Shown: positions 1-53,940 of the stretch, piece by piece | Layout: every line of letters starts with the position of its first letter | Position numbering within the stretch: position 1 is the stretch's first letter | Source of the DNA: a virus | DNA length: 53,940 nt | IMG/VR virus record: IMGVR_UViG_3300001533_002608 | Span: 1 to 53,940 of that record | Strand: one strand, 5' to 3' | The notes under the pieces: model-generated | Told to the model about the DNA's origin: nothing | What the model saw: the letters and a program-made list of their open reading frames with translations, nothing else | Databases searched by the model: none | Translations under genes and position numbers: made by a program

Positions 1-90
1 GAGTGGGAAGCATACCGGCAGGCATTAAGGGATATAACGAAACAGGAAGGATTTCCTGATGATGTTACATGGCCAAAGAAACCGGAATAA
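1..90 (+). CDS. Tail-fibre assembly chaperone, C-terminal end (partial)
   Basis: The reading frame is open from the first base and stops with TAA at 88-90, so only the last 29 residues are present. The peptide (EWEAYRQALRDI...GFPDDV.WPKKPE) has the pattern typical of the C-terminus of phage tail-fibre assembly/tail assembly chaperones, where W-x-x-Y-R-Q-A-L-R-D is followed by P-x-x-V-x-W-P and a proline-rich end. Such proteins help fold or attach tail fibres. Base composition is richer in GC than the following genes, which fits a horizontally exchanged tail-fibre module. The start lies outside the window. Confidence 0.6.
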   Translation, partial: EWEAYRQALRDITKQEGFPDDVTWPKKPE

Positions 91-305
91 ATAATATTAA
101 ATGAGCAACAAATAACAACTCTTGAAATCCTTATGCCTCGATTTATATGCATAAAATTGCATAGTTATTTTCATAATTTCTTATTTTACAAATGTTTTGT
201 AAAGTCAAATAAGAGTAATGCTAGAGTATTAGAGGAAATTATAAATTAGATAATTCAATTTCATAGTATATTAAACAAAAGCTATAATTAAATCTGAGGT
301 TATAT
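91..305 (+). other. Intergenic region, probable leader of the 306 gene
   Basis: 215 bases with no credible ORF. It is very AT-rich and holds several -10-like hexamers (for example around 245-295) but no clear terminator hairpin with a U-tract and no copy of the AAGATAAT motif seen elsewhere. A GAGGT ribosome site near the end serves the TTG start at 306. Nothing else is recognised. Confidence 0.3.
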
Positions 306-692
306 TTGAGCAAATTAAAGATAACTAAATCACTAGGCGACTCCTATGTCTATCAATATATGACATGTCCTCAATGCAACTTCTTTCTAGCTACTGAAGA
401 GTTCGACTCTAATGGCGGCTTTGGCCCAAAAGAGAGTTATCAGTATTTTAGACACTGTCCTTTATGTGGATGGAAAGAATGGCAGCTAGTAGAGAAGAGA
501 GAAACGCCCAGAGTTTACTCTAAAAACCCCGAAAAAGAAGATAAAGAAAATGCAATATTTATAGTAAACTCTATAGATAATTTAGAACAAGAGGATATAA
601 ACTTTATTAAAGATTACTTAAGTAAGATAGAAAATATCAACCATATTGATATCAAAAAATTTTTACTAAGTTTAACCTTTGATAGAGAATAA
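306..692 (+). CDS. Small zinc-ribbon protein
   Basis: 128 aa, starting at a TTG preceded by GAGGT seven bases upstream. Two C-x-x-C knuckles (CPQC near residue 21 and CPLC near residue 52) separated by about 28 residues form a likely zinc ribbon. The second half is acidic/lysine-rich and probably helical. No catalytic motif is visible. It sits between the tail-fibre chaperone end and a virion protein, transcribed with both. Function is unknown; a structural or nucleic-acid-binding role is possible. Confidence 0.6.
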   Translation: MSKLKITKSLGDSYVYQYMTCPQCNFFLATEEFDSNGGFGPKESYQYFRHCPLCGWKEWQLVEKRETPRVYSKNPEKEDKENAIFIVNSIDNLEQEDINFIKDYLSKIENINHIDIKKFLLSLTFDRE

Positions 693-765
693 TATCAAAA
701 TATTTAAGAAAAAAGGAAAGATAAAACTAACAAATTAAGTTAGAAATTTACAGGAGGAATATATA

Positions 766-1167
766 ATGGCTTTATTAGTACCAGACGTAGGAGAAGTTGA
801 ACTTCTTTCTAGAATGCTAAATCTAAATTCACCAGATGATGTAGTACTTCATCTATATACAAATGATAAAACCCCAGCTGAAGGTGACGTACTCGGAGAT
901 TATACCGAGTCAACAGCTACAGGATATGCAGCCGAAACATTGACAGGCTCAAGCTGGTCAGTTTCCACTACTAGTGGAACAACAACTGGTGAATATCCAC
1001 AAGTTACATTTACATACGAGGCGGCAGAGCCGGATATTTATGGTTACTATGTAACTAACAATGCAGAGGACACTCTACTTTGGGCAGAAAGGTTCTCAGA
1101 CGGGCCTTATGCGATACCGTCCGGAGGCGGCAGCGTCAAGATAACTCCCAAGATAGAATTAGAATAA
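766..1167 (+). CDS. Small virion (tail) structural protein
   Basis: 133 aa with a strong AGGAGG site six to seven bases upstream of ATG. The protein starts MALLVPDVGEVELL and continues with T/S/G/Y-rich beta-strand sequence (ATGYAAETLTGSSWSV, YGYYVTN). This layout is typical of small structural proteins encoded near tail-fibre genes in T4-like and marine phages. There is no signal peptide or membrane segment. It is followed directly by a hairpin/promoter region and an inserted HNH gene. Assignment as a virion protein is by resemblance and context; the exact position in the particle is unknown. Confidence 0.6.
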   Translation: MALLVPDVGEVELLSRMLNLNSPDDVVLHLYTNDKTPAEGDVLGDYTESTATGYAAETLTGSSWSVSTTSGTTTGEYPQVTFTYEAAEPDIYGYYVTNNAEDTLLWAERFSDGPYAIPSGGGSVKITPKIELE

Positions 1168-1206
1168 TCCAAAAGTAAAAGAAAAAACTTAGGGATTTTC
1201 ACGAAT

Positions 1207-1248
1207 AACCCCCAAGATAATTGCATATTTGCTTTTATTAAGGGGGTT
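1207..1248 (+). promoter_or_regulatory. RBS-sequestering hairpin with a promoter motif in its loop
   Basis: AACCCCC (1207-1213) can pair with GGGGGTT (1242-1248). The 3' arm contains the only ribosome-site-like sequence (AAGGGGG) for the HNH gene starting at 1254. The loop holds AAGATAATTGCATATTT (1214-1230), the fullest copy of the recurrent promoter-like motif of this window. A transcript read through from upstream would fold and hide the ribosome site; a transcript starting from the loop would lack the 5' arm. The hairpin is followed by TTTTC and could also end transcription weakly. Confidence 0.55.
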
Positions 1249-1253
1249 TTCTT

Positions 1254-2138
1254 GTGATTGAATATGATTTTAATAATATAAAAGGCTGGACAGAAGAGCA
1301 GATTAAGAATGGTGATTATCACGATTATCATGATACCATTATAAGAAAAGATGGAAGAGGGAATAAAAGACGTTATAAAAAAATACCAGGCGGGCAACAA
1401 ATATATACATACTGGGTGTGGAACAAATGTTATAGTTATAACCCTAAGGTTGGGGTACAATTACACCATAAAGATGGTAATACGTTAAATGATAATATAG
1501 AAAACTTAATAGCTATGTCTAAAAGTGAACATATAAAACACCATGTAAGTTTACTAAAAGGGAAAGATATGGCCGAACGTTATGGTGAAGAAAGAGCTGA
1601 GAAATTGAAAAATTTTATATCAGAAAAAACTAAAGAAGGGATGGCAAAAATAGTACATCCTAATCTTGGTAAAGAACTACCTGAAGAAACTAAAAAGAAA
1701 ATATCTGAGTCTCTAAAAGGAAAATTTTCAGGAGAGAATAATCCCTTCTATGGAGAAGATCATTCAGGGAAGAATAATCCTTTTTATGGGAAACATCATA
1801 GAGAAGAATCTAAGCTAAAAATAAGTCAATCAAATAAAGGGAAAGTTGCTTGGAATAAAGGACAAGCTCTATCTGAGGAAGCAAGAAAAAATATGAGCAA
1901 AAATCATGCTGATTTTTCTGGTGAGAATAATCCTTTTGCTGGAAGAACCCACTCAGAAGAGACTAGAAAAAAACTAGCTGAAATTAATACTAAGCACAAG
2001 ATTGGAGATGTTTGGAAAGATGCAAAAGGCGTAATAAAATATAAGGATAAATCTGGAAAGAATAGAAGGTTGCCTATGAAGAAAATAAAACAACCAGATT
2101 ATATTGATAAAGAGAAGCTAAACAATTTGCTACAGTAA
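1254..2138 (+). CDS. HNH homing endonuclease with NUMOD3 repeats
   Basis: 294 aa from GTG at 1254. An HNH core (L-H-H-K-D-G-N near residue 70, then N-x-x-E-N-L and S-E-H-I-K-H-H) is followed by three NUMOD3-type DNA-binding repeats, [G]ENNPF[YA]G or GKNNPFYG near residues 160, 172 and 223, each with an adjacent S/E-E-T/S-R/K-K-K-x helix. This is the architecture of free-standing phage HNH endonucleases that cut intron-less or HEG-less alleles and spread by recombination. It lies between a virion gene and a tail adhesin gene and has its own regulated leader (1207-1248) and terminator (2151). Confidence 0.88.
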   Translation: MIEYDFNNIKGWTEEQIKNGDYHDYHDTIIRKDGRGNKRRYKKIPGGQQIYTYWVWNKCYSYNPKVGVQLHHKDGNTLNDNIENLIAMSKSEHIKHHVSLLKGKDMAERYGEERAEKLKNFISEKTKEGMAKIVHPNLGKELPEETKKKISESLKGKFSGENNPFYGEDHSGKNNPFYGKHHREESKLKISQSNKGKVAWNKGQALSEEARKNMSKNHADFSGENNPFAGRTHSEETRKKLAEINTKHKIGDVWKDAKGVIKYKDKSGKNRRLPMKKIKQPDYIDKEKLNNLLQ

Positions 2139-2150
2139 CCGATTAAATCG

Positions 2151-2180
2151 AGGAGGCTAAGTCGTCTGAGCCTCCTTTTT
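2151..2180 (+). terminator. Rho-independent terminator
   Basis: AGGAGGCT (2151-2158) and AGCCTCCT (2169-2176) form an 8-bp stem with a 10-nt loop, followed by TTTT and then GTGCG. It ends the HNH gene transcript. Confidence 0.85.
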
Positions 2181-2211
2181 GTGCGCCGAAAGCGATATAC
2201 TTATTTAAAAT

Positions 2212-2275
2212 AAAAGAGCAGTGTTTAGCACTATTCTCCTCTCTACAACAGTTCATTATAAAGGCTCTTTTTTGT
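2212..2275 (+). terminator. Second terminator-like hairpin
   Basis: AAAAGAGC (2212-2219) pairs with GCTCTTTT (2264-2271), closing a long loop that contains a small inner hairpin (AGTG/CACT). It ends in a T-run and again GTGCG. It lies about 35 bases after the first terminator. Confidence 0.5.
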
Positions 2276-2295
2276 GCGTAAAAAGACAAGATAAT
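2272..2295 (+). promoter_or_regulatory. Putative phage promoter upstream of the adhesin gene
   Basis: TTGTGC (2272-2277), 12-nt spacer, GATAAT (2290-2295) within AAGATAAT. The same arrangement with the same spacing occurs at 51658-51681. It lies 37 bases before the adhesin start. Confidence 0.45.
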
Positions 2296-2331
2296 AAAAA
2301 GTTGAATACAATAAAAAGAGGGCCGGCCTAG

Positions 2332-5300
2332 ATGCCACTGGAATTAAAAAGCTTATTATGCGAGAATGGCCAAAATGGAACTTTTTGGCAATCATTGACC
2401 TCTGCTGAGCAGATGCGCTATGCTGATACAAGCAATGAGCAGCAGGGTCTTGTTGGACAGTATTATTATGGTCAAAATTTCGATACTTTACAAAATACAG
2501 TTGTTGACTCAGAGATAAGTTTTTACTGGGGCGCTGGTGCTCCCGCTGCCCTTCCTGGAAGAATAGATGACTTTAGCATAAGATGGTCTGGCTATCTTGT
2601 TCCAGAAACCAACGAGACTTACACTTTTTATCTCGGCTCAGATGATGGAAGCAGGTTGTATATTGATGGCCAACTGATAATAGACAACTGGCAAAATCAA
2701 GCCCACAATGTACAGACTGCAACTTATAGACTACGAGCAGACAGATACTATTCTATAGTAGTAGAATACTATGAGTCAACTGGTGACGCATCTGTAGAGC
2801 TGGAGTGGGAAAGCGCTACAATAACTAGGCAGGTAATCTCTGGCTCAAGTTTGAGAACAGGTATAGAGTTTTATGTATATGCTTCAATAAGCGATTGGCA
2901 GACAGCAAGAGAAAGAGATCTTGTAGCCCTAGATGAAAAAGAAATATTAGACATAAGAGGACAATGGTCTAGTTCTACCCCACAAATAGACCTAAGCGGA
3001 TGGACTACAAATATAGAGTCTGGTAATTTTATTAGAATACAGGCGCTTGAAGAATCTAGGCCAGAGGCTATATTTAGTGACCCTGCACTGCCTTCACATT
3101 TTAGAATAAAGTCTACTTCCCCAACGGTCCCGGCAATTACAGTATACAACATGTCTATAGAGCTTGTCAATATACAGGCAGAAGCAGAGACACATGTAAT
3201 ACAGGCCTCCCCGGGTCCTAGCTCTGCAAATGTAGTGAGAATACTGTATTGTAAGATAAAGAACTCCGGCAAGACGGGCTCTGGTATAAACGTACAAACA
3301 TCTACAGGAATAGTCGAAATAGTATCAAGTACAGTAGAAAATTGTACAAATGGTATAGTATCTTCTGCCAACAATTCTGGAACAGTGCATATAGTTGACT
3401 CTACTATAACAAATTGTATAACCGGTATAAAAACAAACGATACAGACGTAAGACCTACGTCTTGTGCAGTATTTAACAACGATGATGACTTTGCTGACTC
3501 GTTTCCAAACTACTGGCCCAGATATTGCGCTGCTGATGACTGGCCATTCCCAAGTACAAGCTCGGAGATGATCGACATAAGTCCTGTAACGGGAAACACA
3601 GAAGTAGAAGATTGGAACTTTGCTTTTGTCGATTTTGCTAATGGTGATTACCGAATAAAAAATGAACTGTCTCTGCTCTATGAAGCAGGAGAGCCAGACC
3701 TCGGATACTCTTTTTATGCTCCAAGAGATATACAATATATAGACGTAGGCAACGCACCCCGTCCTCAATCTGACATAGGTGCATTTTCGTATACAGACTG
3801 GTGGGACTACAGATATGCAGGAAGAATAAGTATAGAAGTACCAGCTTCAGAAGTCCCAACAGACTTAACAGACTTTCCATTGTACATAGATCTATCTAAA
3901 ATAAACAGCTTTTCTAAATTCTGGAGAAGAGTGAGCACAGATGGTAGAGACATAAAAGTTGTTAATGCTGAGAGAGAAAGAGTACCACAAGAGCTTGTAT
4001 TCATTGACACAGATGAGAAAGACGGTGAAATATGGGCTAAAGTAAATCTGTCATCTACAGAGCCAAGCTATTTTTATGTATATTATAATTTCAACTCTTT
4101 CTCTAATGAACCAGATTTAGCAGATATAGTACTAGCCGATAACATACATGGACAGCATCAAGTATGGTCTGACTATGTAGCTGTGTGGCATTTACAAGAC
4201 CTTGAAATAAAAGATTCAACTCAAAACGGTTATGATGGAACAGTAAGAGGCACGCCCTCAGTAGTTACAGACGGCCGCTTCGGACACTCTATTGAGTGGA
4301 ATGAAACTGGAGCGGGGAATGAAGAGTCGGCAGATGTAGGCAACATCCAAACAGACTCTACTTGGACTGAGCTCACCGTTGAGTCTTGGTTTAGAAAAGA
4401 CACAACTGGCGACGAAAGGATGATCTGTAAATCGCCATCAACGAACATATATGAACATATTTTTGCATTACACTCTCAAACAGGCTCACAGCGGCTAGCA
4501 GCAAGAGTTGGAACAAACCAGAATAATGCTTTTACTCTTTATGGATCGTCTACATTTGCAAACGGTGTTTGGCAATTTGGGTCTTTGGTGTGGTCAGGCT
4601 CAGACGATACGCTGCGATTATTTTTAAACGGGCAAGCCGATGGCACAGCTAGCCAGCCTGGCGGATATATAGCGCAATCAAGCCAACAAGTTGAAATAGC
4701 TAATGTAAACAATTCTACTGATAACAGATTCTGGGAAGGTGGACTTGATGAAATACGTATAGCAAAGAAAAGGTTTAATAGCTACCAAGAAAGATTAGAA
4801 ACTCAATATAACAACCAGACTTCAGAAGCCTTTAGCCAACCAGCTCCACAGCCTGACACAAACCCTGTTCTCCCAGAAGAGGAAGACATAGAAGTAGAGG
4901 GAGTTTGGAACGCTGTAAGCGCAAACGGCGCAACAACACTCAATGTAGAGATAACTATCCCCGAGCTATCAGGCAAGATGGCTCTTTTAATAGGAATCAC
5001 AAACGAAGACAACAACACTAGCCAAGCCGCTACAATAACATTAGATGGTGTAAGCCCTACAAAGGCTGGACAGAATAGGCAAGGTACATGGTATTCCAAC
5101 ACCTCAGAAATATGGTACTATCTAAACGATGATTTGCCAACAACGCCTGGTAACTACACAGTTGCAATCACAATGTCAAAGGCTACAATTGGCTTTGGCG
5201 TAACAATTGCTCTTTATGATGTAATATTACAAACTGCACCAGTTTACTCTGGCACTTCCGCCGCTACACAAACCACAATAACTACGAATGCACAAATAGT

Positions 5301-8300
5301 GCTAGATAATGTAGAAGCTAGTGTAGTATTTGAAGTTGCCTCTGCTGGAGATAGTATAACTTCAACTATATCCGAGGGCCAAGAGCAAGTAGCAGAGTTT
5401 GAGGTTGGTAGCTCTGGAGCAAGACACGCCGCGTCACTAGGCGTATATTTTGAAGAAGGCACAGAGGCTATAACTAGAACCTATACTGCAAGTGTAAATA
5501 GGCTAGCTCAGTCTATATTAGTTTTAAAGTCTGGAGAAGAAAAGCATTACTCTTATAAAAGTATAGCCAAGGTTGTAGTATCTGGCACCCCCGTGATCAG
5601 CTCTGTAGATATGGCAACCGAAATAGACCCAACAGCTATATTGATCTCTTCAGATTTTGAGTATTCATCATCTCCTGTCTATTCATATACTACATCTGGC
5701 TCAGCACAAGTTTCGGGGTCTTCTCAATTAGACTCGTTAGAAGTGTATGCAACCACTTCAGCAACAGGGATAGTAGTCAGCTATATTTCAGATCCCCTAG
5801 TAGACAGAACAATAGAATTCACGAGAGAGTACACAACAACAGCCATAACAGGCGGCCAGGTAGACGAAGCCGACTGGGTTGAAGTTATACCACTTGTGTC
5901 AGGTGGAATAACATTAAGCTATGAATCTGATCCTATTAATGATCGCACTATAATATTTGAATACACTTCTACTGGTAAGCTATTTACATTAGGTGGAACA
6001 TCAGTAGATTATGTGGATTTAATATTTGAAGTACAGATTGCTCCAATAGTATTAAGCTACGAGTCTGACCCTCTAAATGACAGAACGATAATATTTGAGT
6101 ATACTTCTATAACTGAGCCTTTAACTTTAAATAAAGTTGTACCGGAATTTAACGAAGTAAATCTAATTTTTGAAGCACAATCCATTCCAATAATATTAAG
6201 CTATGAATCTGATCCGTTAAATGATCGCACTATAATATTTGAATACACTTCTACTGGTAAGCTATTTACATTAAGTGGAACATCAGTAGATTATGTGGAT
6301 TTAATATTTGAAGTTCAGACCGTTCCAATAATATTAAGTTATGAATCTGATCCACTTAATGATAGAACTATAGAATTTGAAAGAACAGCAGTAGTAGAGC
6401 CACTAATTACAAGTGGTTTGATTTCAGAATTTGATGAAGTAAATTTAATATTTGAAGTTGACACTGAAAAGGCATTTACATTTGGTGGTGGAGATTATTA
6501 CATAGTATTTGAAAGAACAATGTCAGGTGGTATTACACTAAGCGGATCAGTCCCTGATTTTGATTTTGTTTTAATAATATTTCCTACTATAACTGAGCCA
6601 TTAGCTTTTAATGGAACAACAGACGAAAATGAAACTCACTTACCAGGAACTGTAGAAAGTGGTCTAATAGTAATAACTAAGATATTTAACGAGTATAATC
6701 CAGAATATAGTTACACACCAATCCGTAGAGACTCTCTTATGGTCATGGGCACTACAACTGCAGAGGTTACACCAAATGCTTTATTTATATATGAGCCATC
6801 TGGAAGAGCTTTCTTTAAGATAGCTAAAGCAGAAGTTTCATATAGTCAAGAATCTTATTATACAGGCTCTGGTGGTCCTTATTTTAGAAGATCTTATAAG
6901 CTAGTTGAATACTCATATTATCCAAAATATGAGTACACCGCTATAACTGGGACTGCTCTTATATTACTAGGTGGGGAGTGGTACGTTGGTATAAAAGCTA
7001 TAGAGCCCAGTGGTGGTATTATACTAAATGATGCTGGAGATATAACCTCTGATGAAATAAAATGGGATTATAAGTATAAAGCATCTGGTAAAATAATATT
7101 AACTAGAAGAGCAAATAAAGCATCTATATCTTATAATTGCTTAACCAAAACTAAAGCTTTAATACTAAGTGGAGATACAAAAGAGCCGATAATAACAAAG
7201 GATTATTATTATACAACCAGTGGAGTTATAATTCTAAGGCAAGCAAGTATTCATAGATATATTGCAAGTGGCAAAATTATAACCAGTGGAGCTTTTGAGT
7301 ATTCTAACACTTATGTATATCAATATACAACCAGTGGCCAGTTAAAATTCACAAGATTAAAAAGTGAGTATACATACTCTATAGTACTTCCGGTAATAAG
7401 CAAAGCAATAGTATTAAGTGGCGAGTCTAAAGAAGAATTTGTTTTAGAGTATACTGCAAGTGGTGGTATAAATTTTTACGACCCAGATTCTACTTTCAAG
7501 TATAGAAGTTTTGACAGATTAAGATTAATTCTGAGTGGCTCAGCCGAAATATCTGTAAATAGAGAATATATAACTAGTGGAAATATAGTACTTAAAAACT
7601 CCGCTCACTACTACTTATTAGAAGAGAATACTCATAAAGCTTCTGGCACAATATATATTGGTGGATCTTTTGAGGTAGAAGCATACGCCGACTTTGATAC
7701 ATATACCGCTCATGGATCAATCCAGACTTCTGGTATTACTCCATTCTCAGTACAGACTTTTGATATCGGCTATACTTACATAAGCACAAGCGGAATTTCT
7801 ATAAATGGAAATGCACTATACACATTTGAGCCAACTTTTGAATATGTAGCAGTATTCTTCCCAGCTGCAATAACGGTAAGTGGTTCTGCTGAAAGTTTAT
7901 CAGAAAAACTATATATAGCATCTGGTAGTATCGTAATAAGTGGAGCAGCAGATCTAACTTATAAATATGATATTACTGGTGGTCTTAATATATCTGGAAC
8001 AGCTACTACGGATATACTACCAGCATTTAGATATAAAACTAGTGGATTTATAAAAATAATTAGAATAAAGACTACTAGTGGTAAAGAAAAATCATATATA
8101 GCTATAGTATATAAGCCAATTAGACTTAAGGGAAAATCAAAATATAAAACACATTATATTTATCCTTTATATAATGCTAGTGGATATATAACGGTAAATG
8201 GAAATAGTACTTTATATGAGTATACAAGAAAATTCTCATATTCCCCAAGTGGAGCATTAAACGTATCAAGTATTTCAGATTATGAGTATGTAATCGAGAA

Positions 8301-8598
8301 ATTTTATACCTCTGCTGGTCAAGTTAATATAGAAGGGGAAACACAATATTCATATAATAAGATATATGATTTCACAACTAGTGGAGAGTTTTTATTCTCT
8401 GGAGATGGAGAATATATTGGTAGAAAAGATGTAGAATATATTGCATCTGGCTCTTTAAATGGTATTGGAAGTTCTGGCGCAAGCCTAAGAACAATAGTAG
8501 TAAGAATAGTTAATGGCACTTATAATCCTAAAGAGCCAAAGAGAATTCCAGATGAGCCTTTAGCATCTAGAGTTTTTAAATATGATTTGATGAGGTAA
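2332..8598 (+). CDS. Giant tail adhesin: PA14, beta-helix, DUF2341 and LamG-like domains
   Basis: 2088 aa, the longest gene here. Domains in order: PA14-like carbohydrate-binding module (about residues 38-160, GLVGQYYY...SDDGSRLYIDG...VELEWES); a beta-helix-like stretch (about 265-380, repeated I-x-x-S-T-I-x-N-C-x-x-G-I); DUF2341 (about 490-585, W-D-Y-R-Y-A-G...FYVYYNF); a LamG/concanavalin-like domain (about 615-805, AVWHLQD...DEIRIAKKRF); then about 1200 residues of short beta repeats (ILSYESDPLNDRTI..FEYTS; Y-T-x-S-G-x-I-x-x-S-G). No signal peptide. These modules bind glycans, so it probably forms a tail fibre or baseplate adhesin. The N-terminal half looks richer in GC than the repeat half, suggesting module exchange. 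It is three bases from the next fibre gene. Confidence 0.8.
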   Translation: MPLELKSLLCENGQNGTFWQSLTSAEQMRYADTSNEQQGLVGQYYYGQNFDTLQNTVVDSEISFYWGAGAPAALPGRIDDFSIRWSGYLVPETNETYTFYLGSDDGSRLYIDGQLIIDNWQNQAHNVQTATYRLRADRYYSIVVEYYESTGDASVELEWESATITRQVISGSSLRTGIEFYVYASISDWQTARERDLVALDEKEILDIRGQWSSSTPQIDLSGWTTNIESGNFIRIQALEESRPEAIFSDPALPSHFRIKSTSPTVPAITVYNMSIELVNIQAEAETHVIQASPGPSSANVVRILYCKIKNSGKTGSGINVQTSTGIVEIVSSTVENCTNGIVSSANNSGTVHIVDSTITNCITGIKTNDTDVRPTSCAVFNNDDDFADSFPNYWPRYCAADDWPFPSTSSEMIDISPVTGNTEVEDWNFAFVDFANGDYRIKNELSLLYEAGEPDLGYSFYAPRDIQYIDVGNAPRPQSDIGAFSYTDWWDYRYAGRISIEVPASEVPTDLTDFPLYIDLSKINSFSKFWRRVSTDGRDIKVVNAERERVPQELVFIDTDEKDGEIWAKVNLSSTEPSYFYVYYNFNSFSNEPDLADIVLADNIHGQHQVWSDYVAVWHLQDLEIKDSTQNGYDGTVRGTPSVVTDGRFGHSIEWNETGAGNEESADVGNIQTDSTWTELTVESWFRKDTTGDERMICKSPSTNIYEHIFALHSQTGSQRLAARVGTNQNNAFTLYGSSTFANGVWQFGSLVWSGSDDTLRLFLNGQADGTASQPGGYIAQSSQQVEIANVNNSTDNRFWEGGLDEIRIAKKRFNSYQERLETQYNNQTSEAFSQPAPQPDTNPVLPEEEDIEVEGVWNAVSANGATTLNVEITIPELSGKMALLIGITNEDNNTSQAATITLDGVSPTKAGQNRQGTWYSNTSEIWYYLNDDLPTTPGNYTVAITMSKATIGFGVTIALYDVILQTAPVYSGTSAATQTTITTNAQIVLDNVEASVVFEVASAGDSITSTISEGQEQVAEFEVGSSGARHAASLGVYFEEGTEAITRTYTASVNRLAQSILVLKSGEEKHYSYKSIAKVVVSGTPVISSVDMATEIDPTAILISSDFEYSSSPVYSYTTSGSAQVSGSSQLDSLEVYATTSATGIVVSYISDPLVDRTIEFTREYTTTAITGGQVDEADWVEVIPLVSGGITLSYESDPINDRTIIFEYTSTGKLFTLGGTSVDYVDLIFEVQIAPIVLSYESDPLNDRTIIFEYTSITEPLTLNKVVPEFNEVNLIFEAQSIPIILSYESDPLNDRTIIFEYTSTGKLFTLSGTSVDYVDLIFEVQTVPIILSYESDPLNDRTIEFERTAVVEPLITSGLISEFDEVNLIFEVDTEKAFTFGGGDYYIVFERTMSGGITLSGSVPDFDFVLIIFPTITEPLAFNGTTDENETHLPGTVESGLIVITKIFNEYNPEYSYTPIRRDSLMVMGTTTAEVTPNALFIYEPSGRAFFKIAKAEVSYSQESYYTGSGGPYFRRSYKLVEYSYYPKYEYTAITGTALILLGGEWYVGIKAIEPSGGIILNDAGDITSDEIKWDYKYKASGKIILTRRANKASISYNCLTKTKALILSGDTKEPIITKDYYYTTSGVIILRQASIHRYIASGKIITSGAFEYSNTYVYQYTTSGQLKFTRLKSEYTYSIVLPVISKAIVLSGESKEEFVLEYTASGGINFYDPDSTFKYRSFDRLRLILSGSAEISVNREYITSGNIVLKNSAHYYLLEENTHKASGTIYIGGSFEVEAYADFDTYTAHGSIQTSGITPFSVQTFDIGYTYISTSGISINGNALYTFEPTFEYVAVFFPAAITVSGSAESLSEKLYIASGSIVISGAADLTYKYDITGGLNISGTATTDILPAFRYKTSGFIKIIRIKTTSGKEKSYIAIVYKPIRLKGKSKYKTHYIYPLYNASGYITVNGNSTLYEYTRKFSYSPSGALNVSSISDYEYVIEKFYTSAGQVNIEGETQYSYNKIYDFTTSGEFLFSGDGEYIGRKDVEYIASGSLNGIGSSGASLRTIVVRIVNGTYNPKEPKRIPDEPLASRVFKYDLMR
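5914..6383 (+). repeat. In-gene tandem repeats of the adhesin
   Basis: Four copies of a unit beginning TTAAG-TATGAATCTGA-like start at 5914, 6052, 6196 and 6334 (periods 138, 144 and 138 nt, all multiples of three). Copies at 5914-6036 and 6196-6318 are nearly identical over 123 nt, whereas the copies between are diverged, indicating recent gene conversion or duplication of a two-unit block. The repeats encode S-Y-E-S-D-P-L-N-D-R-T-I beta units. Confidence 0.85.
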
Positions 8599-8600
8599 TT

Positions 8601-10022
8601 ATGGCAAACATACATGTTGGTCAAACTGCAGTTAGGTTAGAGTTTAACACAGGTTTAGATTTGACCACAGCAGTTGAATTAGAAATAAGATTTGATAAGC
8701 CAAACACTATAAGAGGAGCTTTTCCAGGTTACATATTAGATAGAGAAAAGGGCACAGTGTATTATGATGTAGAAAGTGAAGGTGATTTGGATGATACAGG
8801 ACAATGGCACTTTTGGGTACACATACTTTTCAACGATGGAACAGAACTGGATAGCGATCCTATAACTATATATATTTATGAGCCCGGTAAAAGATATATA
8901 AGTAATCCCTACGGGCAAACGAGTATAGATGGAGGAATACTAATGGCAATAGAGGCATTTAGAGTAATTTATAACAATAATCTCTCAAACTTAAATTCGG
9001 ATGATGTGCAGGCTGCACTAGATGAGGTTAAAAATTTAATAGATACATTGACAGCATCTGATATTGACTATAGCAACGCACAATCCCAATTAGATGCAAA
9101 TAATGTTAGAGGGGCTCTTGACGAGTTAAAGTCTATAACAGATAATTTAGCTAGCAATCTCGGCTCAGAATTTGAAAACACTATTTATGTGGCAAAAAAT
9201 GGAGCGGATGAAGCTGATGTTCCATTGGGAACTATGGATAACCCATTTTTGACAGTAGAAGCTGCTATAGACTCAATAGGAGATGCTAGCGAGAGCAAAA
9301 AATATATAGTGGTTGTCCAGCCAGGGGTATATGAAGAAGATATAAGTTTTAAACCATGGATAAATATTGTTGGATTGGGTAAGGATGTCACAAAAATTGG
9401 ATCAAGTGGCGGAATTCATACTGCTTGGTTCTCTGAAGGTGGACAAGTAACTATTAAAGATGTAGATTTACACTCTAATAACTTAGTAGCTACACATCCT
9501 GAAAATGCTCCAGGGTCAGCTCATTTAAATTTAAGAAATGTTAATTTAAATGATTTAACAGTCAAATTCTTAGGTGCCGGTGAAGATGGTGTACAGATAA
9601 GAAATAATACAATAGTAAGCGGAACAACTGAAATGAGATCCGCTTGGTTAAGAACTTCAGACTCTGAGTTTGGAAATGTAGTACTAAATTCTGATGGTAG
9701 TCAGCACGCTCATTCCAATGGCCACGATTGCTTCGCTCATATAAGAAGCTCTATTATTAATAATTTAAACGTAAGTGGAAATACTTTAATAGAATATTAT
9801 AATAGTAAAACTAATGGAAGTATATTAGTAGATGGAACAGATGCTATAGCTCAAATAGATGCAACATCATTATCATTATTAGAAAGTGATATAAGCACTT
9901 CAAATGGTGGCTCTCTCGAAAAGACCACTGGAGCTTATGGTATAAAATACGATAACTCAACTTCTGGATTATCCGCTACCGATGTTCAAGAAGCTATTGA
10001 TGAATTAAGAACTTTGATATAA
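8601..10022 (+). CDS. Tail fibre/spike protein with beta-helix domain
   Basis: 473 aa beginning two bases after the adhesin stop, so probably co-transcribed with it. Residues 1-95 are a beta-sandwich (VRLEFNTG...GQWHFWVHI...SDPITIYI) like the N-terminal domains of baseplate/fibre upper proteins. Residues about 190-420 resemble a pectate-lyase-type right-handed beta helix (YVAKNG...NPFLTVEAAIDSI...VVVQPGVYEEDI). Three copies of a motif S-x-L-x-x-x-D/N-V-Q/R-x-A-L/I-D-E-L/V occur near 130, 160 and at the very C-terminus; this motif is common in phage tail proteins, perhaps as a trimer-forming linker. No catalytic triad is obvious. Confidence 0.7.
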   Translation: MANIHVGQTAVRLEFNTGLDLTTAVELEIRFDKPNTIRGAFPGYILDREKGTVYYDVESEGDLDDTGQWHFWVHILFNDGTELDSDPITIYIYEPGKRYISNPYGQTSIDGGILMAIEAFRVIYNNNLSNLNSDDVQAALDEVKNLIDTLTASDIDYSNAQSQLDANNVRGALDELKSITDNLASNLGSEFENTIYVAKNGADEADVPLGTMDNPFLTVEAAIDSIGDASESKKYIVVVQPGVYEEDISFKPWINIVGLGKDVTKIGSSGGIHTAWFSEGGQVTIKDVDLHSNNLVATHPENAPGSAHLNLRNVNLNDLTVKFLGAGEDGVQIRNNTIVSGTTEMRSAWLRTSDSEFGNVVLNSDGSQHAHSNGHDCFAHIRSSIINNLNVSGNTLIEYYNSKTNGSILVDGTDAIAQIDATSLSLLESDISTSNGGSLEKTTGAYGIKYDNSTSGLSATDVQEAIDELRTLI

Positions 10023-10033
10023 TTTTTTAGACT

Positions 10034-10267
10034 ATGGATAAAATAACTAGTTGTATAAAAGTAAAAGAATTAAATGATTTTGAGCATAACATATTAAAAG
10101 CTCACTCTGAAGGTTTGAGTGGGGATACTAAGCAAGAAAAGTTATCCGAGTTCATAAATAAATACTCTATTGACTTAAGAATATTTTTCTGTGAAAAAAT
10201 ATGTGGATTAAGTCATAAGTGTGAAGTATACAAAAACTTGAAAGATACAACAAAAAGAAATATTTAA
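10034..10267 (+). CDS. Small hypothetical protein with four cysteines
   Basis: 77 aa, not recognised. Four cysteines, three clustered in the C-terminal half (C-x-x-x-C then H-K-C), could bind a metal. It starts 12 bases after the fibre gene, with no strong ribosome site, suggesting translational coupling. The sequence is charged and helical. Confidence 0.5.
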   Translation: MDKITSCIKVKELNDFEHNILKAHSEGLSGDTKQEKLSEFINKYSIDLRIFFCEKICGLSHKCEVYKNLKDTTKRNI

Positions 10268-10318
10268 AGGTATTCACTAAAGAAAAGTTTGAATATTCGT
10301 GTGTGTCTTATAATATAT

Positions 10319-10720
10319 ATGGAAGAAATACAAAAGATACAAAGAAAGATCAGAGCTAAAATTAGAAAAGATGCCAAAAAAGAAAAAATTTCTACTAAAG
10401 AATATAGAGAAAAATATAGCATAACTTCTAAATGGATAAGGGACAAAGCTGCTGAGAAGATAGGCGAAACCACAGGGAATACAAGTGCTAATAAGCATAA
10501 AAATTATTTCAAACCATTTGATGGAGTAAGCAATAAACCTCAATATTCTTCACTTTATTTTGGAAAACCCATCCTTAGAATAGTATATAATAAAATGCAT
10601 AATTTCGATTTCCTAGTATACTTAGCTCAAAATGGTCATTACTTAACCAAAAGTAAAATATTTAGGAGCGAAAACGGAGAAGCAATTGAACTCAGTTCTT
10701 TAGGAGGAACAAATGGCTAA
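10319..10720 (+). CDS. Lysine-rich protein, possible DNA-binding accessory
   Basis: The frame opens at TTG 10289, but ATG 10319 is a more natural start (133 aa). The N-terminus is a basic helix (RKDAKKEKISTKEYREKY) that resembles a segment near the C-terminus of the next protein (A-K-x-E-x-I-S-x-x-x-Y-x-x-K-Y), so the two share a short module. The rest is unrecognised (FLVYLAQNGHYLT). It overlaps the next gene by 8 nt and precedes an HNH gene, so it could belong to a mobile cassette. Function unknown. Confidence 0.5.
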   Translation: MEEIQKIQRKIRAKIRKDAKKEKISTKEYREKYSITSKWIRDKAAEKIGETTGNTSANKHKNYFKPFDGVSNKPQYSSLYFGKPILRIVYNKMHNFDFLVYLAQNGHYLTKSKIFRSENGEAIELSSLGGTNG

Positions 10721-11309
10721 GAGAATTACAGAATATCAAAAGCAAATATTAGAAGCTGTTAATAAAGATCTAGGCAAAGAAATACTATGGTTATATGAAG
10801 AAACTAAAAAAGCAAGAGCTCTTTATAAAAATGAAGATGAAATAAAAAGTGAATTTAGAATAAAGAATAAAGAAGCTGAAGAAAGAGGGATATGCCACGC
10901 ATCAGATGTAGTGAATATGTTAGGATGGTCTGATAATAAACTTTTTAGGGAAAATAGAAATCGATATATAAAAATAACTAATCTTATAGGTACTTCAAAT
11001 GGTATGGGTGCTGATGAAGTACATGAAATATTCATGGTCACAATTAAGAGATTTTTATTAGAAGATTTTAAGCACCCAATGGATGCAATGATGTCCAAAA
11101 AAGAACAAAGAAATGCTAAAAAAAGAAGAAAAGTTGAAAAGAAATATGGAGAGAAAAAAGGGATAAAAGTTTCTAAAACAGATGAAGAGAAGAAGAAACA
11201 ATCTAGATTAAGAAAACTCAAAAGAAGTGCTAAAGAGGAGAATATATCCCTTGAAGATTATATGAAAAAATATGAATATGGCGAAGACGGTAAAAAAATA
11301 AAAAAATAA
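10713..11309 (+). CDS. Basic hypothetical protein upstream of an HNH gene
   Basis: 198 aa with a perfect AGGAGG site. The middle (ASDVVNMLGWSDNKLFRENRNRYIK) looks like a helix-turn-helix, and the last third is extremely lysine-rich, ending with the A-K-E-E-N-I-S-L-E-D-Y-M-K-K-Y segment shared with the preceding protein. Its stop overlaps the ATG of the HNH gene. DNA binding is likely from composition; no nuclease motif is visible. Confidence 0.55.
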   Translation: MAKRITEYQKQILEAVNKDLGKEILWLYEETKKARALYKNEDEIKSEFRIKNKEAEERGICHASDVVNMLGWSDNKLFRENRNRYIKITNLIGTSNGMGADEVHEIFMVTIKRFLLEDFKHPMDAMMSKKEQRNAKKRRKVEKKYGEKKGIKVSKTDEEKKKQSRLRKLKRSAKEENISLEDYMKKYEYGEDGKKIKK

Positions 11310-11866
11310 TGGGAAAATTAATGACTGACAAGCCCAAGAAAAAGACACAGGTAGATGCTCTAAAGGACTTGCTTAAAAAGTTAAAATCTTTCCCCGATCA
11401 TAATTTAGCAAATGAGTTGGCTATTAAAGAAGAGGCAAGAGCGATATCCCAATTTGAAAAAGACTATGATGAATGGCTAAAAGTGTACACTATAAAAAAC
11501 GAAAAAGCTTATGACAATATAATTAAAGTGAAAGCTAACAAGCATTATAAAATGTATGATACTGAAAATGGTATATCTCTTGTTATTGGGTCTAATCCTA
11601 TTGGTTATGAGGTTAGTAACGCAGCAAAAGCCGCTGGAACTCCAAGATGGTATTTGCATAGATATGTGTTTAGTATAACTCATAATCTACCATTAATAAG
11701 TACTAGCCTAGATATTCATCATATAAATGGAAATCCAAAAGACAATAGGCCGAGAAATTTATTGGCTTTACCAGCACATATTCATAGGCTTTATGAAATA
11801 AATTGTCCTGAAAGATTAAATAAAGTTATAGATAAGCTAATAATAGATAGTGGTAAAAGAGCATAA
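11309..11866 (+). CDS. HNH endonuclease
   Basis: 185 aa. The C-terminal half has an HNH core: D-I-H-H-I-N-G-N near residue 135, D-N-R-P-R-N-L-L-A-L about 10 residues later, then H-I-H-R-L-Y. The segment before it (R-W-Y-L-H-R-Y-V) is typical of phage HNH endonucleases that follow the H-R-L/Y-V pattern. The start codon overlaps the previous stop. Probably a free-standing homing endonuclease, possibly mobilising the 10319-11866 block. Confidence 0.82.
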   Translation: MGKLMTDKPKKKTQVDALKDLLKKLKSFPDHNLANELAIKEEARAISQFEKDYDEWLKVYTIKNEKAYDNIIKVKANKHYKMYDTENGISLVIGSNPIGYEVSNAAKAAGTPRWYLHRYVFSITHNLPLISTSLDIHHINGNPKDNRPRNLLALPAHIHRLYEINCPERLNKVIDKLIIDSGKRA

Positions 11867-11907
11867 TTGTTTCGATAATCAGATATAATATATGTAGGAG
11901 GAATCAA

Positions 11908-12537
11908 ATGAAGTCTATTATATCTGATGATATTACTAAAGATCCTAAGCTAACAAAGAAAATGATCTGGTCAACTATTTCCAAAATGGAAAAAGAAGAT
12001 TTTAAGGATATTTTCAAGCCCTCCTTTTTAGAAAAACAATCTTTAAATGAATACATAAATGGGGATGAAAAGGTTCAAACAGTAAGTAAGCAACTGGCTC
12101 CTATGTTTGAATATAGAATCTTAGAGGCATTCTCAAGAATACTAGAAGATGCTAGAGGCTCTGGGTTTGACTTTATCTATAAAGAAACAGGAAAAAAAGT
12201 TGAACTAAAAACAAGCCAAGTCAGACAAGGAAAATCATGCTCATTTACAGGCAATAAAATATCAACTAAAAACTGTGATCATCTTCTAATAAACTATACA
12301 TTAGACTATGACAAAATAATTGAAGAAGACAATACAGGAATAATAAAAGAGCTTTACATAGGGTATATAAAAGATGTAGATGCAAATTGGTGGACGTCAG
12401 GTACTTCAAAGTTTAGCAATTTTTCTAAATTAAATGTACCTAAAGATCATATAAATAATGTTACAAGCATAATTGGAAATGCTAAAGTAGGAAGAAAATA
12501 TATAGTTTTTCACTCCAGTGAAAGAGAAGATTATTAA
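11908..12537 (+). CDS. PD-(D/E)XK-like endonuclease
   Basis: 209 aa with AGGAGG before ATG. The motif G-S-G-F-D-F-I-Y (near residue 84) followed about 13 residues later by K-V-E-L-K-T-S-Q matches the D...E-x-K active site of restriction-enzyme-like nucleases. The following strand/helix pattern (CDHLLINYTLDYD, ELYIGYIKDV) fits type II restriction-like folds. No methyltransferase is adjacent, so it is more likely a homing or host-DNA-degrading enzyme than a complete restriction system. The gene has its own promoter-like sequence (TATAAT near 11886). Confidence 0.6.
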   Translation: MKSIISDDITKDPKLTKKMIWSTISKMEKEDFKDIFKPSFLEKQSLNEYINGDEKVQTVSKQLAPMFEYRILEAFSRILEDARGSGFDFIYKETGKKVELKTSQVRQGKSCSFTGNKISTKNCDHLLINYTLDYDKIIEEDNTGIIKELYIGYIKDVDANWWTSGTSKFSNFSKLNVPKDHINNVTSIIGNAKVGRKYIVFHSSEREDY

Positions 12538-12552
12538 ATAGGAGATAATATT

Positions 12553-12966
12553 ATGGGGTTTTTAACGCCAATTTTATTTAGGAATGATTCAGCTGATATC
12601 CTTGAGCAAGAACCAGAACAGGTCGTACAAGCCATTATATCCGCAATGAATAATACAAGAGAAAGAAATAAATCATTTTCAATTCGAAGTACAAGTAAAA
12701 GAAAGTGGTATCAACTATGGAAACCTAAAAGATCTTTTGCTGGCACGGTACATGCTAATCCAATTGAGGCGTTAAAAACTAGGCATGCTGAAACTACTTC
12801 CCTTTTTTTATTTAGAGGAAATACTTGGACAGACTTAACTGAATATATTTATAATAGAGATGAAACTGATCTTGAATATATTGAGACTTCGGTTAAAATA
12901 GCACAAAAACATTTAAATGAGCTAAAAAAGATCGTAAAACTTAAAAAAGAGAAGATAGAAGATTAA
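12553..12966 (+). CDS. Hypothetical protein
   Basis: 137 aa, preceded by TAGGAG. A central basic stretch (TSKRKWYQLWKPKRSF) is followed by a C-terminal helix rich in lysine and leucine that could be a coiled coil. No known domain is recognised. It lies between the nuclease and a phage protein of unknown function in a same-strand run. Confidence 0.5.
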   Translation: MGFLTPILFRNDSADILEQEPEQVVQAIISAMNNTRERNKSFSIRSTSKRKWYQLWKPKRSFAGTVHANPIEALKTRHAETTSLFLFRGNTWTDLTEYIYNRDETDLEYIETSVKIAQKHLNELKKIVKLKKEKIED

Positions 12967-12991
12967 GCTAAATTACCAATAAGGAAATAAT

Positions 12992-13675
12992 ATGAAAACA
13001 TTAGAAAAGTTAAAAGAGGAATTAGACGACTGGGCTTTAGACTATATGCCTTGTCCGATTTACCGTATTCCTCGCAGGATAAGAGAGTTTATTTATTCAA
13101 TAAAGTATGCTTTCCAAAAAATGACTCGCAATCATCACACTTCGGACATGGAGCTATGGAATCTTCACTCACATTTAGCTAAAATTATATATCCAAAGTT
13201 TAAAGCCTTTAAAGAAATGAAGAAGCATGGTTATCCTGGTGATTTTGTAGAATATTATGAACATGACTGGAAAAGCAAAGAAGAATATGATAAAGCTTTA
13301 CAAGAAGGGAAAATCAAAGGCGGCGGCCCTGAAAAATGGGAAGAAGTACAGAATGAGATACTCTTTGCTTTTGAATATTTTCTTCACGATGAAGATGAAA
13401 AAAGTATAAAGAATTTTTATAAAAGATGGAGACTTAAGAATCCAAGAGAGGAAATAGAAGAAAATCTAAGTATTTCTTACTGGTATGATTTGCCTGATGG
13501 TGGTGGTATGATGACTGGTGAGCCTCTTTCAGAAGAGGAAATGAAAGAGAAGGGTTATATTTTTAGAAAACAAGACAGCATCTATTATAATGTACAATTA
13601 GAACATGAATATTCGAAAAGAGCTCAAAAAGGATTTGAGTTATTTGGTAAATATTTTATGAATCTTTGGGATTAA
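12992..13675 (+). CDS. Conserved-looking phage protein, function unknown
   Basis: 227 aa, rich in W, Y, E and K. The N-terminal half (YRIPRRIREFIYSIKYAFQK...WNLHSHLAKIIYPKFKAFKE) resembles phage proteins of unknown function widespread in large myoviruses, where a short amphipathic helix is followed by a W-D/N-x-x-x-L-L motif. No catalytic residues are identifiable. It overlaps nothing and ends 3 bases before the cREC gene. Confidence 0.55.
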   Translation: MKTLEKLKEELDDWALDYMPCPIYRIPRRIREFIYSIKYAFQKMTRNHHTSDMELWNLHSHLAKIIYPKFKAFKEMKKHGYPGDFVEYYEHDWKSKEEYDKALQEGKIKGGGPEKWEEVQNEILFAFEYFLHDEDEKSIKNFYKRWRLKNPREEIEENLSISYWYDLPDGGGMMTGEPLSEEEMKEKGYIFRKQDSIYYNVQLEHEYSKRAQKGFELFGKYFMNLWD

Positions 13676-13678
13676 ACT

Positions 13679-14050
13679 ATGAATAATAAATTAAAAATAT
13701 TTTTTCTGGAAGATAACATAAATAGATACGCACCGTTTTTTGAGTGGCTAGAGCAAAAAGCAATAGATCCACATGTTTTGAGTGCTAAATCATATCGTGA
13801 AGCTATAGAAATATTTAAAGATAATAAAGAATTTGATGTTATATTTTTAGACCACGATCTTGGTGGCAAAGTATTTATTGACTCTAGAAAAGAAAATACT
13901 GGCTACACAGTTGCTAAATATATTTTGAATAATAATATAAAATATGAACAATGTATTATACATTCTCAAAATCCAGCTGGTGCTAACAATATACAAAGCA
14001 TCTTAAAAGATGCCATAAAACTTCCTTTTCCTATTCTTATAAAATCATAG
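13679..14050 (+). CDS. cREC-domain protein (cyclic-phosphate-processing receiver-like)
   Basis: 123 aa. It has the receiver-like core FLEDN near the start, F-L-D-H-D-L-G-G (residues about 56-63), N-T-G-Y-T-V-A-K and H-S-Q-N-P-A-G-A-N. This set (L-D-H-D-L-G-G, T-G, H-S-x-N-P-x-G) is the signature of the cREC family, predicted by comparative genomics to act on cyclic nucleotide or RNA 2',3'-cyclic phosphate ends. The extra histidines distinguish it from ordinary CheY-like regulators. No kinase is nearby. The assignment to the family is confident; the substrate is not known. Confidence 0.75.
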   Translation: MNNKLKIFFLEDNINRYAPFFEWLEQKAIDPHVLSAKSYREAIEIFKDNKEFDVIFLDHDLGGKVFIDSRKENTGYTVAKYILNNNIKYEQCIIHSQNPAGANNIQSILKDAIKLPFPILIKS

Positions 14051-14070
14051 CTTACAATCAAGATAAAATT

Positions 14071-14421
14071 ATGGAACTAAACGAGCTAACGTGGTATATA
14101 GTACCTTATAATAGATTTGATGTAAGAATTTTAGGAGCAGACCCAACTGACACTAAAAAAGAATTGGAAATTGAGGATGGGTGTGAGTTTTATTTATATA
14201 TAGCGCGTGTTCATTTTATATTACTTGATCTGAGCGATAAATTAAAAAACTCTGGGCCAGAAGAGATAAAATATGTATATTATGAGCCATATTTAGAACC
14301 ACACAAGTACAAAAAATACTCTTGGGAAGAAATAAAAAAGATATCTATTGATATATTGTTTAATTGGCATGAAAAAAGGAGTTCATATAATGTACGAGAA
14401 AATTATAAAACAAAAAGGTAA
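14071..14421 (+). CDS. Hypothetical protein
   Basis: 116 aa, not recognised. Mixed alpha/beta, rich in aromatic residues (YEPYLEPHKYKKYSWEEIKK). It begins about 20 bases after the cREC gene and is the last gene before the noncoding stretch with the first TnpB-end relic, so its transcript may run into it. Confidence 0.5.
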   Translation: MELNELTWYIVPYNRFDVRILGADPTDTKKELEIEDGCEFYLYIARVHFILLDLSDKLKNSGPEEIKYVYYEPYLEPHKYKKYSWEEIKKISIDILFNWHEKRSSYNVRENYKTKR

Positions 14422-14462
14422 CATACATTTAGTACTTTTTTAATTTTACACTAATAGTCTTT

Positions 14463-14512
14463 GATAAGATAATTGTGAAATTTATTTTTGCACAAAAAAC
14501 ATGTAAGATAAT
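14463..14512 (+). promoter_or_regulatory. Two promoter-like AAGATAAT motifs before TnpB-end relic 1
   Basis: AAGATAAT occurs at 14466-14473 and 14505-14512. The second lies 13 nt after TTGCAC and is part of a segment (CACAAAAAACATGTAAGATAAT, split here by position 14491-14512) found again before relic 3 on the minus strand at 53906-53927. Confidence 0.45.
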
Positions 14513-14526
14513 ATGGATTAAACATA

Positions 14527-14648
14527 TTAGGGCTGGGAGAGTCCGATGTTAAGCCTGTGGAGTCTAAAACCTCTGGTTCTACTTCGGTAGAAGTAAGTCT
14601 TGTCAATGAAGCAGGAAGATCACCCGTCTTTAGCGGGTGATTAGTTCA
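14527..14648 (+). ncRNA. TnpB 3'-end / reRNA-like relic, copy 1
   Basis: A 122-bp block starting TTAGGGCTGGGAGAGTCC and ending in the hairpin CACCCG-TCTTTAG-CGGGTG followed by TTAGTTCA. Such ends are typical of IS200/IS605-family right ends, where the 3' end of tnpB overlaps the guide RNA (reRNA). In frame it still reads as a TnpB C-terminus (G-L-G-E-S-D-V-K-P-V-E...V-N-E-A-G-R-S-P-V-F-S-G, stop). There is no tnpB upstream. Bases following 14648 would be the guide if the RNA were used. It may be a functional RNA, a MITE-like relic, or both. Confidence 0.65.
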
Positions 14649-14720
14649 CATATTTTTCTAATGGACTTATTGTAACAATATATAAATTAATGTAGCATAT
14701 TTACGTAAGAGGAGAACATA

Positions 14721-15374
14721 GTGCCTCATCAAAGAGTTGACATAATAAGTGAAGGTCTAACAAAAATCGGTAGAGCTTATTGTAGACATTGTGATATGGA
14801 CCATTGGGTTGATATAAGAAAATATAATGATTTTATAATTTTAAAGTTTGACGAAATAACTAGAGGAAATTTTCTTTTTGAAAGAATCAAAGATTCTAAA
14901 CGTTTTTTTAAAATAAAAGAGCTAAGAAAAAATGTGAATGCTGTATATTTAGACTTTGCTCAACTTAAGGAGTTATATAACCTATTAGCAGATTTCAACA
15001 GTACAGAAGAGTACGACAAAGAATATTACGACTCGTTGATTTTAAATAACAAGAATGAAAGTATAGTATTGTTTTCTACAAAAGAGATGTTTCTTTCGAT
15101 TGATGTTATCCGCAATGATAAGATCACTTATGTTTTTAGCGTAGATATAGGATGGAAGCTAGAAGATTATAAAGTAAGAAATTTAATTAAAGATTTAAAA
15201 AGATACATAATTAATAATTATAATAATCCATTTTTTAACTATGAAGCTCTATTAGAATTAGAAGAAGAGAAAAAACTCTTATCAGCCATAAAATATTTAA
15301 TAGATTTAAAATGTGTTGATAATACTAATAGCAGGTTCTATAAAGACAAAATGGTATATAGAATATTAGAATAG
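14721..15374 (+). CDS. Hypothetical protein with a zinc-knuckle-like motif
   Basis: 217 aa from GTG with an AGAGGAG site; GCATATTT (14695-14702) lies just upstream as part of the recurrent motif. The N-terminus has Y-C-R-H-C-D-M-D-H-W, which may bind metal with two Cys and two His. The rest is helical and charged. No relative is recognised. It is the first gene after the TnpB-end relic. Confidence 0.5.
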   Translation: MPHQRVDIISEGLTKIGRAYCRHCDMDHWVDIRKYNDFIILKFDEITRGNFLFERIKDSKRFFKIKELRKNVNAVYLDFAQLKELYNLLADFNSTEEYDKEYYDSLILNNKNESIVLFSTKEMFLSIDVIRNDKITYVFSVDIGWKLEDYKVRNLIKDLKRYIINNYNNPFFNYEALLELEEEKKLLSAIKYLIDLKCVDNTNSRFYKDKMVYRILE

Positions 15375-15384
15375 AGGAGCTGAA

Positions 15385-15918
15385 ATGCTAAAACATTTAT
15401 ATTATCTTAAGTATATGATCCGTCACAAATTTTGGGTCACTTATTATTGTTTTAGAGACGGACTATTTTTGCGTGGAGTTAAGCATGATTGGTCAAAATT
15501 TCTTCCAAGTGAATGGTTCCCTTATGCAAATTATTTCTATGGACCGGAGGGAGAGAAGGTTCGAGCTGCAAGGGAAGAAACAGGTGGCTATTATAAACCA
15601 TATGATACTGGAGATGAAAAGTTTGATTTCGCTTGGCTATTACACCAAAAGAGAAATGATCACCATTGGCAATGGTGGATTATTCCAAAAGACGATGGTG
15701 GATTTAAGACAATGCCGATGAAAGAAAAAGCATGGCGAGAGATGATATGCGATTGGCGTGGAGCTGGTCGAGCACAAGGCTATGGGGATAATACTCCAAT
15801 TTGGTATAAGCAAAATAAAGAAAATATGATTATACACTCTTTCACCAGACATCAAATTGAACAAAAGCTTGTCAATATATTTGGCTATGACGCTATGAAA
15901 GATTCCCTGACAATGTAA
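15385..15918 (+). CDS. DUF5662-family protein
   Basis: 177 aa. It shows the pattern of this phage/bacterial family: an N-terminal R-H-K-x-W-V, then K-H-D-W-S-K-F (H and D conserved), E-x-x-P-Y-A-N-Y-F-Y, and F-A-W-L-L-H-Q-K-R-N-D-H-H-W-Q-W-W. The clustered His, Asp and aromatic residues suggest a metal-binding helical enzyme, possibly HD-like, but its activity is unknown. It is two bases upstream of the UDG-like gene and probably in the same transcript. Confidence 0.75.
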   Translation: MLKHLYYLKYMIRHKFWVTYYCFRDGLFLRGVKHDWSKFLPSEWFPYANYFYGPEGEKVRAAREETGGYYKPYDTGDEKFDFAWLLHQKRNDHHWQWWIIPKDDGGFKTMPMKEKAWREMICDWRGAGRAQGYGDNTPIWYKQNKENMIIHSFTRHQIEQKLVNIFGYDAMKDSLTM

Positions 15919-15920
15919 AA

Positions 15921-16400
15921 ATGAAGCTAATGATGCTAGGAGAAACAACTGGGAATAAGAGGTCTAACAAAGAATATGATTTTTTAGGAACAAATGCAAG
16001 TAGATTCTTATGGATAGAATTAGCAAAATATGATCTTTATAGAGAAGACTTTTACACACATAGTATATTTGGGAACAAGGGCCATAAAAAAAAGTATCTT
16101 ACAGAGGAAGAGTATAGAGATATTCAAATAAATTTAAGTAAAGAAATAATGATGTTAGAGCCTGAATTAACATTATCAGTTGGAAGGTTAACCACTGAAG
16201 AGCTATTACAAAAAAAGCTTGGTGGAGAGTATTATGATATAACTGGAGAAATGTTATATTCCACCAATTATGGTATTTGGTTTGTCCCAACAATTCATCC
16301 ATCTACTATAGCAAGAAACGAAGAAAATTTACCAATATTACAAAACTCAATAGCTAATTTTTATGACTGTTACAGGGAGCTACTTAATGAGAACTCCTAA
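15921..16400 (+). CDS. Uracil-DNA-glycosylase-like protein
   Basis: 159 aa. The start M-K-L-M-M-L-G-E-T-T-G matches the first UDG-superfamily motif (G-E-x-x-G), and P-T-I-H-P-S-T near residue 122 matches the second, H-P-S/SP motif; the intervening L-S-V-G-R-L-T-T-E-E-L-L fits the central strand. Family 4/5-type enzymes remove uracil or damaged bases. Short length and weak motif 1 leave open a non-catalytic member. It overlaps the following gene by 14 nt. Confidence 0.6.
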   Translation: MKLMMLGETTGNKRSNKEYDFLGTNASRFLWIELAKYDLYREDFYTHSIFGNKGHKKKYLTEEEYRDIQINLSKEIMMLEPELTLSVGRLTTEELLQKKLGGEYYDITGEMLYSTNYGIWFVPTIHPSTIARNEENLPILQNSIANFYDCYRELLNENS

Positions 16401-16608
16401 TGATCTACATAATAAAATGTTTGCTGATTATGAATATCGACACAAAAATATGGATCTAAATGTGAAAGCAATTATAAATCCAATAATATCAGATATTTTT
16501 AAATCAGTAGCTACAGTTATGTCGCAAGAGTTAAAAAACGAAAGAGCATATTTAGAGAAGAAAAGTGAAAACATGAGAAGTAATAAAAAGGACAGAGGGA
16601 ACAAGTGA
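16387..16608 (+). CDS. Small hypothetical protein
   Basis: The frame opens earlier (16363), but ATG 16387 has GGAG ten bases upstream, giving 73 aa. Sequence: R-T-P-N-D-L-H-N-K-M-F-A-D-Y-E-Y-R-H then a helix and a basic tail. The start overlaps the UDG-like gene. Not recognised. Confidence 0.5.
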   Translation: MRTPNDLHNKMFADYEYRHKNMDLNVKAIINPIISDIFKSVATVMSQELKNERAYLEKKSENMRSNKKDRGNK

Positions 16609-16624
16609 TAGAGAGTGCGAAAGA

Positions 16625-16753
16625 GTGAAATCAACTCTGTTAGTAAACTATGGTCTTTCCGGTAAAACAATACCTAATATTATCACCGAATATGATACTT
16701 TAGAGCAAATGATAGTACTAGTATGTCAATATTATGAAAATAAAATTAAGTAA
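16625..16753 (+). CDS. Small ORF, 42 aa
   Basis: GTG start, 42 aa, reading M-K-S-T-L-L-V-N-Y-G-L-S-G-K-T and ending Q-Y-Y-E-N-K-I-K. The frame has phage-like codon use and fills an otherwise empty 200-base gap, but its ribosome site (AAGAG) is weak. Function unknown. Confidence 0.35.
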   Translation: MKSTLLVNYGLSGKTIPNIITEYDTLEQMIVLVCQYYENKIK

Positions 16754-16809
16754 ATATCCGATGATTATATAACCTATGGATAAAGATAAATACCAAAGAG
16801 GTTATTATA

Positions 16810-17064
16810 ATGAACTTAAGAGAATTATTGCTACAATTTGCCGGTGAGAATGACATCTCATTAAAAGTAGAAAATATAGTCACAACTAGTACGAATAATA
16901 TTTATGTACTGGATGAAATTTCAAATGGAGTTAAGGTGGGCCTATTAGACAACAATAGATTAGAAGAAACTAAAAAAGTAATAACCGAAAAACTAGTTGA
17001 AAATGGATATAAAGTCCACATTTATAATATTGGAGATAATATACTCGACATAGAGGTGAGGTAA
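16810..17064 (+). CDS. Small hypothetical protein
   Basis: 84 aa with AGAGG seven bases before ATG. The start MNLRELLLQFAGENDIS is a short amphipathic helix like those of several other proteins here. The body is alpha/beta (IVTTSTNNIYVLDEI...VHIYNIGDNILDIEV). Not recognised. Confidence 0.5.
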   Translation: MNLRELLLQFAGENDISLKVENIVTTSTNNIYVLDEISNGVKVGLLDNNRLEETKKVITEKLVENGYKVHIYNIGDNILDIEVR

Positions 17065-17076
17065 AGGGGTAATAGC

Positions 17077-17484
17077 ATGAAAGTTAATCTAATGGATATA
17101 ACGAAAAAGGTATTATTTGAAGAGATAGATAAGCCTACTAAGGAAGAAGAAAATAAATGGAAAGAAAGTAATAATAATGGCAGTGACAAATTATATTATG
17201 TAATTCGTGGTGAAGACAATGAGATTATAAGATATATTGACACTAAAGTTGTAGAAGATTTTAATAAAGAAAAAGATAAAAATCATCAACCAAAAAAAGT
17301 TGCTGAAATGTTATTTGAAAATATAGGTATAGAAGAATCAGGTGACGAAAATGACGAGGTAACAAATGAGGAGATTGAGGATGAAAGGGGAGAGGCCGAA
17401 GGAGAAACTGGAGAATCTCAATCTACCAGCGATGAAGAAGAAACTCAAAGTGAGAATGAAGTTCCGGAGCAGAGGAAGGCTTAA
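17077..17484 (+). CDS. Acidic hypothetical protein with candidate capsid-targeting leader
   Basis: 135 aa. It starts M-K-V-N-L-M-D-I-T-K-K-V-L-F-E-E with L-F-E at residues 14-16, matching the [L/I]-x-E cleavage rule of T4-type prohead proteases. The C-terminal third is almost entirely E, D, S, T and G. Acidic tails are common in phage internal or core proteins. The HNH gene follows after 7 bases. Function inferred only from the leader. Confidence 0.5.
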   Translation: MKVNLMDITKKVLFEEIDKPTKEEENKWKESNNNGSDKLYYVIRGEDNEIIRYIDTKVVEDFNKEKDKNHQPKKVAEMLFENIGIEESGDENDEVTNEEIEDERGEAEGETGESQSTSDEEETQSENEVPEQRKA

Positions 17485-17491
17485 GCCATAA

Positions 17492-18064
17492 ATGAGCAAG
17501 CTGGAGAAACTATCTCTAAAGATAATACATAAAGGTACTAACTATGAGATAGTTAATCCTAATATAATAAAATTATTATGTGAATATATAAGAGGTAAAA
17601 CAGAGTTATCAGTTTTGGAACAAGAAGTAGATAAAGAAATTTTTTATCAAAGAATAATAAAATATGATATAGAATTTCCAGAAGATTTTTATCAACAAAA
17701 TAAAAAAGAAATTGATAAAGATAATTCTAAGAAAGCTATATTTATTAATGCTTTTAATATATTAGATTTTAATAAATTTAAGAGATCTTTAAAAGAAACA
17801 TATCCTGATAAATTTTATGATCCTAACTTTAGATCAAAAATATTTGAGGAGCAAAATGGTAAATGTGCTATATGCAAAACTAATTTAGATGGTAAACTAG
17901 CACATTTACATCATATAAATTATAATAAGCAAGATTGTAATAAATCTAATTTAGTTTTCTTGTGTCCAAGATGCCATGGAAAAACTAATAAAGAAAGGGA
18001 GTTTTGGCAGGGAGTTTTACAGGAGTACAAAGTAAACGATGAAATTTTTACAAGCGATACTTGA
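17492..18064 (+). CDS. HNH endonuclease with zinc cysteines
   Basis: 190 aa. The C-terminal half carries C-A-I-C (near residue 125), L-H-H-I-N-Y-N (near 140), N-K-S-N-L-V-F-L and C-P-R-C-H (near 158): an HNH fold with four structural cysteines, as in McrA-like and group II/phage HNH enzymes. The N-terminal half is helical and unrecognised. Its 3' end overlaps the start of the gene that is interrupted by TnpB-end relic 2. Likely a free-standing homing endonuclease. Confidence 0.82.
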   Translation: MSKLEKLSLKIIHKGTNYEIVNPNIIKLLCEYIRGKTELSVLEQEVDKEIFYQRIIKYDIEFPEDFYQQNKKEIDKDNSKKAIFINAFNILDFNKFKRSLKETYPDKFYDPNFRSKIFEEQNGKCAICKTNLDGKLAHLHHINYNKQDCNKSNLVFLCPRCHGKTNKEREFWQGVLQEYKVNDEIFTSDT

Positions 18065-18495
18065 AACAAGAGAAGAAAAAGAAAACGATGTTATCAAGGC
18101 AAAATTTGATAAAGAATTAGGGCTGGGAGAGTCCGAATTTAAGCCTGTGGAGATGAAGACCAATGCTTCTAAGCAATTAGAAGTAAGTCTTGTCAATGAA
18201 GCAGGAAGATCTCCCGTCTTTAGCGGGTGATTAGTTCATAGATAACTATCCATATGGCCAAGAAAGCTATACGGATGTTAATAAATATAAAGAGGCAAAT
18301 AAGATAATTAGTGACTTACAATTATCTTATGCGCGTAATGCAGGTGATCCTCAAAAAGTATTAGATGCAGCAAAAGATCTTTTAGATAAAATGGCTCATG
18401 ATTACGGGGATTACTATAAAGGAAAGACCAACAAAAAATGGAGAGATGCTATGTTGGCGTTAGACAAATTGAAGGAGATTGGAGGAAAATTATAA
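18039..18495 (+). pseudogene. Phage gene interrupted by a TnpB-end relic
   Basis: The 5' part (18039-18119) encodes 27 residues starting MKFLQAILETREEKE. A relic of 121 nt (18120-18240) follows, with its own stop at 18228-18230. The 3' part from 18241 encodes 84 residues (D-N-Y-P-Y-G-Q-E-S-Y...K-E-I-G-G-K-L) and stops at 18495. The two parts are in different frames, but removing 18120-18240 joins them in one frame of 111 codons. The gene is therefore broken by the insertion unless excised; function unknown. The stop overlaps the next ATG by one base. Confidence 0.65.
18117..18238 (+). ncRNA. TnpB 3'-end / reRNA-like relic, copy 2
   Basis: Same block as copy 1 (TTAGGGCTGGGAGAGTCC to GTTCA), diverged mainly in the middle (positions about 18135-18175), with the terminal hairpin CCCG-TCTTTAG-CGGG and the same in-frame TnpB-like ending V-N-E-A-G-R-S-P-V-F-S-G. 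It lacks the upstream promoter-like segment of copies 1 and 3 and sits inside a coding frame. As a guide RNA its guide would begin at about 18239. Confidence 0.65.
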
Positions 18496-18848
18496 TGGGA
18501 AACCTTAATGAGTTTTTAGAAACTTTAAACGAAGAAGCCGGCGAAGAAAATAAAGAAAAGGGTGAAAAGGCAATAAGTGCTGAAAAAGCAGGTGTTGTTC
18601 CATCTTTCTGGAATAAAATACCAGGTAGCGTAAAAGACTTATTTTATTGGTACAGAGAAGCTTTACCTAGTGAAGAGGAAGAGCAACATGGCTTTTATGA
18701 ATTTTTAGACGATGTAGTAAATTACTTGATGTCTTTCTCAATGATGAGTAGTCTTAACAGAGCTGGGAAATTAATTGCCGACTATGACATGAGGGGCTCT
18801 AAAAAAGATGCTAAAGATGCCGAAGAGTCCGAAACCGACGAAGAATAG
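18495..18848 (+). CDS. Hypothetical protein with candidate capsid-targeting leader
   Basis: 117 aa from ATG 18495, with GGAGG nine bases upstream; an upstream in-frame start at 18438 lies inside the preceding gene and is less likely. The N-terminus MGNLNEFLETLNEEAGEE is a clear amphipathic helix ending L-N-E. The middle (PSFWNKIPGSVKDLFYWYREALP) is aromatic and the C-terminus acidic. Not recognised; possibly an internal head protein. Confidence 0.6.
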   Translation: MGNLNEFLETLNEEAGEENKEKGEKAISAEKAGVVPSFWNKIPGSVKDLFYWYREALPSEEEEQHGFYEFLDDVVNYLMSFSMMSSLNRAGKLIADYDMRGSKKDAKDAEESETDEE

Positions 18849-18890
18849 CGACATATTTAGTTAAATAATATATTAATATATGGAGATAAA

Positions 18891-19823
18891 ATGTCGAAAG
18901 GTGTCATAAATGTTAATGAGCAATGTAGCTTTCCTAACGGCTACACTATTACAGATAATAGAATAGAAGATTATTTGCAAAAATTATTGTCGCCGAGTGC
19001 ATACGTCATTTGGCGACAATATTTGCGTTTTTGGGGTGGAGATAAGTCATCTGCTTATCCAAGTCTAGCAACTATATCCAACAGAACTGGGCTATCAGAA
19101 AAAACTATAAGAAGATGTAACAAAGAATTAGTAAAGATCGGGTTTATGACATACATTCCGGGGAATTCTAAAAGAGCAAATCAATATTATTATGTTCCTA
19201 TTGGTGATCTGATGAAGAGATTCTATGGCACGGAATTACCAGAAACTGATAAAACAAACGCTGATAAGCAAAGTTTTATAAAAGAAAAAGATAGTAAAAC
19301 TGAAGACAAAATACGAAAGAAGCTTGAGGAATTAAATGATTATGATAAAGCTTCTTCGCTGGAGTTTATAAGAATCTTTAAGGATGCTTATAAAGACAAA
19401 ATGGGAATAGAATATGGTTTAGAATATTCTGACGTAAACACTCTAACATCTAATATAGATGACGTAAGTAATAATTTTATATTGTATACAGGCTTAGTAC
19501 ATAGAATGTTTAAAACAGATAATAAGTTTATAGTAAATTCCGATTACAGTATGCACTTTTTATTCGTACCAAAAGTAAAGAAAGCCCTAATAGCTGAATA
19601 TTATCAAACAAATTTTGGAAGATGGTTAGCACAAGCAGATAGAAAATTTGAAAAATTAAAAGAAGAGTTTGACAAAGAAATTAAAGACAAAAAAATAACT
19701 GGAGAAGAAGATATAAAAACTTTTGTAGATAAGAATATTGACTTTGGAAGTGGGAATTCGGAAAGAGATAAATTTGTATATGATAATATAATAGAAAAGC
19801 TCAGGGACCATTTTTTGAAGTGA
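18891..19823 (+). CDS. Winged-helix replication-initiator-like protein
   Basis: 310 aa with a GGAG site. Residues about 30-105 are a helix-turn-helix domain (S-A-Y-V-I-W-R-Q-Y-L-R-F, Y-P-S-L-A-T-I-S-N-R-T-G-L-S-E-K-T-I-R-R-C-N-K-E-L) of the type found in phage replisome organisers and Rep-like proteins (HTH_36). The C-terminal 180 residues are helical and unrecognised. It may load replication proteins or regulate transcription. A GACATATTT motif variant and AT-rich leader precede it. Confidence 0.65.
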   Translation: MSKGVINVNEQCSFPNGYTITDNRIEDYLQKLLSPSAYVIWRQYLRFWGGDKSSAYPSLATISNRTGLSEKTIRRCNKELVKIGFMTYIPGNSKRANQYYYVPIGDLMKRFYGTELPETDKTNADKQSFIKEKDSKTEDKIRKKLEELNDYDKASSLEFIRIFKDAYKDKMGIEYGLEYSDVNTLTSNIDDVSNNFILYTGLVHRMFKTDNKFIVNSDYSMHFLFVPKVKKALIAEYYQTNFGRWLAQADRKFEKLKEEFDKEIKDKKITGEEDIKTFVDKNIDFGSGNSERDKFVYDNIIEKLRDHFLK

Positions 19824-19902
19824 TTATGTTTTTAGTAAAGCTTAAAAGACTGGCTTTTTATAGCCAATATTGCAAAGATAACTGCACAGGAGGTGGTTAT
19901 CT

Positions 19903-20190
19903 TTGTTGCGTTTAAAGCTGGGTAAGGAATACTATTTAGTTCATAAAAATAAAAGAATGCATTCCAATAAATGGGAATTAGGCATCTTTGCAAAAGTAGT
20001 TCTCAAAAAGATAACTCCTCAAGATTATGCAAAAGTAGATATATTAGATTTATACTACGAAAAAGAAGAGATAATACCAGCTGATGTTGTACTAGCATTT
20101 GGATTTCAACAAAAAGAAATTTTTGAGGATATCTCTTCTATACCAGGTAATCTAAAATATCTGATAATAAATGGAGTATTTAGTAAATGA
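19903..20190 (+). CDS. Hypothetical protein
   Basis: 95 aa from TTG with AGGAGGTGG upstream and an AAAGATAAC motif variant at about 19873. Beta-rich start (LRLKLGKEYYLVHKN). It overlaps the nucleotidyltransferase gene by 4 nt (translational coupling). Not recognised. Confidence 0.5.
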   Translation: MLRLKLGKEYYLVHKNKRMHSNKWELGIFAKVVLKKITPQDYAKVDILDLYYEKEEIIPADVVLAFGFQQKEIFEDISSIPGNLKYLIINGVFSK

Positions 20191-20807
20191 AATCAGTAAC
20201 ATTCACATTCGGTAGATTTAATCCTCCAACAAAAGGTCATATGAAAGTAGTCGAAAAACTCGAAGAACAAAATACCGATGATTATATGATTTTTCTTAGT
20301 CATACTTATAAGCCACCTAAAGACCCTTTGCCATATAATAAAAAAGTAGAGTGGTTTAAGAAGTCTCTAGAGCCAAATAAAAGAGATTATTTAGTAGAAG
20401 GTGAATATAGAACTATAATGGATATAGCTATGTATTTGTATAATAAAAAATATGATAAAATTATTATGATTGTTGGGGAAGACAGAGTTAAAGCCTTTGA
20501 AAAAATGTTAAAAGATTATAATGGGAAAGAGGCAAAGCACGGTTATTATGAGTTTGAAGACATAGAAGTTAAAATTGCTGGCAAGAGAATAGAAGGATCT
20601 AATAGTATTGAAGGTATTTCAGCAACTAAAGCTAAAGATGCCGTAAAGGAAAATAATTTTCAAAAATTTAAAGAACTCATTAGTGATCAATTAACTGAAA
20701 AAGAAAAGCTAGAAATGTTTCAAGATGTAAAAAACGAGATGGGGATTAAAGAGTCCTTTACTTTACATGATATAAAAAATGCATTTACCGAATTATTAAG
20801 AGGCTAA
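20187..20807 (+). CDS. HIGH-superfamily nucleotidyltransferase (cytidylyltransferase-like)
   Basis: 206 aa. The start F-T-F-G-R-F-N-P-P-T-K-G-H is the H-x-G-H type nucleotide-binding motif, and I-S-A-T-K near residue 148 corresponds to the I-S-S-T-x-x-R motif. The central I-M-I-V-G-E-D-R fits the fold. Related phage enzymes transfer NMP groups to small molecules or act in NAD synthesis (NMN adenylyltransferase-like), but the substrate cannot be told from sequence. The C-terminal 50 residues are an extra helical region. Confidence 0.75.
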   Translation: MKSVTFTFGRFNPPTKGHMKVVEKLEEQNTDDYMIFLSHTYKPPKDPLPYNKKVEWFKKSLEPNKRDYLVEGEYRTIMDIAMYLYNKKYDKIIMIVGEDRVKAFEKMLKDYNGKEAKHGYYEFEDIEVKIAGKRIEGSNSIEGISATKAKDAVKENNFQKFKELISDQLTEKEKLEMFQDVKNEMGIKESFTLHDIKNAFTELLRG

Positions 20808-20809
20808 TA

Positions 20810-21109
20810 ATGAATGAAAAAAGAAAAGATATAATTAAAAAAGGGCACTTTAAAAATTATGATGAGTATTATTACTCAGATGAGGGATATAGCACTGGAA
20901 CCTCTGATAGCGAGGAAGAGGCATCTTCTAGAGCTTCTAATAAAAAAATGGTAGATAGTGTCCAAAAATTTTTATGGAAAAAAGCTAAAGTTGATGATCA
21001 AGGCAATTATTCTATACATTCTAAAGATTGGAAAAAATTCATGGACGAGTTAAGAAAAGATATAGAAAAATACGGAGCTAAAAGTAAGGATTGGCCTGAA
21101 GACAAATGA
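20810..21109 (+). CDS. Hypothetical protein
   Basis: 99 aa, starting two bases after the nucleotidyltransferase and overlapping the next gene by 4 nt. The N-terminus is rich in D, E, S and Y; the C-terminus is a lysine-rich helix. Not recognised. Confidence 0.5.
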   Translation: MNEKRKDIIKKGHFKNYDEYYYSDEGYSTGTSDSEEEASSRASNKKMVDSVQKFLWKKAKVDDQGNYSIHSKDWKKFMDELRKDIEKYGAKSKDWPEDK

Positions 21110-21393
21110 TAAAATTTGAAGATGTCAAAAAAGGAGATATATTACTACTTCACTCAGATGAGTCTAGTATCCGTTTTTATAAAATTGATGATATTTTAGA
21201 GTCTGAAAAAGCTATAGTAACTTTGCTATCAATTGATGCAGCTGTGCCAAAAGGAACTGGAATAGTTAAAGATATATCTATTATTAAAGAATTGTGGGGT
21301 GACTCATATACTTTTGACAAAGCAAAATTTGCAACTAAAAAAGATTTAAGAAAAGCTATAATTATTGCATTTAAAGATGATACTGATATATAA
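21106..21393 (+). CDS. Hypothetical protein
   Basis: 95 aa, alpha/beta (M-I-K-F-E-D-V-K-K-G-D-I-L-L-L-H-S-D), with a small beta-barrel look at the start (K-G-D-I-L). Coupled to the preceding gene by an ATGA overlap. Not recognised. Confidence 0.5.
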   Translation: MIKFEDVKKGDILLLHSDESSIRFYKIDDILESEKAIVTLLSIDAAVPKGTGIVKDISIIKELWGDSYTFDKAKFATKKDLRKAIIIAFKDDTDI

Positions 21394-21415
21394 CAACTAA
21401 GAGGATAAGTGGTTT

Positions 21416-21580
21416 ATGGGTAATAAAAAAGAAAACAAGAATAAAAGAGAATCCTACTCACGAGCTGGCGAGGGTGATGACGAAAGAGCTAATGACCAAT
21501 TAAATAAAGAATGGGAGAAAAAATATTGGTCACACTTTTTCAATGAGATAAATGGAAGGACTAAAAATGACAAAAGTTAA
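21416..21580 (+). CDS. Small ORF, 54 aa
   Basis: ATG at 21416 with GAGG about 11 bases upstream; 54 aa, very charged, ending K-E-W-E-K-K-Y-W-S-H-F-F-N-E-I-N-G-R-T. Its end overlaps the next gene. Filling of the gap and coupling make it likely real; function unknown. Confidence 0.5.
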   Translation: MGNKKENKNKRESYSRAGEGDDERANDQLNKEWEKKYWSHFFNEINGRTKNDKS

Positions 21581-21956
21581 GTATGCTATTGTAGTATCTA
21601 TGACATCTAGTGCCAAATTCGCATATAAAATATATAAGGTACACTCGCCAGAATATGAAAATAGGTATTCTTTTAAAATAGAAGTTGAGACGATAGAGCC
21701 AGTTGTTGGAAGTTTCTTCGCCTTAAAAAAAGGTGAGACTTTTTTAATTGATCCAGACAATTTATTTGACAATAAAAAACAGGCAATAGAATCTACAATT
21801 GAAATGATTAAAAGTCTGAGTACCAGTTATCAATCACACTTGATAAATAAGCACGGAAAACTATTTGATTATATATTCGAGAATGCTGATTACCCTATAA
21901 AGAATTTTGAAAATGTATATAAAAAATTTATACGAGAGTTAAATAAGAATGAATAA
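21567..21956 (+). CDS. Hypothetical protein, first of a tandem pair
   Basis: Start chosen at ATG 21567 (129 aa), which has GGAAGG eight bases upstream, rather than the frame opening at 21552. It resembles the next protein: both begin K-Y-A-[IV]-V and continue with S-x(4-5)-[FL]-A-Y-x-I-[YF]-[KE]-V, and share D-[NS]-K-K-[QE]-A-x-E. Beta-rich N-terminus, helical C-terminus. Function unknown. Confidence 0.55.
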   Translation: MTKVKYAIVVSMTSSAKFAYKIYKVHSPEYENRYSFKIEVETIEPVVGSFFALKKGETFLIDPDNLFDNKKQAIESTIEMIKSLSTSYQSHLINKHGKLFDYIFENADYPIKNFENVYKKFIRELNKNE

Positions 21957-22320
21957 GAAATATGCAGTTGTTAGTGGAAACACAATTAGTGGTGGTTTAG
22001 CATACACTATATTTGAAGTTAAAGTAAAAGATGAAGACGAGTGGCTAGTGGGTAAAAAAGTAACTAGCGGATACTTTAGGCTTAAACCTAATTCTATTTT
22101 AACTAGAGTTCCTTTTCTGCTAGATTCGAAAAAAGAGGCCGCTGAGCATCTATTAGGTTTAATTTATTTACATTCTTCTGGCGAGAATAAAAAAATAAAT
22201 TTAAAAGATGTAACTCCAAAAAATTCACTTGATCATATATTTAGAACTGGATTTTCTGGAATAAAAGATTTCCCTGGAATAATAGAAGAAACAATGGAAA
22301 TATTAAATAATGAAGTTTAA
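21949..22320 (+). CDS. Hypothetical protein, second of a tandem pair
   Basis: 123 aa, overlapping its neighbours on both sides (8 and 11 nt). It is a diverged paralogue of the 21567 product (K-Y-A-V-V...L-A-Y-T-I-F-E-V; D-S-K-K-E-A-A-E-H-L-L). Function unknown. Confidence 0.55.
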   Translation: MNKKYAVVSGNTISGGLAYTIFEVKVKDEDEWLVGKKVTSGYFRLKPNSILTRVPFLLDSKKEAAEHLLGLIYLHSSGENKKINLKDVTPKNSLDHIFRTGFSGIKDFPGIIEETMEILNNEV

Positions 22321-22693
22321 GAAAATTAATATAGAAGATGTAGAAGATTTAAAATTTTATTGGACTCCTCCAAAAAAATTTTATGATAAAAATCCAGCAG
22401 ATGATTTTTTTGAAAACGAATATACTTTTGTATTATATACTGGATATATGCCTAAAACATCTTATGTAGAAGACAGGGGGATTACAATACGATCAAACTC
22501 ATTGGAAATTGAGGATAAAATTGGCAATGACTATGAGTCCGATCGTCTGCCTGATGCTTTCGAGACACATTATTTTTTTGAAATTGATCAGAGTAAAGTT
22601 CCCGATGAAGTTAAAAGACCTGTATTGTTATTTATATTTAATAGTGATGATCCTTTTAATAAATATTTACAAGAAATACCCGAAGAGTGGTAA
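22310..22693 (+). CDS. Hypothetical protein
   Basis: 127 aa, acidic and aromatic, with no known motif. It begins within the end of the preceding gene, so it is probably translated by coupling. The last residues (P-F-N-K-Y-L-Q-E-I-P-E-E-W) look like an extended tail. Confidence 0.5.
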   Translation: MKFKKINIEDVEDLKFYWTPPKKFYDKNPADDFFENEYTFVLYTGYMPKTSYVEDRGITIRSNSLEIEDKIGNDYESDRLPDAFETHYFFEIDQSKVPDEVKRPVLLFIFNSDDPFNKYLQEIPEEW

Positions 22694-22711
22694 AAATATT
22701 GGAAGTAACTA

Positions 22712-23032
22712 ATGAAAGTTGATGGACCAAATATTGGAAGATACTTTATAAAGGCAACATACGAAGGAATTAGGATTAAAGATACTATAGTAAAATATTC
22801 ACCTAAAAGATTAATAGAAATATTAGAAGATCTTGCACGAGATATTTATAAAGAATCTCATATAGTTCTGAATCGTATAAATTTCGTACAGAAAAATAAA
22901 ATGTTTGTTATTATTTCTGGTACTATGGAGCCAAAACTTAATGATGGGGATGAAGGTGTATATATCAATATGCGATTTTATATAGATGATAATGGCAACA
23001 TAAATAGCATAACAATAGAAGAAAAAACTTAA
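22712..23032 (+). CDS. Hypothetical protein
   Basis: 106 aa, an alternating helix/strand protein (IVKYSPKRLIEILEDLARDIYKES...MFVIISGTMEPKL). Not recognised. It is 12 bases upstream of the ligase-like gene. Confidence 0.5.
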   Translation: MKVDGPNIGRYFIKATYEGIRIKDTIVKYSPKRLIEILEDLARDIYKESHIVLNRINFVQKNKMFVIISGTMEPKLNDGDEGVYINMRFYIDDNGNINSITIEEKT

Positions 23033-23043
23033 AGAGGAAATAG

Positions 23044-24438
23044 ATGAATTTATTAGAGTTAATGAATAAACATGGATTAGTTACCGAGGGCGGTGCCGGA
23101 GGGCATATGAAACATCCGTATGAAAGATACCAAACCCCGGAAGAGCTACTTAAATTTTTTAACGATTTCTTATCTGGCAATCTAGGTGGAACCGAAAAAG
23201 TAGATGGTTATAATTTATTTGTTGGTTATGATAACAATGGAAATGTAGTAGCTGTAAGAAATAAAAACCATGAACCCATAAAAAATATAACTAAGAAATT
23301 TAATTTAACCCATGGAGCTTTTGAAGGATTTAATGCAGGATGGAAAGCAATTAAATCTAAATTTGATCAATTATCTAAAGAAGAAAGAAAAGAGTTTGGA
23401 TTAATAAGTGAAAATGGTAAGCCTCTAAACTTTATAAATTTAGAAATACTATTTGGATATATTCCTAATGTTGTGCCATATTCTAAAACGAAAAATTTTA
23501 TAGTCTTTCATAATCTTGCTGGGTCACCAGAAAATAATTGGAATTCGCCAGATATAGAAAATGAAAAGAATATGCTAAAAAGACTAGCTAATGTATTTAG
23601 CACAGTATCTGTACATGGACCACGTATAAAATTTACTGGAGAGCCTGGTGAAGTTGATATGGAAAAAGAATTCGTTAATTCTTTTTGGCAATTTAAGGGA
23701 CCAATAGAAATAAATAAAGAAGATATAAAAAAAGACCTAAAGAATGTAATAGATGAGTGGCAATCCTTTCCAGAAGTGCAAAAATTACGCAATTTTACCA
23801 AGAAAAAAGTCCCACCAAAAGACTCAGAAGCTTATAAAGAATACGATGATGAAAGATTTAAATTAATGAAATCTGTTACTAAAAGAATTGGCTCAGAAGT
23901 GCTAAAGAATATGGTATCTAAGTTATCCGATACTGGTTATGTAGTAGCAGGCCATCCTGGTATGGAAGGCATAGCATTAGATATCGAAGGGGATCTTATC
24001 AAAATAACTGGAGACTTCTTGGACTTCAATAAGCCAGATGAAATTCCAAACGTAGATGCAACAAAGAAAATAAGAGAGTATATACAGAAAGATGTACTTG
24101 GCCTTACAGTAACGACTTTGAGTAGTCTAAAGGATAAATCAGTAAAAGGGCTTATTGATTTTGTTTTAAATAGAAGAAAGAAAAAATATTCTTATGATAT
24201 AGATGAGCCTATAGGTCCTAGAGTAAAAGCTGATATCAGAACCATGATACAAGAGTCTCAACAAGAATTAAAAGGTGCATTAGAAATAATAAGGGATAAG
24301 GGACGTGAATATGATGAGAAAAGCCTTTTAATCCAATCTTATTTATTATCTTCTTTTAGCAAAGAACTTGAGAAAGTACAAACTCATGAAGATTTAATAG
24401 TAGGATATGGAAAAATATTTTATAACATTAAAAGGTAA
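23044..24438 (+). CDS. Ligase-family nucleotidyltransferase-like protein (DUF6267-like)
   Basis: 464 aa with AGAGG before ATG. The N-terminus M-N-L-L-E-L-M-N-K-H-G-L-V-T-E is a leader-like helix, followed by A-G-G-H-M-K-H-P-Y-E as in a family common in T4-like marine phages. E-K-V-D-G-Y-N-L (K52, D54, G55) matches K-x-D-G, the covalent-lysine motif of DNA/RNA ligases and capping enzymes; L-E-I-L-F-G-Y resembles motif III; M-E-G-I-A-L-D-I (E311) and L-I-K-I-T-G resemble motifs IV and V. I infer a nucleic-acid end-joining or NMP-transfer activity. The partner gene follows immediately. Confidence 0.6.
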   Translation: MNLLELMNKHGLVTEGGAGGHMKHPYERYQTPEELLKFFNDFLSGNLGGTEKVDGYNLFVGYDNNGNVVAVRNKNHEPIKNITKKFNLTHGAFEGFNAGWKAIKSKFDQLSKEERKEFGLISENGKPLNFINLEILFGYIPNVVPYSKTKNFIVFHNLAGSPENNWNSPDIENEKNMLKRLANVFSTVSVHGPRIKFTGEPGEVDMEKEFVNSFWQFKGPIEINKEDIKKDLKNVIDEWQSFPEVQKLRNFTKKKVPPKDSEAYKEYDDERFKLMKSVTKRIGSEVLKNMVSKLSDTGYVVAGHPGMEGIALDIEGDLIKITGDFLDFNKPDEIPNVDATKKIREYIQKDVLGLTVTTLSSLKDKSVKGLIDFVLNRRKKKYSYDIDEPIGPRVKADIRTMIQESQQELKGALEIIRDKGREYDEKSLLIQSYLLSSFSKELEKVQTHEDLIVGYGKIFYNIKR

Positions 24439-24442
24439 AACA

Positions 24443-25870
24443 ATGGATGATAGTATTTTTGAATTTTTTAATTATATTAATGAAGAACTTGAATTAAATG
24501 AAATAACAATTATGAAAAGGCCTGATGCTATGTTAGATTTTAGCAGTAATCAGGGAGCAACAAAAAAACTTCTTGTAGCTCTTGAAAGAGAAGGGATGAA
24601 GAAAACAGATTATAAACTAAAACAAATAAAAAAATATGAACCAGGAGACGAGACAAGTTTTAGTGAGGTTATTTTTGTAGATATCTCTAGCTCATCTAGA
24701 GCAGTAATGCAATTACTTGATAACGACGGTCAGCCGATAGAACCTCCAAAATATTTAATATTAAATGGACAACAGGTAAAGTATCTAAGAGGGCAACAAG
24801 TTGGGGCCACGTTACATGAAATAGCATTTGGTATTTTTGCAAAAGATCCATCTATAGAATTAAAAGATATAGATGATATAAGAGTAGCAGCGGTTAATAT
24901 ATTTAGTGATATAAATGCAGAAGATGTAACTATGTTTGATAAAAGTATAATAGATGACTCAAAAATATTAGCGAAAGGTTTTAGAGAAAAATTTGATGAC
25001 AGAAACCCAAAAGAAGTTATATGGACTGCTAAAGATTCAAAATATGAACCTGCCGACGTAGTTTTAAAATATGAAGACAATACATTATCAAGAATATCCC
25101 TAAAACAAAGAAAAGCTCAACTAGCAAGTTTATCCCCAAGTATGGTTACTAGTATTATAAATACATCTCTTAGCGAGGAATTAGAAAACTTTGGCGGTAG
25201 AGGTAGTAAGAATAATTTTGTTGATTGGTTATACTCTATAGATAAATATAAGAAAGATCTTAACGAGATGACAGAAAGATGGGCAAAATTAATCTTAGAA
25301 TTTGAAATTGATAATAAAGAACTAGAAAAAGATTTGAAACAGGTTTCAACGTGGAGTGACTGGAAAGATGTCCTCTCTAATAAGATTTATAAAGATGAAA
25401 TAAGTATACTATCATCTTCAGTAACGAGAGATAACGCGACCAAAAAAGAATGGATAAAAATCAGAAAAGAGACTATAGTAAAGGTTATAAGAGATAAACT
25501 AGAAGAGCATTTAGAAAAAGGCAATGAAGAGTCTGTAAAAAATTTATATATAAAAGTATTTAGAATACAAGATAATCCTTATTTTTATGTTGGAGAAAGT
25601 GGAAAGAAAATAATAAGAGTTCCCACAAAAGAGGAGTTTAACGATATAGCTGATAATTTACATTTTGAAATCCAAATAAAAGAAGATGCAGCTGATTTTC
25701 AATTTATAGTTAATATAGGGAAAGCTTCTGAGATGAAAACTCTTATGGTGTTTACAATACAATTTAGATGGACCCAAAAACAAATGATTGGTAACTTAAG
25801 CGTGGTGGCAAACCAATTAAAGATATTACACCAAGAAGAGGTGGAGAAATTGATTTTTCCCGCTAGTTAA
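24443..25870 (+). CDS. Large hypothetical protein, partner of the ligase-like gene, possible nuclease fold
   Basis: ATG 24443 (475 aa) is preferred over the earlier frame opening because AAAGG lies eight bases upstream. The leader MDDSIFEFFNYINEELELNE ends in L-N-E (residue 20), fitting prohead protease cleavage. In the middle, P-A-D-V-V-L-K-Y...R-I-S-L-K-Q (residues about 206-222) resembles the D...x-x-K core of PD-(D/E)XK folds, though the usual E/D before K is replaced. Adjacent to the ligase-like gene, so a paired function is plausible. Activity unproven. Confidence 0.5.
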   Translation: MDDSIFEFFNYINEELELNEITIMKRPDAMLDFSSNQGATKKLLVALEREGMKKTDYKLKQIKKYEPGDETSFSEVIFVDISSSSRAVMQLLDNDGQPIEPPKYLILNGQQVKYLRGQQVGATLHEIAFGIFAKDPSIELKDIDDIRVAAVNIFSDINAEDVTMFDKSIIDDSKILAKGFREKFDDRNPKEVIWTAKDSKYEPADVVLKYEDNTLSRISLKQRKAQLASLSPSMVTSIINTSLSEELENFGGRGSKNNFVDWLYSIDKYKKDLNEMTERWAKLILEFEIDNKELEKDLKQVSTWSDWKDVLSNKIYKDEISILSSSVTRDNATKKEWIKIRKETIVKVIRDKLEEHLEKGNEESVKNLYIKVFRIQDNPYFYVGESGKKIIRVPTKEEFNDIADNLHFEIQIKEDAADFQFIVNIGKASEMKTLMVFTIQFRWTQKQMIGNLSVVANQLKILHQEEVEKLIFPAS

Positions 25871-25924
25871 AGAATAATAAAATAGTTTAATTAATAATTT
25901 TTAATAAACATCAAGAGGAAGACA

Positions 25925-26461
25925 ATGACCAGTAAAGAATTAGAAGATTCAGGTTTTAAAATGTATGTAGGACTAATTAATCCAGATGAGGGACTTGATG
26001 CATCTGGGGAGTTTACAGATGATAGGTTTCAGAGCACAATAACCAGTAAATATGGAAGGCTATATATCCCAACGATATTTAACAACAATGGCGTAATATC
26101 AGATAGAGATGAAAAGCAGATAATGAAGAATGCTAGAGAAGTTGCAACAAAAGAAGCTAACACTAAAGGATGGGCAACTGATGCTGTTATTAGAGGAATA
26201 GAGAAGAGAAAAAATATGGCCAATGTAAAAGGTGATATTCTAATGGCCCCTATTCCAAAAGAAATGATGTCAAAGATTAAGAGCGGAAATCCAATAGACT
26301 CTGCAATATTATTGACAAGAATGGCTACTCATATAATAGAAGGTAGTGAAATTTCAAGAATAAGCCCAGAGGATAAAGAAGATATTATTGAGGATCTTAA
26401 ATTGTCTAAAGAGAAAATTGAAAGAAGAAAAAAAAGAGCAACTCGTAGGAGTAAAGATTGA
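25925..26461 (+). CDS. Hypothetical protein
   Basis: 178 aa, preceded by AGAGGAAG. Beta-containing N-terminal half (GRLYIPTIFNNNGVISDRDE) and helical C-terminal half with a strongly basic end (ERRKKRATRRSKD), suggesting contact with nucleic acid. Its stop overlaps a possible 24-codon ORF. Confidence 0.5.
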   Translation: MTSKELEDSGFKMYVGLINPDEGLDASGEFTDDRFQSTITSKYGRLYIPTIFNNNGVISDRDEKQIMKNAREVATKEANTKGWATDAVIRGIEKRKNMANVKGDILMAPIPKEMMSKIKSGNPIDSAILLTRMATHIIEGSEISRISPEDKEDIIEDLKLSKEKIERRKKRATRRSKD

Positions 26462-26532
26462 CTGGAAAAGAGTTAGCCAAAGAGCTCGAAAACGATTTTG
26501 AAGAAGTTAGATCCTCATTAGCTTCACGATAA
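26458..26532 (+). CDS. Possible micro-ORF, 24 aa
   Basis: TTG overlaps the preceding TGA (TTGA), giving M-T-G-K-E-L-A-K-E-L-E-N-D-F-E-E-V-R-S-S-L-A-S-R. An amphipathic helix in phage-like style, but too short to be sure that it is made. Confidence 0.25.
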   Translation: MTGKELAKELENDFEEVRSSLASR

Positions 26533-26578
26533 CTTAAGATGCATATTTTATTAAAATAAAGTAAGGAGTGTTAATATA

Positions 26579-27211
26579 GTGGATTTAGAGAGTTTTAGAA
26601 ACAAACTTATTGTGTTCGAGGGTGCCGATCTTACTGGTAAAACTACAGTTGCTAAGATGATGGTCGATAAGCTAAATGATAATGGAATTCCAGCAGAATT
26701 TACTTTCCAGCCAGGAGATCCAAATTATGGAGTGACAGCTCCATTATTTAGATCTTTTTGTAAGGATAAAAGATGGGATTTGCATGCAATAACAAATTTC
26801 TTTATATTCTTTGCAGATAAAGTAGAACAGGCTGATAAAGTAATTAGGCCAGCTTTAGAGGTTGGCAAGACAGTTATCTCGGATAGATGGTGGTATTCTA
26901 CCTATGCATATCAATATCATGGAAAGCAAATACAACGTGATTGGAATATTCCAAAAGAATTAGGTGATTGGCTAAATAATTTATCAGTGTTAAATTATAA
27001 GCCAGATATAACGTATTATTTTTCAAAGAAATTATCTGTAAAAAGAGAAGAGGATAAAAACGATCAATTTGAAATATCCGGTGATGATTTTTTCAAAAGA
27101 GTTAATGATGCATATGAAGAGCTAGCAGAAAACCTAAATTTTGTAAGAGTAAATCCAAAAAGCTCAGCGGAGGAGACTCTCCAACATATACTCGCGCTTT
27201 CTGCTAAATAA
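26579..27211 (+). CDS. tmk: Thymidylate kinase-like dNMP kinase
   Basis: 210 aa from GTG with TAAGGAG upstream; GCATATTT (26541-26548) of the recurrent motif lies in the leader. The P-loop F-E-G-A-D-L-T-G-K-T-T (residues about 13-23) is the thymidylate kinase form (G-x-D-x-x-G-K-T/S). Later F-F-A-D-K-V-E-Q and V-I-S-D-R-W-W-Y-S-T-Y-A-Y-Q match the D-R-(Y/W)-x-x-S-x-x-A-Y-Q motif. It converts dTMP (possibly other dNMPs) to the diphosphate for phage DNA synthesis. Length matches the family. Confidence 0.85.
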   Translation: MDLESFRNKLIVFEGADLTGKTTVAKMMVDKLNDNGIPAEFTFQPGDPNYGVTAPLFRSFCKDKRWDLHAITNFFIFFADKVEQADKVIRPALEVGKTVISDRWWYSTYAYQYHGKQIQRDWNIPKELGDWLNNLSVLNYKPDITYYFSKKLSVKREEDKNDQFEISGDDFFKRVNDAYEELAENLNFVRVNPKSSAEETLQHILALSAK

Positions 27212-27238
27212 GTTTGTATATAAGCAAAGATAATAACA

Positions 27239-27643
27239 ATGAAATTATCTGAAGCTTTAGAAGTTAAAAAAGCAATCTACACTGGCACACGGCCAGATTA
27301 TAATATACACGACCCACAACCAACTATGTTAATCATTGATAAAGATTATAACGTAGATGGGAATGGTAAGAGTGTGTTAGCATTCAATCTAAATTATTTA
27401 GACAATATGCCAGATGGTGAAAAGCAATCACTTATAAGCAAAGTTAATAAAGTAGATAATAAAATACTTGGAATAGGTCCAATAAAAGCTTGGCTAAAAT
27501 CTATATTTAGTACTGGCGATTATAAAAACTTATCTAAGAAAGAAAAGATAAAAAGGTACAAAGAAATAACAAGAAAATTTCCAGAGTTAAAAAAGATTAT
27601 TAGAAGATATAAATATACTGGAATACAAGGAGATATAAAATGA
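27239..27643 (+). CDS. Hypothetical protein
   Basis: 134 aa starting M-K-L-S-E-A-L-E-V-K-K. Central TMLIIDKDYNVDGNGKSVLAFNLNYLDN is strand-rich; the C-terminus is basic (FPELKKIIRRYKYTG). An AAAGATAAT motif lies just before the ATG. It overlaps the hydrolase gene by 4 nt. T4-like phages have similar-length virion-associated proteins, but no family is recognised. Confidence 0.5.
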   Translation: MKLSEALEVKKAIYTGTRPDYNIHDPQPTMLIIDKDYNVDGNGKSVLAFNLNYLDNMPDGEKQSLISKVNKVDNKILGIGPIKAWLKSIFSTGDYKNLSKKEKIKRYKEITRKFPELKKIIRRYKYTGIQGDIK

Positions 27644-28392
27644 ATATAATTTATGCTATTCAAGCTTTAATTGAGTTTTTAGGTAACAAGGTAAAGGAGC
27701 AACCACCAAAAAGGATATTTGATCCAGAATGTGATCTATATAATGATTTAGAAAAATGCGATATTATGGCAGTAAGAACTTCGGGAACATTCTATTCTGG
27801 TATAATTAGCGAATTTACGAAATCACCATATAGCCATACACAACTACACACGGAGAGCGGATATGCTATTTCGGCAGAACCTAATGGAGTTGGATTTGTA
27901 GATCCAATAGAAGAGAATAAAAAAGGAAACGAGGTTATAGATATATTTAGACTTAAAGGTGGCTTAACTAGAGATCAAAGAATGAAGATAGAATCTAAAG
28001 CGTATAAAAGCATATTAGTCCCATATAATTATATCAACCTATTTAAGTTTCCCTTTTTAACCAGCTCTTCAGCAGTTAAATATTCTGGCAATAAGGCCTT
28101 TATATGCTCAGAGCATGTAGCATGGTGTTACCATAATGCAGGATTAGATTTAGTTTCCGATAGGCCAGAAAACATAGAAGCACCAGTGGATATAGCTAAA
28201 TCGGATGCTCTAGAGTACATAGGAACTTACGTAAAAGGTGTAAAATTAAAAGAAAATTTTTCTAATAAGTTTATGGGAGAAGAAGTCACTTTCTTACAAA
28301 AATTAACTAGCAGATTAATAGGATTATTTACTAAGAAAGATGAGTTCTATAGCGGGCTACAAGTAAATAAATCAAAAATGCTAAATGAATAG
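27640..28392 (+). CDS. YiiX-like permuted papain-fold hydrolase
   Basis: 250 aa. S-P-Y-S-H-T-Q-L-H-T-E-S-G-Y-A-I-S-A (His near residue 66) followed about 90 residues later by F-I-C-S-E-H-V-A-W-C-Y (Cys near 156) is the His-first, Cys-later order of YiiX/YebB-type NlpC/P60 relatives. Such enzymes cleave amide bonds in peptidoglycan or lipids. A hydrophobic N-terminal helix may anchor it. It could be a virion-associated or lysis-related hydrolase; no other endolysin is obvious in this window. It is followed by the IscB element. Confidence 0.65.
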   Translation: MNIIYAIQALIEFLGNKVKEQPPKRIFDPECDLYNDLEKCDIMAVRTSGTFYSGIISEFTKSPYSHTQLHTESGYAISAEPNGVGFVDPIEENKKGNEVIDIFRLKGGLTRDQRMKIESKAYKSILVPYNYINLFKFPFLTSSSAVKYSGNKAFICSEHVAWCYHNAGLDLVSDRPENIEAPVDIAKSDALEYIGTYVKGVKLKENFSNKFMGEEVTFLQKLTSRLIGLFTKKDEFYSGLQVNKSKMLNE

Positions 28393-28404
28393 GTAATATT
28401 ATAG

Positions 28405-28675
28405 TCAACTACCCTTCCCTAAAGGGAAGGGCTTGTAAAAGCCTAAGTTGACCAGAAGACTAACAGGAGGTTAGGTTGTTAGTAAACGATATTTTAGATG
28501 TAGAAACCCTTGAATGCCGTCCCAGTTCGAGGCTCTTTCGTGGCTCTGTAAGAAGTTCTGAGGTAAAGAACGGTCAACCACAATGTGAAGCTAAAATATC
28601 TTTTCGAGGGAAGGTCGGATTCAATTATAACTCCAATATAATTGATACGCATAACTCTAATAAGGAGGACATAAC
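28405..28675 (+). ncRNA. IscB omega RNA (HEARO-type)
   Basis: The 5' part contains the hairpin CCCTTCCC-TAAA-GGGAAGGG and GCTTGTAAAAGCC flanked by TCAACT/AGTTGA, the conserved start of omega RNAs upstream of iscB. Further hairpins follow (for example TCGAGGCTCTTTCGTGGCTC region and the AATTATA/TATAATT stem near 28625-28645). It ends at the iscB ribosome site. The guide of such RNAs is the about 16 nt directly 5' of the scaffold, here 28389-28404. A 67-codon frame runs through the RNA but is not considered a gene. Confidence 0.8.
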
Positions 28676-29899
28676 TTGAGAGTATATGTCAAAAATCTAA
28701 GGGGTGAGGCTTTAATGCCAACAACCCCACAAAAAGCAAGAACGTTGCTTAAAGCAAAAAAAGCAAAAGTTGTTTCAAGAATACCTTTTGTTATTAAACT
28801 TCTTGTGCCTACGGGAGAAACAAAACAAGAAGTAATTGCCGGAATGGATACAGGAAGTAAAGTAATAGGAACAGCTTGTATTTCAAATAATAAAGTTTTG
28901 TATCAATCGGAAACTATTATTAGAAATGATATTACAAAAAAGATGGAACGAAGAAAAATGTATCGTAGAAATAGAAGATCAAGAAAATGTAGATATAGAA
29001 AGCCAAGATTTCTTAATCGTAAAAATTCTACTAAATTAAATAGACTTGCTCCATCTATTAAAAGTAAAATCGAATCTCATTTAAGAGAAAAGAAGTTTAT
29101 TGAATCTATCTTACCTATATCTTATTGGAAGGTAGAAACAGCAAGTTTTGATATCCATAAAATATCTAATCCTGATGTTAAAAGATGGGAATACCAAAAA
29201 GGGCAACAAAAAGATTTTTATAATGTTAAGGCGTTTGTTTTAAGTCGAGATAGTTATACCTGTCAAAAATGTAAAAGTAAGAAAGGTAAACTTCATGTGC
29301 ATCATATTATTTTTAGAAGTAAAGGTGGAACAGATACCCCAGATAATCTTATTACCTTGTGTGAGGACTGCCACACTAAATTACATAAAGGTGAGTTTGA
29401 AATCAAAGGTATTAAAAGTAAAACAAAACATGCTACAGAAATGGGAATTATTAAATCACAATTAAAAAAGGTGTTTGGGGATTTTGAAGAAACATTTGGG
29501 TATGAGACAAAATATAAAAGAGAGCAAATACTACAATTGCCAAAAACACATTATAATGACGCAATTGCTATATGTTATAGTGATGGAGAATTAGCTGAAC
29601 CAATTAAAACCATATTATACAGAAAGCAAGTTAGTAAAGGCGACTACCAACAGTATAAGGGTAAAAGACCTGAAGTAAAGATACCAACTGGTAAATTATT
29701 TGGTTTTAGAAAATTTGATAAAGTAAAAACACCAGAAGGAATTGGTTTTATTAAGGGTAAGCGGAGTAGTGGATGTTTTGTAATTTCAGATATATTTGGG
29801 AATGTATTCAAAAAAAGTTATAATGCGAAAAAAGATTTAGAAAGAGTTTCAGCAAGAAAAACTATAATTATGGAGGTAGGCGTTTCCTCCCCCGCCTAA
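28676..29899 (+). CDS. iscB: IscB RNA-guided nuclease
   Basis: 407 aa from TTG, with AAGGAGG eight bases upstream. N-terminal P-L-M-P-type motif (A-L-M-P, residues 12-15); RuvC-I A-G-M-D-T-G-S-K (D58); arginine-rich bridge helix (E-R-R-K-M-Y-R-R-N-R-R-S-R-K, residues 91-104); RuvC-II W-K-V-E-T (E154); HNH with zinc cysteines C-Q-K-C...V-H-H-I (H209/H210), N224 and C-E-D-C-H (H233); RuvC-III H-Y-N-D-A (D295). All catalytic residues are present, so it looks active. IscB is the ancestor-like relative of Cas9, guided by the omega RNA encoded just upstream. Confidence 0.95.
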   Translation: MRVYVKNLRGEALMPTTPQKARTLLKAKKAKVVSRIPFVIKLLVPTGETKQEVIAGMDTGSKVIGTACISNNKVLYQSETIIRNDITKKMERRKMYRRNRRSRKCRYRKPRFLNRKNSTKLNRLAPSIKSKIESHLREKKFIESILPISYWKVETASFDIHKISNPDVKRWEYQKGQQKDFYNVKAFVLSRDSYTCQKCKSKKGKLHVHHIIFRSKGGTDTPDNLITLCEDCHTKLHKGEFEIKGIKSKTKHATEMGIIKSQLKKVFGDFEETFGYETKYKREQILQLPKTHYNDAIAICYSDGELAEPIKTILYRKQVSKGDYQQYKGKRPEVKIPTGKLFGFRKFDKVKTPEGIGFIKGKRSSGCFVISDIFGNVFKKSYNAKKDLERVSARKTIIMEVGVSSPA

Positions 29900-29926
29900 A
29901 GGCAGGGGTATCCACGCCGAAAAAGG

Positions 29927-30847
29927 ATGAATGAAGCAGAAGATTTTTTGACATCATTAGGAGTCACATTTAAAGAAGATGATGATAGCAAAAAACTAGA
30001 AGAGTATGATATATGGATAGGCCGCAACAAAATTGAAGAGTCGGTTTTAGATCCTATCCATAAAACTCTCGCTAAAGATGTTTGGACTGAAGATCAAAAA
30101 TTAAAGAAAAAACATAGAGATTATATGCTAAATACCCTTAACACTTGGCTAGAAAAAATGGATATTGATGAAGAGCCAAAAAATGTTGTGATAATAGGAT
30201 CTATAACTACTTATCAATATTCAAAATATAGTGATATAGATGTGAATGTTGTAATTGATATTTCTGAAGAAAAAAGAAAAGAATTAATTAAATTCTTGCC
30301 TAATGAAACTCCATTGCCAGATACTAATCATCCAGTTAATTATTATTTAGCTGCTGATGCTGGCGAAAATGTTAGTAAAAAAACATCTGCTTATGACGTT
30401 CTAGAGGACAAGTGGATTAGAAAACCTAAAAGTGAAAAAGTTAGTTATCCTTATAGTTATGTAGTAGAAATAGCTAAATTTTTTATGGATGGAATAGATG
30501 ATAGAATATCCGAGTATGAAAGAGATAAAAAAGAATTAGACATGTATAAAGAATATAGAGATAACGAGAATATATCCATATCAGATGAAGAGGCTCAAAA
30601 GGCAATAGAACAAAAAAGCATAGAAATAAAAGCTGATTTGGATGCACTTCATGTAGCAAAGAAGCTAGTTAAGTCTTTTAGAAAAGAAGCATTTGAAAAT
30701 GATTTTGAGCCAGACTTTTTAATAGATATAAAAACTAAGAACAGAGACTTCTCAATAAATAATTTAGTTTACAAAGCAATAGAAAGATTTGGTTATTTAG
30801 ACAAATTAGATAAGTATGATAAAGAAAGAGAGAAGTTTACTCAGTAA
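29927..30847 (+). CDS. Pol-beta-superfamily nucleotidyltransferase
   Basis: 306 aa. I-I-G-S-I-T-T-Y-Q-Y-S-K-Y-S-D-I-D-V-N-V (residues about 89-108) is the G-S...D-x-D motif of pol-beta-type nucleotidyltransferases (MNT/CCA/aminoglycoside types). The C-terminal half is helical (ADLDALHVAKKLVKSFRKEA). The third acidic residue could be the D/E later in N-Y-Y-L-A-A-D-A. It may add nucleotides to RNA, protein or a small molecule. The ribosome site (AAAAAGG) abuts the IscB element end, so the insertion may have replaced part of the native leader. Confidence 0.65.
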   Translation: MNEAEDFLTSLGVTFKEDDDSKKLEEYDIWIGRNKIEESVLDPIHKTLAKDVWTEDQKLKKKHRDYMLNTLNTWLEKMDIDEEPKNVVIIGSITTYQYSKYSDIDVNVVIDISEEKRKELIKFLPNETPLPDTNHPVNYYLAADAGENVSKKTSAYDVLEDKWIRKPKSEKVSYPYSYVVEIAKFFMDGIDDRISEYERDKKELDMYKEYRDNENISISDEEAQKAIEQKSIEIKADLDALHVAKKLVKSFRKEAFENDFEPDFLIDIKTKNRDFSINNLVYKAIERFGYLDKLDKYDKEREKFTQ

Positions 30848-30861
30848 GAAGAGGCAATTAA

Positions 30862-31251
30862 ATGACTTTAAATGAAGTATTTAGACAAATATATGAGCAG
30901 GGATTAGAAAATAAAGATTTAATGAAGTATAATGAAGAAGACATTCAAGACGCTATAACTTCAGATAATCCTTATAGCCAGTTAAAAAAGGTTTTTCCCA
31001 GAGATTTTTTACCAAAAGTATATAGATGGCTTAAAGAAAAATTAAAAAACGTGAAATTAAATAAAGAAGAAATTAATATAGAAGGAGGCGAATTTCGAGC
31101 TAAACTTGATAAGTATTTGCAGAAAGACAAAGGTGAAGATGCACATGAAGATATGGCAGAAATGTTAGTTAGAGAACTAATGAGATCCATAGAAAAGTGG
31201 AATGATTACGAAACTAAACCAAAAGATTTACCAAACGTTGGTTTAAAATAA
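30862..31251 (+). CDS. Hypothetical protein with candidate capsid-targeting leader
   Basis: 129 aa. M-T-L-N-E-V-F-R-Q-I-Y-E-Q has I-Y-E at residues 10-12, as expected for a prohead protease site. The rest is helical (RVLKEKLKNVKLNKEEINIEGG-type). Not recognised. Confidence 0.5.
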   Translation: MTLNEVFRQIYEQGLENKDLMKYNEEDIQDAITSDNPYSQLKKVFPRDFLPKVYRWLKEKLKNVKLNKEEINIEGGEFRAKLDKYLQKDKGEDAHEDMAEMLVRELMRSIEKWNDYETKPKDLPNVGLK

Positions 31252-31263
31252 AAGGGGGAATAT

Positions 31264-31419
31264 ATGCCTAAGAAAAATAATGAAAATAGTGGAAATAAAG
31301 AGTTGGAAAATATGAATAAGGATTATCAAAAATCAACTGGTATGAAAGTTATTCAACAAGGCCAACCACCACAAGGCCAAACTAATTTTGCTATAAATGA
31401 CAAAAACAACAAAAAATAG
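31264..31419 (+). CDS. Small ORF, 51 aa
   Basis: ATG with AAGGGGG upstream. 51 aa, rich in N, K, Q and G, with Q-Q-G-Q-P-P-Q-G-Q-T in the middle; probably disordered. Real because of its strong ribosome site and tight fit between genes; function unknown. Confidence 0.55.
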   Translation: MPKKNNENSGNKELENMNKDYQKSTGMKVIQQGQPPQGQTNFAINDKNNKK

Positions 31420-31428
31420 AGGAGCTTA

Positions 31429-32298
31429 ATGGACCCAATAACTACAACTAGTAATAGCACTGCTATTTCGCAACTAATAATACAGTTAGTATCAACTGTT
31501 GGAGTTGGGAATTTTGTCGTTATAATGTTTGTAATGATGCTAGTTGCTAATGCGCCGACGATAATAGATAATATTGCCTCTTTTTTTAAAGGTAAAAAAT
31601 ATAATAAAAATATCACTGATTTGTTAGAAAAATCTACTAGAGTAGAGCAATACCTAGAAAGCCTAAAATCAGAGCAAGAGGGTAGTAAAAAAAACATAAA
31701 TATTATTATAAATGAGGTTAAAGCTTTAGTTTCTATTATAGATGTAATGCACTCTTCTTTAGAAAAAGAAAACAACGAAAGAAGAGAAGAGAATATACTA
31801 ATAACAAATAGCTTAGAAAGATTATCTAGTGCACTAGAGGCTATAGAGAGAACTATGAGAAATGTAATTAGTGAAAATGATTCAGCTGAGTTAATATCAC
31901 TAATATTGGGAATTAAAATAAACTTAAGAGAGTCTATATTAAAAAATGTTATAGAGCCTATGATAGATATAATAGAAGAAAATGGAATAGAAAAAAAAGA
32001 TTTAGAGAAAGATTTAAAAAATGACTTATACAGTGAATGGTCCGATTTTATAACTGAGATCAATTTGTTTAATATGCCTGTTAATATGAGTTCATTTTTA
32101 AACGCAAAAGAAAAAGTACTATGGACTGATGGAGGCTTATTTGATGATGTTGTCAAATTAGCCCTGACAGATAGAAATAAATTATCAAAAGCCAGAAAGA
32201 AAACCACTATTGTGAAAAGACTTAATATTGGATTAAGACAATTACACACAGAGATGAACAATATTTTACATCAAGAAAGAAATAACAGCCAATATTAA
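31429..32298 (+). CDS. Membrane-anchored coiled-coil protein
   Basis: 289 aa with GAGGAG before ATG. One membrane segment near residues 23-47 (VGVGNFVVIMFVMMLVANAPTI is split by the membrane core) follows a short S/T-rich N-terminus; then a long helical, coiled-coil-like region (about 60-150) and a helical C-terminus. No enzyme motif. Possibly an inner-membrane phage protein acting during infection. A long minus-strand ORF over it is a shadow. Confidence 0.55.
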   Translation: MDPITTTSNSTAISQLIIQLVSTVGVGNFVVIMFVMMLVANAPTIIDNIASFFKGKKYNKNITDLLEKSTRVEQYLESLKSEQEGSKKNINIIINEVKALVSIIDVMHSSLEKENNERREENILITNSLERLSSALEAIERTMRNVISENDSAELISLILGIKINLRESILKNVIEPMIDIIEENGIEKKDLEKDLKNDLYSEWSDFITEINLFNMPVNMSSFLNAKEKVLWTDGGLFDDVVKLALTDRNKLSKARKKTTIVKRLNIGLRQLHTEMNNILHQERNNSQY

Positions 32299-32319
32299 TA
32301 TAATTTTCGGGAGCGAAAA

Positions 32320-32496
32320 ATGGATAGAGAAAATATGAAAGTTACTGATTATGGCATAAAGGATGAGCTAGCCGAAGAGGCTGAGAGAATACATAATCAC
32401 ATTATGTTTAGATTAAATAAATTATCTAAGTCTATAGACAAAATAGACGCAAATATCAAAGAATATGAAGTTAAAAAAATAAAAGTAGTTCATTAA
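32320..32496 (+). CDS. Small ORF, 58 aa
   Basis: ATG with GGGAG eight bases upstream; 58 aa, mostly one charged helix (D-E-L-A-E-E-A-E-R-I-H-N-H...K-L-S-K-S-I-D-K-I-D) that may form a coiled coil. Function unknown. Confidence 0.55.
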   Translation: MDRENMKVTDYGIKDELAEEAERIHNHIMFRLNKLSKSIDKIDANIKEYEVKKIKVVH

Positions 32497-32534
32497 TAGC
32501 ATAATTAAAATAAATAATTACATAGGAGAATAAT

Positions 32535-32972
32535 ATGAATTTAACTAAACCAGAAAGAATGTTAGTGTCCCAAATAGTAAATGTAAAACTTGACAACGCA
32601 ACATTGAAAGATCATATAATGTTAGAAGGTGTATATAAAGTAGTTAGGCCCGAGGATATTCGACTTCCAGTGCCTCCTGATTTTGTATCAGAGGAAGATA
32701 AGGAAATATTTGACAAATATGATGGAATGAAGATAGACTCAATAGGAAATGAAGATCATAAGATTAAAATACAAGAGGCTTTTAAAAAGTCAAGAGAAGA
32801 GCAAAATAAATTTTGGGCTAACTCTGGAGAAGATGGGGTAGAGATAAATTTTTCTGATGAACAGAAAAAAGTTATTTTAGATTTCTTTGAGCAGGACAAG
32901 AGGGTGTGGCCCAGAGAGTATCATAAGGCCATTTTGGACTTACATAATAAACTTTCTGGAAAGAGCGAATAA
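32535..32972 (+). CDS. Hypothetical protein
   Basis: 145 aa with TAGGAG before ATG. Contains R-P-E-D-I-R-L-P-V-P-P-D-F and a C-terminal helix pair (FFEQDKRVWPREYHKAILDLHNKL). Not recognised. It is the last gene before a terminator. Confidence 0.5.
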   Translation: MNLTKPERMLVSQIVNVKLDNATLKDHIMLEGVYKVVRPEDIRLPVPPDFVSEEDKEIFDKYDGMKIDSIGNEDHKIKIQEAFKKSREEQNKFWANSGEDGVEINFSDEQKKVILDFFEQDKRVWPREYHKAILDLHNKLSGKSE

Positions 32973-33057
32973 TTAAAGGTAAATCATAGCTATGTAAAGT
33001 AAATGTAAATAATTTTGAGGTCGGTGTCGCTTGCTATGCTCGCTTTATTAAAACTTT

Positions 33058-33082
33058 GCCGGAGTATTACTCCGGCATTTCT
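33058..33082 (+). terminator. Rho-independent terminator
   Basis: GCCGGAG-TATTA-CTCCGGC (33058-33076) followed by ATTTCTGTG. It separates the 26579-32972 run from the membrane-protein cluster and is followed by a promoter-like motif. Confidence 0.8.
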
Positions 33083-33094
33083 GTGTAAATCTTA

Positions 33095-33112
33095 AAGATA
33101 ACTATATAAATT
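33095..33112 (+). promoter_or_regulatory. Putative phage promoter (AAGATAAC / TATAAATT)
   Basis: AAGATAAC (33095-33102) is followed at once by TATATAAATTA, which also contains TATAAATT, close to the T4 late promoter box TATAAATA. It lies between terminator 33058 and the gene at 33128. Confidence 0.4.
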
Positions 33113-33127
33113 ACTAGGAGGTAGACT

Positions 33128-33451
33128 ATGTCTAGTAAAAAGAGAGATGTCCCAGGAATTGATACCGATGACATAGAGAAAATAATAAACAGCAATAAAA
33201 GTCAATTATATAATTTTACTAAAATGGCTATAGTTGCTATAGCTATAATAGTGCTTATAATAGGGATACTTGGCTCCATGCATTGGGGAATATTTAGTGA
33301 ATTTGTAATGTCTGATTTTGTCTCGTTCATTGATGCATATAAGGGTATGTTTATAACCCTTACTGGATCAATAGGTATAGGTGGAGCTGTTAAAAACTTT
33401 ACCAAGAAGAAAGAGGATGATGGCAAGAACGTAGCTACAGGAGGCGAATAA
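33128..33451 (+). CDS. Two-TM membrane protein, holin candidate
   Basis: 107 aa with AGGAGG before ATG. Two hydrophobic segments near residues 33-54 (M-A-I-V-A-I-A-I-I-V-L-I-I-G-I-L-G) and 70-90, a charged N-terminus and a basic/acidic C-terminus: the general topology of small phage holins. It heads a cluster of membrane or secreted proteins behind its own promoter. The role in lysis is inferred from topology and context only. Stop overlaps the next ATG by one base. Confidence 0.45.
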   Translation: MSSKKRDVPGIDTDDIEKIINSNKSQLYNFTKMAIVAIAIIVLIIGILGSMHWGIFSEFVMSDFVSFIDAYKGMFITLTGSIGIGGAVKNFTKKKEDDGKNVATGGE

Positions 33452-33792
33452 TGCCTACTTGGAGAGATTTATATGATAAAGATTATGATATAGAAGCTGA
33501 CTACCAAGACGAAGTGTTCTTTGAAGGTATTGCATACCCAGACAAAGAGAGAAAAAATAGCAAGGGAATAATCGATGGAAATTTTATTGCCCCAGATAAA
33601 AAAGATAAAAGTGAATTAACGTTATCTGAAAATATTAGAGCTGAGTATAAGAATTCGCAATATGTAGCTAGTGGCGTAGAAAAAGCAAATAAGGACATAA
33701 AAGAACTTAATTTTAAAAGTTCTACAGGCAAAAATAATGATAATATGTTATTTGAGTCTAAAAAGTTTAATAAAAGGAATAATGAAATATGA
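33451..33792 (+). CDS. Hypothetical acidic protein
   Basis: 113 aa (M-P-T-W-R-D-L-Y-D-K-D-Y-D-I-E-A-D), no membrane segment, probably partly disordered. It overlaps both neighbours by a few bases, inside the membrane-protein cluster. Not recognised. Confidence 0.5.
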   Translation: MPTWRDLYDKDYDIEADYQDEVFFEGIAYPDKERKNSKGIIDGNFIAPDKKDKSELTLSENIRAEYKNSQYVASGVEKANKDIKELNFKSSTGKNNDNMLFESKKFNKRNNEI

Positions 33793-34025
33793 ACACAATA
33801 TTAGTAGTAGTTGGTGCAATTTTAACATCACTAGCGTTAGGGGGATTTGCTTCTTGGTTTTATTTTATAAAATATAAGAAAAACAAAAAAGAAGAGGAAG
33901 CTAAAGATTCTGTAAAGGACAGCGAAGATGAGGACAAAGACAGAGAAGATGTCAAAAATAATATCAAAGATCAAATAAAAAAGAATAAAGACATAAGAGA
34001 TAAAATCAAGGATTTAATAGGTTAG
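33789..34025 (+). CDS. Small membrane protein with charged tail (i-spanin-like topology)
   Basis: 78 aa. One N-terminal membrane helix (about residues 3-26, V-V-V-G-A-I-L-T-S-L-A-L-G-G-F-A-S-W-F) followed by a highly charged K/E/D helix. This is the topology of inner-membrane spanins, and the next gene encodes a secreted coiled-coil protein, but sequence similarity to spanins is not visible. Confidence 0.45.
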   Translation: MNTILVVVGAILTSLALGGFASWFYFIKYKKNKKEEEAKDSVKDSEDEDKDREDVKNNIKDQIKKNKDIRDKIKDLIG

Positions 34026-34029
34026 TATC

Positions 34030-34602
34030 ATGAAAAAAATATTTATAATTTTTATAATGTTACTCATTTCAACATATATATCTTTTTCAGATGAAACTCT
34101 AGATGAGTGTATCAAATCTCTAGATGAGTCTACTGAATTATTAGAGTCTGCTTTTAACAGAATAGAAGAATTAGAAAAAGAAAATAAATCATTAAAAGAA
34201 AAGTTAGATCAAGACTCTGAAAAAGAAATTAAAGAATTAAAGAATAAAATAGAAAAGTTAAAAAGGGAGAAAGAGGATATTGAAGTTTCTTTGACACAAG
34301 CAAGTAAAGCGCTTGAAGAAAGCAATTTAGTCTTAGACAGAGCTTATGGTAGAATTTCAAAAGACCAGAAAGAAATAGAAAGACTAAGGGATAATATACA
34401 TGAATTAATTAACGCCGGAGTAGAAGTTAAAACTCATAATTGGAGTATGTCTATATTAGCGGGGTACCCATATGAAGTTGGCTTTAACATAAATTATAAT
34501 TTACATTGGATGCCCAATTTAGGAATTATAGTTGGCGGTGGTTATGATATAGAACATAACATGCCCAAAGTTAATGCGGGCTTAAGGATAAATTTTGATT
34601 AA
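34030..34602 (+). CDS. Secreted coiled-coil protein with C-terminal beta strands
   Basis: 190 aa. A clear signal peptide (M-K-K-I-F-I-I-F-I-M-L-L-I-S-T-Y-I-S-F-S, cleavage likely near residue 20) is followed by a long coiled coil (about 25-130) and a C-terminal region of alternating strands (MSILAGYPYEVGFNINYNL, LGIIVGGGYDI, NAGLRINF) ending in F-D, like outer-membrane beta proteins. A phage-encoded exported protein of this kind might be a spanin-like or surface-modifying factor, and points to a host with an outer membrane. Inference. Confidence 0.5.
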   Translation: MKKIFIIFIMLLISTYISFSDETLDECIKSLDESTELLESAFNRIEELEKENKSLKEKLDQDSEKEIKELKNKIEKLKREKEDIEVSLTQASKALEESNLVLDRAYGRISKDQKEIERLRDNIHELINAGVEVKTHNWSMSILAGYPYEVGFNINYNLHWMPNLGIIVGGGYDIEHNMPKVNAGLRINFD

Positions 34603-34616
34603 TAAAGAGGTTGATA

Positions 34617-35099
34617 ATGTTAGATAAAAAATTAAATAAAGCTCTAGAAGAAGTTCTAGAAGAACCATTAGATGAAATGGCAGCAACGACGATTACTTTT
34701 GATGCTGGCCCTACAGATAGAGCACATCAAAAACACGATAGGAAAAGCCCTGCATATAGTGATATGCCGACATCAGATGAACAACTCGAGCCAGCAGATA
34801 AAGTGATGGTTGCATTAAAGCATCATCTAATAAATGGTGATTATGAAAAAGCAAGAGAGCTTGCTAAAAATAAAGATTTATTTTCCCAACATCATATGAA
34901 CCAATTAATAAATTGGGTAAGAAATTTCGAAAAATATACTAACATGACTGACTTAAGTAAAAACTACTATAACTATGATGACAAGGGTAAAATGGATAAT
35001 GTAGAACAGCTAAAGAGTAAAAAGGTTAAAGAAGAAAGACTAGATAGATTTATGAAAGATGTTGAAAAAGTTTTAGCTAAAAAGCTAGCACCAAAATAA
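34617..35099 (+). CDS. Hypothetical protein with candidate capsid-targeting leader
   Basis: ATG 34617 (160 aa) has GAGG seven bases upstream and is preferred to the TTG at 34611. The leader M-L-D-K-K-L-N-K-A-L-E-E-V-L-E-E-P-L-D-E ends L-D-E (residue 20), then M-A-A-T-T-I begins a different, small-residue sequence, as expected after a cleavage site. The remainder is helical. Candidate internal head protein. Confidence 0.55.
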   Translation: MLDKKLNKALEEVLEEPLDEMAATTITFDAGPTDRAHQKHDRKSPAYSDMPTSDEQLEPADKVMVALKHHLINGDYEKARELAKNKDLFSQHHMNQLINWVRNFEKYTNMTDLSKNYYNYDDKGKMDNVEQLKSKKVKEERLDRFMKDVEKVLAKKLAPK

Positions 35100-35117
35100 T
35101 AAGTAATAGGAGTTAAT

Positions 35118-35579
35118 ATGTCAAAAGAAGAGAATATCCCCGATCCTTTTAATGTAATTTTTTCGCCTGCATTATATTATCAGATAAAATATAATCATGT
35201 GACTAAAATAAGGGATGAAGACATCCCAACCGAAGAATTAAAAGAATTTGAAAGATTCAAGAGTCTGTTTAAAGATTTTCTTAATAAAGTCAATAAACAG
35301 GAAAAAACAGCAGCTTCTACTCTTTCTATGTTAATGACAATGTGGGGTTATAGTAGAAAATATTGTGGTATGTGTGGAATTCCAATAATAGGAAAGCCAG
35401 ATTATGTAGGGAATAGAATAGTATGCAAAGGTTGTTATGAATCATATAAAATAACAGAAGAGCTATATAAAAGAGAAGAAACTAGAGAAAATAAATTTCC
35501 CAACCAGAATAAGAAAAACAATAAAACTAAAAATAACAACAAAAATGAAGAAGGTTATTGTGAAGAAACCGAGGAATAG
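35118..35579 (+). CDS. Zinc-ribbon protein
   Basis: 153 aa with TAGGAG before ATG. C-G-M-C (near residue 83) and C-K-G-C (near 104) form a zinc ribbon with a G-N-R-I-V centre; the tail is a N/K-rich low-complexity stretch. The N-terminal half is helical. Such proteins bind nucleic acid or RNA polymerase; it precedes the sigma-factor region, but no direct link is shown. Confidence 0.55.
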   Translation: MSKEENIPDPFNVIFSPALYYQIKYNHVTKIRDEDIPTEELKEFERFKSLFKDFLNKVNKQEKTAASTLSMLMTMWGYSRKYCGMCGIPIIGKPDYVGNRIVCKGCYESYKITEELYKREETRENKFPNQNKKNNKTKNNNKNEEGYCEETEE

Positions 35580-35680
35580 GCCTCATAGATTTATATATCT
35601 AGGCCATAATCTCACATAGTTGTAGCAAATTCGCATATTTAATATTATTAAAATTTACAGGAGGTATAATGCGTATATGA
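35579..35680 (+). promoter_or_regulatory. Hairpin, GCATATTT motif and three-codon leader ORF
   Basis: GGCCT...AGATttatatATCT-AGGCC forms a hairpin at 35579-35605 with no U-tract. GCATATTT lies at 35633-35640. AGGAGG then serves ATG-CGT-ATA-TGA (35669-35680), whose last bases overlap the ATG at 35677. The next gene is probably translated by re-initiation after this three-codon ORF. Confidence 0.4.
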
Positions 35681-36327
35681 AAAATAAAGCAGTACCTTTA
35701 TCTGACGCTATAAATAAATATTTATATGAGCAAGAAGATGCTCCAGCTGAAGATGAAGAATCAGATGAGAACATTCCCAAAGAAAGCAATAAAACAAGTA
35801 AAGAAAAAGAAATAAAAGACCAGGAAATTAGCAGTATAGAAAAATCAGACTTAGAGGATGATGAAGAATTTGAAGAAGGTGATGTAGCGGTATCAGTAAA
35901 ACTAAATAATAATACAAAAACAGCCGGTGAAATTAAATTAATACCCTTTAGCCGATTGAGCACAATGACTAAAATAGAAGATCTAATATCTTTATTTAAT
36001 ATAGAACCTGAAAAAATTAGTGGAGCATTTGAAGACCAATTAGCTATTTCTCTGCAATCGCCAGCCTCTGGTTTTGAGAGTGAAAAGTATATTATAAGAT
36101 TGATGGATGGACTTGGGGAAATAGTGATTGATAGAGATAATTTTCATAAGACTATAAGTAAACAAGGCTCTGGAGTTTCTAATTTAGGACAAGCTACACA
36201 GAAGGAACTAGGTGGCGATGAAGAAGAGGAGCAACAAGTAGATCTTTCCTATCTAGAGATATTAAATTATGAATTTAAGAGATTTATAAAAGATGAGTTC
36301 TTCGCAAGACTCCTCCAAAGAGCCTAA
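35677..36327 (+). CDS. Acidic protein with candidate capsid-targeting leader
   Basis: 216 aa. M-K-N-K-A-V-P-L-S-D-A-I-N-K-Y-L-Y-E-Q has L-Y-E at residues 16-18, followed by an acidic disordered region (to about 75) and an alpha/beta body (VAVSVKLNNNTKTAGEIKLIPF). It overlaps the sigma-factor gene by 35 nt. Not recognised; perhaps an internal head or core protein. Confidence 0.55.
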   Translation: MKNKAVPLSDAINKYLYEQEDAPAEDEESDENIPKESNKTSKEKEIKDQEISSIEKSDLEDDEEFEEGDVAVSVKLNNNTKTAGEIKLIPFSRLSTMTKIEDLISLFNIEPEKISGAFEDQLAISLQSPASGFESEKYIIRLMDGLGEIVIDRDNFHKTISKQGSGVSNLGQATQKELGGDEEEEQQVDLSYLEILNYEFKRFIKDEFFARLLQRA

Positions 36328-37093
36328 GCCAAAAGTTCCGTCTAATTATTATTTTATAGAAGATGAAGTTGCTCCTCAAATTCTTAAGTGGCAAAAATAT
36401 TATGAAAGACAAGTTGAACTTGAAAGATACATAAGTGGGAAAGATGAGTTTGGAGAACAGGTTCATTTAAACGAAAATCAACTAGAATCATTAAAAGATG
36501 AGTTAGAAAAAAATATAAAAGAAGCTTCTCCCACCCTACAAGAAATAATGGTGCAAACAAATAAAGTTATAAAAGGTGTCATATTTAAGGCCGGTTTTCA
36601 TAAACGGGAAAAGTATGATACGTGTATGCAAATAGCAACAGAAGCTTGTTTAAAAGCTCTTAGAAGATTTAATCCTGAACAGGGAACGGCTTTTAATTAT
36701 TTAAGCTTAACTGCAAAAAACTCTGTTAGATATCATTTAATAAAGAAAAGAAAAAAACAATTCTTATCATTAGACTATGAATATATGGATGATGATAACC
36801 TAAAGTTAAAAAACCTAGTTAGAGAAGAAGAAAAGACTTTAAATAATTTAGAAATTGATAATTTATTTGATACTATAATGACTATAATAGAAGAGGAAAA
36901 TGAACAGAAGGGGATGGTCTCAGTTGCTAGGGAATTAAAAGAATACTTATTCTACAGTCAAGGAAAATACGATAAAAAAGATTTTTTTAAATGGGCAAAG
37001 TCTGATGGAATTAGCTCTAACCTACTTAGAAAATTTATTAAATTTTTAAAAGAACACAAGGATAGATTATACACAGAAGTGAGTGTTTTTTAA
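36293..37093 (+). CDS. T4 gp55-like late sigma factor
   Basis: 266 aa. A-T-E-A-C-L-K-A-L-R-R-F-N-P-E-Q-G-T-A-F (residues about 117-136) and Y-L-S-L-T-A-K-N-S-V-R-Y-H-L-I-K-K-R-K-K-Q match sigma-70 region 2 in the form seen in T4 gp55 (R-x-F-N-P-x-x-x-x-A-F-x-Y). Regions 1 and 4 of full sigma factors are missing. Such proteins direct host RNA polymerase to phage late promoters. Its gene lies upstream of the head genes it would be expected to activate. The start is inside the preceding gene. Confidence 0.75.
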   Translation: MSSSQDSSKEPKPKVPSNYYFIEDEVAPQILKWQKYYERQVELERYISGKDEFGEQVHLNENQLESLKDELEKNIKEASPTLQEIMVQTNKVIKGVIFKAGFHKREKYDTCMQIATEACLKALRRFNPEQGTAFNYLSLTAKNSVRYHLIKKRKKQFLSLDYEYMDDDNLKLKNLVREEEKTLNNLEIDNLFDTIMTIIEEENEQKGMVSVARELKEYLFYSQGKYDKKDFFKWAKSDGISSNLLRKFIKFLKEHKDRLYTEVSVF

Positions 37094-37094
37094 C

Positions 37095-37102
37095 AAGATA
37101 AT
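37095..37102 (+). promoter_or_regulatory. AAGATAAT promoter-like motif
   Basis: AAGATAATTAAAAC starts two bases after the sigma-gene stop and 28 bases before the next ATG. The same AAGATAATTAAAAC occurs at 42194. Confidence 0.4.
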
Positions 37103-37129
37103 TAAAACGTTCACATAAGAGGGAAACTA

Positions 37130-37888
37130 ATGAGATTAGATGAGATATTTGAATTAACTGAAGTAAAAGGATCTGGCTCTTTTGACTATAAATATTGGTT
37201 TTGGGCAAAAAAGGGTCCAACATATGGGCTTGGTTATGCAAGACAAGATATAAAAGTGGATATTCAAGATAAGGGTAAACAAGCAGCAGATGCGATTGAC
37301 AATATATCTAATGTGCTAGATACCTTGGATAAAAATGATTTAGATAATTTAGAAGTCGTTGAGACTAAAGTTAAAGCTAATACTAAAAGGATAAAAGGTA
37401 TAGTTGATTTATTTAGATCTCCTATAGTAATTCATTGGCTTAATAATGATCCACCAAAAGTTGTTGAAATTCCAAAAACAAAAGATGGTGATGTAACTGT
37501 TAGCGGAAAACAACTAGATGTAGTTGAGCTATTTGATGATGCTAAAACTAGTGAATTTTTGAAGACTGTTATGGATTGGTCTAAAGTAAAAATAAATGAC
37601 GAAGTGGATACTCTCAACACAGTTACTGCTAAATTTATTAGAGATCTATTTACCAAAGAAGCCAAACAGTCAGAGTTGAGAAAAATAGCAAGAACTGCTG
37701 GTTTAGAAGAAGTTATGACTGATTTACATTTTACTAATTATAATATAGAAGTAAAATCCTTTAACGACTCAGATTATGACCTACTTCCACAAGAACTTTT
37801 AGGCTCTAAGAAAATAGTTAGTAAACTAAAAGAAATTATTGATAATAAATTTGCCGAGGTACTTAAAATAGCAAGAAAAAGAATATAA
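37130..37888 (+). CDS. Hypothetical protein with leader-like start
   Basis: 252 aa with AGAGGG before ATG. M-R-L-D-E-I-F-E-L-T-E-V-K-G-S-G has L-T-E at 9-11, fitting the protease rule. The body is mixed alpha/beta, with I-V-I-H-W-L-N-N-D-P-P-K-V-V-E-I near residue 100. Not recognised. Confidence 0.5.
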   Translation: MRLDEIFELTEVKGSGSFDYKYWFWAKKGPTYGLGYARQDIKVDIQDKGKQAADAIDNISNVLDTLDKNDLDNLEVVETKVKANTKRIKGIVDLFRSPIVIHWLNNDPPKVVEIPKTKDGDVTVSGKQLDVVELFDDAKTSEFLKTVMDWSKVKINDEVDTLNTVTAKFIRDLFTKEAKQSELRKIARTAGLEEVMTDLHFTNYNIEVKSFNDSDYDLLPQELLGSKKIVSKLKEIIDNKFAEVLKIARKRI

Positions 37889-37908
37889 TATTTACTTTGG
37901 AGAATAAT

Positions 37909-38211
37909 ATGGAAGAAAAGAAAGAGTTTGGTTATACAGCTAAATTACCAAGAGAAGAGGGTAAGAGAAAAAAAATAATAAGTTCTTCTAAACCAAAAAG
38001 AGAGAGTCGTAAAACTAACTTAAAGCCAGTAGATTCTCATGAAAAGAAGTTGCTAGAGAGAACACTAAAGAATGTAAAGTTACCGAGTTCTGCATGGATG
38101 GAAATTAAAAGAGATTTTAGACTGGGAGAAGGAAAAGATACTATATGCAGAAAATATGGTATTAAAAGAAGCTATTATAAACATTTGAAAAAAATAGTTA
38201 TGAATTTATAA
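37909..38211 (+). CDS. Small basic HTH-like protein
   Basis: ATG 37909 (100 aa) has GGAG six bases upstream and is preferred to TTG 37897. The first half is basic and disordered; the end (R-L-G-E-G-K-D-T-I-C-R-K-Y-G-I-K-R-S-Y-Y-K-H-L) resembles a resolvase-type helix-turn-helix. Possibly a DNA-binding regulator; possibly related to terminase small subunits, which also have such a helix pair. Confidence 0.5.
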   Translation: MEEKKEFGYTAKLPREEGKRKKIISSSKPKRESRKTNLKPVDSHEKKLLERTLKNVKLPSSAWMEIKRDFRLGEGKDTICRKYGIKRSYYKHLKKIVMNL

Positions 38212-38227
38212 CAATAGAGGCCCGTTA

Positions 38228-38461
38228 ATGAAAATTGAAGGTAGATGTGAAGACATTACACAAGAAGCTTTTATAAAAACTAAATATCAAATAATAAATA
38301 CTAAAATGGGTGATGATTTAGATAGTACTTTATGTTTAGTTAAAGTAGAAGAACCAGGGTTTTTAACAGAAAATGGCTATAATTCAAATAGACCAGAGAA
38401 TTATATTAAAAGTCTAGGAACTATAGAAATTATAACTGCTTCCAAATTAAAATTTATATAA
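38228..38461 (+). CDS. Hypothetical protein
   Basis: 77 aa, beta-rich (IEGRCEDITQEAFIKTKYQIINTK). It shares general form with the following protein: both have an N-terminal strand set and a central D-x-T-x-C-x-V/I-V turn, so they may be distant tandem paralogues. Function unknown. Confidence 0.45.
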   Translation: MKIEGRCEDITQEAFIKTKYQIINTKMGDDLDSTLCLVKVEEPGFLTENGYNSNRPENYIKSLGTIEIITASKLKFI

Positions 38462-38470
38462 GAGGTTATT

Positions 38471-38743
38471 ATGAATACTAAATTATCAGTAAAATTAAAA
38501 TCTGATACAAATTTTGTACCAATAAAATATGATGTTGTAGAAATGTCAGTAGGCACAGCCACTAGTGATACTTACTGTGTACTTATCGTAAATAGCGTGG
38601 GATGGGACACAGAAGAAAATTATGAGCTATGGACAGATAGAAGAGATGCTACAGGAATGGTTGGCAAACTAGGCGATCTATCTATAGAGTCGTTATCAGA
38701 TATAGAAGTATACAACGTTAGGACTCCTAGTAGGGATATGTAA
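38471..38743 (+). CDS. Hypothetical protein
   Basis: 90 aa with AGAGG upstream; beta-rich (TKLSVKLKSDTNFVPIKYDVV...TYCVLIVNSVGWDTEENYE). Possible distant paralogue of the 38228 product. Two bases before the terminase-like gene. Confidence 0.45.
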   Translation: MNTKLSVKLKSDTNFVPIKYDVVEMSVGTATSDTYCVLIVNSVGWDTEENYELWTDRRDATGMVGKLGDLSIESLSDIEVYNVRTPSRDM

Positions 38744-38745
38744 AT

Positions 38746-39147
38746 ATGAGTGAAGACAACGAGCTACTAGCACCAAAAGATGCTAAAAGAAATCCAATGG
38801 TTACACAGAACGAACTAACAGAGTTAGATACTATAGCTCAAGATGTTGTCAGATATTCCGAAGATGATAGAAGAAAATCAGATGAGTTATTTAAATACTA
38901 TCAAACACTAATTGATAAAGGTGATGGCAAAGGAGAAACAAGAGAGTCTCTGGCTAAAGCTTTAGAACTGAGAGAAAACTCGGTAAATAACTTAGTAGAA
39001 ATTCTAAAACTGAAGACTAGAATAGTAGAGAAAAAGATACAAGCTGAAATGAGAAATACAGACGATAGAGACAACAGGGGTATCAACGGCACCGATACTA
39101 GCGATATAATTAGTAGTATCGATGAGGAGGAACGTTACGGTGAGTAA
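38746..39147 (+). CDS. Candidate small terminase subunit (gp16-like)
   Basis: 133 aa, with a central helical region (E-D-D-R-R-K-S-D-E-L-F-K-Y-Y-Q-T-L-I...R-E-S-L-A-K-A-L-E-L-R-E-N-S-V-N-N-L-V-E-I-L-K-L-K-T) that resembles the helix-hairpin of T4-like gp16, and a disordered acidic end. It lies three genes upstream of the large terminase. Small terminases recognise DNA and stimulate packaging. Identity rests on helix pattern, size and position. Confidence 0.5.
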   Translation: MSEDNELLAPKDAKRNPMVTQNELTELDTIAQDVVRYSEDDRRKSDELFKYYQTLIDKGDGKGETRESLAKALELRENSVNNLVEILKLKTRIVEKKIQAEMRNTDDRDNRGINGTDTSDIISSIDEEERYGE

Positions 39148-39577
39148 ATTAAATGAAGTATTAGAGATACTAGATAATGAACTATATGAGCAAGACGAAA
39201 AGACCTTAGAAGCTCCAAATATAGATAGGGGTATTGCTGTAGAAATTGAACAAGATCAACAAACTGCTCAAAAGATTTTACATTATTTTATCATACAAAA
39301 TGGAAAAGCTAAATTTATAAAATCTCAATCTGCTGATAAAAATGCTCCAGAAGTATTTACTAACTTTGCAGGTAAGTATGAAAGTCTATTTTATACTGCT
39401 CTAGAAGCAATATCTAGAAGTGGACAAAATAAAAGGTTTAGTCCCTATAATGTAAATGAATTAGATATAGTTGGCTATTGGAGTAATGGAGATTATAAAA
39501 TAATAGCTACTGGAGATGCTGGCCAATTGCAATTAGAGTTTGACAGCAGGCAAAAGAAGTGGAAAAGCAGGAGTTAA
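39140..39577 (+). CDS. Hypothetical protein with candidate capsid-targeting leader
   Basis: GTG 39140 (145 aa) is chosen because GAGGAGG lies ten bases upstream. M-S-K-L-N-E-V-L-E-I-L-D-N-E-L-Y-E-Q ends L-Y-E (residue 17), almost the same site as in the 35677 product (Y-L-Y-E-Q). The body is alpha/beta. Candidate internal protein. Confidence 0.55.
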   Translation: MSKLNEVLEILDNELYEQDEKTLEAPNIDRGIAVEIEQDQQTAQKILHYFIIQNGKAKFIKSQSADKNAPEVFTNFAGKYESLFYTALEAISRSGQNKRFSPYNVNELDIVGYWSNGDYKIIATGDAGQLQLEFDSRQKKWKSRS

Positions 39578-39580
39578 ATT

Positions 39581-39949
39581 ATGGATAACAGAGAATTAGA
39601 AGAACTCAAATGGAGTCAATATAAAAATAGACCATCAGTTAAATTTGAAGAAGAAGATGATATTTTAAAAGAATCTCTGGATATATTAGAGAAAATGGAA
39701 AATAGATTTTCTAGAGGCACTGATGTCATCAACTGGGAAGAGAAAGCTGAGTTAGATAAAGCTACTCAAAGAAACCCTGGGATTTCAGTTACTGATGGCG
39801 GTGAAGAGTTAACAGAAAATAAGCCTGAGTATGGTGAAGAGACCAATGAGAATATAAAAAGTAAAACAAATAATTCTGCTGAGCAGGAATTAATGAATGA
39901 TCTAGCTGGAATCATGGGGCAACTGGAGGGCTATGATGATAAGCAATAA
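39581..39949 (+). CDS. Hypothetical acidic protein
   Basis: 122 aa, helical and acidic (MDNRELEELKWSQYKN; ILKESLDILEKMENRF). It overlaps the next gene by 17 nt. Not recognised. Confidence 0.5.
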   Translation: MDNRELEELKWSQYKNRPSVKFEEEDDILKESLDILEKMENRFSRGTDVINWEEKAELDKATQRNPGISVTDGGEELTENKPEYGEETNENIKSKTNNSAEQELMNDLAGIMGQLEGYDDKQ

Positions 39950-40238
39950 AGAAGATTTAATTAGAATATATGAAGTCTATGGAATTGCTAGACATGAATA
40001 TGATGATTATGATAGAGCTTTAAATATGGCTCGTAAACATGATAGTAAAGTTTTAGATCTACAGAGAAAAATAGAAAGGGAAGAGCAAATGGCACAGAGA
40101 GATCAACAAGCAGGTAATGAAGACTCTGCGGCCAGAAGACAACAAAATATAGCACGTCTTAAAACTCAGCAAGAAAGAGCTAGGAGACAAAAGGATAGTG
40201 CTCAAAATAAGGCTGAAAAAATAGATAATCCAAAATAA
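39933..40238 (+). CDS. Coiled-coil hypothetical protein
   Basis: 101 aa; from residue 30 onward a long R/Q/K/E-rich helix (REEQMAQRDQQAGNEDSAARR) that should form a coiled coil. It ends one base before the large terminase gene, so the two are translationally coupled. Possibly a packaging accessory. Confidence 0.5.
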   Translation: MMISNKEDLIRIYEVYGIARHEYDDYDRALNMARKHDSKVLDLQRKIEREEQMAQRDQQAGNEDSAARRQQNIARLKTQQERARRQKDSAQNKAEKIDNPK

Positions 40239-40239
40239 T

Positions 40240-42171
40240 ATGTCTAATGAAAAAGAAGATAAAAACTATGAATACACACAAAGAAAGCTCAAAGAAAAGT
40301 TAGAATTATATAACATTAAAGAAAAGCTTGAAAAAGTTCCAACTTCAAATAGTTATACAAAAGTAATTTACAATGACGGCAAAAAAGACGTTGTAGACCC
40401 TCTGAGTGAATTTTTTCTGTGTAAAAAGAGCTTTGAATACTTTGTAAATAATTATAGTTATTATCTAGATGCAAAAAATAAAAAAGTATCTGCTTTCAAA
40501 CTATTCCCATTTCAAAAAGATTTAATTGTCCCAAATTTCCTTAAAGAACAATTTGTAATATTTAGAAAATCAAGGCAGGTTGGTGCATCAGTGTTATCTG
40601 GCCAATATGCTCTTTGGCTAGCAAATTTTAATATTGCACAGGATGTTCTTATAGTTTCAAAGACCAGAGTTGATGCTCAAGATTTTAAATCAAAAGCTAT
40701 GGTTACTTATGAAAGACTTCCTAATTTCTTAAAGACAAAGCCTACAAGAGACGGTCAAAATATGACTACTCTTAAACTAATGAATAAATCAAGGATAATA
40801 ACTAGAGCACAAGCTCCTGACGCTGGTAGAGGTGGAAGTTGGGCATTAGTAATATTAGACGAAGCTGCATTTATGCCATATGCAGATGAGATATGGAGCT
40901 CTGTATATCCTGCTCTATCTAATACAGAAGGACAATGTTTTGTAATATCTACATCAAACGGTGTTGGGAATTTTTATCATAGAACTTGGATTGGCGCTGA
41001 AAATGGCGAGAATGATTTTTATCCAATATATATTCCATGGTGGAAATTTCCAGGTAGAGATAATCCATGGCTTCCTAAGCTGGAAGAAGGTGATACTAAT
41101 TGGATAGAAAGCCAATTAGAAAAAGAATATATAGATAGCGTAAAAGGAAAAGTAGAAACAAGAGTAAATAAAATAAATAACTCGCAGGTTAGGGAAGATG
41201 TCTATTTAGATGAACTAGTAAAGAAGTTTATAGAAGTAGAGCAGGAAAGGCAATTATCCTTTGAGGGAAATAAAGAGGATAAGCCATGGTTGAAGCGCCA
41301 AAAGGATAATGCCGATTCACAAAGGAAATTCTCACAAGAAATACTGGCTGAATTCTTAGGCTCTGGTAATACCGTAGTATCAAGTAAGATATTGAAGGCT
41401 CTTGAAGAGAAAGAAGAAGATCCTATACGAAAAGATTTTCTATATGAGGATGATGACGCTATAAAGGGCTTATGGATATTTGAAGAGCCAAAAGAGTCTA
41501 TAAATTATACTATAACTATAGACGTTGCTTCTGGAGCTGGAAACGATCATAGTACTATGCAAGTATTTAGAGATGATAATTTAAAACAGGTAGCAGAATA
41601 TAAAAGACAACTAGATACCAAAACTTTTGCTTATTATATTAAGAAAGTTGCTAGATTTTATAATACTGCTTTTGTTGTTATAGAGACAAATCAGGGACAA
41701 TCGGTATTTAACGATGTGTTTTTACACGAAACGGATCCCTATATGAATACATACTATGAGCTAAAGAAAAAAACATATAGAGGCCTTCATACTGGTCCTG
41801 TAAATAAAAAACTTATGATTGATGAGTTTTTATATTCCATGGAGAACAATGTTATAAAAATAGTTGGTAAAAGAACTATAGATGAATTAAAAGTCTACAT
41901 TTGGCACAACGGAAAGCCTGAAGCTAGTAGAGGATATAACGATGACTTAGTGTTGCCCATAATGTTTCTAGCGTACTTAATTAAATATGGTGGCAGAAAT
42001 ATTAAGCCATTAGGTTTTGCTACTAGTGATCAAATATTAGGCGACTCGGAAGGTATAGAAGACATAAAAACTGAATTTGAATATATTAGAGAAGAGTCAA
42101 TGGTTAAAGAAAGAATTGAAAATGATTTTGGTGTTGATTTCGAAACATATCAATGGCTGACTCAAGATTGA
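40240..42171 (+). CDS. gp17: Large terminase subunit (gp17-like)
   Basis: 643 aa. ATPase domain: S-R-Q-V-G-A-S (residues 111-117, Walker A in the T4-like form) and V-I-L-D-E-A-A-F (204-211, Walker B), with I-S-T-S-N-G (motif III/coupling). Nuclease domain: T-I-D-V-A-S-G-A-G-N-D-H-S (about 426-438), then I-E-T-N-Q-G and N-D-D-L-V-L, the acidic residues of the RNase H-like fold. It packages DNA into proheads. A stretch near residues 300-365 (V-E-T-R-V-N-K-I...K-E-D-K-P-W-L) is longer than in T4 gp17. Confidence 0.95.
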   Translation: MSNEKEDKNYEYTQRKLKEKLELYNIKEKLEKVPTSNSYTKVIYNDGKKDVVDPLSEFFLCKKSFEYFVNNYSYYLDAKNKKVSAFKLFPFQKDLIVPNFLKEQFVIFRKSRQVGASVLSGQYALWLANFNIAQDVLIVSKTRVDAQDFKSKAMVTYERLPNFLKTKPTRDGQNMTTLKLMNKSRIITRAQAPDAGRGGSWALVILDEAAFMPYADEIWSSVYPALSNTEGQCFVISTSNGVGNFYHRTWIGAENGENDFYPIYIPWWKFPGRDNPWLPKLEEGDTNWIESQLEKEYIDSVKGKVETRVNKINNSQVREDVYLDELVKKFIEVEQERQLSFEGNKEDKPWLKRQKDNADSQRKFSQEILAEFLGSGNTVVSSKILKALEEKEEDPIRKDFLYEDDDAIKGLWIFEEPKESINYTITIDVASGAGNDHSTMQVFRDDNLKQVAEYKRQLDTKTFAYYIKKVARFYNTAFVVIETNQGQSVFNDVFLHETDPYMNTYYELKKKTYRGLHTGPVNKKLMIDEFLYSMENNVIKIVGKRTIDELKVYIWHNGKPEASRGYNDDLVLPIMFLAYLIKYGGRNIKPLGFATSDQILGDSEGIEDIKTEFEYIREESMVKERIENDFGVDFETYQWLTQD

Positions 42172-42193
42172 CAATTATTTTAACTTTGGTCTC

Positions 42194-42201
42194 AAGATAA
42201 T
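42194..42201 (+). promoter_or_regulatory. AAGATAAT promoter-like motif before the portal cluster
   Basis: AAGATAATTAAAACATTTTAAT lies (starting at 42194, split by length) between the terminase stop and the gene at 42232. The first 14 bases equal those at 37095. Confidence 0.4.
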
Positions 42202-42231
42202 TAAAACATTTTAATTGAAAGGGAGAAAGAC

Positions 42232-42534
42232 ATGAACTTACATGAATTTTTTGAAGAATTAGATTACTCTCTCAATGAAGAGACTGCAGAATATATAGAC
42301 AATTTAAAAGAAGTTGACTTAAAACTTCTAATTAAAAGAGTATATGAAAACAATGATCTTGTTAGAAATGAGCTAAACAGACAGGTCAAAGCAACAAAAT
42401 ACAGAGATCTTCAAGAGGTTATATCTAATCTAAACAGAGACGAAACAGCAAAATTTATTTACTGGTTAAGCGAAAACGTATTTGGCAGCAACCAAACAAT
42501 AGAAGAAGAAATAGAAAAAATACTAGTTAAATAA
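42232..42534 (+). CDS. Hypothetical protein with candidate capsid-targeting leader
   Basis: 100 aa with AAGGGAG upstream. M-N-L-H-E-F-F-E-E-L-D-Y-S-L-N-E-E is a textbook leader-like helix ending L-N-E (residue 16). The rest is a single helical domain. Sits between terminase and portal genes where T4 has tail sheath and tube genes. Confidence 0.55.
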   Translation: MNLHEFFEELDYSLNEETAEYIDNLKEVDLKLLIKRVYENNDLVRNELNRQVKATKYRDLQEVISNLNRDETAKFIYWLSENVFGSNQTIEEEIEKILVK

Positions 42535-42546
42535 GGTAGCAAAATT

Positions 42547-42876
42547 GTGGAGGATGTTGTTAGGTTAAAAGATATTGATATACCCTTTGTTGTGTCTACT
42601 AAAGTACCATTATCAGGTATACTTAAATCAGTAAAGTCATATTTGCAAACAGAAATATCAAAGAAAATAAAAAAGAATGAATATCTAGGTAGAGCATTGA
42701 CTATAAAATTTACTGATGAGGATATTGAGCTAGAAGATATAGAATTTACAACAAAGTCCCATTTTGTAAAGAAAGTATACGAAAGGCCACTTAGGGCGCC
42801 AACAACTAGTTTTCAGTATGGAGAATTTAATAGTGATACTAAGAAAGAGATAATAGATAATATATTTAGGAGATAA
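42547..42876 (+). CDS. Hypothetical protein
   Basis: 109 aa from GTG. An alpha/beta protein (FVVSTKVPLSGILKSVKSYL; ALTIKFTDEDIELEDIEF). Not recognised. It overlaps nothing and precedes the nuclease gene by one base. Confidence 0.5.
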   Translation: MEDVVRLKDIDIPFVVSTKVPLSGILKSVKSYLQTEISKKIKKNEYLGRALTIKFTDEDIELEDIEFTTKSHFVKKVYERPLRAPTTSFQYGEFNSDTKKEIIDNIFRR

Positions 42877-42877
42877 T

Positions 42878-43411
42878 ATGAGAAAAAATTCCAAGAAGAA
42901 AGGGAATAGGGGTGAAAATCAATTAGTAAAAATATTATGTGAGAAATTTGGAGATGGAGAATTTAAACGGACTCCATCATCTGGTGCTTATACAGGTGGA
43001 CTGAATAGAGCGAAATCTGAGAATCTTCCATGGGAAGCAAAAATAACTTTAGCATCAGATGTTATAACACCAGCTAATTTTAACTTTACAATAGAGCATA
43101 AATTCTATGAGTCCATTGATTTTTGGCACTTATTTTCTGATAAGTCAAAATGGAATGAGTGGATTAACCAAGCAGAGGATGATGCTACTTTTATAAATAA
43201 AGAACCATTAGTGGTTATAAAATATAATAGACATGAGCGAATAGTTTTAATTAGATCGCCATATCTTCTTTCAGAATTGAAAAGATTAGAGGTTGATATT
43301 AATATACCTTTATTCTGGAAACCTGCTAATAGAGGATATGGTTATGCTGTTGTTTGGCTATCAGATTTATTAGAGTTGCCACGAGAATTTTGGTTTTCAG
43401 GAGTTAATTAA
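42878..43411 (+). CDS. Holliday-junction-resolvase-like PD-(D/E)XK nuclease
   Basis: 177 aa. K-K-G-N-R-G-E-N-Q-L-V (E near residue 13), F-K-R-T-P-S-S-G-A (near 31-39), S-D-V-I (near 60), and T-I-E-H-K-F-Y-E (near 71-78) fit the E...D...E-x-K order of archaeal Hjc/phage resolvases. In T4 a resolvase (gp49) trims branched DNA before packaging; here the gene lies between terminase and portal, consistent with a packaging-linked role. Residue D near the middle is less certain. Confidence 0.6.
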   Translation: MRKNSKKKGNRGENQLVKILCEKFGDGEFKRTPSSGAYTGGLNRAKSENLPWEAKITLASDVITPANFNFTIEHKFYESIDFWHLFSDKSKWNEWINQAEDDATFINKEPLVVIKYNRHERIVLIRSPYLLSELKRLEVDINIPLFWKPANRGYGYAVVWLSDLLELPREFWFSGVN

Positions 43412-43413
43412 TA

Positions 43414-46230
43414 ATGGATTATAATGACAACAGAGAAAGAGATATATTAAAAAAAGCCGAAACTATACAAAAATATTTTAATAAGATTAATATTAGCAGA
43501 ACTGATGACTTACATAGTTATGAGACTAATAGAAAAGAAGATATGTATACGGCTTTTGGTAGCCAGAAAACCTCATTAGAGGGCTTTACATCTGTAGATC
43601 AAAGTCGTATTCAACGCTATAGAGAATATGAGCAAATGGCCTATGTACCAGAACTAAATGCTGGACTAGAGCTATACGCGGATGATGCATCGCTTTACAA
43701 TGATGAAAATAGAGTACTAGAAGTTACCTCTGAAAATCAAGATGTAGTTGATACACTAGAAGATTTATGGTTTAGCTCTTTAGATTTAAATGCCAATCTA
43801 TGGCACATAGTATACAATACATGTAAATATGGCGAAGCATTTTATGAAATTATCCCAGACAGTTTTAAAAACCCAAAGAAAGTAAAATTCATTAGATACA
43901 TTCCTCCTCGTTATATAGCCAGACAGGAGGAAGATGGAAATCTACTTGGTTTCTTGATTAAAACACCTGATAATACTTCTGGTGGTGGAGCAACAGCATA
44001 TTCTATGGCTGGTGGTGGAGAAGAGATCTTTCTTAAGCCATGGCAGATAGTGCACTTTAAGCTAGACGATAAAGAATTTGAGCCATATGGCAAATCAGTA
44101 GTAGAAAATGGCAGATTATCATTTAAACAAATGAAACTAATTGAAGATGCTATGTTAATATATAGAATATCAAGAGCGCCAGAGAGAAGAGTCTTTAATA
44201 TTCCAGTTGGCCAGCTTCCATACAGAGAAGCTATGCAAAAGGTAGAAGACTTTAAGCAGAAATATCGTAAAACTCCATGGATAGATCCGACGTGTACATC
44301 ACTTGACACAGAAATACCATTATTAAATGGTGAAGTTAAAAGCTTAAGAGAACTTATAGAAGATTATGATTCTGGTAAAAAGAATTGGGTATATTCAATT
44401 GACAGAGACAACGGGAATCAAGTCGTTCCAGGTGAGATATTATGGGCAGGAGTTACCAGGAAAAATACAAAAGTACTAAAAATAACATTAGACGACGGAC
44501 AGACATTTAAATTTACACCAGATCATAAATTTCTTATGAGAGATGGTAGTTACAAAGAAGCTCAATACCTTGAAGAAGGTGATTCAATAATGCCCTTGTA
44601 TTCTAAAAAGACTAAGAAAGGATATAAATCGGTTTACAATCCAAAAAGTGGTAAATATTATCCTAGATACATGATGTCAGCTAGATATACAAATGATAAT
44701 CTTTGGAATTCTGACTGGAAGAAAAGTTTAAATGAAGAAGAGTATAATAGAATTGTCGAAGGAATACAGATCGATGATGTAATAGATGGAGCTATTCAGT
44801 TTAACACTAGAAAACAAGTAGCAGAATATTTAAACTGCAATCCCGGAGTTATATTGAACAGACTTTATGAAAACGGATATTCTAATTGGCAAGAATTTTA
44901 TAGAGATGTTAATGGTTTAGAAAATAAAGAAGATTATATTAGAAGTGCAGTGGAATCTTCTAATAATCCTAAGGAATTAAAAACGATTATTGGTTGTAGT
45001 TTACCCACTGCTTATAAGTATTTTGATCAATATAAAAGTGAACCAGTAAATCATAAAATAGTTTCTATTGGAGAAGATGAAGAAGCTATAGACACTGGAA
45101 CATTAACTATAAATCATTATCATAATTTTGCTATAGGTAGACAAGACTCTGGAGTATTCGTTAAAAATTCTGGAGAAATAAACTATAAAGCTAATCCATT
45201 ATCAATAAATGATGATTTTTTCTTGCCACAGAGACCTGATGGTACTGGAGTAAAAATAGATTATATGCAGGGTGGTCAGCAATTAGGCGAAATAGACGAT
45301 GCTAGATATTTTAAAGAAAAAATACTTAGAACAATGAGAATTCCTCTTTCCTATCTAACTGGAGAAATGCAAGGAGATGTTGCAAGAACTTCTTTAGCGA
45401 CAATGGATGTTAGATTTGCAAAGACAATAGAAAGAATCCAAAAGATGATAATTAAAGGATTAGAAAAGGTATCAATAATAGAATTAGCATTTAAGAGATT
45501 TAGAATAGATGATATGTATGATTTTCAATTAAAATTAACTACTCCATCTAAGATCTATGAGATGCAAGAATTAGAAACTTTAACCCAAAAATTAAATGTA
45601 ATACAAACAGCAATGGGATTAGCTGATGATAACGGAAAACCATATTTGCCAAGAGAATGGCTATATAAGTATATTAACAATTTTTCAGAAAAAGAAATAT
45701 CAGATATTAAATTAATGCAACAAACAGAAATGATAGAAAAACAAGAAGATGCAAGAAGGTTAGAATTAATGCAGCAACAAGGCGCTGAGCCAGGGGAAGC
45801 CGGTGGTGGTGAAATGCCTGGCGGTGGCCCTGGTCTTGCCGAGGTGCCAATAGGTGAGCCTGGTGGAGCCGAAGGACTTGGTGGCGAAGAAGCCGGTGGC
45901 GAAGAAGCCGGTGGTGAAGCTGAAGGTGGAGGCGAAGAAGGTACTCCTGTAGCAGCAGCTAGCGGTGGAGGAGCAGCAGTGGATGTTGCAAGTAAGATAC
46001 TAAATATCGCAGGGAACGATTTTCTCCTAGAAAATGAAGATAGTATCCGAGAAGTCATCAATTTTGTAAAACAACAGGGAGAAACTCACAAGATAACTAA
46101 AGATAATAACAAATATAATAGGCGTAAGAAAAGAATTTATGAGAATGGTTTTAATCAGCTATTCGTAAGAGGTGAATTCAGAGGATTAATAAGGCGCCGA
46201 AAAAAAGAAAATAATGTTCTTAAAGACTAA
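43414..46230 (+). CDS. gp20: Portal protein (gp20-like), interrupted by an intein
   Basis: 938 aa as translated; about 646 aa after removing the intein (residues 294-585). Extein parts match the T4 gp20 family: S-Q-K-T-S-L-E-G-F, Y-V-P-E-L-N-A-G-L-E-L-Y-A-D-D-A, V-Y-N-T-C-K-Y-G-E-A-F-Y-E, F-N-I-P-V-G-Q-L-P, then after the intein D-D-F-F-L-P-Q-R-P-D-G, D-Y-M-Q-G-G-Q-Q-L-G-E-I-D-D and I-P-L-S-Y-L. It forms the dodecameric portal ring for DNA entry. Residues about 795-850 are Gly/Glu-rich repeats (GGEEAGGEEAGGEAEGGGEE) before a short helical end. Confidence 0.93.
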   Translation: MDYNDNRERDILKKAETIQKYFNKINISRTDDLHSYETNRKEDMYTAFGSQKTSLEGFTSVDQSRIQRYREYEQMAYVPELNAGLELYADDASLYNDENRVLEVTSENQDVVDTLEDLWFSSLDLNANLWHIVYNTCKYGEAFYEIIPDSFKNPKKVKFIRYIPPRYIARQEEDGNLLGFLIKTPDNTSGGGATAYSMAGGGEEIFLKPWQIVHFKLDDKEFEPYGKSVVENGRLSFKQMKLIEDAMLIYRISRAPERRVFNIPVGQLPYREAMQKVEDFKQKYRKTPWIDPTCTSLDTEIPLLNGEVKSLRELIEDYDSGKKNWVYSIDRDNGNQVVPGEILWAGVTRKNTKVLKITLDDGQTFKFTPDHKFLMRDGSYKEAQYLEEGDSIMPLYSKKTKKGYKSVYNPKSGKYYPRYMMSARYTNDNLWNSDWKKSLNEEEYNRIVEGIQIDDVIDGAIQFNTRKQVAEYLNCNPGVILNRLYENGYSNWQEFYRDVNGLENKEDYIRSAVESSNNPKELKTIIGCSLPTAYKYFDQYKSEPVNHKIVSIGEDEEAIDTGTLTINHYHNFAIGRQDSGVFVKNSGEINYKANPLSINDDFFLPQRPDGTGVKIDYMQGGQQLGEIDDARYFKEKILRTMRIPLSYLTGEMQGDVARTSLATMDVRFAKTIERIQKMIIKGLEKVSIIELAFKRFRIDDMYDFQLKLTTPSKIYEMQELETLTQKLNVIQTAMGLADDNGKPYLPREWLYKYINNFSEKEISDIKLMQQTEMIEKQEDARRLELMQQQGAEPGEAGGGEMPGGGPGLAEVPIGEPGGAEGLGGEEAGGEEAGGEAEGGGEEGTPVAAASGGGAAVDVASKILNIAGNDFLLENEDSIREVINFVKQQGETHKITKDNNKYNRRKKRIYENGFNQLFVRGEFRGLIRRRKKENNVLKD
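44293..45168 (+). mobile_element. Intein in the portal gene, endonuclease domain apparently lost
   Basis: 292 codons. It begins with Cys (C294, T-C-T-S-L-D-T-E-I-P-L, block A); block B is T-P-D-H-K-F-L; block F/G near the end is N-H-Y-H-N-F-A-I...G-V-F-V-K-N, followed by Ser as the +1 residue. Splicing residues look intact. No LAGLIDADG is present and the central H-N-H histidines expected after the Y-N-P-K-S-G-K-Y-Y region are missing; two helix-turn-helix-like segments (T-R-K-Q-V-A-E-Y-L, P-K-E-L-K-T-I-I-G-C-S) remain. It probably splices but no longer homes. Confidence 0.85.
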
Positions 46231-46244
46231 TAGGAGGACAACTC

Positions 46245-47543
46245 ATGGATTTTAAATATAGTCAGATAGCCCAATTGACTGAATTCAGTAATGAAAAGTT
46301 AGTTGATATTATTAAAACTAAATTAGCTGAATCGGAAAATGTAGCAGGCGCTCTCGTATTTGACGACAAATTAATTGTCCTTGATGAAGAGACTGAGAAG
46401 CTTTATTCTGTTTCTTATAATATAGAAAATAGAGCTCTTAATCTAGAAAACTGGGAAGAAATAAACGTTATCCCAGATGACAAATCAAGGTTAGAAGAAT
46501 TAGCAGAAATTTATTTCGATCCAACTAGTGATGTAGAAATTAGAAATAAAGATCTAGTTGAATCATTCAAATTAAGGTATTCTGATGAGCCGTTTAGAAG
46601 ACTCATTAACAAAGCTTCTATGGGAAAAAGATCTATAGAAGAATCAAATTCTAAAATCAAAGCTTTAAAAGAGTTAAGAAAGGTAAGGGAAGAATTTAAC
46701 GACGAAATTACTGAGTTAATGGAAGACGATAAAATAAAAGCATTAGCAAATTCAGTAAATGAAAACTCACCTACACAACATACTATTACAAAAATCAATT
46801 TCAAACATCCTATCTCGGTTTCTCTTTTCGAGGAAAACTCTGATAGAATAATTAATCTTAGCGAAAAGAAAAAGAAAAAGATTAATGCTGGTAATGTAAG
46901 AAAGAAGGTTAGAAACCTTTGGACTTCCGAATCTTTTAAAGAAGACTTGAAAGCAACAGCTAAAAAGCTAGATGAAAGTGATGAAGAGGTAAAGGTACTA
47001 GAATCTTTCTTCAATAATCACAGTGAAATTTTAGTACTAGAGGAAAATGAAATAGAAGATTTGATACTAAAAACATCACTGATGATTGGTGAATCTAAAA
47101 ATTCTGAGCAACTAACTCAACTAGTAAGAGATTACTATAATCTTGAAGAGATTCAAGAAGCAAGACAGAGCTACATCTCTAGAAATATGTTAACTGAAGG
47201 CGAAGGCGAAGGCGAAGGAGATGCTGGTGAAGAAGATTTTGACTTTGATGAATTAGGTGATGAAGAAGAAAAAGAAGGTGAAGAGAAACCAAAGAAAGCC
47301 TCCAAGAAAGACAAAGAAACTTCTATTGATGAAGATTCTATAAATAAAATTATTAAAGTATTAAATGAAATAAGAGAAAAATTAGAAGAAGATTCAACCC
47401 AAAGAAAGTTTGTTGATGGTTTTATACAATCATTAGAAGATGCTAAAGTTGGCTCTATTTCAGAAGGTAAATTAAAGGGAATTATAGACTTTTTATCTTC
47501 TGTTTATCAAGATGCCAAGACTTCTAAAGAAGAGGAAAAATAA
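46245..47543 (+). CDS. Prohead-associated protein, unknown function
   Basis: 432 aa with AGGAGG before ATG, between portal and protease genes, where T4 has core protein genes 67 and 68. The start M-D-F-K-Y-S-Q-I-A-Q-L-T-E contains L-T-E at 11-13. The middle is helical and charged; near residue 310 there is (G-E)n-rich low complexity and an acidic region, then a C-terminal helical domain. Likely a prohead core or head-associated protein; no specific relative is recognised. Confidence 0.55.
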   Translation: MDFKYSQIAQLTEFSNEKLVDIIKTKLAESENVAGALVFDDKLIVLDEETEKLYSVSYNIENRALNLENWEEINVIPDDKSRLEELAEIYFDPTSDVEIRNKDLVESFKLRYSDEPFRRLINKASMGKRSIEESNSKIKALKELRKVREEFNDEITELMEDDKIKALANSVNENSPTQHTITKINFKHPISVSLFEENSDRIINLSEKKKKKINAGNVRKKVRNLWTSESFKEDLKATAKKLDESDEEVKVLESFFNNHSEILVLEENEIEDLILKTSLMIGESKNSEQLTQLVRDYYNLEEIQEARQSYISRNMLTEGEGEGEGDAGEEDFDFDELGDEEEKEGEEKPKKASKKDKETSIDEDSINKIIKVLNEIREKLEEDSTQRKFVDGFIQSLEDAKVGSISEGKLKGIIDFLSSVYQDAKTSKEEEK

Positions 47544-47544
47544 T

Positions 47545-47910
47545 ATGGATCCTAACTTCAAAAGCACACTAAATGAATTACTTGAATTGGCTGGACTGCC
47601 CATTAATGAGCAAGAAGGTGAAGAGAAAGAAGAAGAGGGTGAAGTAGATACAGAAGTAGAACTAGACAAGAAAGAAACGGACAAACTTTCAAAAGAAGAA
47701 GAAACAGATGAAGAATTAATAGACAGTTGGGATGTATCGATAGACTCGGTTGGAACAATAAAAGTTGAATTTCATGAGTCTGAAGTTACTGTTACATTTA
47801 AGAATAAAGAAAGTGAAACAGTAGATATTCCTAATAATCTAAAAAAAGATGTAGATAAAATAAGTAAACTTTTTAATAAGATTTTATCTTATGTAGAGAG
47901 GGTTAGCTAA
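47545..47910 (+). CDS. Small prohead core protein candidate (gp67/68-like position)
   Basis: ATG 47545 (121 aa) has GAGGAAA upstream; an earlier in-frame start at 47512 is less likely. The N-terminus has L-N-E-L-L-E-L-A-G-L-P-I-N-E-Q, cleavable after I-N-E (residue 22); the L-N-E-[LM]-L-x-L-A-G part recurs at the C-terminus of the scaffold protein. An acidic middle follows. Size, acidity and position fit T4 core proteins gp67/gp68. The last base is shared with the protease start. Confidence 0.6.
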   Translation: MDPNFKSTLNELLELAGLPINEQEGEEKEEEGEVDTEVELDKKETDKLSKEEETDEELIDSWDVSIDSVGTIKVEFHESEVTVTFKNKESETVDIPNNLKKDVDKISKLFNKILSYVERVS

Positions 47911-48527
47911 TGTCTAATCAAATAATACAGGAATTTCAAGATTTCCAATATCAAGTACTAAATGAAGATAATGGAAATGGGAAGAAAACAACTAAATTAA
48001 AAGGTCTTTTACAACATGCTGGAATTCCTAATGGAAATAAAAGAGTATATCCCAGACCTATCTTAGAAAGAGAAATTTCTAAGAATAATGAAAAAATAAG
48101 AAATCGCCAAATGCTAGGTGAGTTAGATCATCCAGCCGAAGGCAAGATACACTTAGATAAGGTATCACACTGTGTCACTGAATTGAATATGGAATCGGAT
48201 GGAAAAGTCAACGGAGTAGTTGAAGTTTTCGATGGTACCGATGATGATGGTGGCACTCCTCAAGGTAGAATACTTGGCTCCTTAATAAGGAGGGGGGTTA
48301 GATTGGGAATATCATCTAGAGGTTTTGGTTCTGTTAAAAAGAATGGTGAAATTAGCGAAGTACAAGATGACTTTAAATTGATCACATTCGACATAGTATC
48401 AGATCCCTCAACTCCTGATGCTTATCCTTCTGCTGTCTATGAACATAATGAAGCAGATGGTTGGATTAAGGAAGAGGATGACAAAAAAAATATCGCAGAA
48501 GTTTTAAGCGAAACTTTAGAAAATTAG
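47910..48527 (+). CDS. gp21: Prohead core protease (gp21-like)
   Basis: 205 aa. G-E-L-D-H-P (His near residue 74) and G-I-S-S-R-G-F-G-S (Ser near 137) are the catalytic His and Ser signatures of S80/S78-type phage prohead proteases; N-K-R-V-Y-P near residue 46 is also typical. It degrades the core and trims the capsid protein after [L/I]-x-E. Its own N-terminus ends V-L-N-E (residue 19), a possible self-cleavage site. Follows the core gene directly and precedes the scaffold gene by 12 bases. Confidence 0.92.
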   Translation: MSNQIIQEFQDFQYQVLNEDNGNGKKTTKLKGLLQHAGIPNGNKRVYPRPILEREISKNNEKIRNRQMLGELDHPAEGKIHLDKVSHCVTELNMESDGKVNGVVEVFDGTDDDGGTPQGRILGSLIRRGVRLGISSRGFGSVKKNGEISEVQDDFKLITFDIVSDPSTPDAYPSAVYEHNEADGWIKEEDDKKNIAEVLSETLEN

Positions 48528-48539
48528 GAGGTTGCTTCA

Positions 48540-49475
48540 ATGCCTAATATATTAGCTAATATCGAGCTAGATGAAAAACAGGTAAAAGAATTCAATAAAG
48601 AATTGAATAACTGGAAAGCTAAACAGCGCAAACAACTTGAAGAAGAAGTTAAGTCCGAGATCAAGACTAGATATGATGTAAAACTCAGAGAGATCAAGGA
48701 AGAAAAAGAAAACTTCAAGAGACAGCAAGAAAATCTCGTTGAAGAGATTAAAGAAAAAATGCAGAAAGTAATGGTAAAGAGATTTACCGGTGCTATCAAA
48801 GAAATGTATGACGAACTCAAGGTAGAAGCTAGGAAAGACGTTATGAACGATCCTAGAATCACAGCTCTTGAGGAAGTTAAAAATGTAGTTTACCCTCTAA
48901 TGGATGAAACTGTTACTAAGGGCTACGTAGATGAACTATCTAATGCTCTTAAGATGGTAGAATCTAAAGAAGAGGAAAATGATAAGCTTAAGGCACAAAT
49001 TAAGCTTAAAGAAATTACTGCTAACTTATCACCTAGTGTGGCGGAAGCAGTAGAAACTTTTATTGGAGAAGCTGAAACCGAAGAAGAGGTTGTAGAAAAA
49101 TACGCTAGATTAAAGAATTTAGTTGGCGAAGGTAAAAATAAAAAGAAAAAACCCGAACCAGAAGAAAAAGATGATGACGAAGAAGATGTAGACCTTGATT
49201 TCGATGACGATGAAATCGAAGACGATGAAGAAGATGAAGACGATGAAGAAGTCAACGAAGAAGGCGACGGTGATGCATCTTATGATGATGAAGACAAATA
49301 TGACAAGAAGAAAAAGAAAAGAAAAAAAGAAGAAGAAGAAGAATCAATGGATGAAGAGCTAGAAATTAACCCTAGCTTCCATTATAACAAAAACGAAAAG
49401 AAGTCCAATGAAGATGAATATGCCAAAGAGCTTAACGAGATGTTAAAGCTAGCCGGTGTAAACATTGAGGATTAA
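48540..49475 (+). CDS. gp22: Prohead scaffold protein (gp22-like)
   Basis: 311 aa with AGGAGG before ATG. A long coiled coil (about 15-75 and 120-160) is followed by a strongly acidic stretch (DDEEDVDLDFDDDEIEDD, about 218-250) and a lysine/glutamate segment. The C-terminus K-E-L-N-E-M-L-K-L-A-G-V-N-I-E-D is a short helix that may bind the capsid protein, as scaffold ends do. Position between protease and capsid genes is as in T4. Confidence 0.85.
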   Translation: MPNILANIELDEKQVKEFNKELNNWKAKQRKQLEEEVKSEIKTRYDVKLREIKEEKENFKRQQENLVEEIKEKMQKVMVKRFTGAIKEMYDELKVEARKDVMNDPRITALEEVKNVVYPLMDETVTKGYVDELSNALKMVESKEEENDKLKAQIKLKEITANLSPSVAEAVETFIGEAETEEEVVEKYARLKNLVGEGKNKKKKPEPEEKDDDEEDVDLDFDDDEIEDDEEDEDDEEVNEEGDGDASYDDEDKYDKKKKKRKKEEEEESMDEELEINPSFHYNKNEKKSNEDEYAKELNEMLKLAGVNIED

Positions 49476-49496
49476 TTACTCATAGGAGGAAACTAA

Positions 49497-51408
49497 ATGC
49501 TTTTTGATTATAATAAATTGCAAAAAGAACAAAAAGGCCAGATTCTTGGTAAGTGGAAACCATTCCTTAAAGGAATCAATGATGACCACTTGAAAGAAAG
49601 TACGGCTATGTTGCTTGAGAACCAAGCACAATATCTCTTAGAAGAACCACAGACCCAAGGTGGGGATGTAGTTGGTATACAGAAAATTTTGCTACCGATC
49701 GTAAGAAGGGTTTTCCCGAACCTCAATGGGGTCCTCTTAACGTAAGTTAGGAGTAAACTTTCGGTGAATTGCTGGGAAGCTTTCAAAAAGAAATGTTAAA
49801 TACATTTCAGAGCTAATCAGCAGCCAAGATTGCCAAAGTTATATAAATGTAGGCAATAAGGTTCAGAGACTAGATGGTGAGGATATAACGACCAATAATC
49901 CATCCACGAGTGCCGAACATCCTATCTATTAGGATGAAGATATAGTCCGACCTTACGGGATGATAAACCGTAAGAACTAAGAGATAAAGAGCTCTTAGGA
50001 TAACATAAGCGTTGCGAACAACCTAGTTTCAGTTCAGCCGCTTGCTGGACCGACTGGAGTTATTTTCTATCTAAAATACCAATTTGCTTCTTCGAAATCT
50101 GAAACCGCTGCTGGTACCGAGTACAGTATGTATTCAGAAAATCCAAGTGATGAACTTGCGAACCAGGGTTACAACCCTTACTACTCTAGCGATGATGTTA
50201 GAGAAACTGATATTACCGTTAACAACGGTGGTGGTAGCTCCGCATCTAGCTTTACTTATAATATTGATACAGACTGGGCAGATGGAATTAACGGCTCCAA
50301 CTGGACAGATTCAACTAACCCATTACTTAAGAGAGTAAGATTGAGATTTAAGGCTTACGATGGATCTGGAAATAGCTCATCTTTCTTAATTCAATATGAT
50401 GGCAGATCTGGTAAGAATGCATGGCAGATCAAAGAAACTGACAGAAGCGGTTCTGGTGTTCCATTATTTGGCGATGCAGCAGGAGCTGTATTTGGCGATT
50501 TAAGTGCAGGCGATGCTGGCTATACATCTAAAGATGGAGTTCTATCAACTGCTAGCGTAAGTTTTGATGATAGTTCAAAAGAAATCACATTTACTCCTAC
50601 CGATGCGGACAGTGCTCTTGGTACTGGGCCAACAGTAGAAGGAATGGAAGCATTCTATACTTACAAACAAGAAGGAACTGAAAACATTCCTGATATGTCA
50701 ATCTCTATCAGCCAGTATCCAATAACAGTTAAGAGCAGAAAGCTCAAAGCTACCTGGACAAACGAGGCTGAACAAGACCTCAAAGCTTATCACGGCTTAA
50801 ATGCTGACGCTGAGCTAACAGCACTTGTTTCTAATGAAATGATTGCTGAAATCGACAGGGAAATCGTAAGGACAGTTATGGACATAGTTCCGATGACTTC
50901 TTTTAGATATGTTGATTGGGGAGCTGATACTACTAACAATACTTCAGGAAACTACTTAGATAGACATAGACACCTAACACAAACCTTTGCTGAGCTAAGC
51001 AATGAAATCTATAGAAAATCTAAGATCGGTCCAGCTAACTGGATCATTACTTCACCTAAGCTCGCATCCTATCTAGAAACTCTAGAGGGATTCGTTGCTG
51101 CACCGGCAGCTACTCAAGGTGGATTAGGAATCGTTAAAGCTGGTGATTTCCGTGGAAATTACACAGTTTATAAAGATCCTCTTTTCCCACCAAATAAGGC
51201 TGTTATGGGTCACAAATCACCTGCATCTCCTTTCGGAGCTGGAGTGGTTTACGCACCTTTCGTAACTCAGGTAACACCTACCTTGTACGGTCCTAACGAC
51301 TTTACACCTAGAAAGGGATTCCTCGCTAGATATGGTCTTGTGCAGGTCCCACTCGGGGATTTACTCTATGGTATGGTAAGCGTATCTGATTTACCAGGTT
51401 CTGAATAA
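49497..51408 (+). CDS. gp23: Major capsid protein (gp23-like), two exons
   Basis: Exon 1 is 49497-49723 and exon 2 is 50010-51408; joined they give 541 codons. The junction restores F-P-N-L-V-A-N-N-L-V-S-V-Q-P, matching the R-x-x-P-N-L-x-x-x-x-x-x-V-Q-P region of T4 gp23. The N-terminus N-K-L...L-G-K-W-K-P-F-L is the gp23 leader, with a likely protease site after L-L-E (residue 49). Later T-W-T-N-E-A-E-Q-D-L-K-A, F-R-Y-V-D-W and P-N-K-A-V-M-G-H-K fit the family. Without splicing, translation would end at a stop at 49743-49745. Confidence 0.93.
49724..50009 (+). other. Group I intron in the major capsid gene (IA-type, no ORF)
   Basis: 286 nt. Exon 1 ends in T (49723) and the intron ends in G (50009), as in group I introns. 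The conserved elements appear in order: P-like AATTGCTGGGAAGC (about 49767-49780), Q-like AATCAGCAGCCAAG (about 49815-49828), R-like GTTCAGAGACTAGATGG (49861-49877) and S-like AAGATATAGTCC (49937-49948), the set seen in the T4 td/nrdB/nrdD introns. GGGGT near the start can pair with ACCT of the exon end (P1). No homing endonuclease is encoded inside. Confidence 0.9.
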
Positions 51409-51433
51409 ATCGATATAATATAATAAGTTATAC

Positions 51434-51463
51434 AGGGCAGTCATTAATGGCTGCCCTTTTTTT
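51434..51463 (+). terminator. Rho-independent terminator after the capsid gene
   Basis: GGGCAGTCAT-TA-ATGGCTGCCC (51435-51456) forms a 10-bp stem, followed by seven T bases and GTG. It ends the head-gene transcript. Confidence 0.9.
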
Positions 51464-51510
51464 GTGTAAAGTTATTTTTATAAAGTCACTTGTTTCGCTC
51501 CGTAAATGAT

Positions 51511-51527
51511 AAGATAATAGCATATTT
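51511..51527 (+). promoter_or_regulatory. AAGATAATAGCATATTT promoter-like motif
   Basis: Nearly identical to 1214-1230 (17 bases, one mismatch). It stands after the capsid terminator and 17 bases before the ATG of a 26-codon gene. Confidence 0.5.
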
Positions 51528-51544
51528 GATATAAAGGAAGAAAA

Positions 51545-51625
51545 ATGAGCAAGATTATTAGGATATGGGCTTCTGAATTAGAGGAAAGAGCAGAGCAGGT
51601 ATTAGAGCAATTAGATATAGTATAA
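51545..51625 (+). CDS. Very small gene, 26 aa
   Basis: ATG with AAGGAAG six bases upstream, encoding M-S-K-I-I-R-I-W-A-S-E-L-E-E-R-A-E-Q-V-L (26 residues in all), a single amphipathic helix. It is flanked by its own promoter-like motif (51511) and terminator (51634), which argues that it is a genuine unit. Function unknown. Confidence 0.55.
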   Translation: MSKIIRIWASELEERAEQVLEQLDIV

Positions 51626-51633
51626 TTTTATTA

Positions 51634-51659
51634 GCCGGTGACTTATCACCGGCTTTTTT
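51634..51659 (+). terminator. Rho-independent terminator
   Basis: GCCGGTGA-CTTA-TCACCGGC (51634-51653) with a T-run and GTGCG. It ends the 26-codon unit. Confidence 0.9.
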
Positions 51660-51690
51660 GTGCGCTAAATATCAAGATAATAGCATAAAT
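51658..51690 (+). promoter_or_regulatory. Putative phage promoter
   Basis: TTGTGC (51658-51663), 12-nt spacer, GATAAT (51676-51681), then AGCATAAATTATA. The TTGTGC overlaps the terminator T-run, so terminator and promoter form one compact unit, as at 2264-2295. Confidence 0.45.
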
Positions 51691-51708
51691 TATAACTAGG
51701 AGAATCCA

Positions 51709-51981
51709 ATGAAGTTAGAAGAGGTTCTTATGTCCAGTGGTATGTATAAAAAAATGAAAGACGTATTTCTGGGAATGGTATTAAATAAAAATAAAATTCC
51801 AAATTTTAAAGAAGTATTAAACAAATTGAAAGAAGAATATCCATCTATAAAAACCAACTTAGAAACAGACTTAAAAGGATATCGAGATTTTAAAAGAGAA
51901 AACAGAAAAAGTAAGTTAAAACAATACGAAGATCTTTATAAAAAGTTGGTTAAAGACTACAAGGAAAGAACTTTATATTAA
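51709..51981 (+). CDS. Small basic hypothetical protein
   Basis: 90 aa with TAGGAG upstream. Helical and lysine-rich throughout (MKLEEVLMSSGMYKKMKD; FKEVLNKLKEEYPSIK). It starts with the short leader-like M-K-L-E-E-V-L. Not recognised. Confidence 0.5.
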   Translation: MKLEEVLMSSGMYKKMKDVFLGMVLNKNKIPNFKEVLNKLKEEYPSIKTNLETDLKGYRDFKRENRKSKLKQYEDLYKKLVKDYKERTLY

Positions 51982-51989
51982 TGAAGATA

Positions 51990-52314
51990 AAAAAAGATCT
52001 TCACAAAAGACACAAAAGTATTGACAGCTTCACAAAGATAAATCTGTAAGGAACACTTACAAGAAGATGACAGGTAGCTTATTAGGTAAAGTGATGACGC
52101 TTATGTTTCCCTTTGAGGGCGCCTTATTTTGGAAACTAGTCATAGAAAGCTGGATCATTCCCAGTTCCTGTAAAGTTCTCTTGTAAGATAGTTTCTTTCA
52201 ACTAATCCTTACGAATTATGGAGGCGCGATGAAGTTCGTAATTTAAACCTTTTACCGTCGTTGACGGAAATATTCTTCTCGACGGGAGGTGAAATTGGAA
52301 AGTTATTCTTTAAG
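51990..52314 (+). ncRNA. Candidate structured noncoding RNA
   Basis: About 325 bases with no credible ORF and many pairings: TGTAAG/CTTACA (52045-52061), GTTTCC/GGAAAC (52105-52136), CTGG/CCAG near 52153-52167, TTACGAA/TTCGTAA (52209-52241) and CCGTC/GACGG near 52256-52266. The loops of the second and fourth hairpins contain GCGCCT (52119-52124) and AGGCGC (52222-52227), which could pair as a kissing loop. It is locally richer in GC than the coding regions and ends in a terminator. No known family is recognised. Confidence 0.5.
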
Positions 52315-52315
52315 A

Positions 52316-52339
52316 GGGCAGCGTATGCTGCCCTTTCTT
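52316..52339 (+). terminator. Rho-independent terminator of the candidate RNA
   Basis: GGGCAGC-GTAT-GCTGCCC (52316-52333) followed by TTTCTTGCGC. Confidence 0.85.
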
Positions 52340-52364
52340 GCGCATAATTATTTTTATAAAAACA

Positions 52365-52598
52365 ATGAAAAAAATTGAATATTGCACACATACAGATTGT
52401 ATAGCTCATCCTCAAAATCCAAATAGTTCACCCGCTCAAAGAATAATACTTAGAGTTGAGGATACCGATATAGAAGTAGAGATATCTTTTCCATGCTTAA
52501 TATGTGATAAAGCTAAAAAAGTAGATATGAAAGAAGCATTAAAAAAAGCTTTTGTAAAAAATAACCTAAAAGATTCTAAAGCTTCGACTAGTATTTAA
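52365..52598 (+). CDS. Small zinc-finger-like protein
   Basis: 77 aa from ATG 52365; an earlier TTG at 52338 lies in the terminator and is unlikely. Y-C-T-H-T-D-C-I-A-H near the start and P-C-L-I-C near residue 48 are potential metal ligands. No ribosome site is obvious, so expression level is uncertain. Basic helical end. Confidence 0.5.
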   Translation: MKKIEYCTHTDCIAHPQNPNSSPAQRIILRVEDTDIEVEISFPCLICDKAKKVDMKEALKKAFVKNNLKDSKASTSI

Positions 52599-52607
52599 TA
52601 TGTATAT

Positions 52608-53027
52608 ATGGAACATATCTTAACCGATAAAGAAAAAATTGATTCATGGATTGATTTAGTAGAATATAACGAGTTATATCACCCTCCATTTAATTTTAGA
52701 CAAACAGTACAAAATATATTAAACTCAATGAATATTAAATTCACTAATACTGGTAGCGTAATAATGGGCGCCCCTCCATTAGTAGTTATTAACGAGGTTG
52801 AGGGAGTCAAAAAACTATTTGGCAAGATGACTGACCAAGAATTAGCACCAACTGTAGTTAGTATGTTAGTTGGAATAATACATTTTACTGATATAAGAAC
52901 GTGTTATTGCGGTTGGTTAAAAATAATTGAAATTTTTAATAGCAGATTTAACTATTCTATACCTAAAAAAATTATTCCGCGTTATATTAGCGAAGATACA
53001 TTTAATATCACAAAAGAATTTTCGTGA
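52608..53027 (+). CDS. Hypothetical protein
   Basis: 139 aa, mostly helical with a strand-like centre (TNTGSVIMGAPPLVVINEVEG). No ribosome site stronger than a weak AT-rich leader is visible. Not recognised. Confidence 0.5.
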   Translation: MEHILTDKEKIDSWIDLVEYNELYHPPFNFRQTVQNILNSMNIKFTNTGSVIMGAPPLVVINEVEGVKKLFGKMTDQELAPTVVSMLVGIIHFTDIRTCYCGWLKIIEIFNSRFNYSIPKKIIPRYISEDTFNITKEFS

Positions 53028-53057
53028 TAGTGGTATAATATGAATATGGAGGACATA

Positions 53058-53546
53058 ATGGACAAAGAAAACTATGTTAGCAATTCCTTTCAAGGCAAGA
53101 TTCAAGTATCATTAGCTAATATTTCAAGAAGCTCAGAGGATAAATTTTCTATAGTAAGTATGGAGTATATTCCTCAAACTTTCAAATGTGAACTTTGTGG
53201 ACACAGCCCATGTCTTTATGCTTTTAATGTTAAAAATCAAGAAACTGATAAGACAATTAAAGTCGGAAGTGAATGTGTTAATCATTTTAGGGGTGAATGT
53301 GATATAGATATTGCAGAAGGATTGAAGAAAAGAATTAAATCCGTCACTAGAAAAATGAAAAGATACTTGAAAAAGTATATGGATAAAGAAGATTATAAAT
53401 CTATGAGCAAAGAAAGAAAAAGAGAGATTACTGTAGAATTATTTATGAGATTTCAAAATAAAGAAATTCTTCGCAATGAAAACCAGAAAAAATCAAGACT
53501 TACAAAAGAAGATGTAGAAGCGGTACTAAGAAATAATTTACATTAA
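53058..53546 (+). CDS. Zinc-finger protein
   Basis: ATG 53058 (162 aa) is preferred over ATG 53040 because GGAGG lies seven bases before it. C-E-L-C-G-H-S-P-C (near residue 44) and V-G-S-E-C-V-N-H-F (near 75) give a Cys-rich finger followed by a K-x-x-V-G-S-E-C pattern found in several phage proteins. The C-terminal half is basic and helical. Likely nucleic-acid binding. Its end overlaps the minus-strand gene. Confidence 0.6.
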   Translation: MDKENYVSNSFQGKIQVSLANISRSSEDKFSIVSMEYIPQTFKCELCGHSPCLYAFNVKNQETDKTIKVGSECVNHFRGECDIDIAEGLKKRIKSVTRKMKRYLKKYMDKEDYKSMSKERKREITVELFMRFQNKEILRNENQKKSRLTKEDVEAVLRNNLH

Positions 53547-53708
53547 GTCGTTTGGCTTTCTAGCAGTATTCCCTGTTTTCATACACTCTGCATAATGTTT
53601 CAATTTTCCGTCTTGAAAACGTGATTTCATTTTTATAGTACCGCCCCAACGGGAGATAATTTCCTGAGCTCCATCTCTTCTAGCATTTTTGCTTATGCTA
53701 CGTGCCAT
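53538..53708 (-). CDS. Small basic protein on the minus strand
   Basis: 56 aa from ATG at 53708 (minus), with GGAGG about eight bases upstream; a longer frame from 53765 overlaps relic 3 and is less likely. The sequence (M-A-R-S-I-S-K-N-A-R-R-D-G-A-Q-E-I...F-Q-D-G-K-L-K-H-Y-A-E-C) is basic and richer in GC than its neighbours. It lies just downstream of relic 3 and may be transcribed with it. Function unknown. Confidence 0.55.
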   Translation of the reverse strand: MARSISKNARRDGAQEIISRWGGTIKMKSRFQDGKLKHYAECMKTGNTARKPNDLM

Positions 53709-53753
53709 TAAAAATCCTCCAAAAATAAGATTTAGATTCTTATCTTTGCTAAG

Positions 53754-53889
53754 TGAACTAATCACCCGCTAAAGACGGGCCGCTAAAGACGGGCGATCTT
53801 CCTGCTTCATTGTCCAAACTTGCTTCTAATGAATTAGAACCAGAGGTTTTAGACTCCACAGGCTTAACATCGGACTCTCCCAGCCCTAA
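53754..53889 (-). ncRNA. TnpB 3'-end / reRNA-like relic, copy 3
   Basis: Read on the minus strand: TTAGGGCTGGGAGAGTCC to GTGATTAGTTCA. It is nearly identical to copy 1 for the first about 65 bases. Near its end the 14-base unit CCCGTCTTTAGCGG is tandemly repeated, extending the TnpB-like frame (R-S-P-V-F-S-G-P-S-L-A-G-D, stop). Its guide would begin near 53753 on the minus strand. No tnpB is present upstream within the window. Confidence 0.65.
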
Positions 53890-53905
53890 TTCTCTTAATC
53901 CATAT

Positions 53906-53934
53906 ATTATCTTACATGTTTTTTGTGAAAAAAT
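53906..53934 (-). promoter_or_regulatory. Promoter-like segment before relic 3
   Basis: On the minus strand CACAAAAAACATGTAAGAT leads into AAT, with AAGATAAT at 53906-53913. The same segment precedes relic 1 at 14491-14512. Confidence 0.4.
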
Positions 53935-53940
53935 TAAAAA

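Follow-up and report, generated by a model that had tools for sequence, protein, structure and literature searches.

In nature TnpB is thought to serve to retain and drive its own element. In IS200/IS605 elements the scaffold of the TnpB omega-RNA (or reRNA) overlaps the 3' end of tnpB and ends with the right-end (RE) hairpin, and the DNA flanking the element is the guide. For TnpB-bearing insertion sequences in plasmids it is known that element-free copies are cut and the element is favored (PMC11870625). The family also includes PATE or MITE elements without tnpA and tnpB, which can be mobilized in trans and consist of a left-end (LE) hairpin, a tnpB tail and an RE with a common loop motif. 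The PATE-like element of Halanaerobium hydrogeniformans is 271 nt long, with a 28-nt LE, the last 58 nt of tnpB and a 160-nt RE (PMC7290912). RAGATH-18 (RF03064) is the core of IS607 TnpB guide RNAs or reRNAs (PMC11061315).

The cassettes reported here have the PATE anatomy, with the LE hairpin seen at the c3 site, but reside in phage genomes and keep the full structured scaffold (122 nt in the window, 97 nt in Thermus phages); moreover, the Thermus phage copies are fused to a putative promoter and carry a guide that matches the empty site of a sibling phage. Unlike other IS200/IS605 omega-RNA loci, they have no tnpB in cis. The predicted logic is that of the plasmid gene drive, in which cutting of element-free copies favors element-bearing ones, but that was shown for TnpB-bearing elements, whereas here the nuclease would act in trans and in phages. 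We consider the cassettes to be non-autonomous PATE-like IS200/IS605 elements that retain a usable guide RNA and may home via TnpB supplied in trans (probability about 0.57). This reading builds on what sequence comparison has established: the make-up of the elements and the structure of their RNA, the elements from which they derive, and the precision of insertion together with the empty sites in relatives.

Scaffold copies in a T4-like phage

The window, by which we mean the whole stretch of DNA analyzed, is a 53,940-bp IMG/VR record, a fragment of a T4-like phage encoding Gp23 capsid, terminase and portal proteins. A group I intron (49703-49974, +; E 4e-20) closely precedes the Gp23 capsid gene (50128), and a 2088-aa ORF, possibly that of a tail or fiber protein, contains tandem-like internal repeats at 5907-6381 with copies offset by ~140-280 nt. 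An earlier note on this DNA had located three related blocks, and its coordinates were correct: the 122-nt blocks lie at 14527-14648 (+, c1), 18117-18238 (+, c2) and 53889-53754 (-, c3), with pairwise identities of 106/122, 114/122 and 105/122 over ungapped columns (86-93%). The alignments cover 160 nt at 90.6% identity for c1 and c3 (E 7e-54), 130 nt at 86.2% for c1 and c2 (E 3e-33) and 118 nt at 84.7% for c2 and c3. A search of the window against itself gave no other copies.

The exact block was found on just one other IMG/VR contig, 3300001533_002715 (25.7 kb), referred to below as the companion contig. Its start (locus L005, positions 1-243) is the c3 site with identical flanks and leader and extends beyond the right end of the window. 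A fourth copy, c4, is at its other end (locus L006), where the contig ends inside c4, and thus both contigs break at the block repeat. A covariance model of the block (R1, scored in bits) gave no further convincing copy in either contig. The features are as follows.

14481-14526, + strand: leader of c1, common to c3 (GTAAGATAATA..ATGG), what remains of the 5' leader and start codon of tnpB, joined to the scaffold
14527-14648, + strand: cassette c1, omega-RNA scaffold with RE hairpin (14619-14641) and TTAGTTCA; R1 143.8 bits
14649, + strand: terminal C of TTCAC in c1
14650-14669, + strand: potential guide of c1, ATATTTTTCTAATGGACTTA, insertion flank
18039-18495, + strand: gene interrupted by c2, MKFLQAILETREEKENDVIKAKFDKEL / (V)DNYPYGQESY...KEIGGKL, both parts open
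18117-18238, + strand: cassette c2, scaffold and RE only, 5'-truncated, within the ORF starting at 18039; R1 140.9 bits
18239-18258, + strand: potential guide of c2, insertion flank
53733-53752, - strand: potential guide of c3, TTAGCAAAGATAAGAATCTA, identical in L005
53753, - strand: terminal C of c3
53754-53889, - strand: cassette c3, scaffold and RE, the terminal hairpin of which contains a 14-bp duplication; R1 137.1 bits
53890-53938, - strand: leader of c3, a tnpB leader remnant
L005 283-329: LE hairpin of the c3-site element, beyond the window end

All copies have the hairpin with the TCTTTAG loop and the TTAGTTCA end. Conservation ends with the C of TTCAC in c1, c3 and c4, whereas c2 has TTCAT. 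The terminal hairpin of c3 is altered by the 14-bp tandem duplication (53754-53797), which is missing at the same site in L005; as both contigs break near the block repeat, the duplication may be real or an assembly effect. Copies c2 and c4 are 98.9% identical but have different flanks, whereas c3 and L005 have common flanks and differ almost only within one 35-nt tract. Copy c1 is chimeric, with a c3-like left half and a c2-like right half. The reading frames of the two gene parts on either side of c2 would allow them to be joined once the cassette is taken out, and no intact homologue or empty allele of this gene was found in IMG/VR. An HNH/endonuclease VII-like ORF (17492-18064, +; sub-threshold Pfam match) ends inside the start of the interrupted gene, and a homing endonuclease may possibly lie next to the c2 insertion.

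The open frame of the block in c1, LGLGESDVKPVESKTSG...NEAGRSPVFSG, reads as a TnpB C-terminus and has close variants in the other copies; the C-terminal end of a Natronosalvus TnpB is LGLGESESTPAETATAV.. In blastn the block matched annotated tnpB 3' ends of Helicobacter and haloarchaea, and the Helicobacter tnpB 3' end has the hairpin CACCCG-TCTTTAG-CGGGTG in common with it. R1 also matched tnpB 3' ends at six further loci (L007, L008, L012, L016, L053 and L085). In every copy a TnpB omega-RNA scaffold is combined with a right end of the IS200/IS605 type, and the earlier assignment of hairpin and end to IS605 right ends and TnpB 3' ends holds for all copies. The note had also called for a search for a TnpB with a matching 3' end; near-identical scaffolds lie beside TnpBs in other phages. 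In a Helicobacter felis prophage (L012, BK070119) intact TnpB copies are accompanied by closely related scaffolds.

RNAalifold predicted several scaffold helices plus the terminal hairpin. One structure fits 21 related scaffolds with standard pairs in 96% of pair cells and changes on both sides in 24 of the 36 pairs, values reached by none of 500 shuffles and compared with 35-46% pairing in slid controls; these statistics lean toward the structure because the alignment was fitted to it, although the margin is large nonetheless. Conservation of the structure by compensatory change bears out the view of the blocks as TnpB-type guide-RNA scaffolds without a neighboring tnpB. All or nearly all pairs are intact in c2, c3 and c4 (36/36 in c3), whereas c1 has three of 36 pairs broken, all in the inner stem, because a c3-like left half is combined with a c2-like right half. 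The positions at which the window copies differ are concentrated away from the core of the scaffold (p 2e-5), partly owing to exchange between copies, as seen in the chimeric c1 and in the single tract that distinguishes c3 from L005.

The cassettes have a core helix, CCUGUGGAG...AUGAAGCAGGAA, like that of RAGATH-18. Membership in this IS607 family was rejected: the scores were 30.9 bits (c3, E 2.8e-4) and 23.4 bits against a gathering cut-off of 44.9, the cognate transposase is Y1 and not an IS607 serine recombinase, and the ends are hairpins of the IS605 type. Rfam matches of c2 to TUSC7 and PYLIS_4 were attributed to chance.

The strongest rival explanation is that the copies are inert relics, ordinary PATE-type derivatives that arose from IS605 elements by deletion and were then transposed by TnpA or copied through recombination, with a functionless RNA whose scaffold persists merely through overlap with the right end or because the deletion was recent. 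We consider this unlikely on balance. The 5' truncation of c1 and c2, the three broken pairs of c1 and the interruption of a gene by c2 are all in its favor, as is the Halanaerobium PATE-like element, for which no function was proposed when it was described (PMC7290912). The compensatory changes may also have arisen before tnpB was lost, which suits relics too. However, the terminal hairpin region suffices as a right end for TnpA, yet c2, c3, c4 and most Thermus-type copies retain a further ~85 nt on its upstream side with the structure intact.

Transposon ends and parent elements

The earlier note had named a MITE-like relic as its alternative, and structurally this was right. On the companion contig the c3-site element is complete, with LE hairpin, tnpB leader, scaffold and right end within ~266 nt (L005 70-335); the LE hairpin lies upstream of the leader and has the same TCTTTAG loop as the RE hairpin. 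Given both ends and a tnpB leader matching those of relatives, it is an internally deleted IS605-type element. The LE hairpin is absent at c1, where none lies upstream of the leader, and at c2; at c4 this region is cut off by the contig end. Copy c1 therefore consists of leader, scaffold and RE and copy c2 of scaffold and RE only, and without a left end neither can move by the normal TnpA route.

A scan with the left-end pattern gave two further viral contigs whose left ends are homologous to that of L005, with compensated stems. The first (G005, 3300014208_000032, 160 kb) carries an LE-tnpB-scaffold-RE element with a scaffold scoring 126.5 bits versus 144 for the window copies, and its terminase is 35% identical to that of the window. 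The second (L091, 3300033562_002835) has the order LE-tnpA-tnpB, with divergent genes for a Y1 TnpA (PF01797, E 4e-35) and a TnpB (PF07282, E 1e-20), and a scaffold match extends into the 3' end of its tnpB. Between G005 and L091 the TnpBs are 77% identical. TTTAT precedes all three left ends (L005, G005 and L091), and on the basis of just these three left ends TTTAT appears to be the target of the window family; no empty site was seen for this family.

The upstream segment of 46-49 nt that c1 and c3 have in common (14481-14526; 53890-53938) contains AAGATAAT, as the earlier note had said, but its interpretation as a promoter was not supported by comparison with the relatives. In the two elements of G005 the sequence up to and including the tnpB start codon matches the leader of c1, c3 and L005, so that AAGATAAT is part of a tnpB 5' leader. 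With 25 occurrences in the window against 22.7 expected, it shows no enrichment of the kind that a general phage promoter would, and no sigma-70-like promoter was found at c1 or L005. The junction of leader and scaffold falls within TATGG.TTAA. As tnpB has this motif at its start and again at its end, the gene may well have been lost through a short-repeat deletion.

Stand-alone copies in other phages

Searches with c1 and the 37-aa tail gave no related phage cassettes, whereas blastn with c2 gave matches in intergenic DNA of Thermus phages. In phage YS40_Isch a stand-alone copy (40099-40195) occurs separately from an intact tnpA-tnpB element (12276-13860). Phage TMA has only a stand-alone copy, a 97-nt scaffold (84627-84723) within a 198-nt element, and its single above-threshold TnpB (112845) has no matching scaffold nearby; TMA is without a cognate tnpB for this element. 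A wider scan gave stand-alone copies in three more genomes (G002, G004 and G006) and a truncated copy in G003. The recurrence in unrelated phages (TMA, YS40_Isch, G002, G004 and G006) strengthens the case for scaffolds that exist apart from tnpB.

The TMA element retains the promoter region of the intact element, with a sigma-70-like site, TTGAAA-16-TATAAT (11/12 consensus), ~7 nt before the scaffold, and the deletion thus put the guide RNA directly behind a promoter-like site. Retention of promoter and scaffold in the divergent copies of TMA, G002 and G006 argues against inert relics, as does a copy in G006 (101643) that has lost the LE hairpin yet keeps both. Among the four orphan scaffolds of G006 one (L089) is decayed, which inert relics would explain. 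Two of the four, L088 (822-952) and L089 (813-930), are of a different sequence type with no adjacent tnpB, and L088 has a TATAAT-like box.

Insertion of the Thermus-type elements is precise. The empty TMA site is present in both phiYS40 and YS40_Isch; it reads TACTATTTTAA / TCAGAATGTTTTAGCAATAA in phiYS40 and TACTATTTTAA / CTTATG..CAGTTCAC / TCAGAATGTTTTAGCAATAA in TMA. The flank after the element is insertion-site DNA, and hence the TMA guide TCAGAATGTTTTAGCAATAA matches the empty site of phiYS40 in 20/20 nt, next to TTTAA. TTTAA precedes all five complete Thermus-type copies, and together with the phiYS40 site this gives a fixed short target 5' of the insertion and no target duplication. 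In G004 removal of TTTAA|..TTCAC| (204 nt) restores the reading frame of a gene.

Could the scaffolds be decoys that soak up the TnpB of a host or rival? Solitary CRISPR repeats act as RNA anti-CRISPRs, and decoy scaffolds would be comparable. Several stand-alone scaffold copies without a nuclease and the TMA promoter fusion would suit a decoy, but a decoy needs neither transposon ends nor precise insertion, and TnpB is not known to act in defense against these phages. We regard this explanation as very improbable.

Several other matches were set aside. A match in a Synechococcus phage lies inside a coding gene and was attributed to chance, as was a 19-nt match in a Pseudomonas phage (E 4). 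Matches in Lak phages were weak (E about 1e-3 to 0.04), and those at 231900, 325610 and 326709 were not counted as stand-alone because tnpB domains lie directly beside them. The Prevotella phages Lak-B1 and Lak-B2 (MK250020, MK250021) have several tnpB zinc-ribbon regions with weak scaffold matches nearby and in-frame TAG codons that probably reflect TAG recoding.

Guides and a possible supply of TnpB in trans

The guide of each copy is whatever adjoins the insertion, as in any IS605 element. The earlier note had the guides begin directly after the 122-nt block; they start one base later, as the C of TTCAC is still conserved. Its proposed search for targets, carried out in the window and companion contig, gave no second target for the c1-c3 guides at two or fewer mismatches, the insertion sites themselves apart. 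The note had proposed independent guide-RNA genes serving a TnpB elsewhere. Scaffolds without tnpB, and their recurrence, stand; a purpose-built origin and chosen guides are not supported, and the broken inner stem of c1 also speaks against the proposal.

Domesticated guides selected for their targets, be these rival phages, host genes or regulation, are a far-fetched explanation, only marginally ahead of decoys. The flank does differ for each copy, and c1 and c3 sit just 5' of same-strand genes. Nevertheless, insertion flanks account for the guides, the flank in the Thermus phages being insertion-site DNA, and the c3-site element carries both transposon ends. The absence of a second target in either contig and the disruption of a gene by c2 also argue against selected guides.

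Returning to PATE-like elements with a usable guide RNA, we propose four steps. Comparison with the relatives shows that tnpB (or tnpA-tnpB) was deleted from an IS605-type element in or near a phage, leaving the ends and the guide RNA; at the c3 site the internal deletion spared the LE hairpin and tnpB leader besides scaffold and right end. The shortened element would then be moved by TnpA in trans, as suggested by its ends and by the near-identity of c2 and c4 despite different flanks. The element RNA would take the new flank as its guide, a relation seen at the sequence level in TMA and G004. Finally, the transcribed RNA would be loaded into the TnpB of an intact relative residing in the phage itself, in a phage that infects the same cell or in the host. 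Cutting of element-free copies of the site would then lead to homing, with retention of the element and its spread by recombination. For the window cassettes the last three steps are proposed by analogy.

Some observations stand against this proposal. We could link neither TnpB nor TnpA to the window phage, the left end is missing from c1 and c2, the inner stem of c1 is broken and no sigma-70-like promoter was found at c1 or L005. Neither PF07282 (TnpB) nor PF01797 (TnpA) was found in the window or companion contig, both of which are fragments; the earlier description of a phage without tnpB holds for these contigs but, the window being a 53.9-kb fragment, does not extend to the whole genome. 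Exact scaffold patterns had no match in 84,980 bacterial and archaeal species, a scan that near variants could escape, and thus no host is suggested.

At 28404-29899 (+) the window also encodes an IscB-type protein of 407 aa (RRXRR + HNH) with a HEARO omega-RNA (E 1e-19) in front of it, and by these matches the phage carries a complete OMEGA nuclease and guide. IscB belongs to the OMEGA family as TnpB does, but its scaffold and nuclease are unrelated and it does not explain the cassettes.

Apparently new are the Thermus-type promoter fusion, the match to the empty site of a sibling and the fact that these elements recur across unrelated phages while keeping their structured guide RNA intact; the open-licence literature, with incomplete coverage, gave no description of nuclease-less guide-RNA elements of this kind. 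Tentatively, and with less assurance than the reading above, the elements may be double parasites of phages, ~200-270 nt in size, consisting of IS605 ends and a guide-RNA gene that is apparently promoter-driven in the Thermus-type copies. They would borrow TnpA to move and TnpB to home, would in this way spread through phage populations as selfish elements and could persist after loss of the nuclease. TMA, a complete phage with the element and no cognate nuclease, and phiYS40, its sibling with the exact empty target, can both be grown on laboratory strains of Thermus and make the retention of working guides by nuclease-less elements directly testable. The elements are a natural case of guide RNA and nuclease split between genomes, a step often assumed in the passage from TnpB to CRISPR-Cas12. 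If nuclease-less elements keep working guides, then the guide RNA rather than the nuclease would be the minimal unit of RNA-guided selfishness, and guide-RNA-only elements may spread by borrowing the nucleases of other elements.
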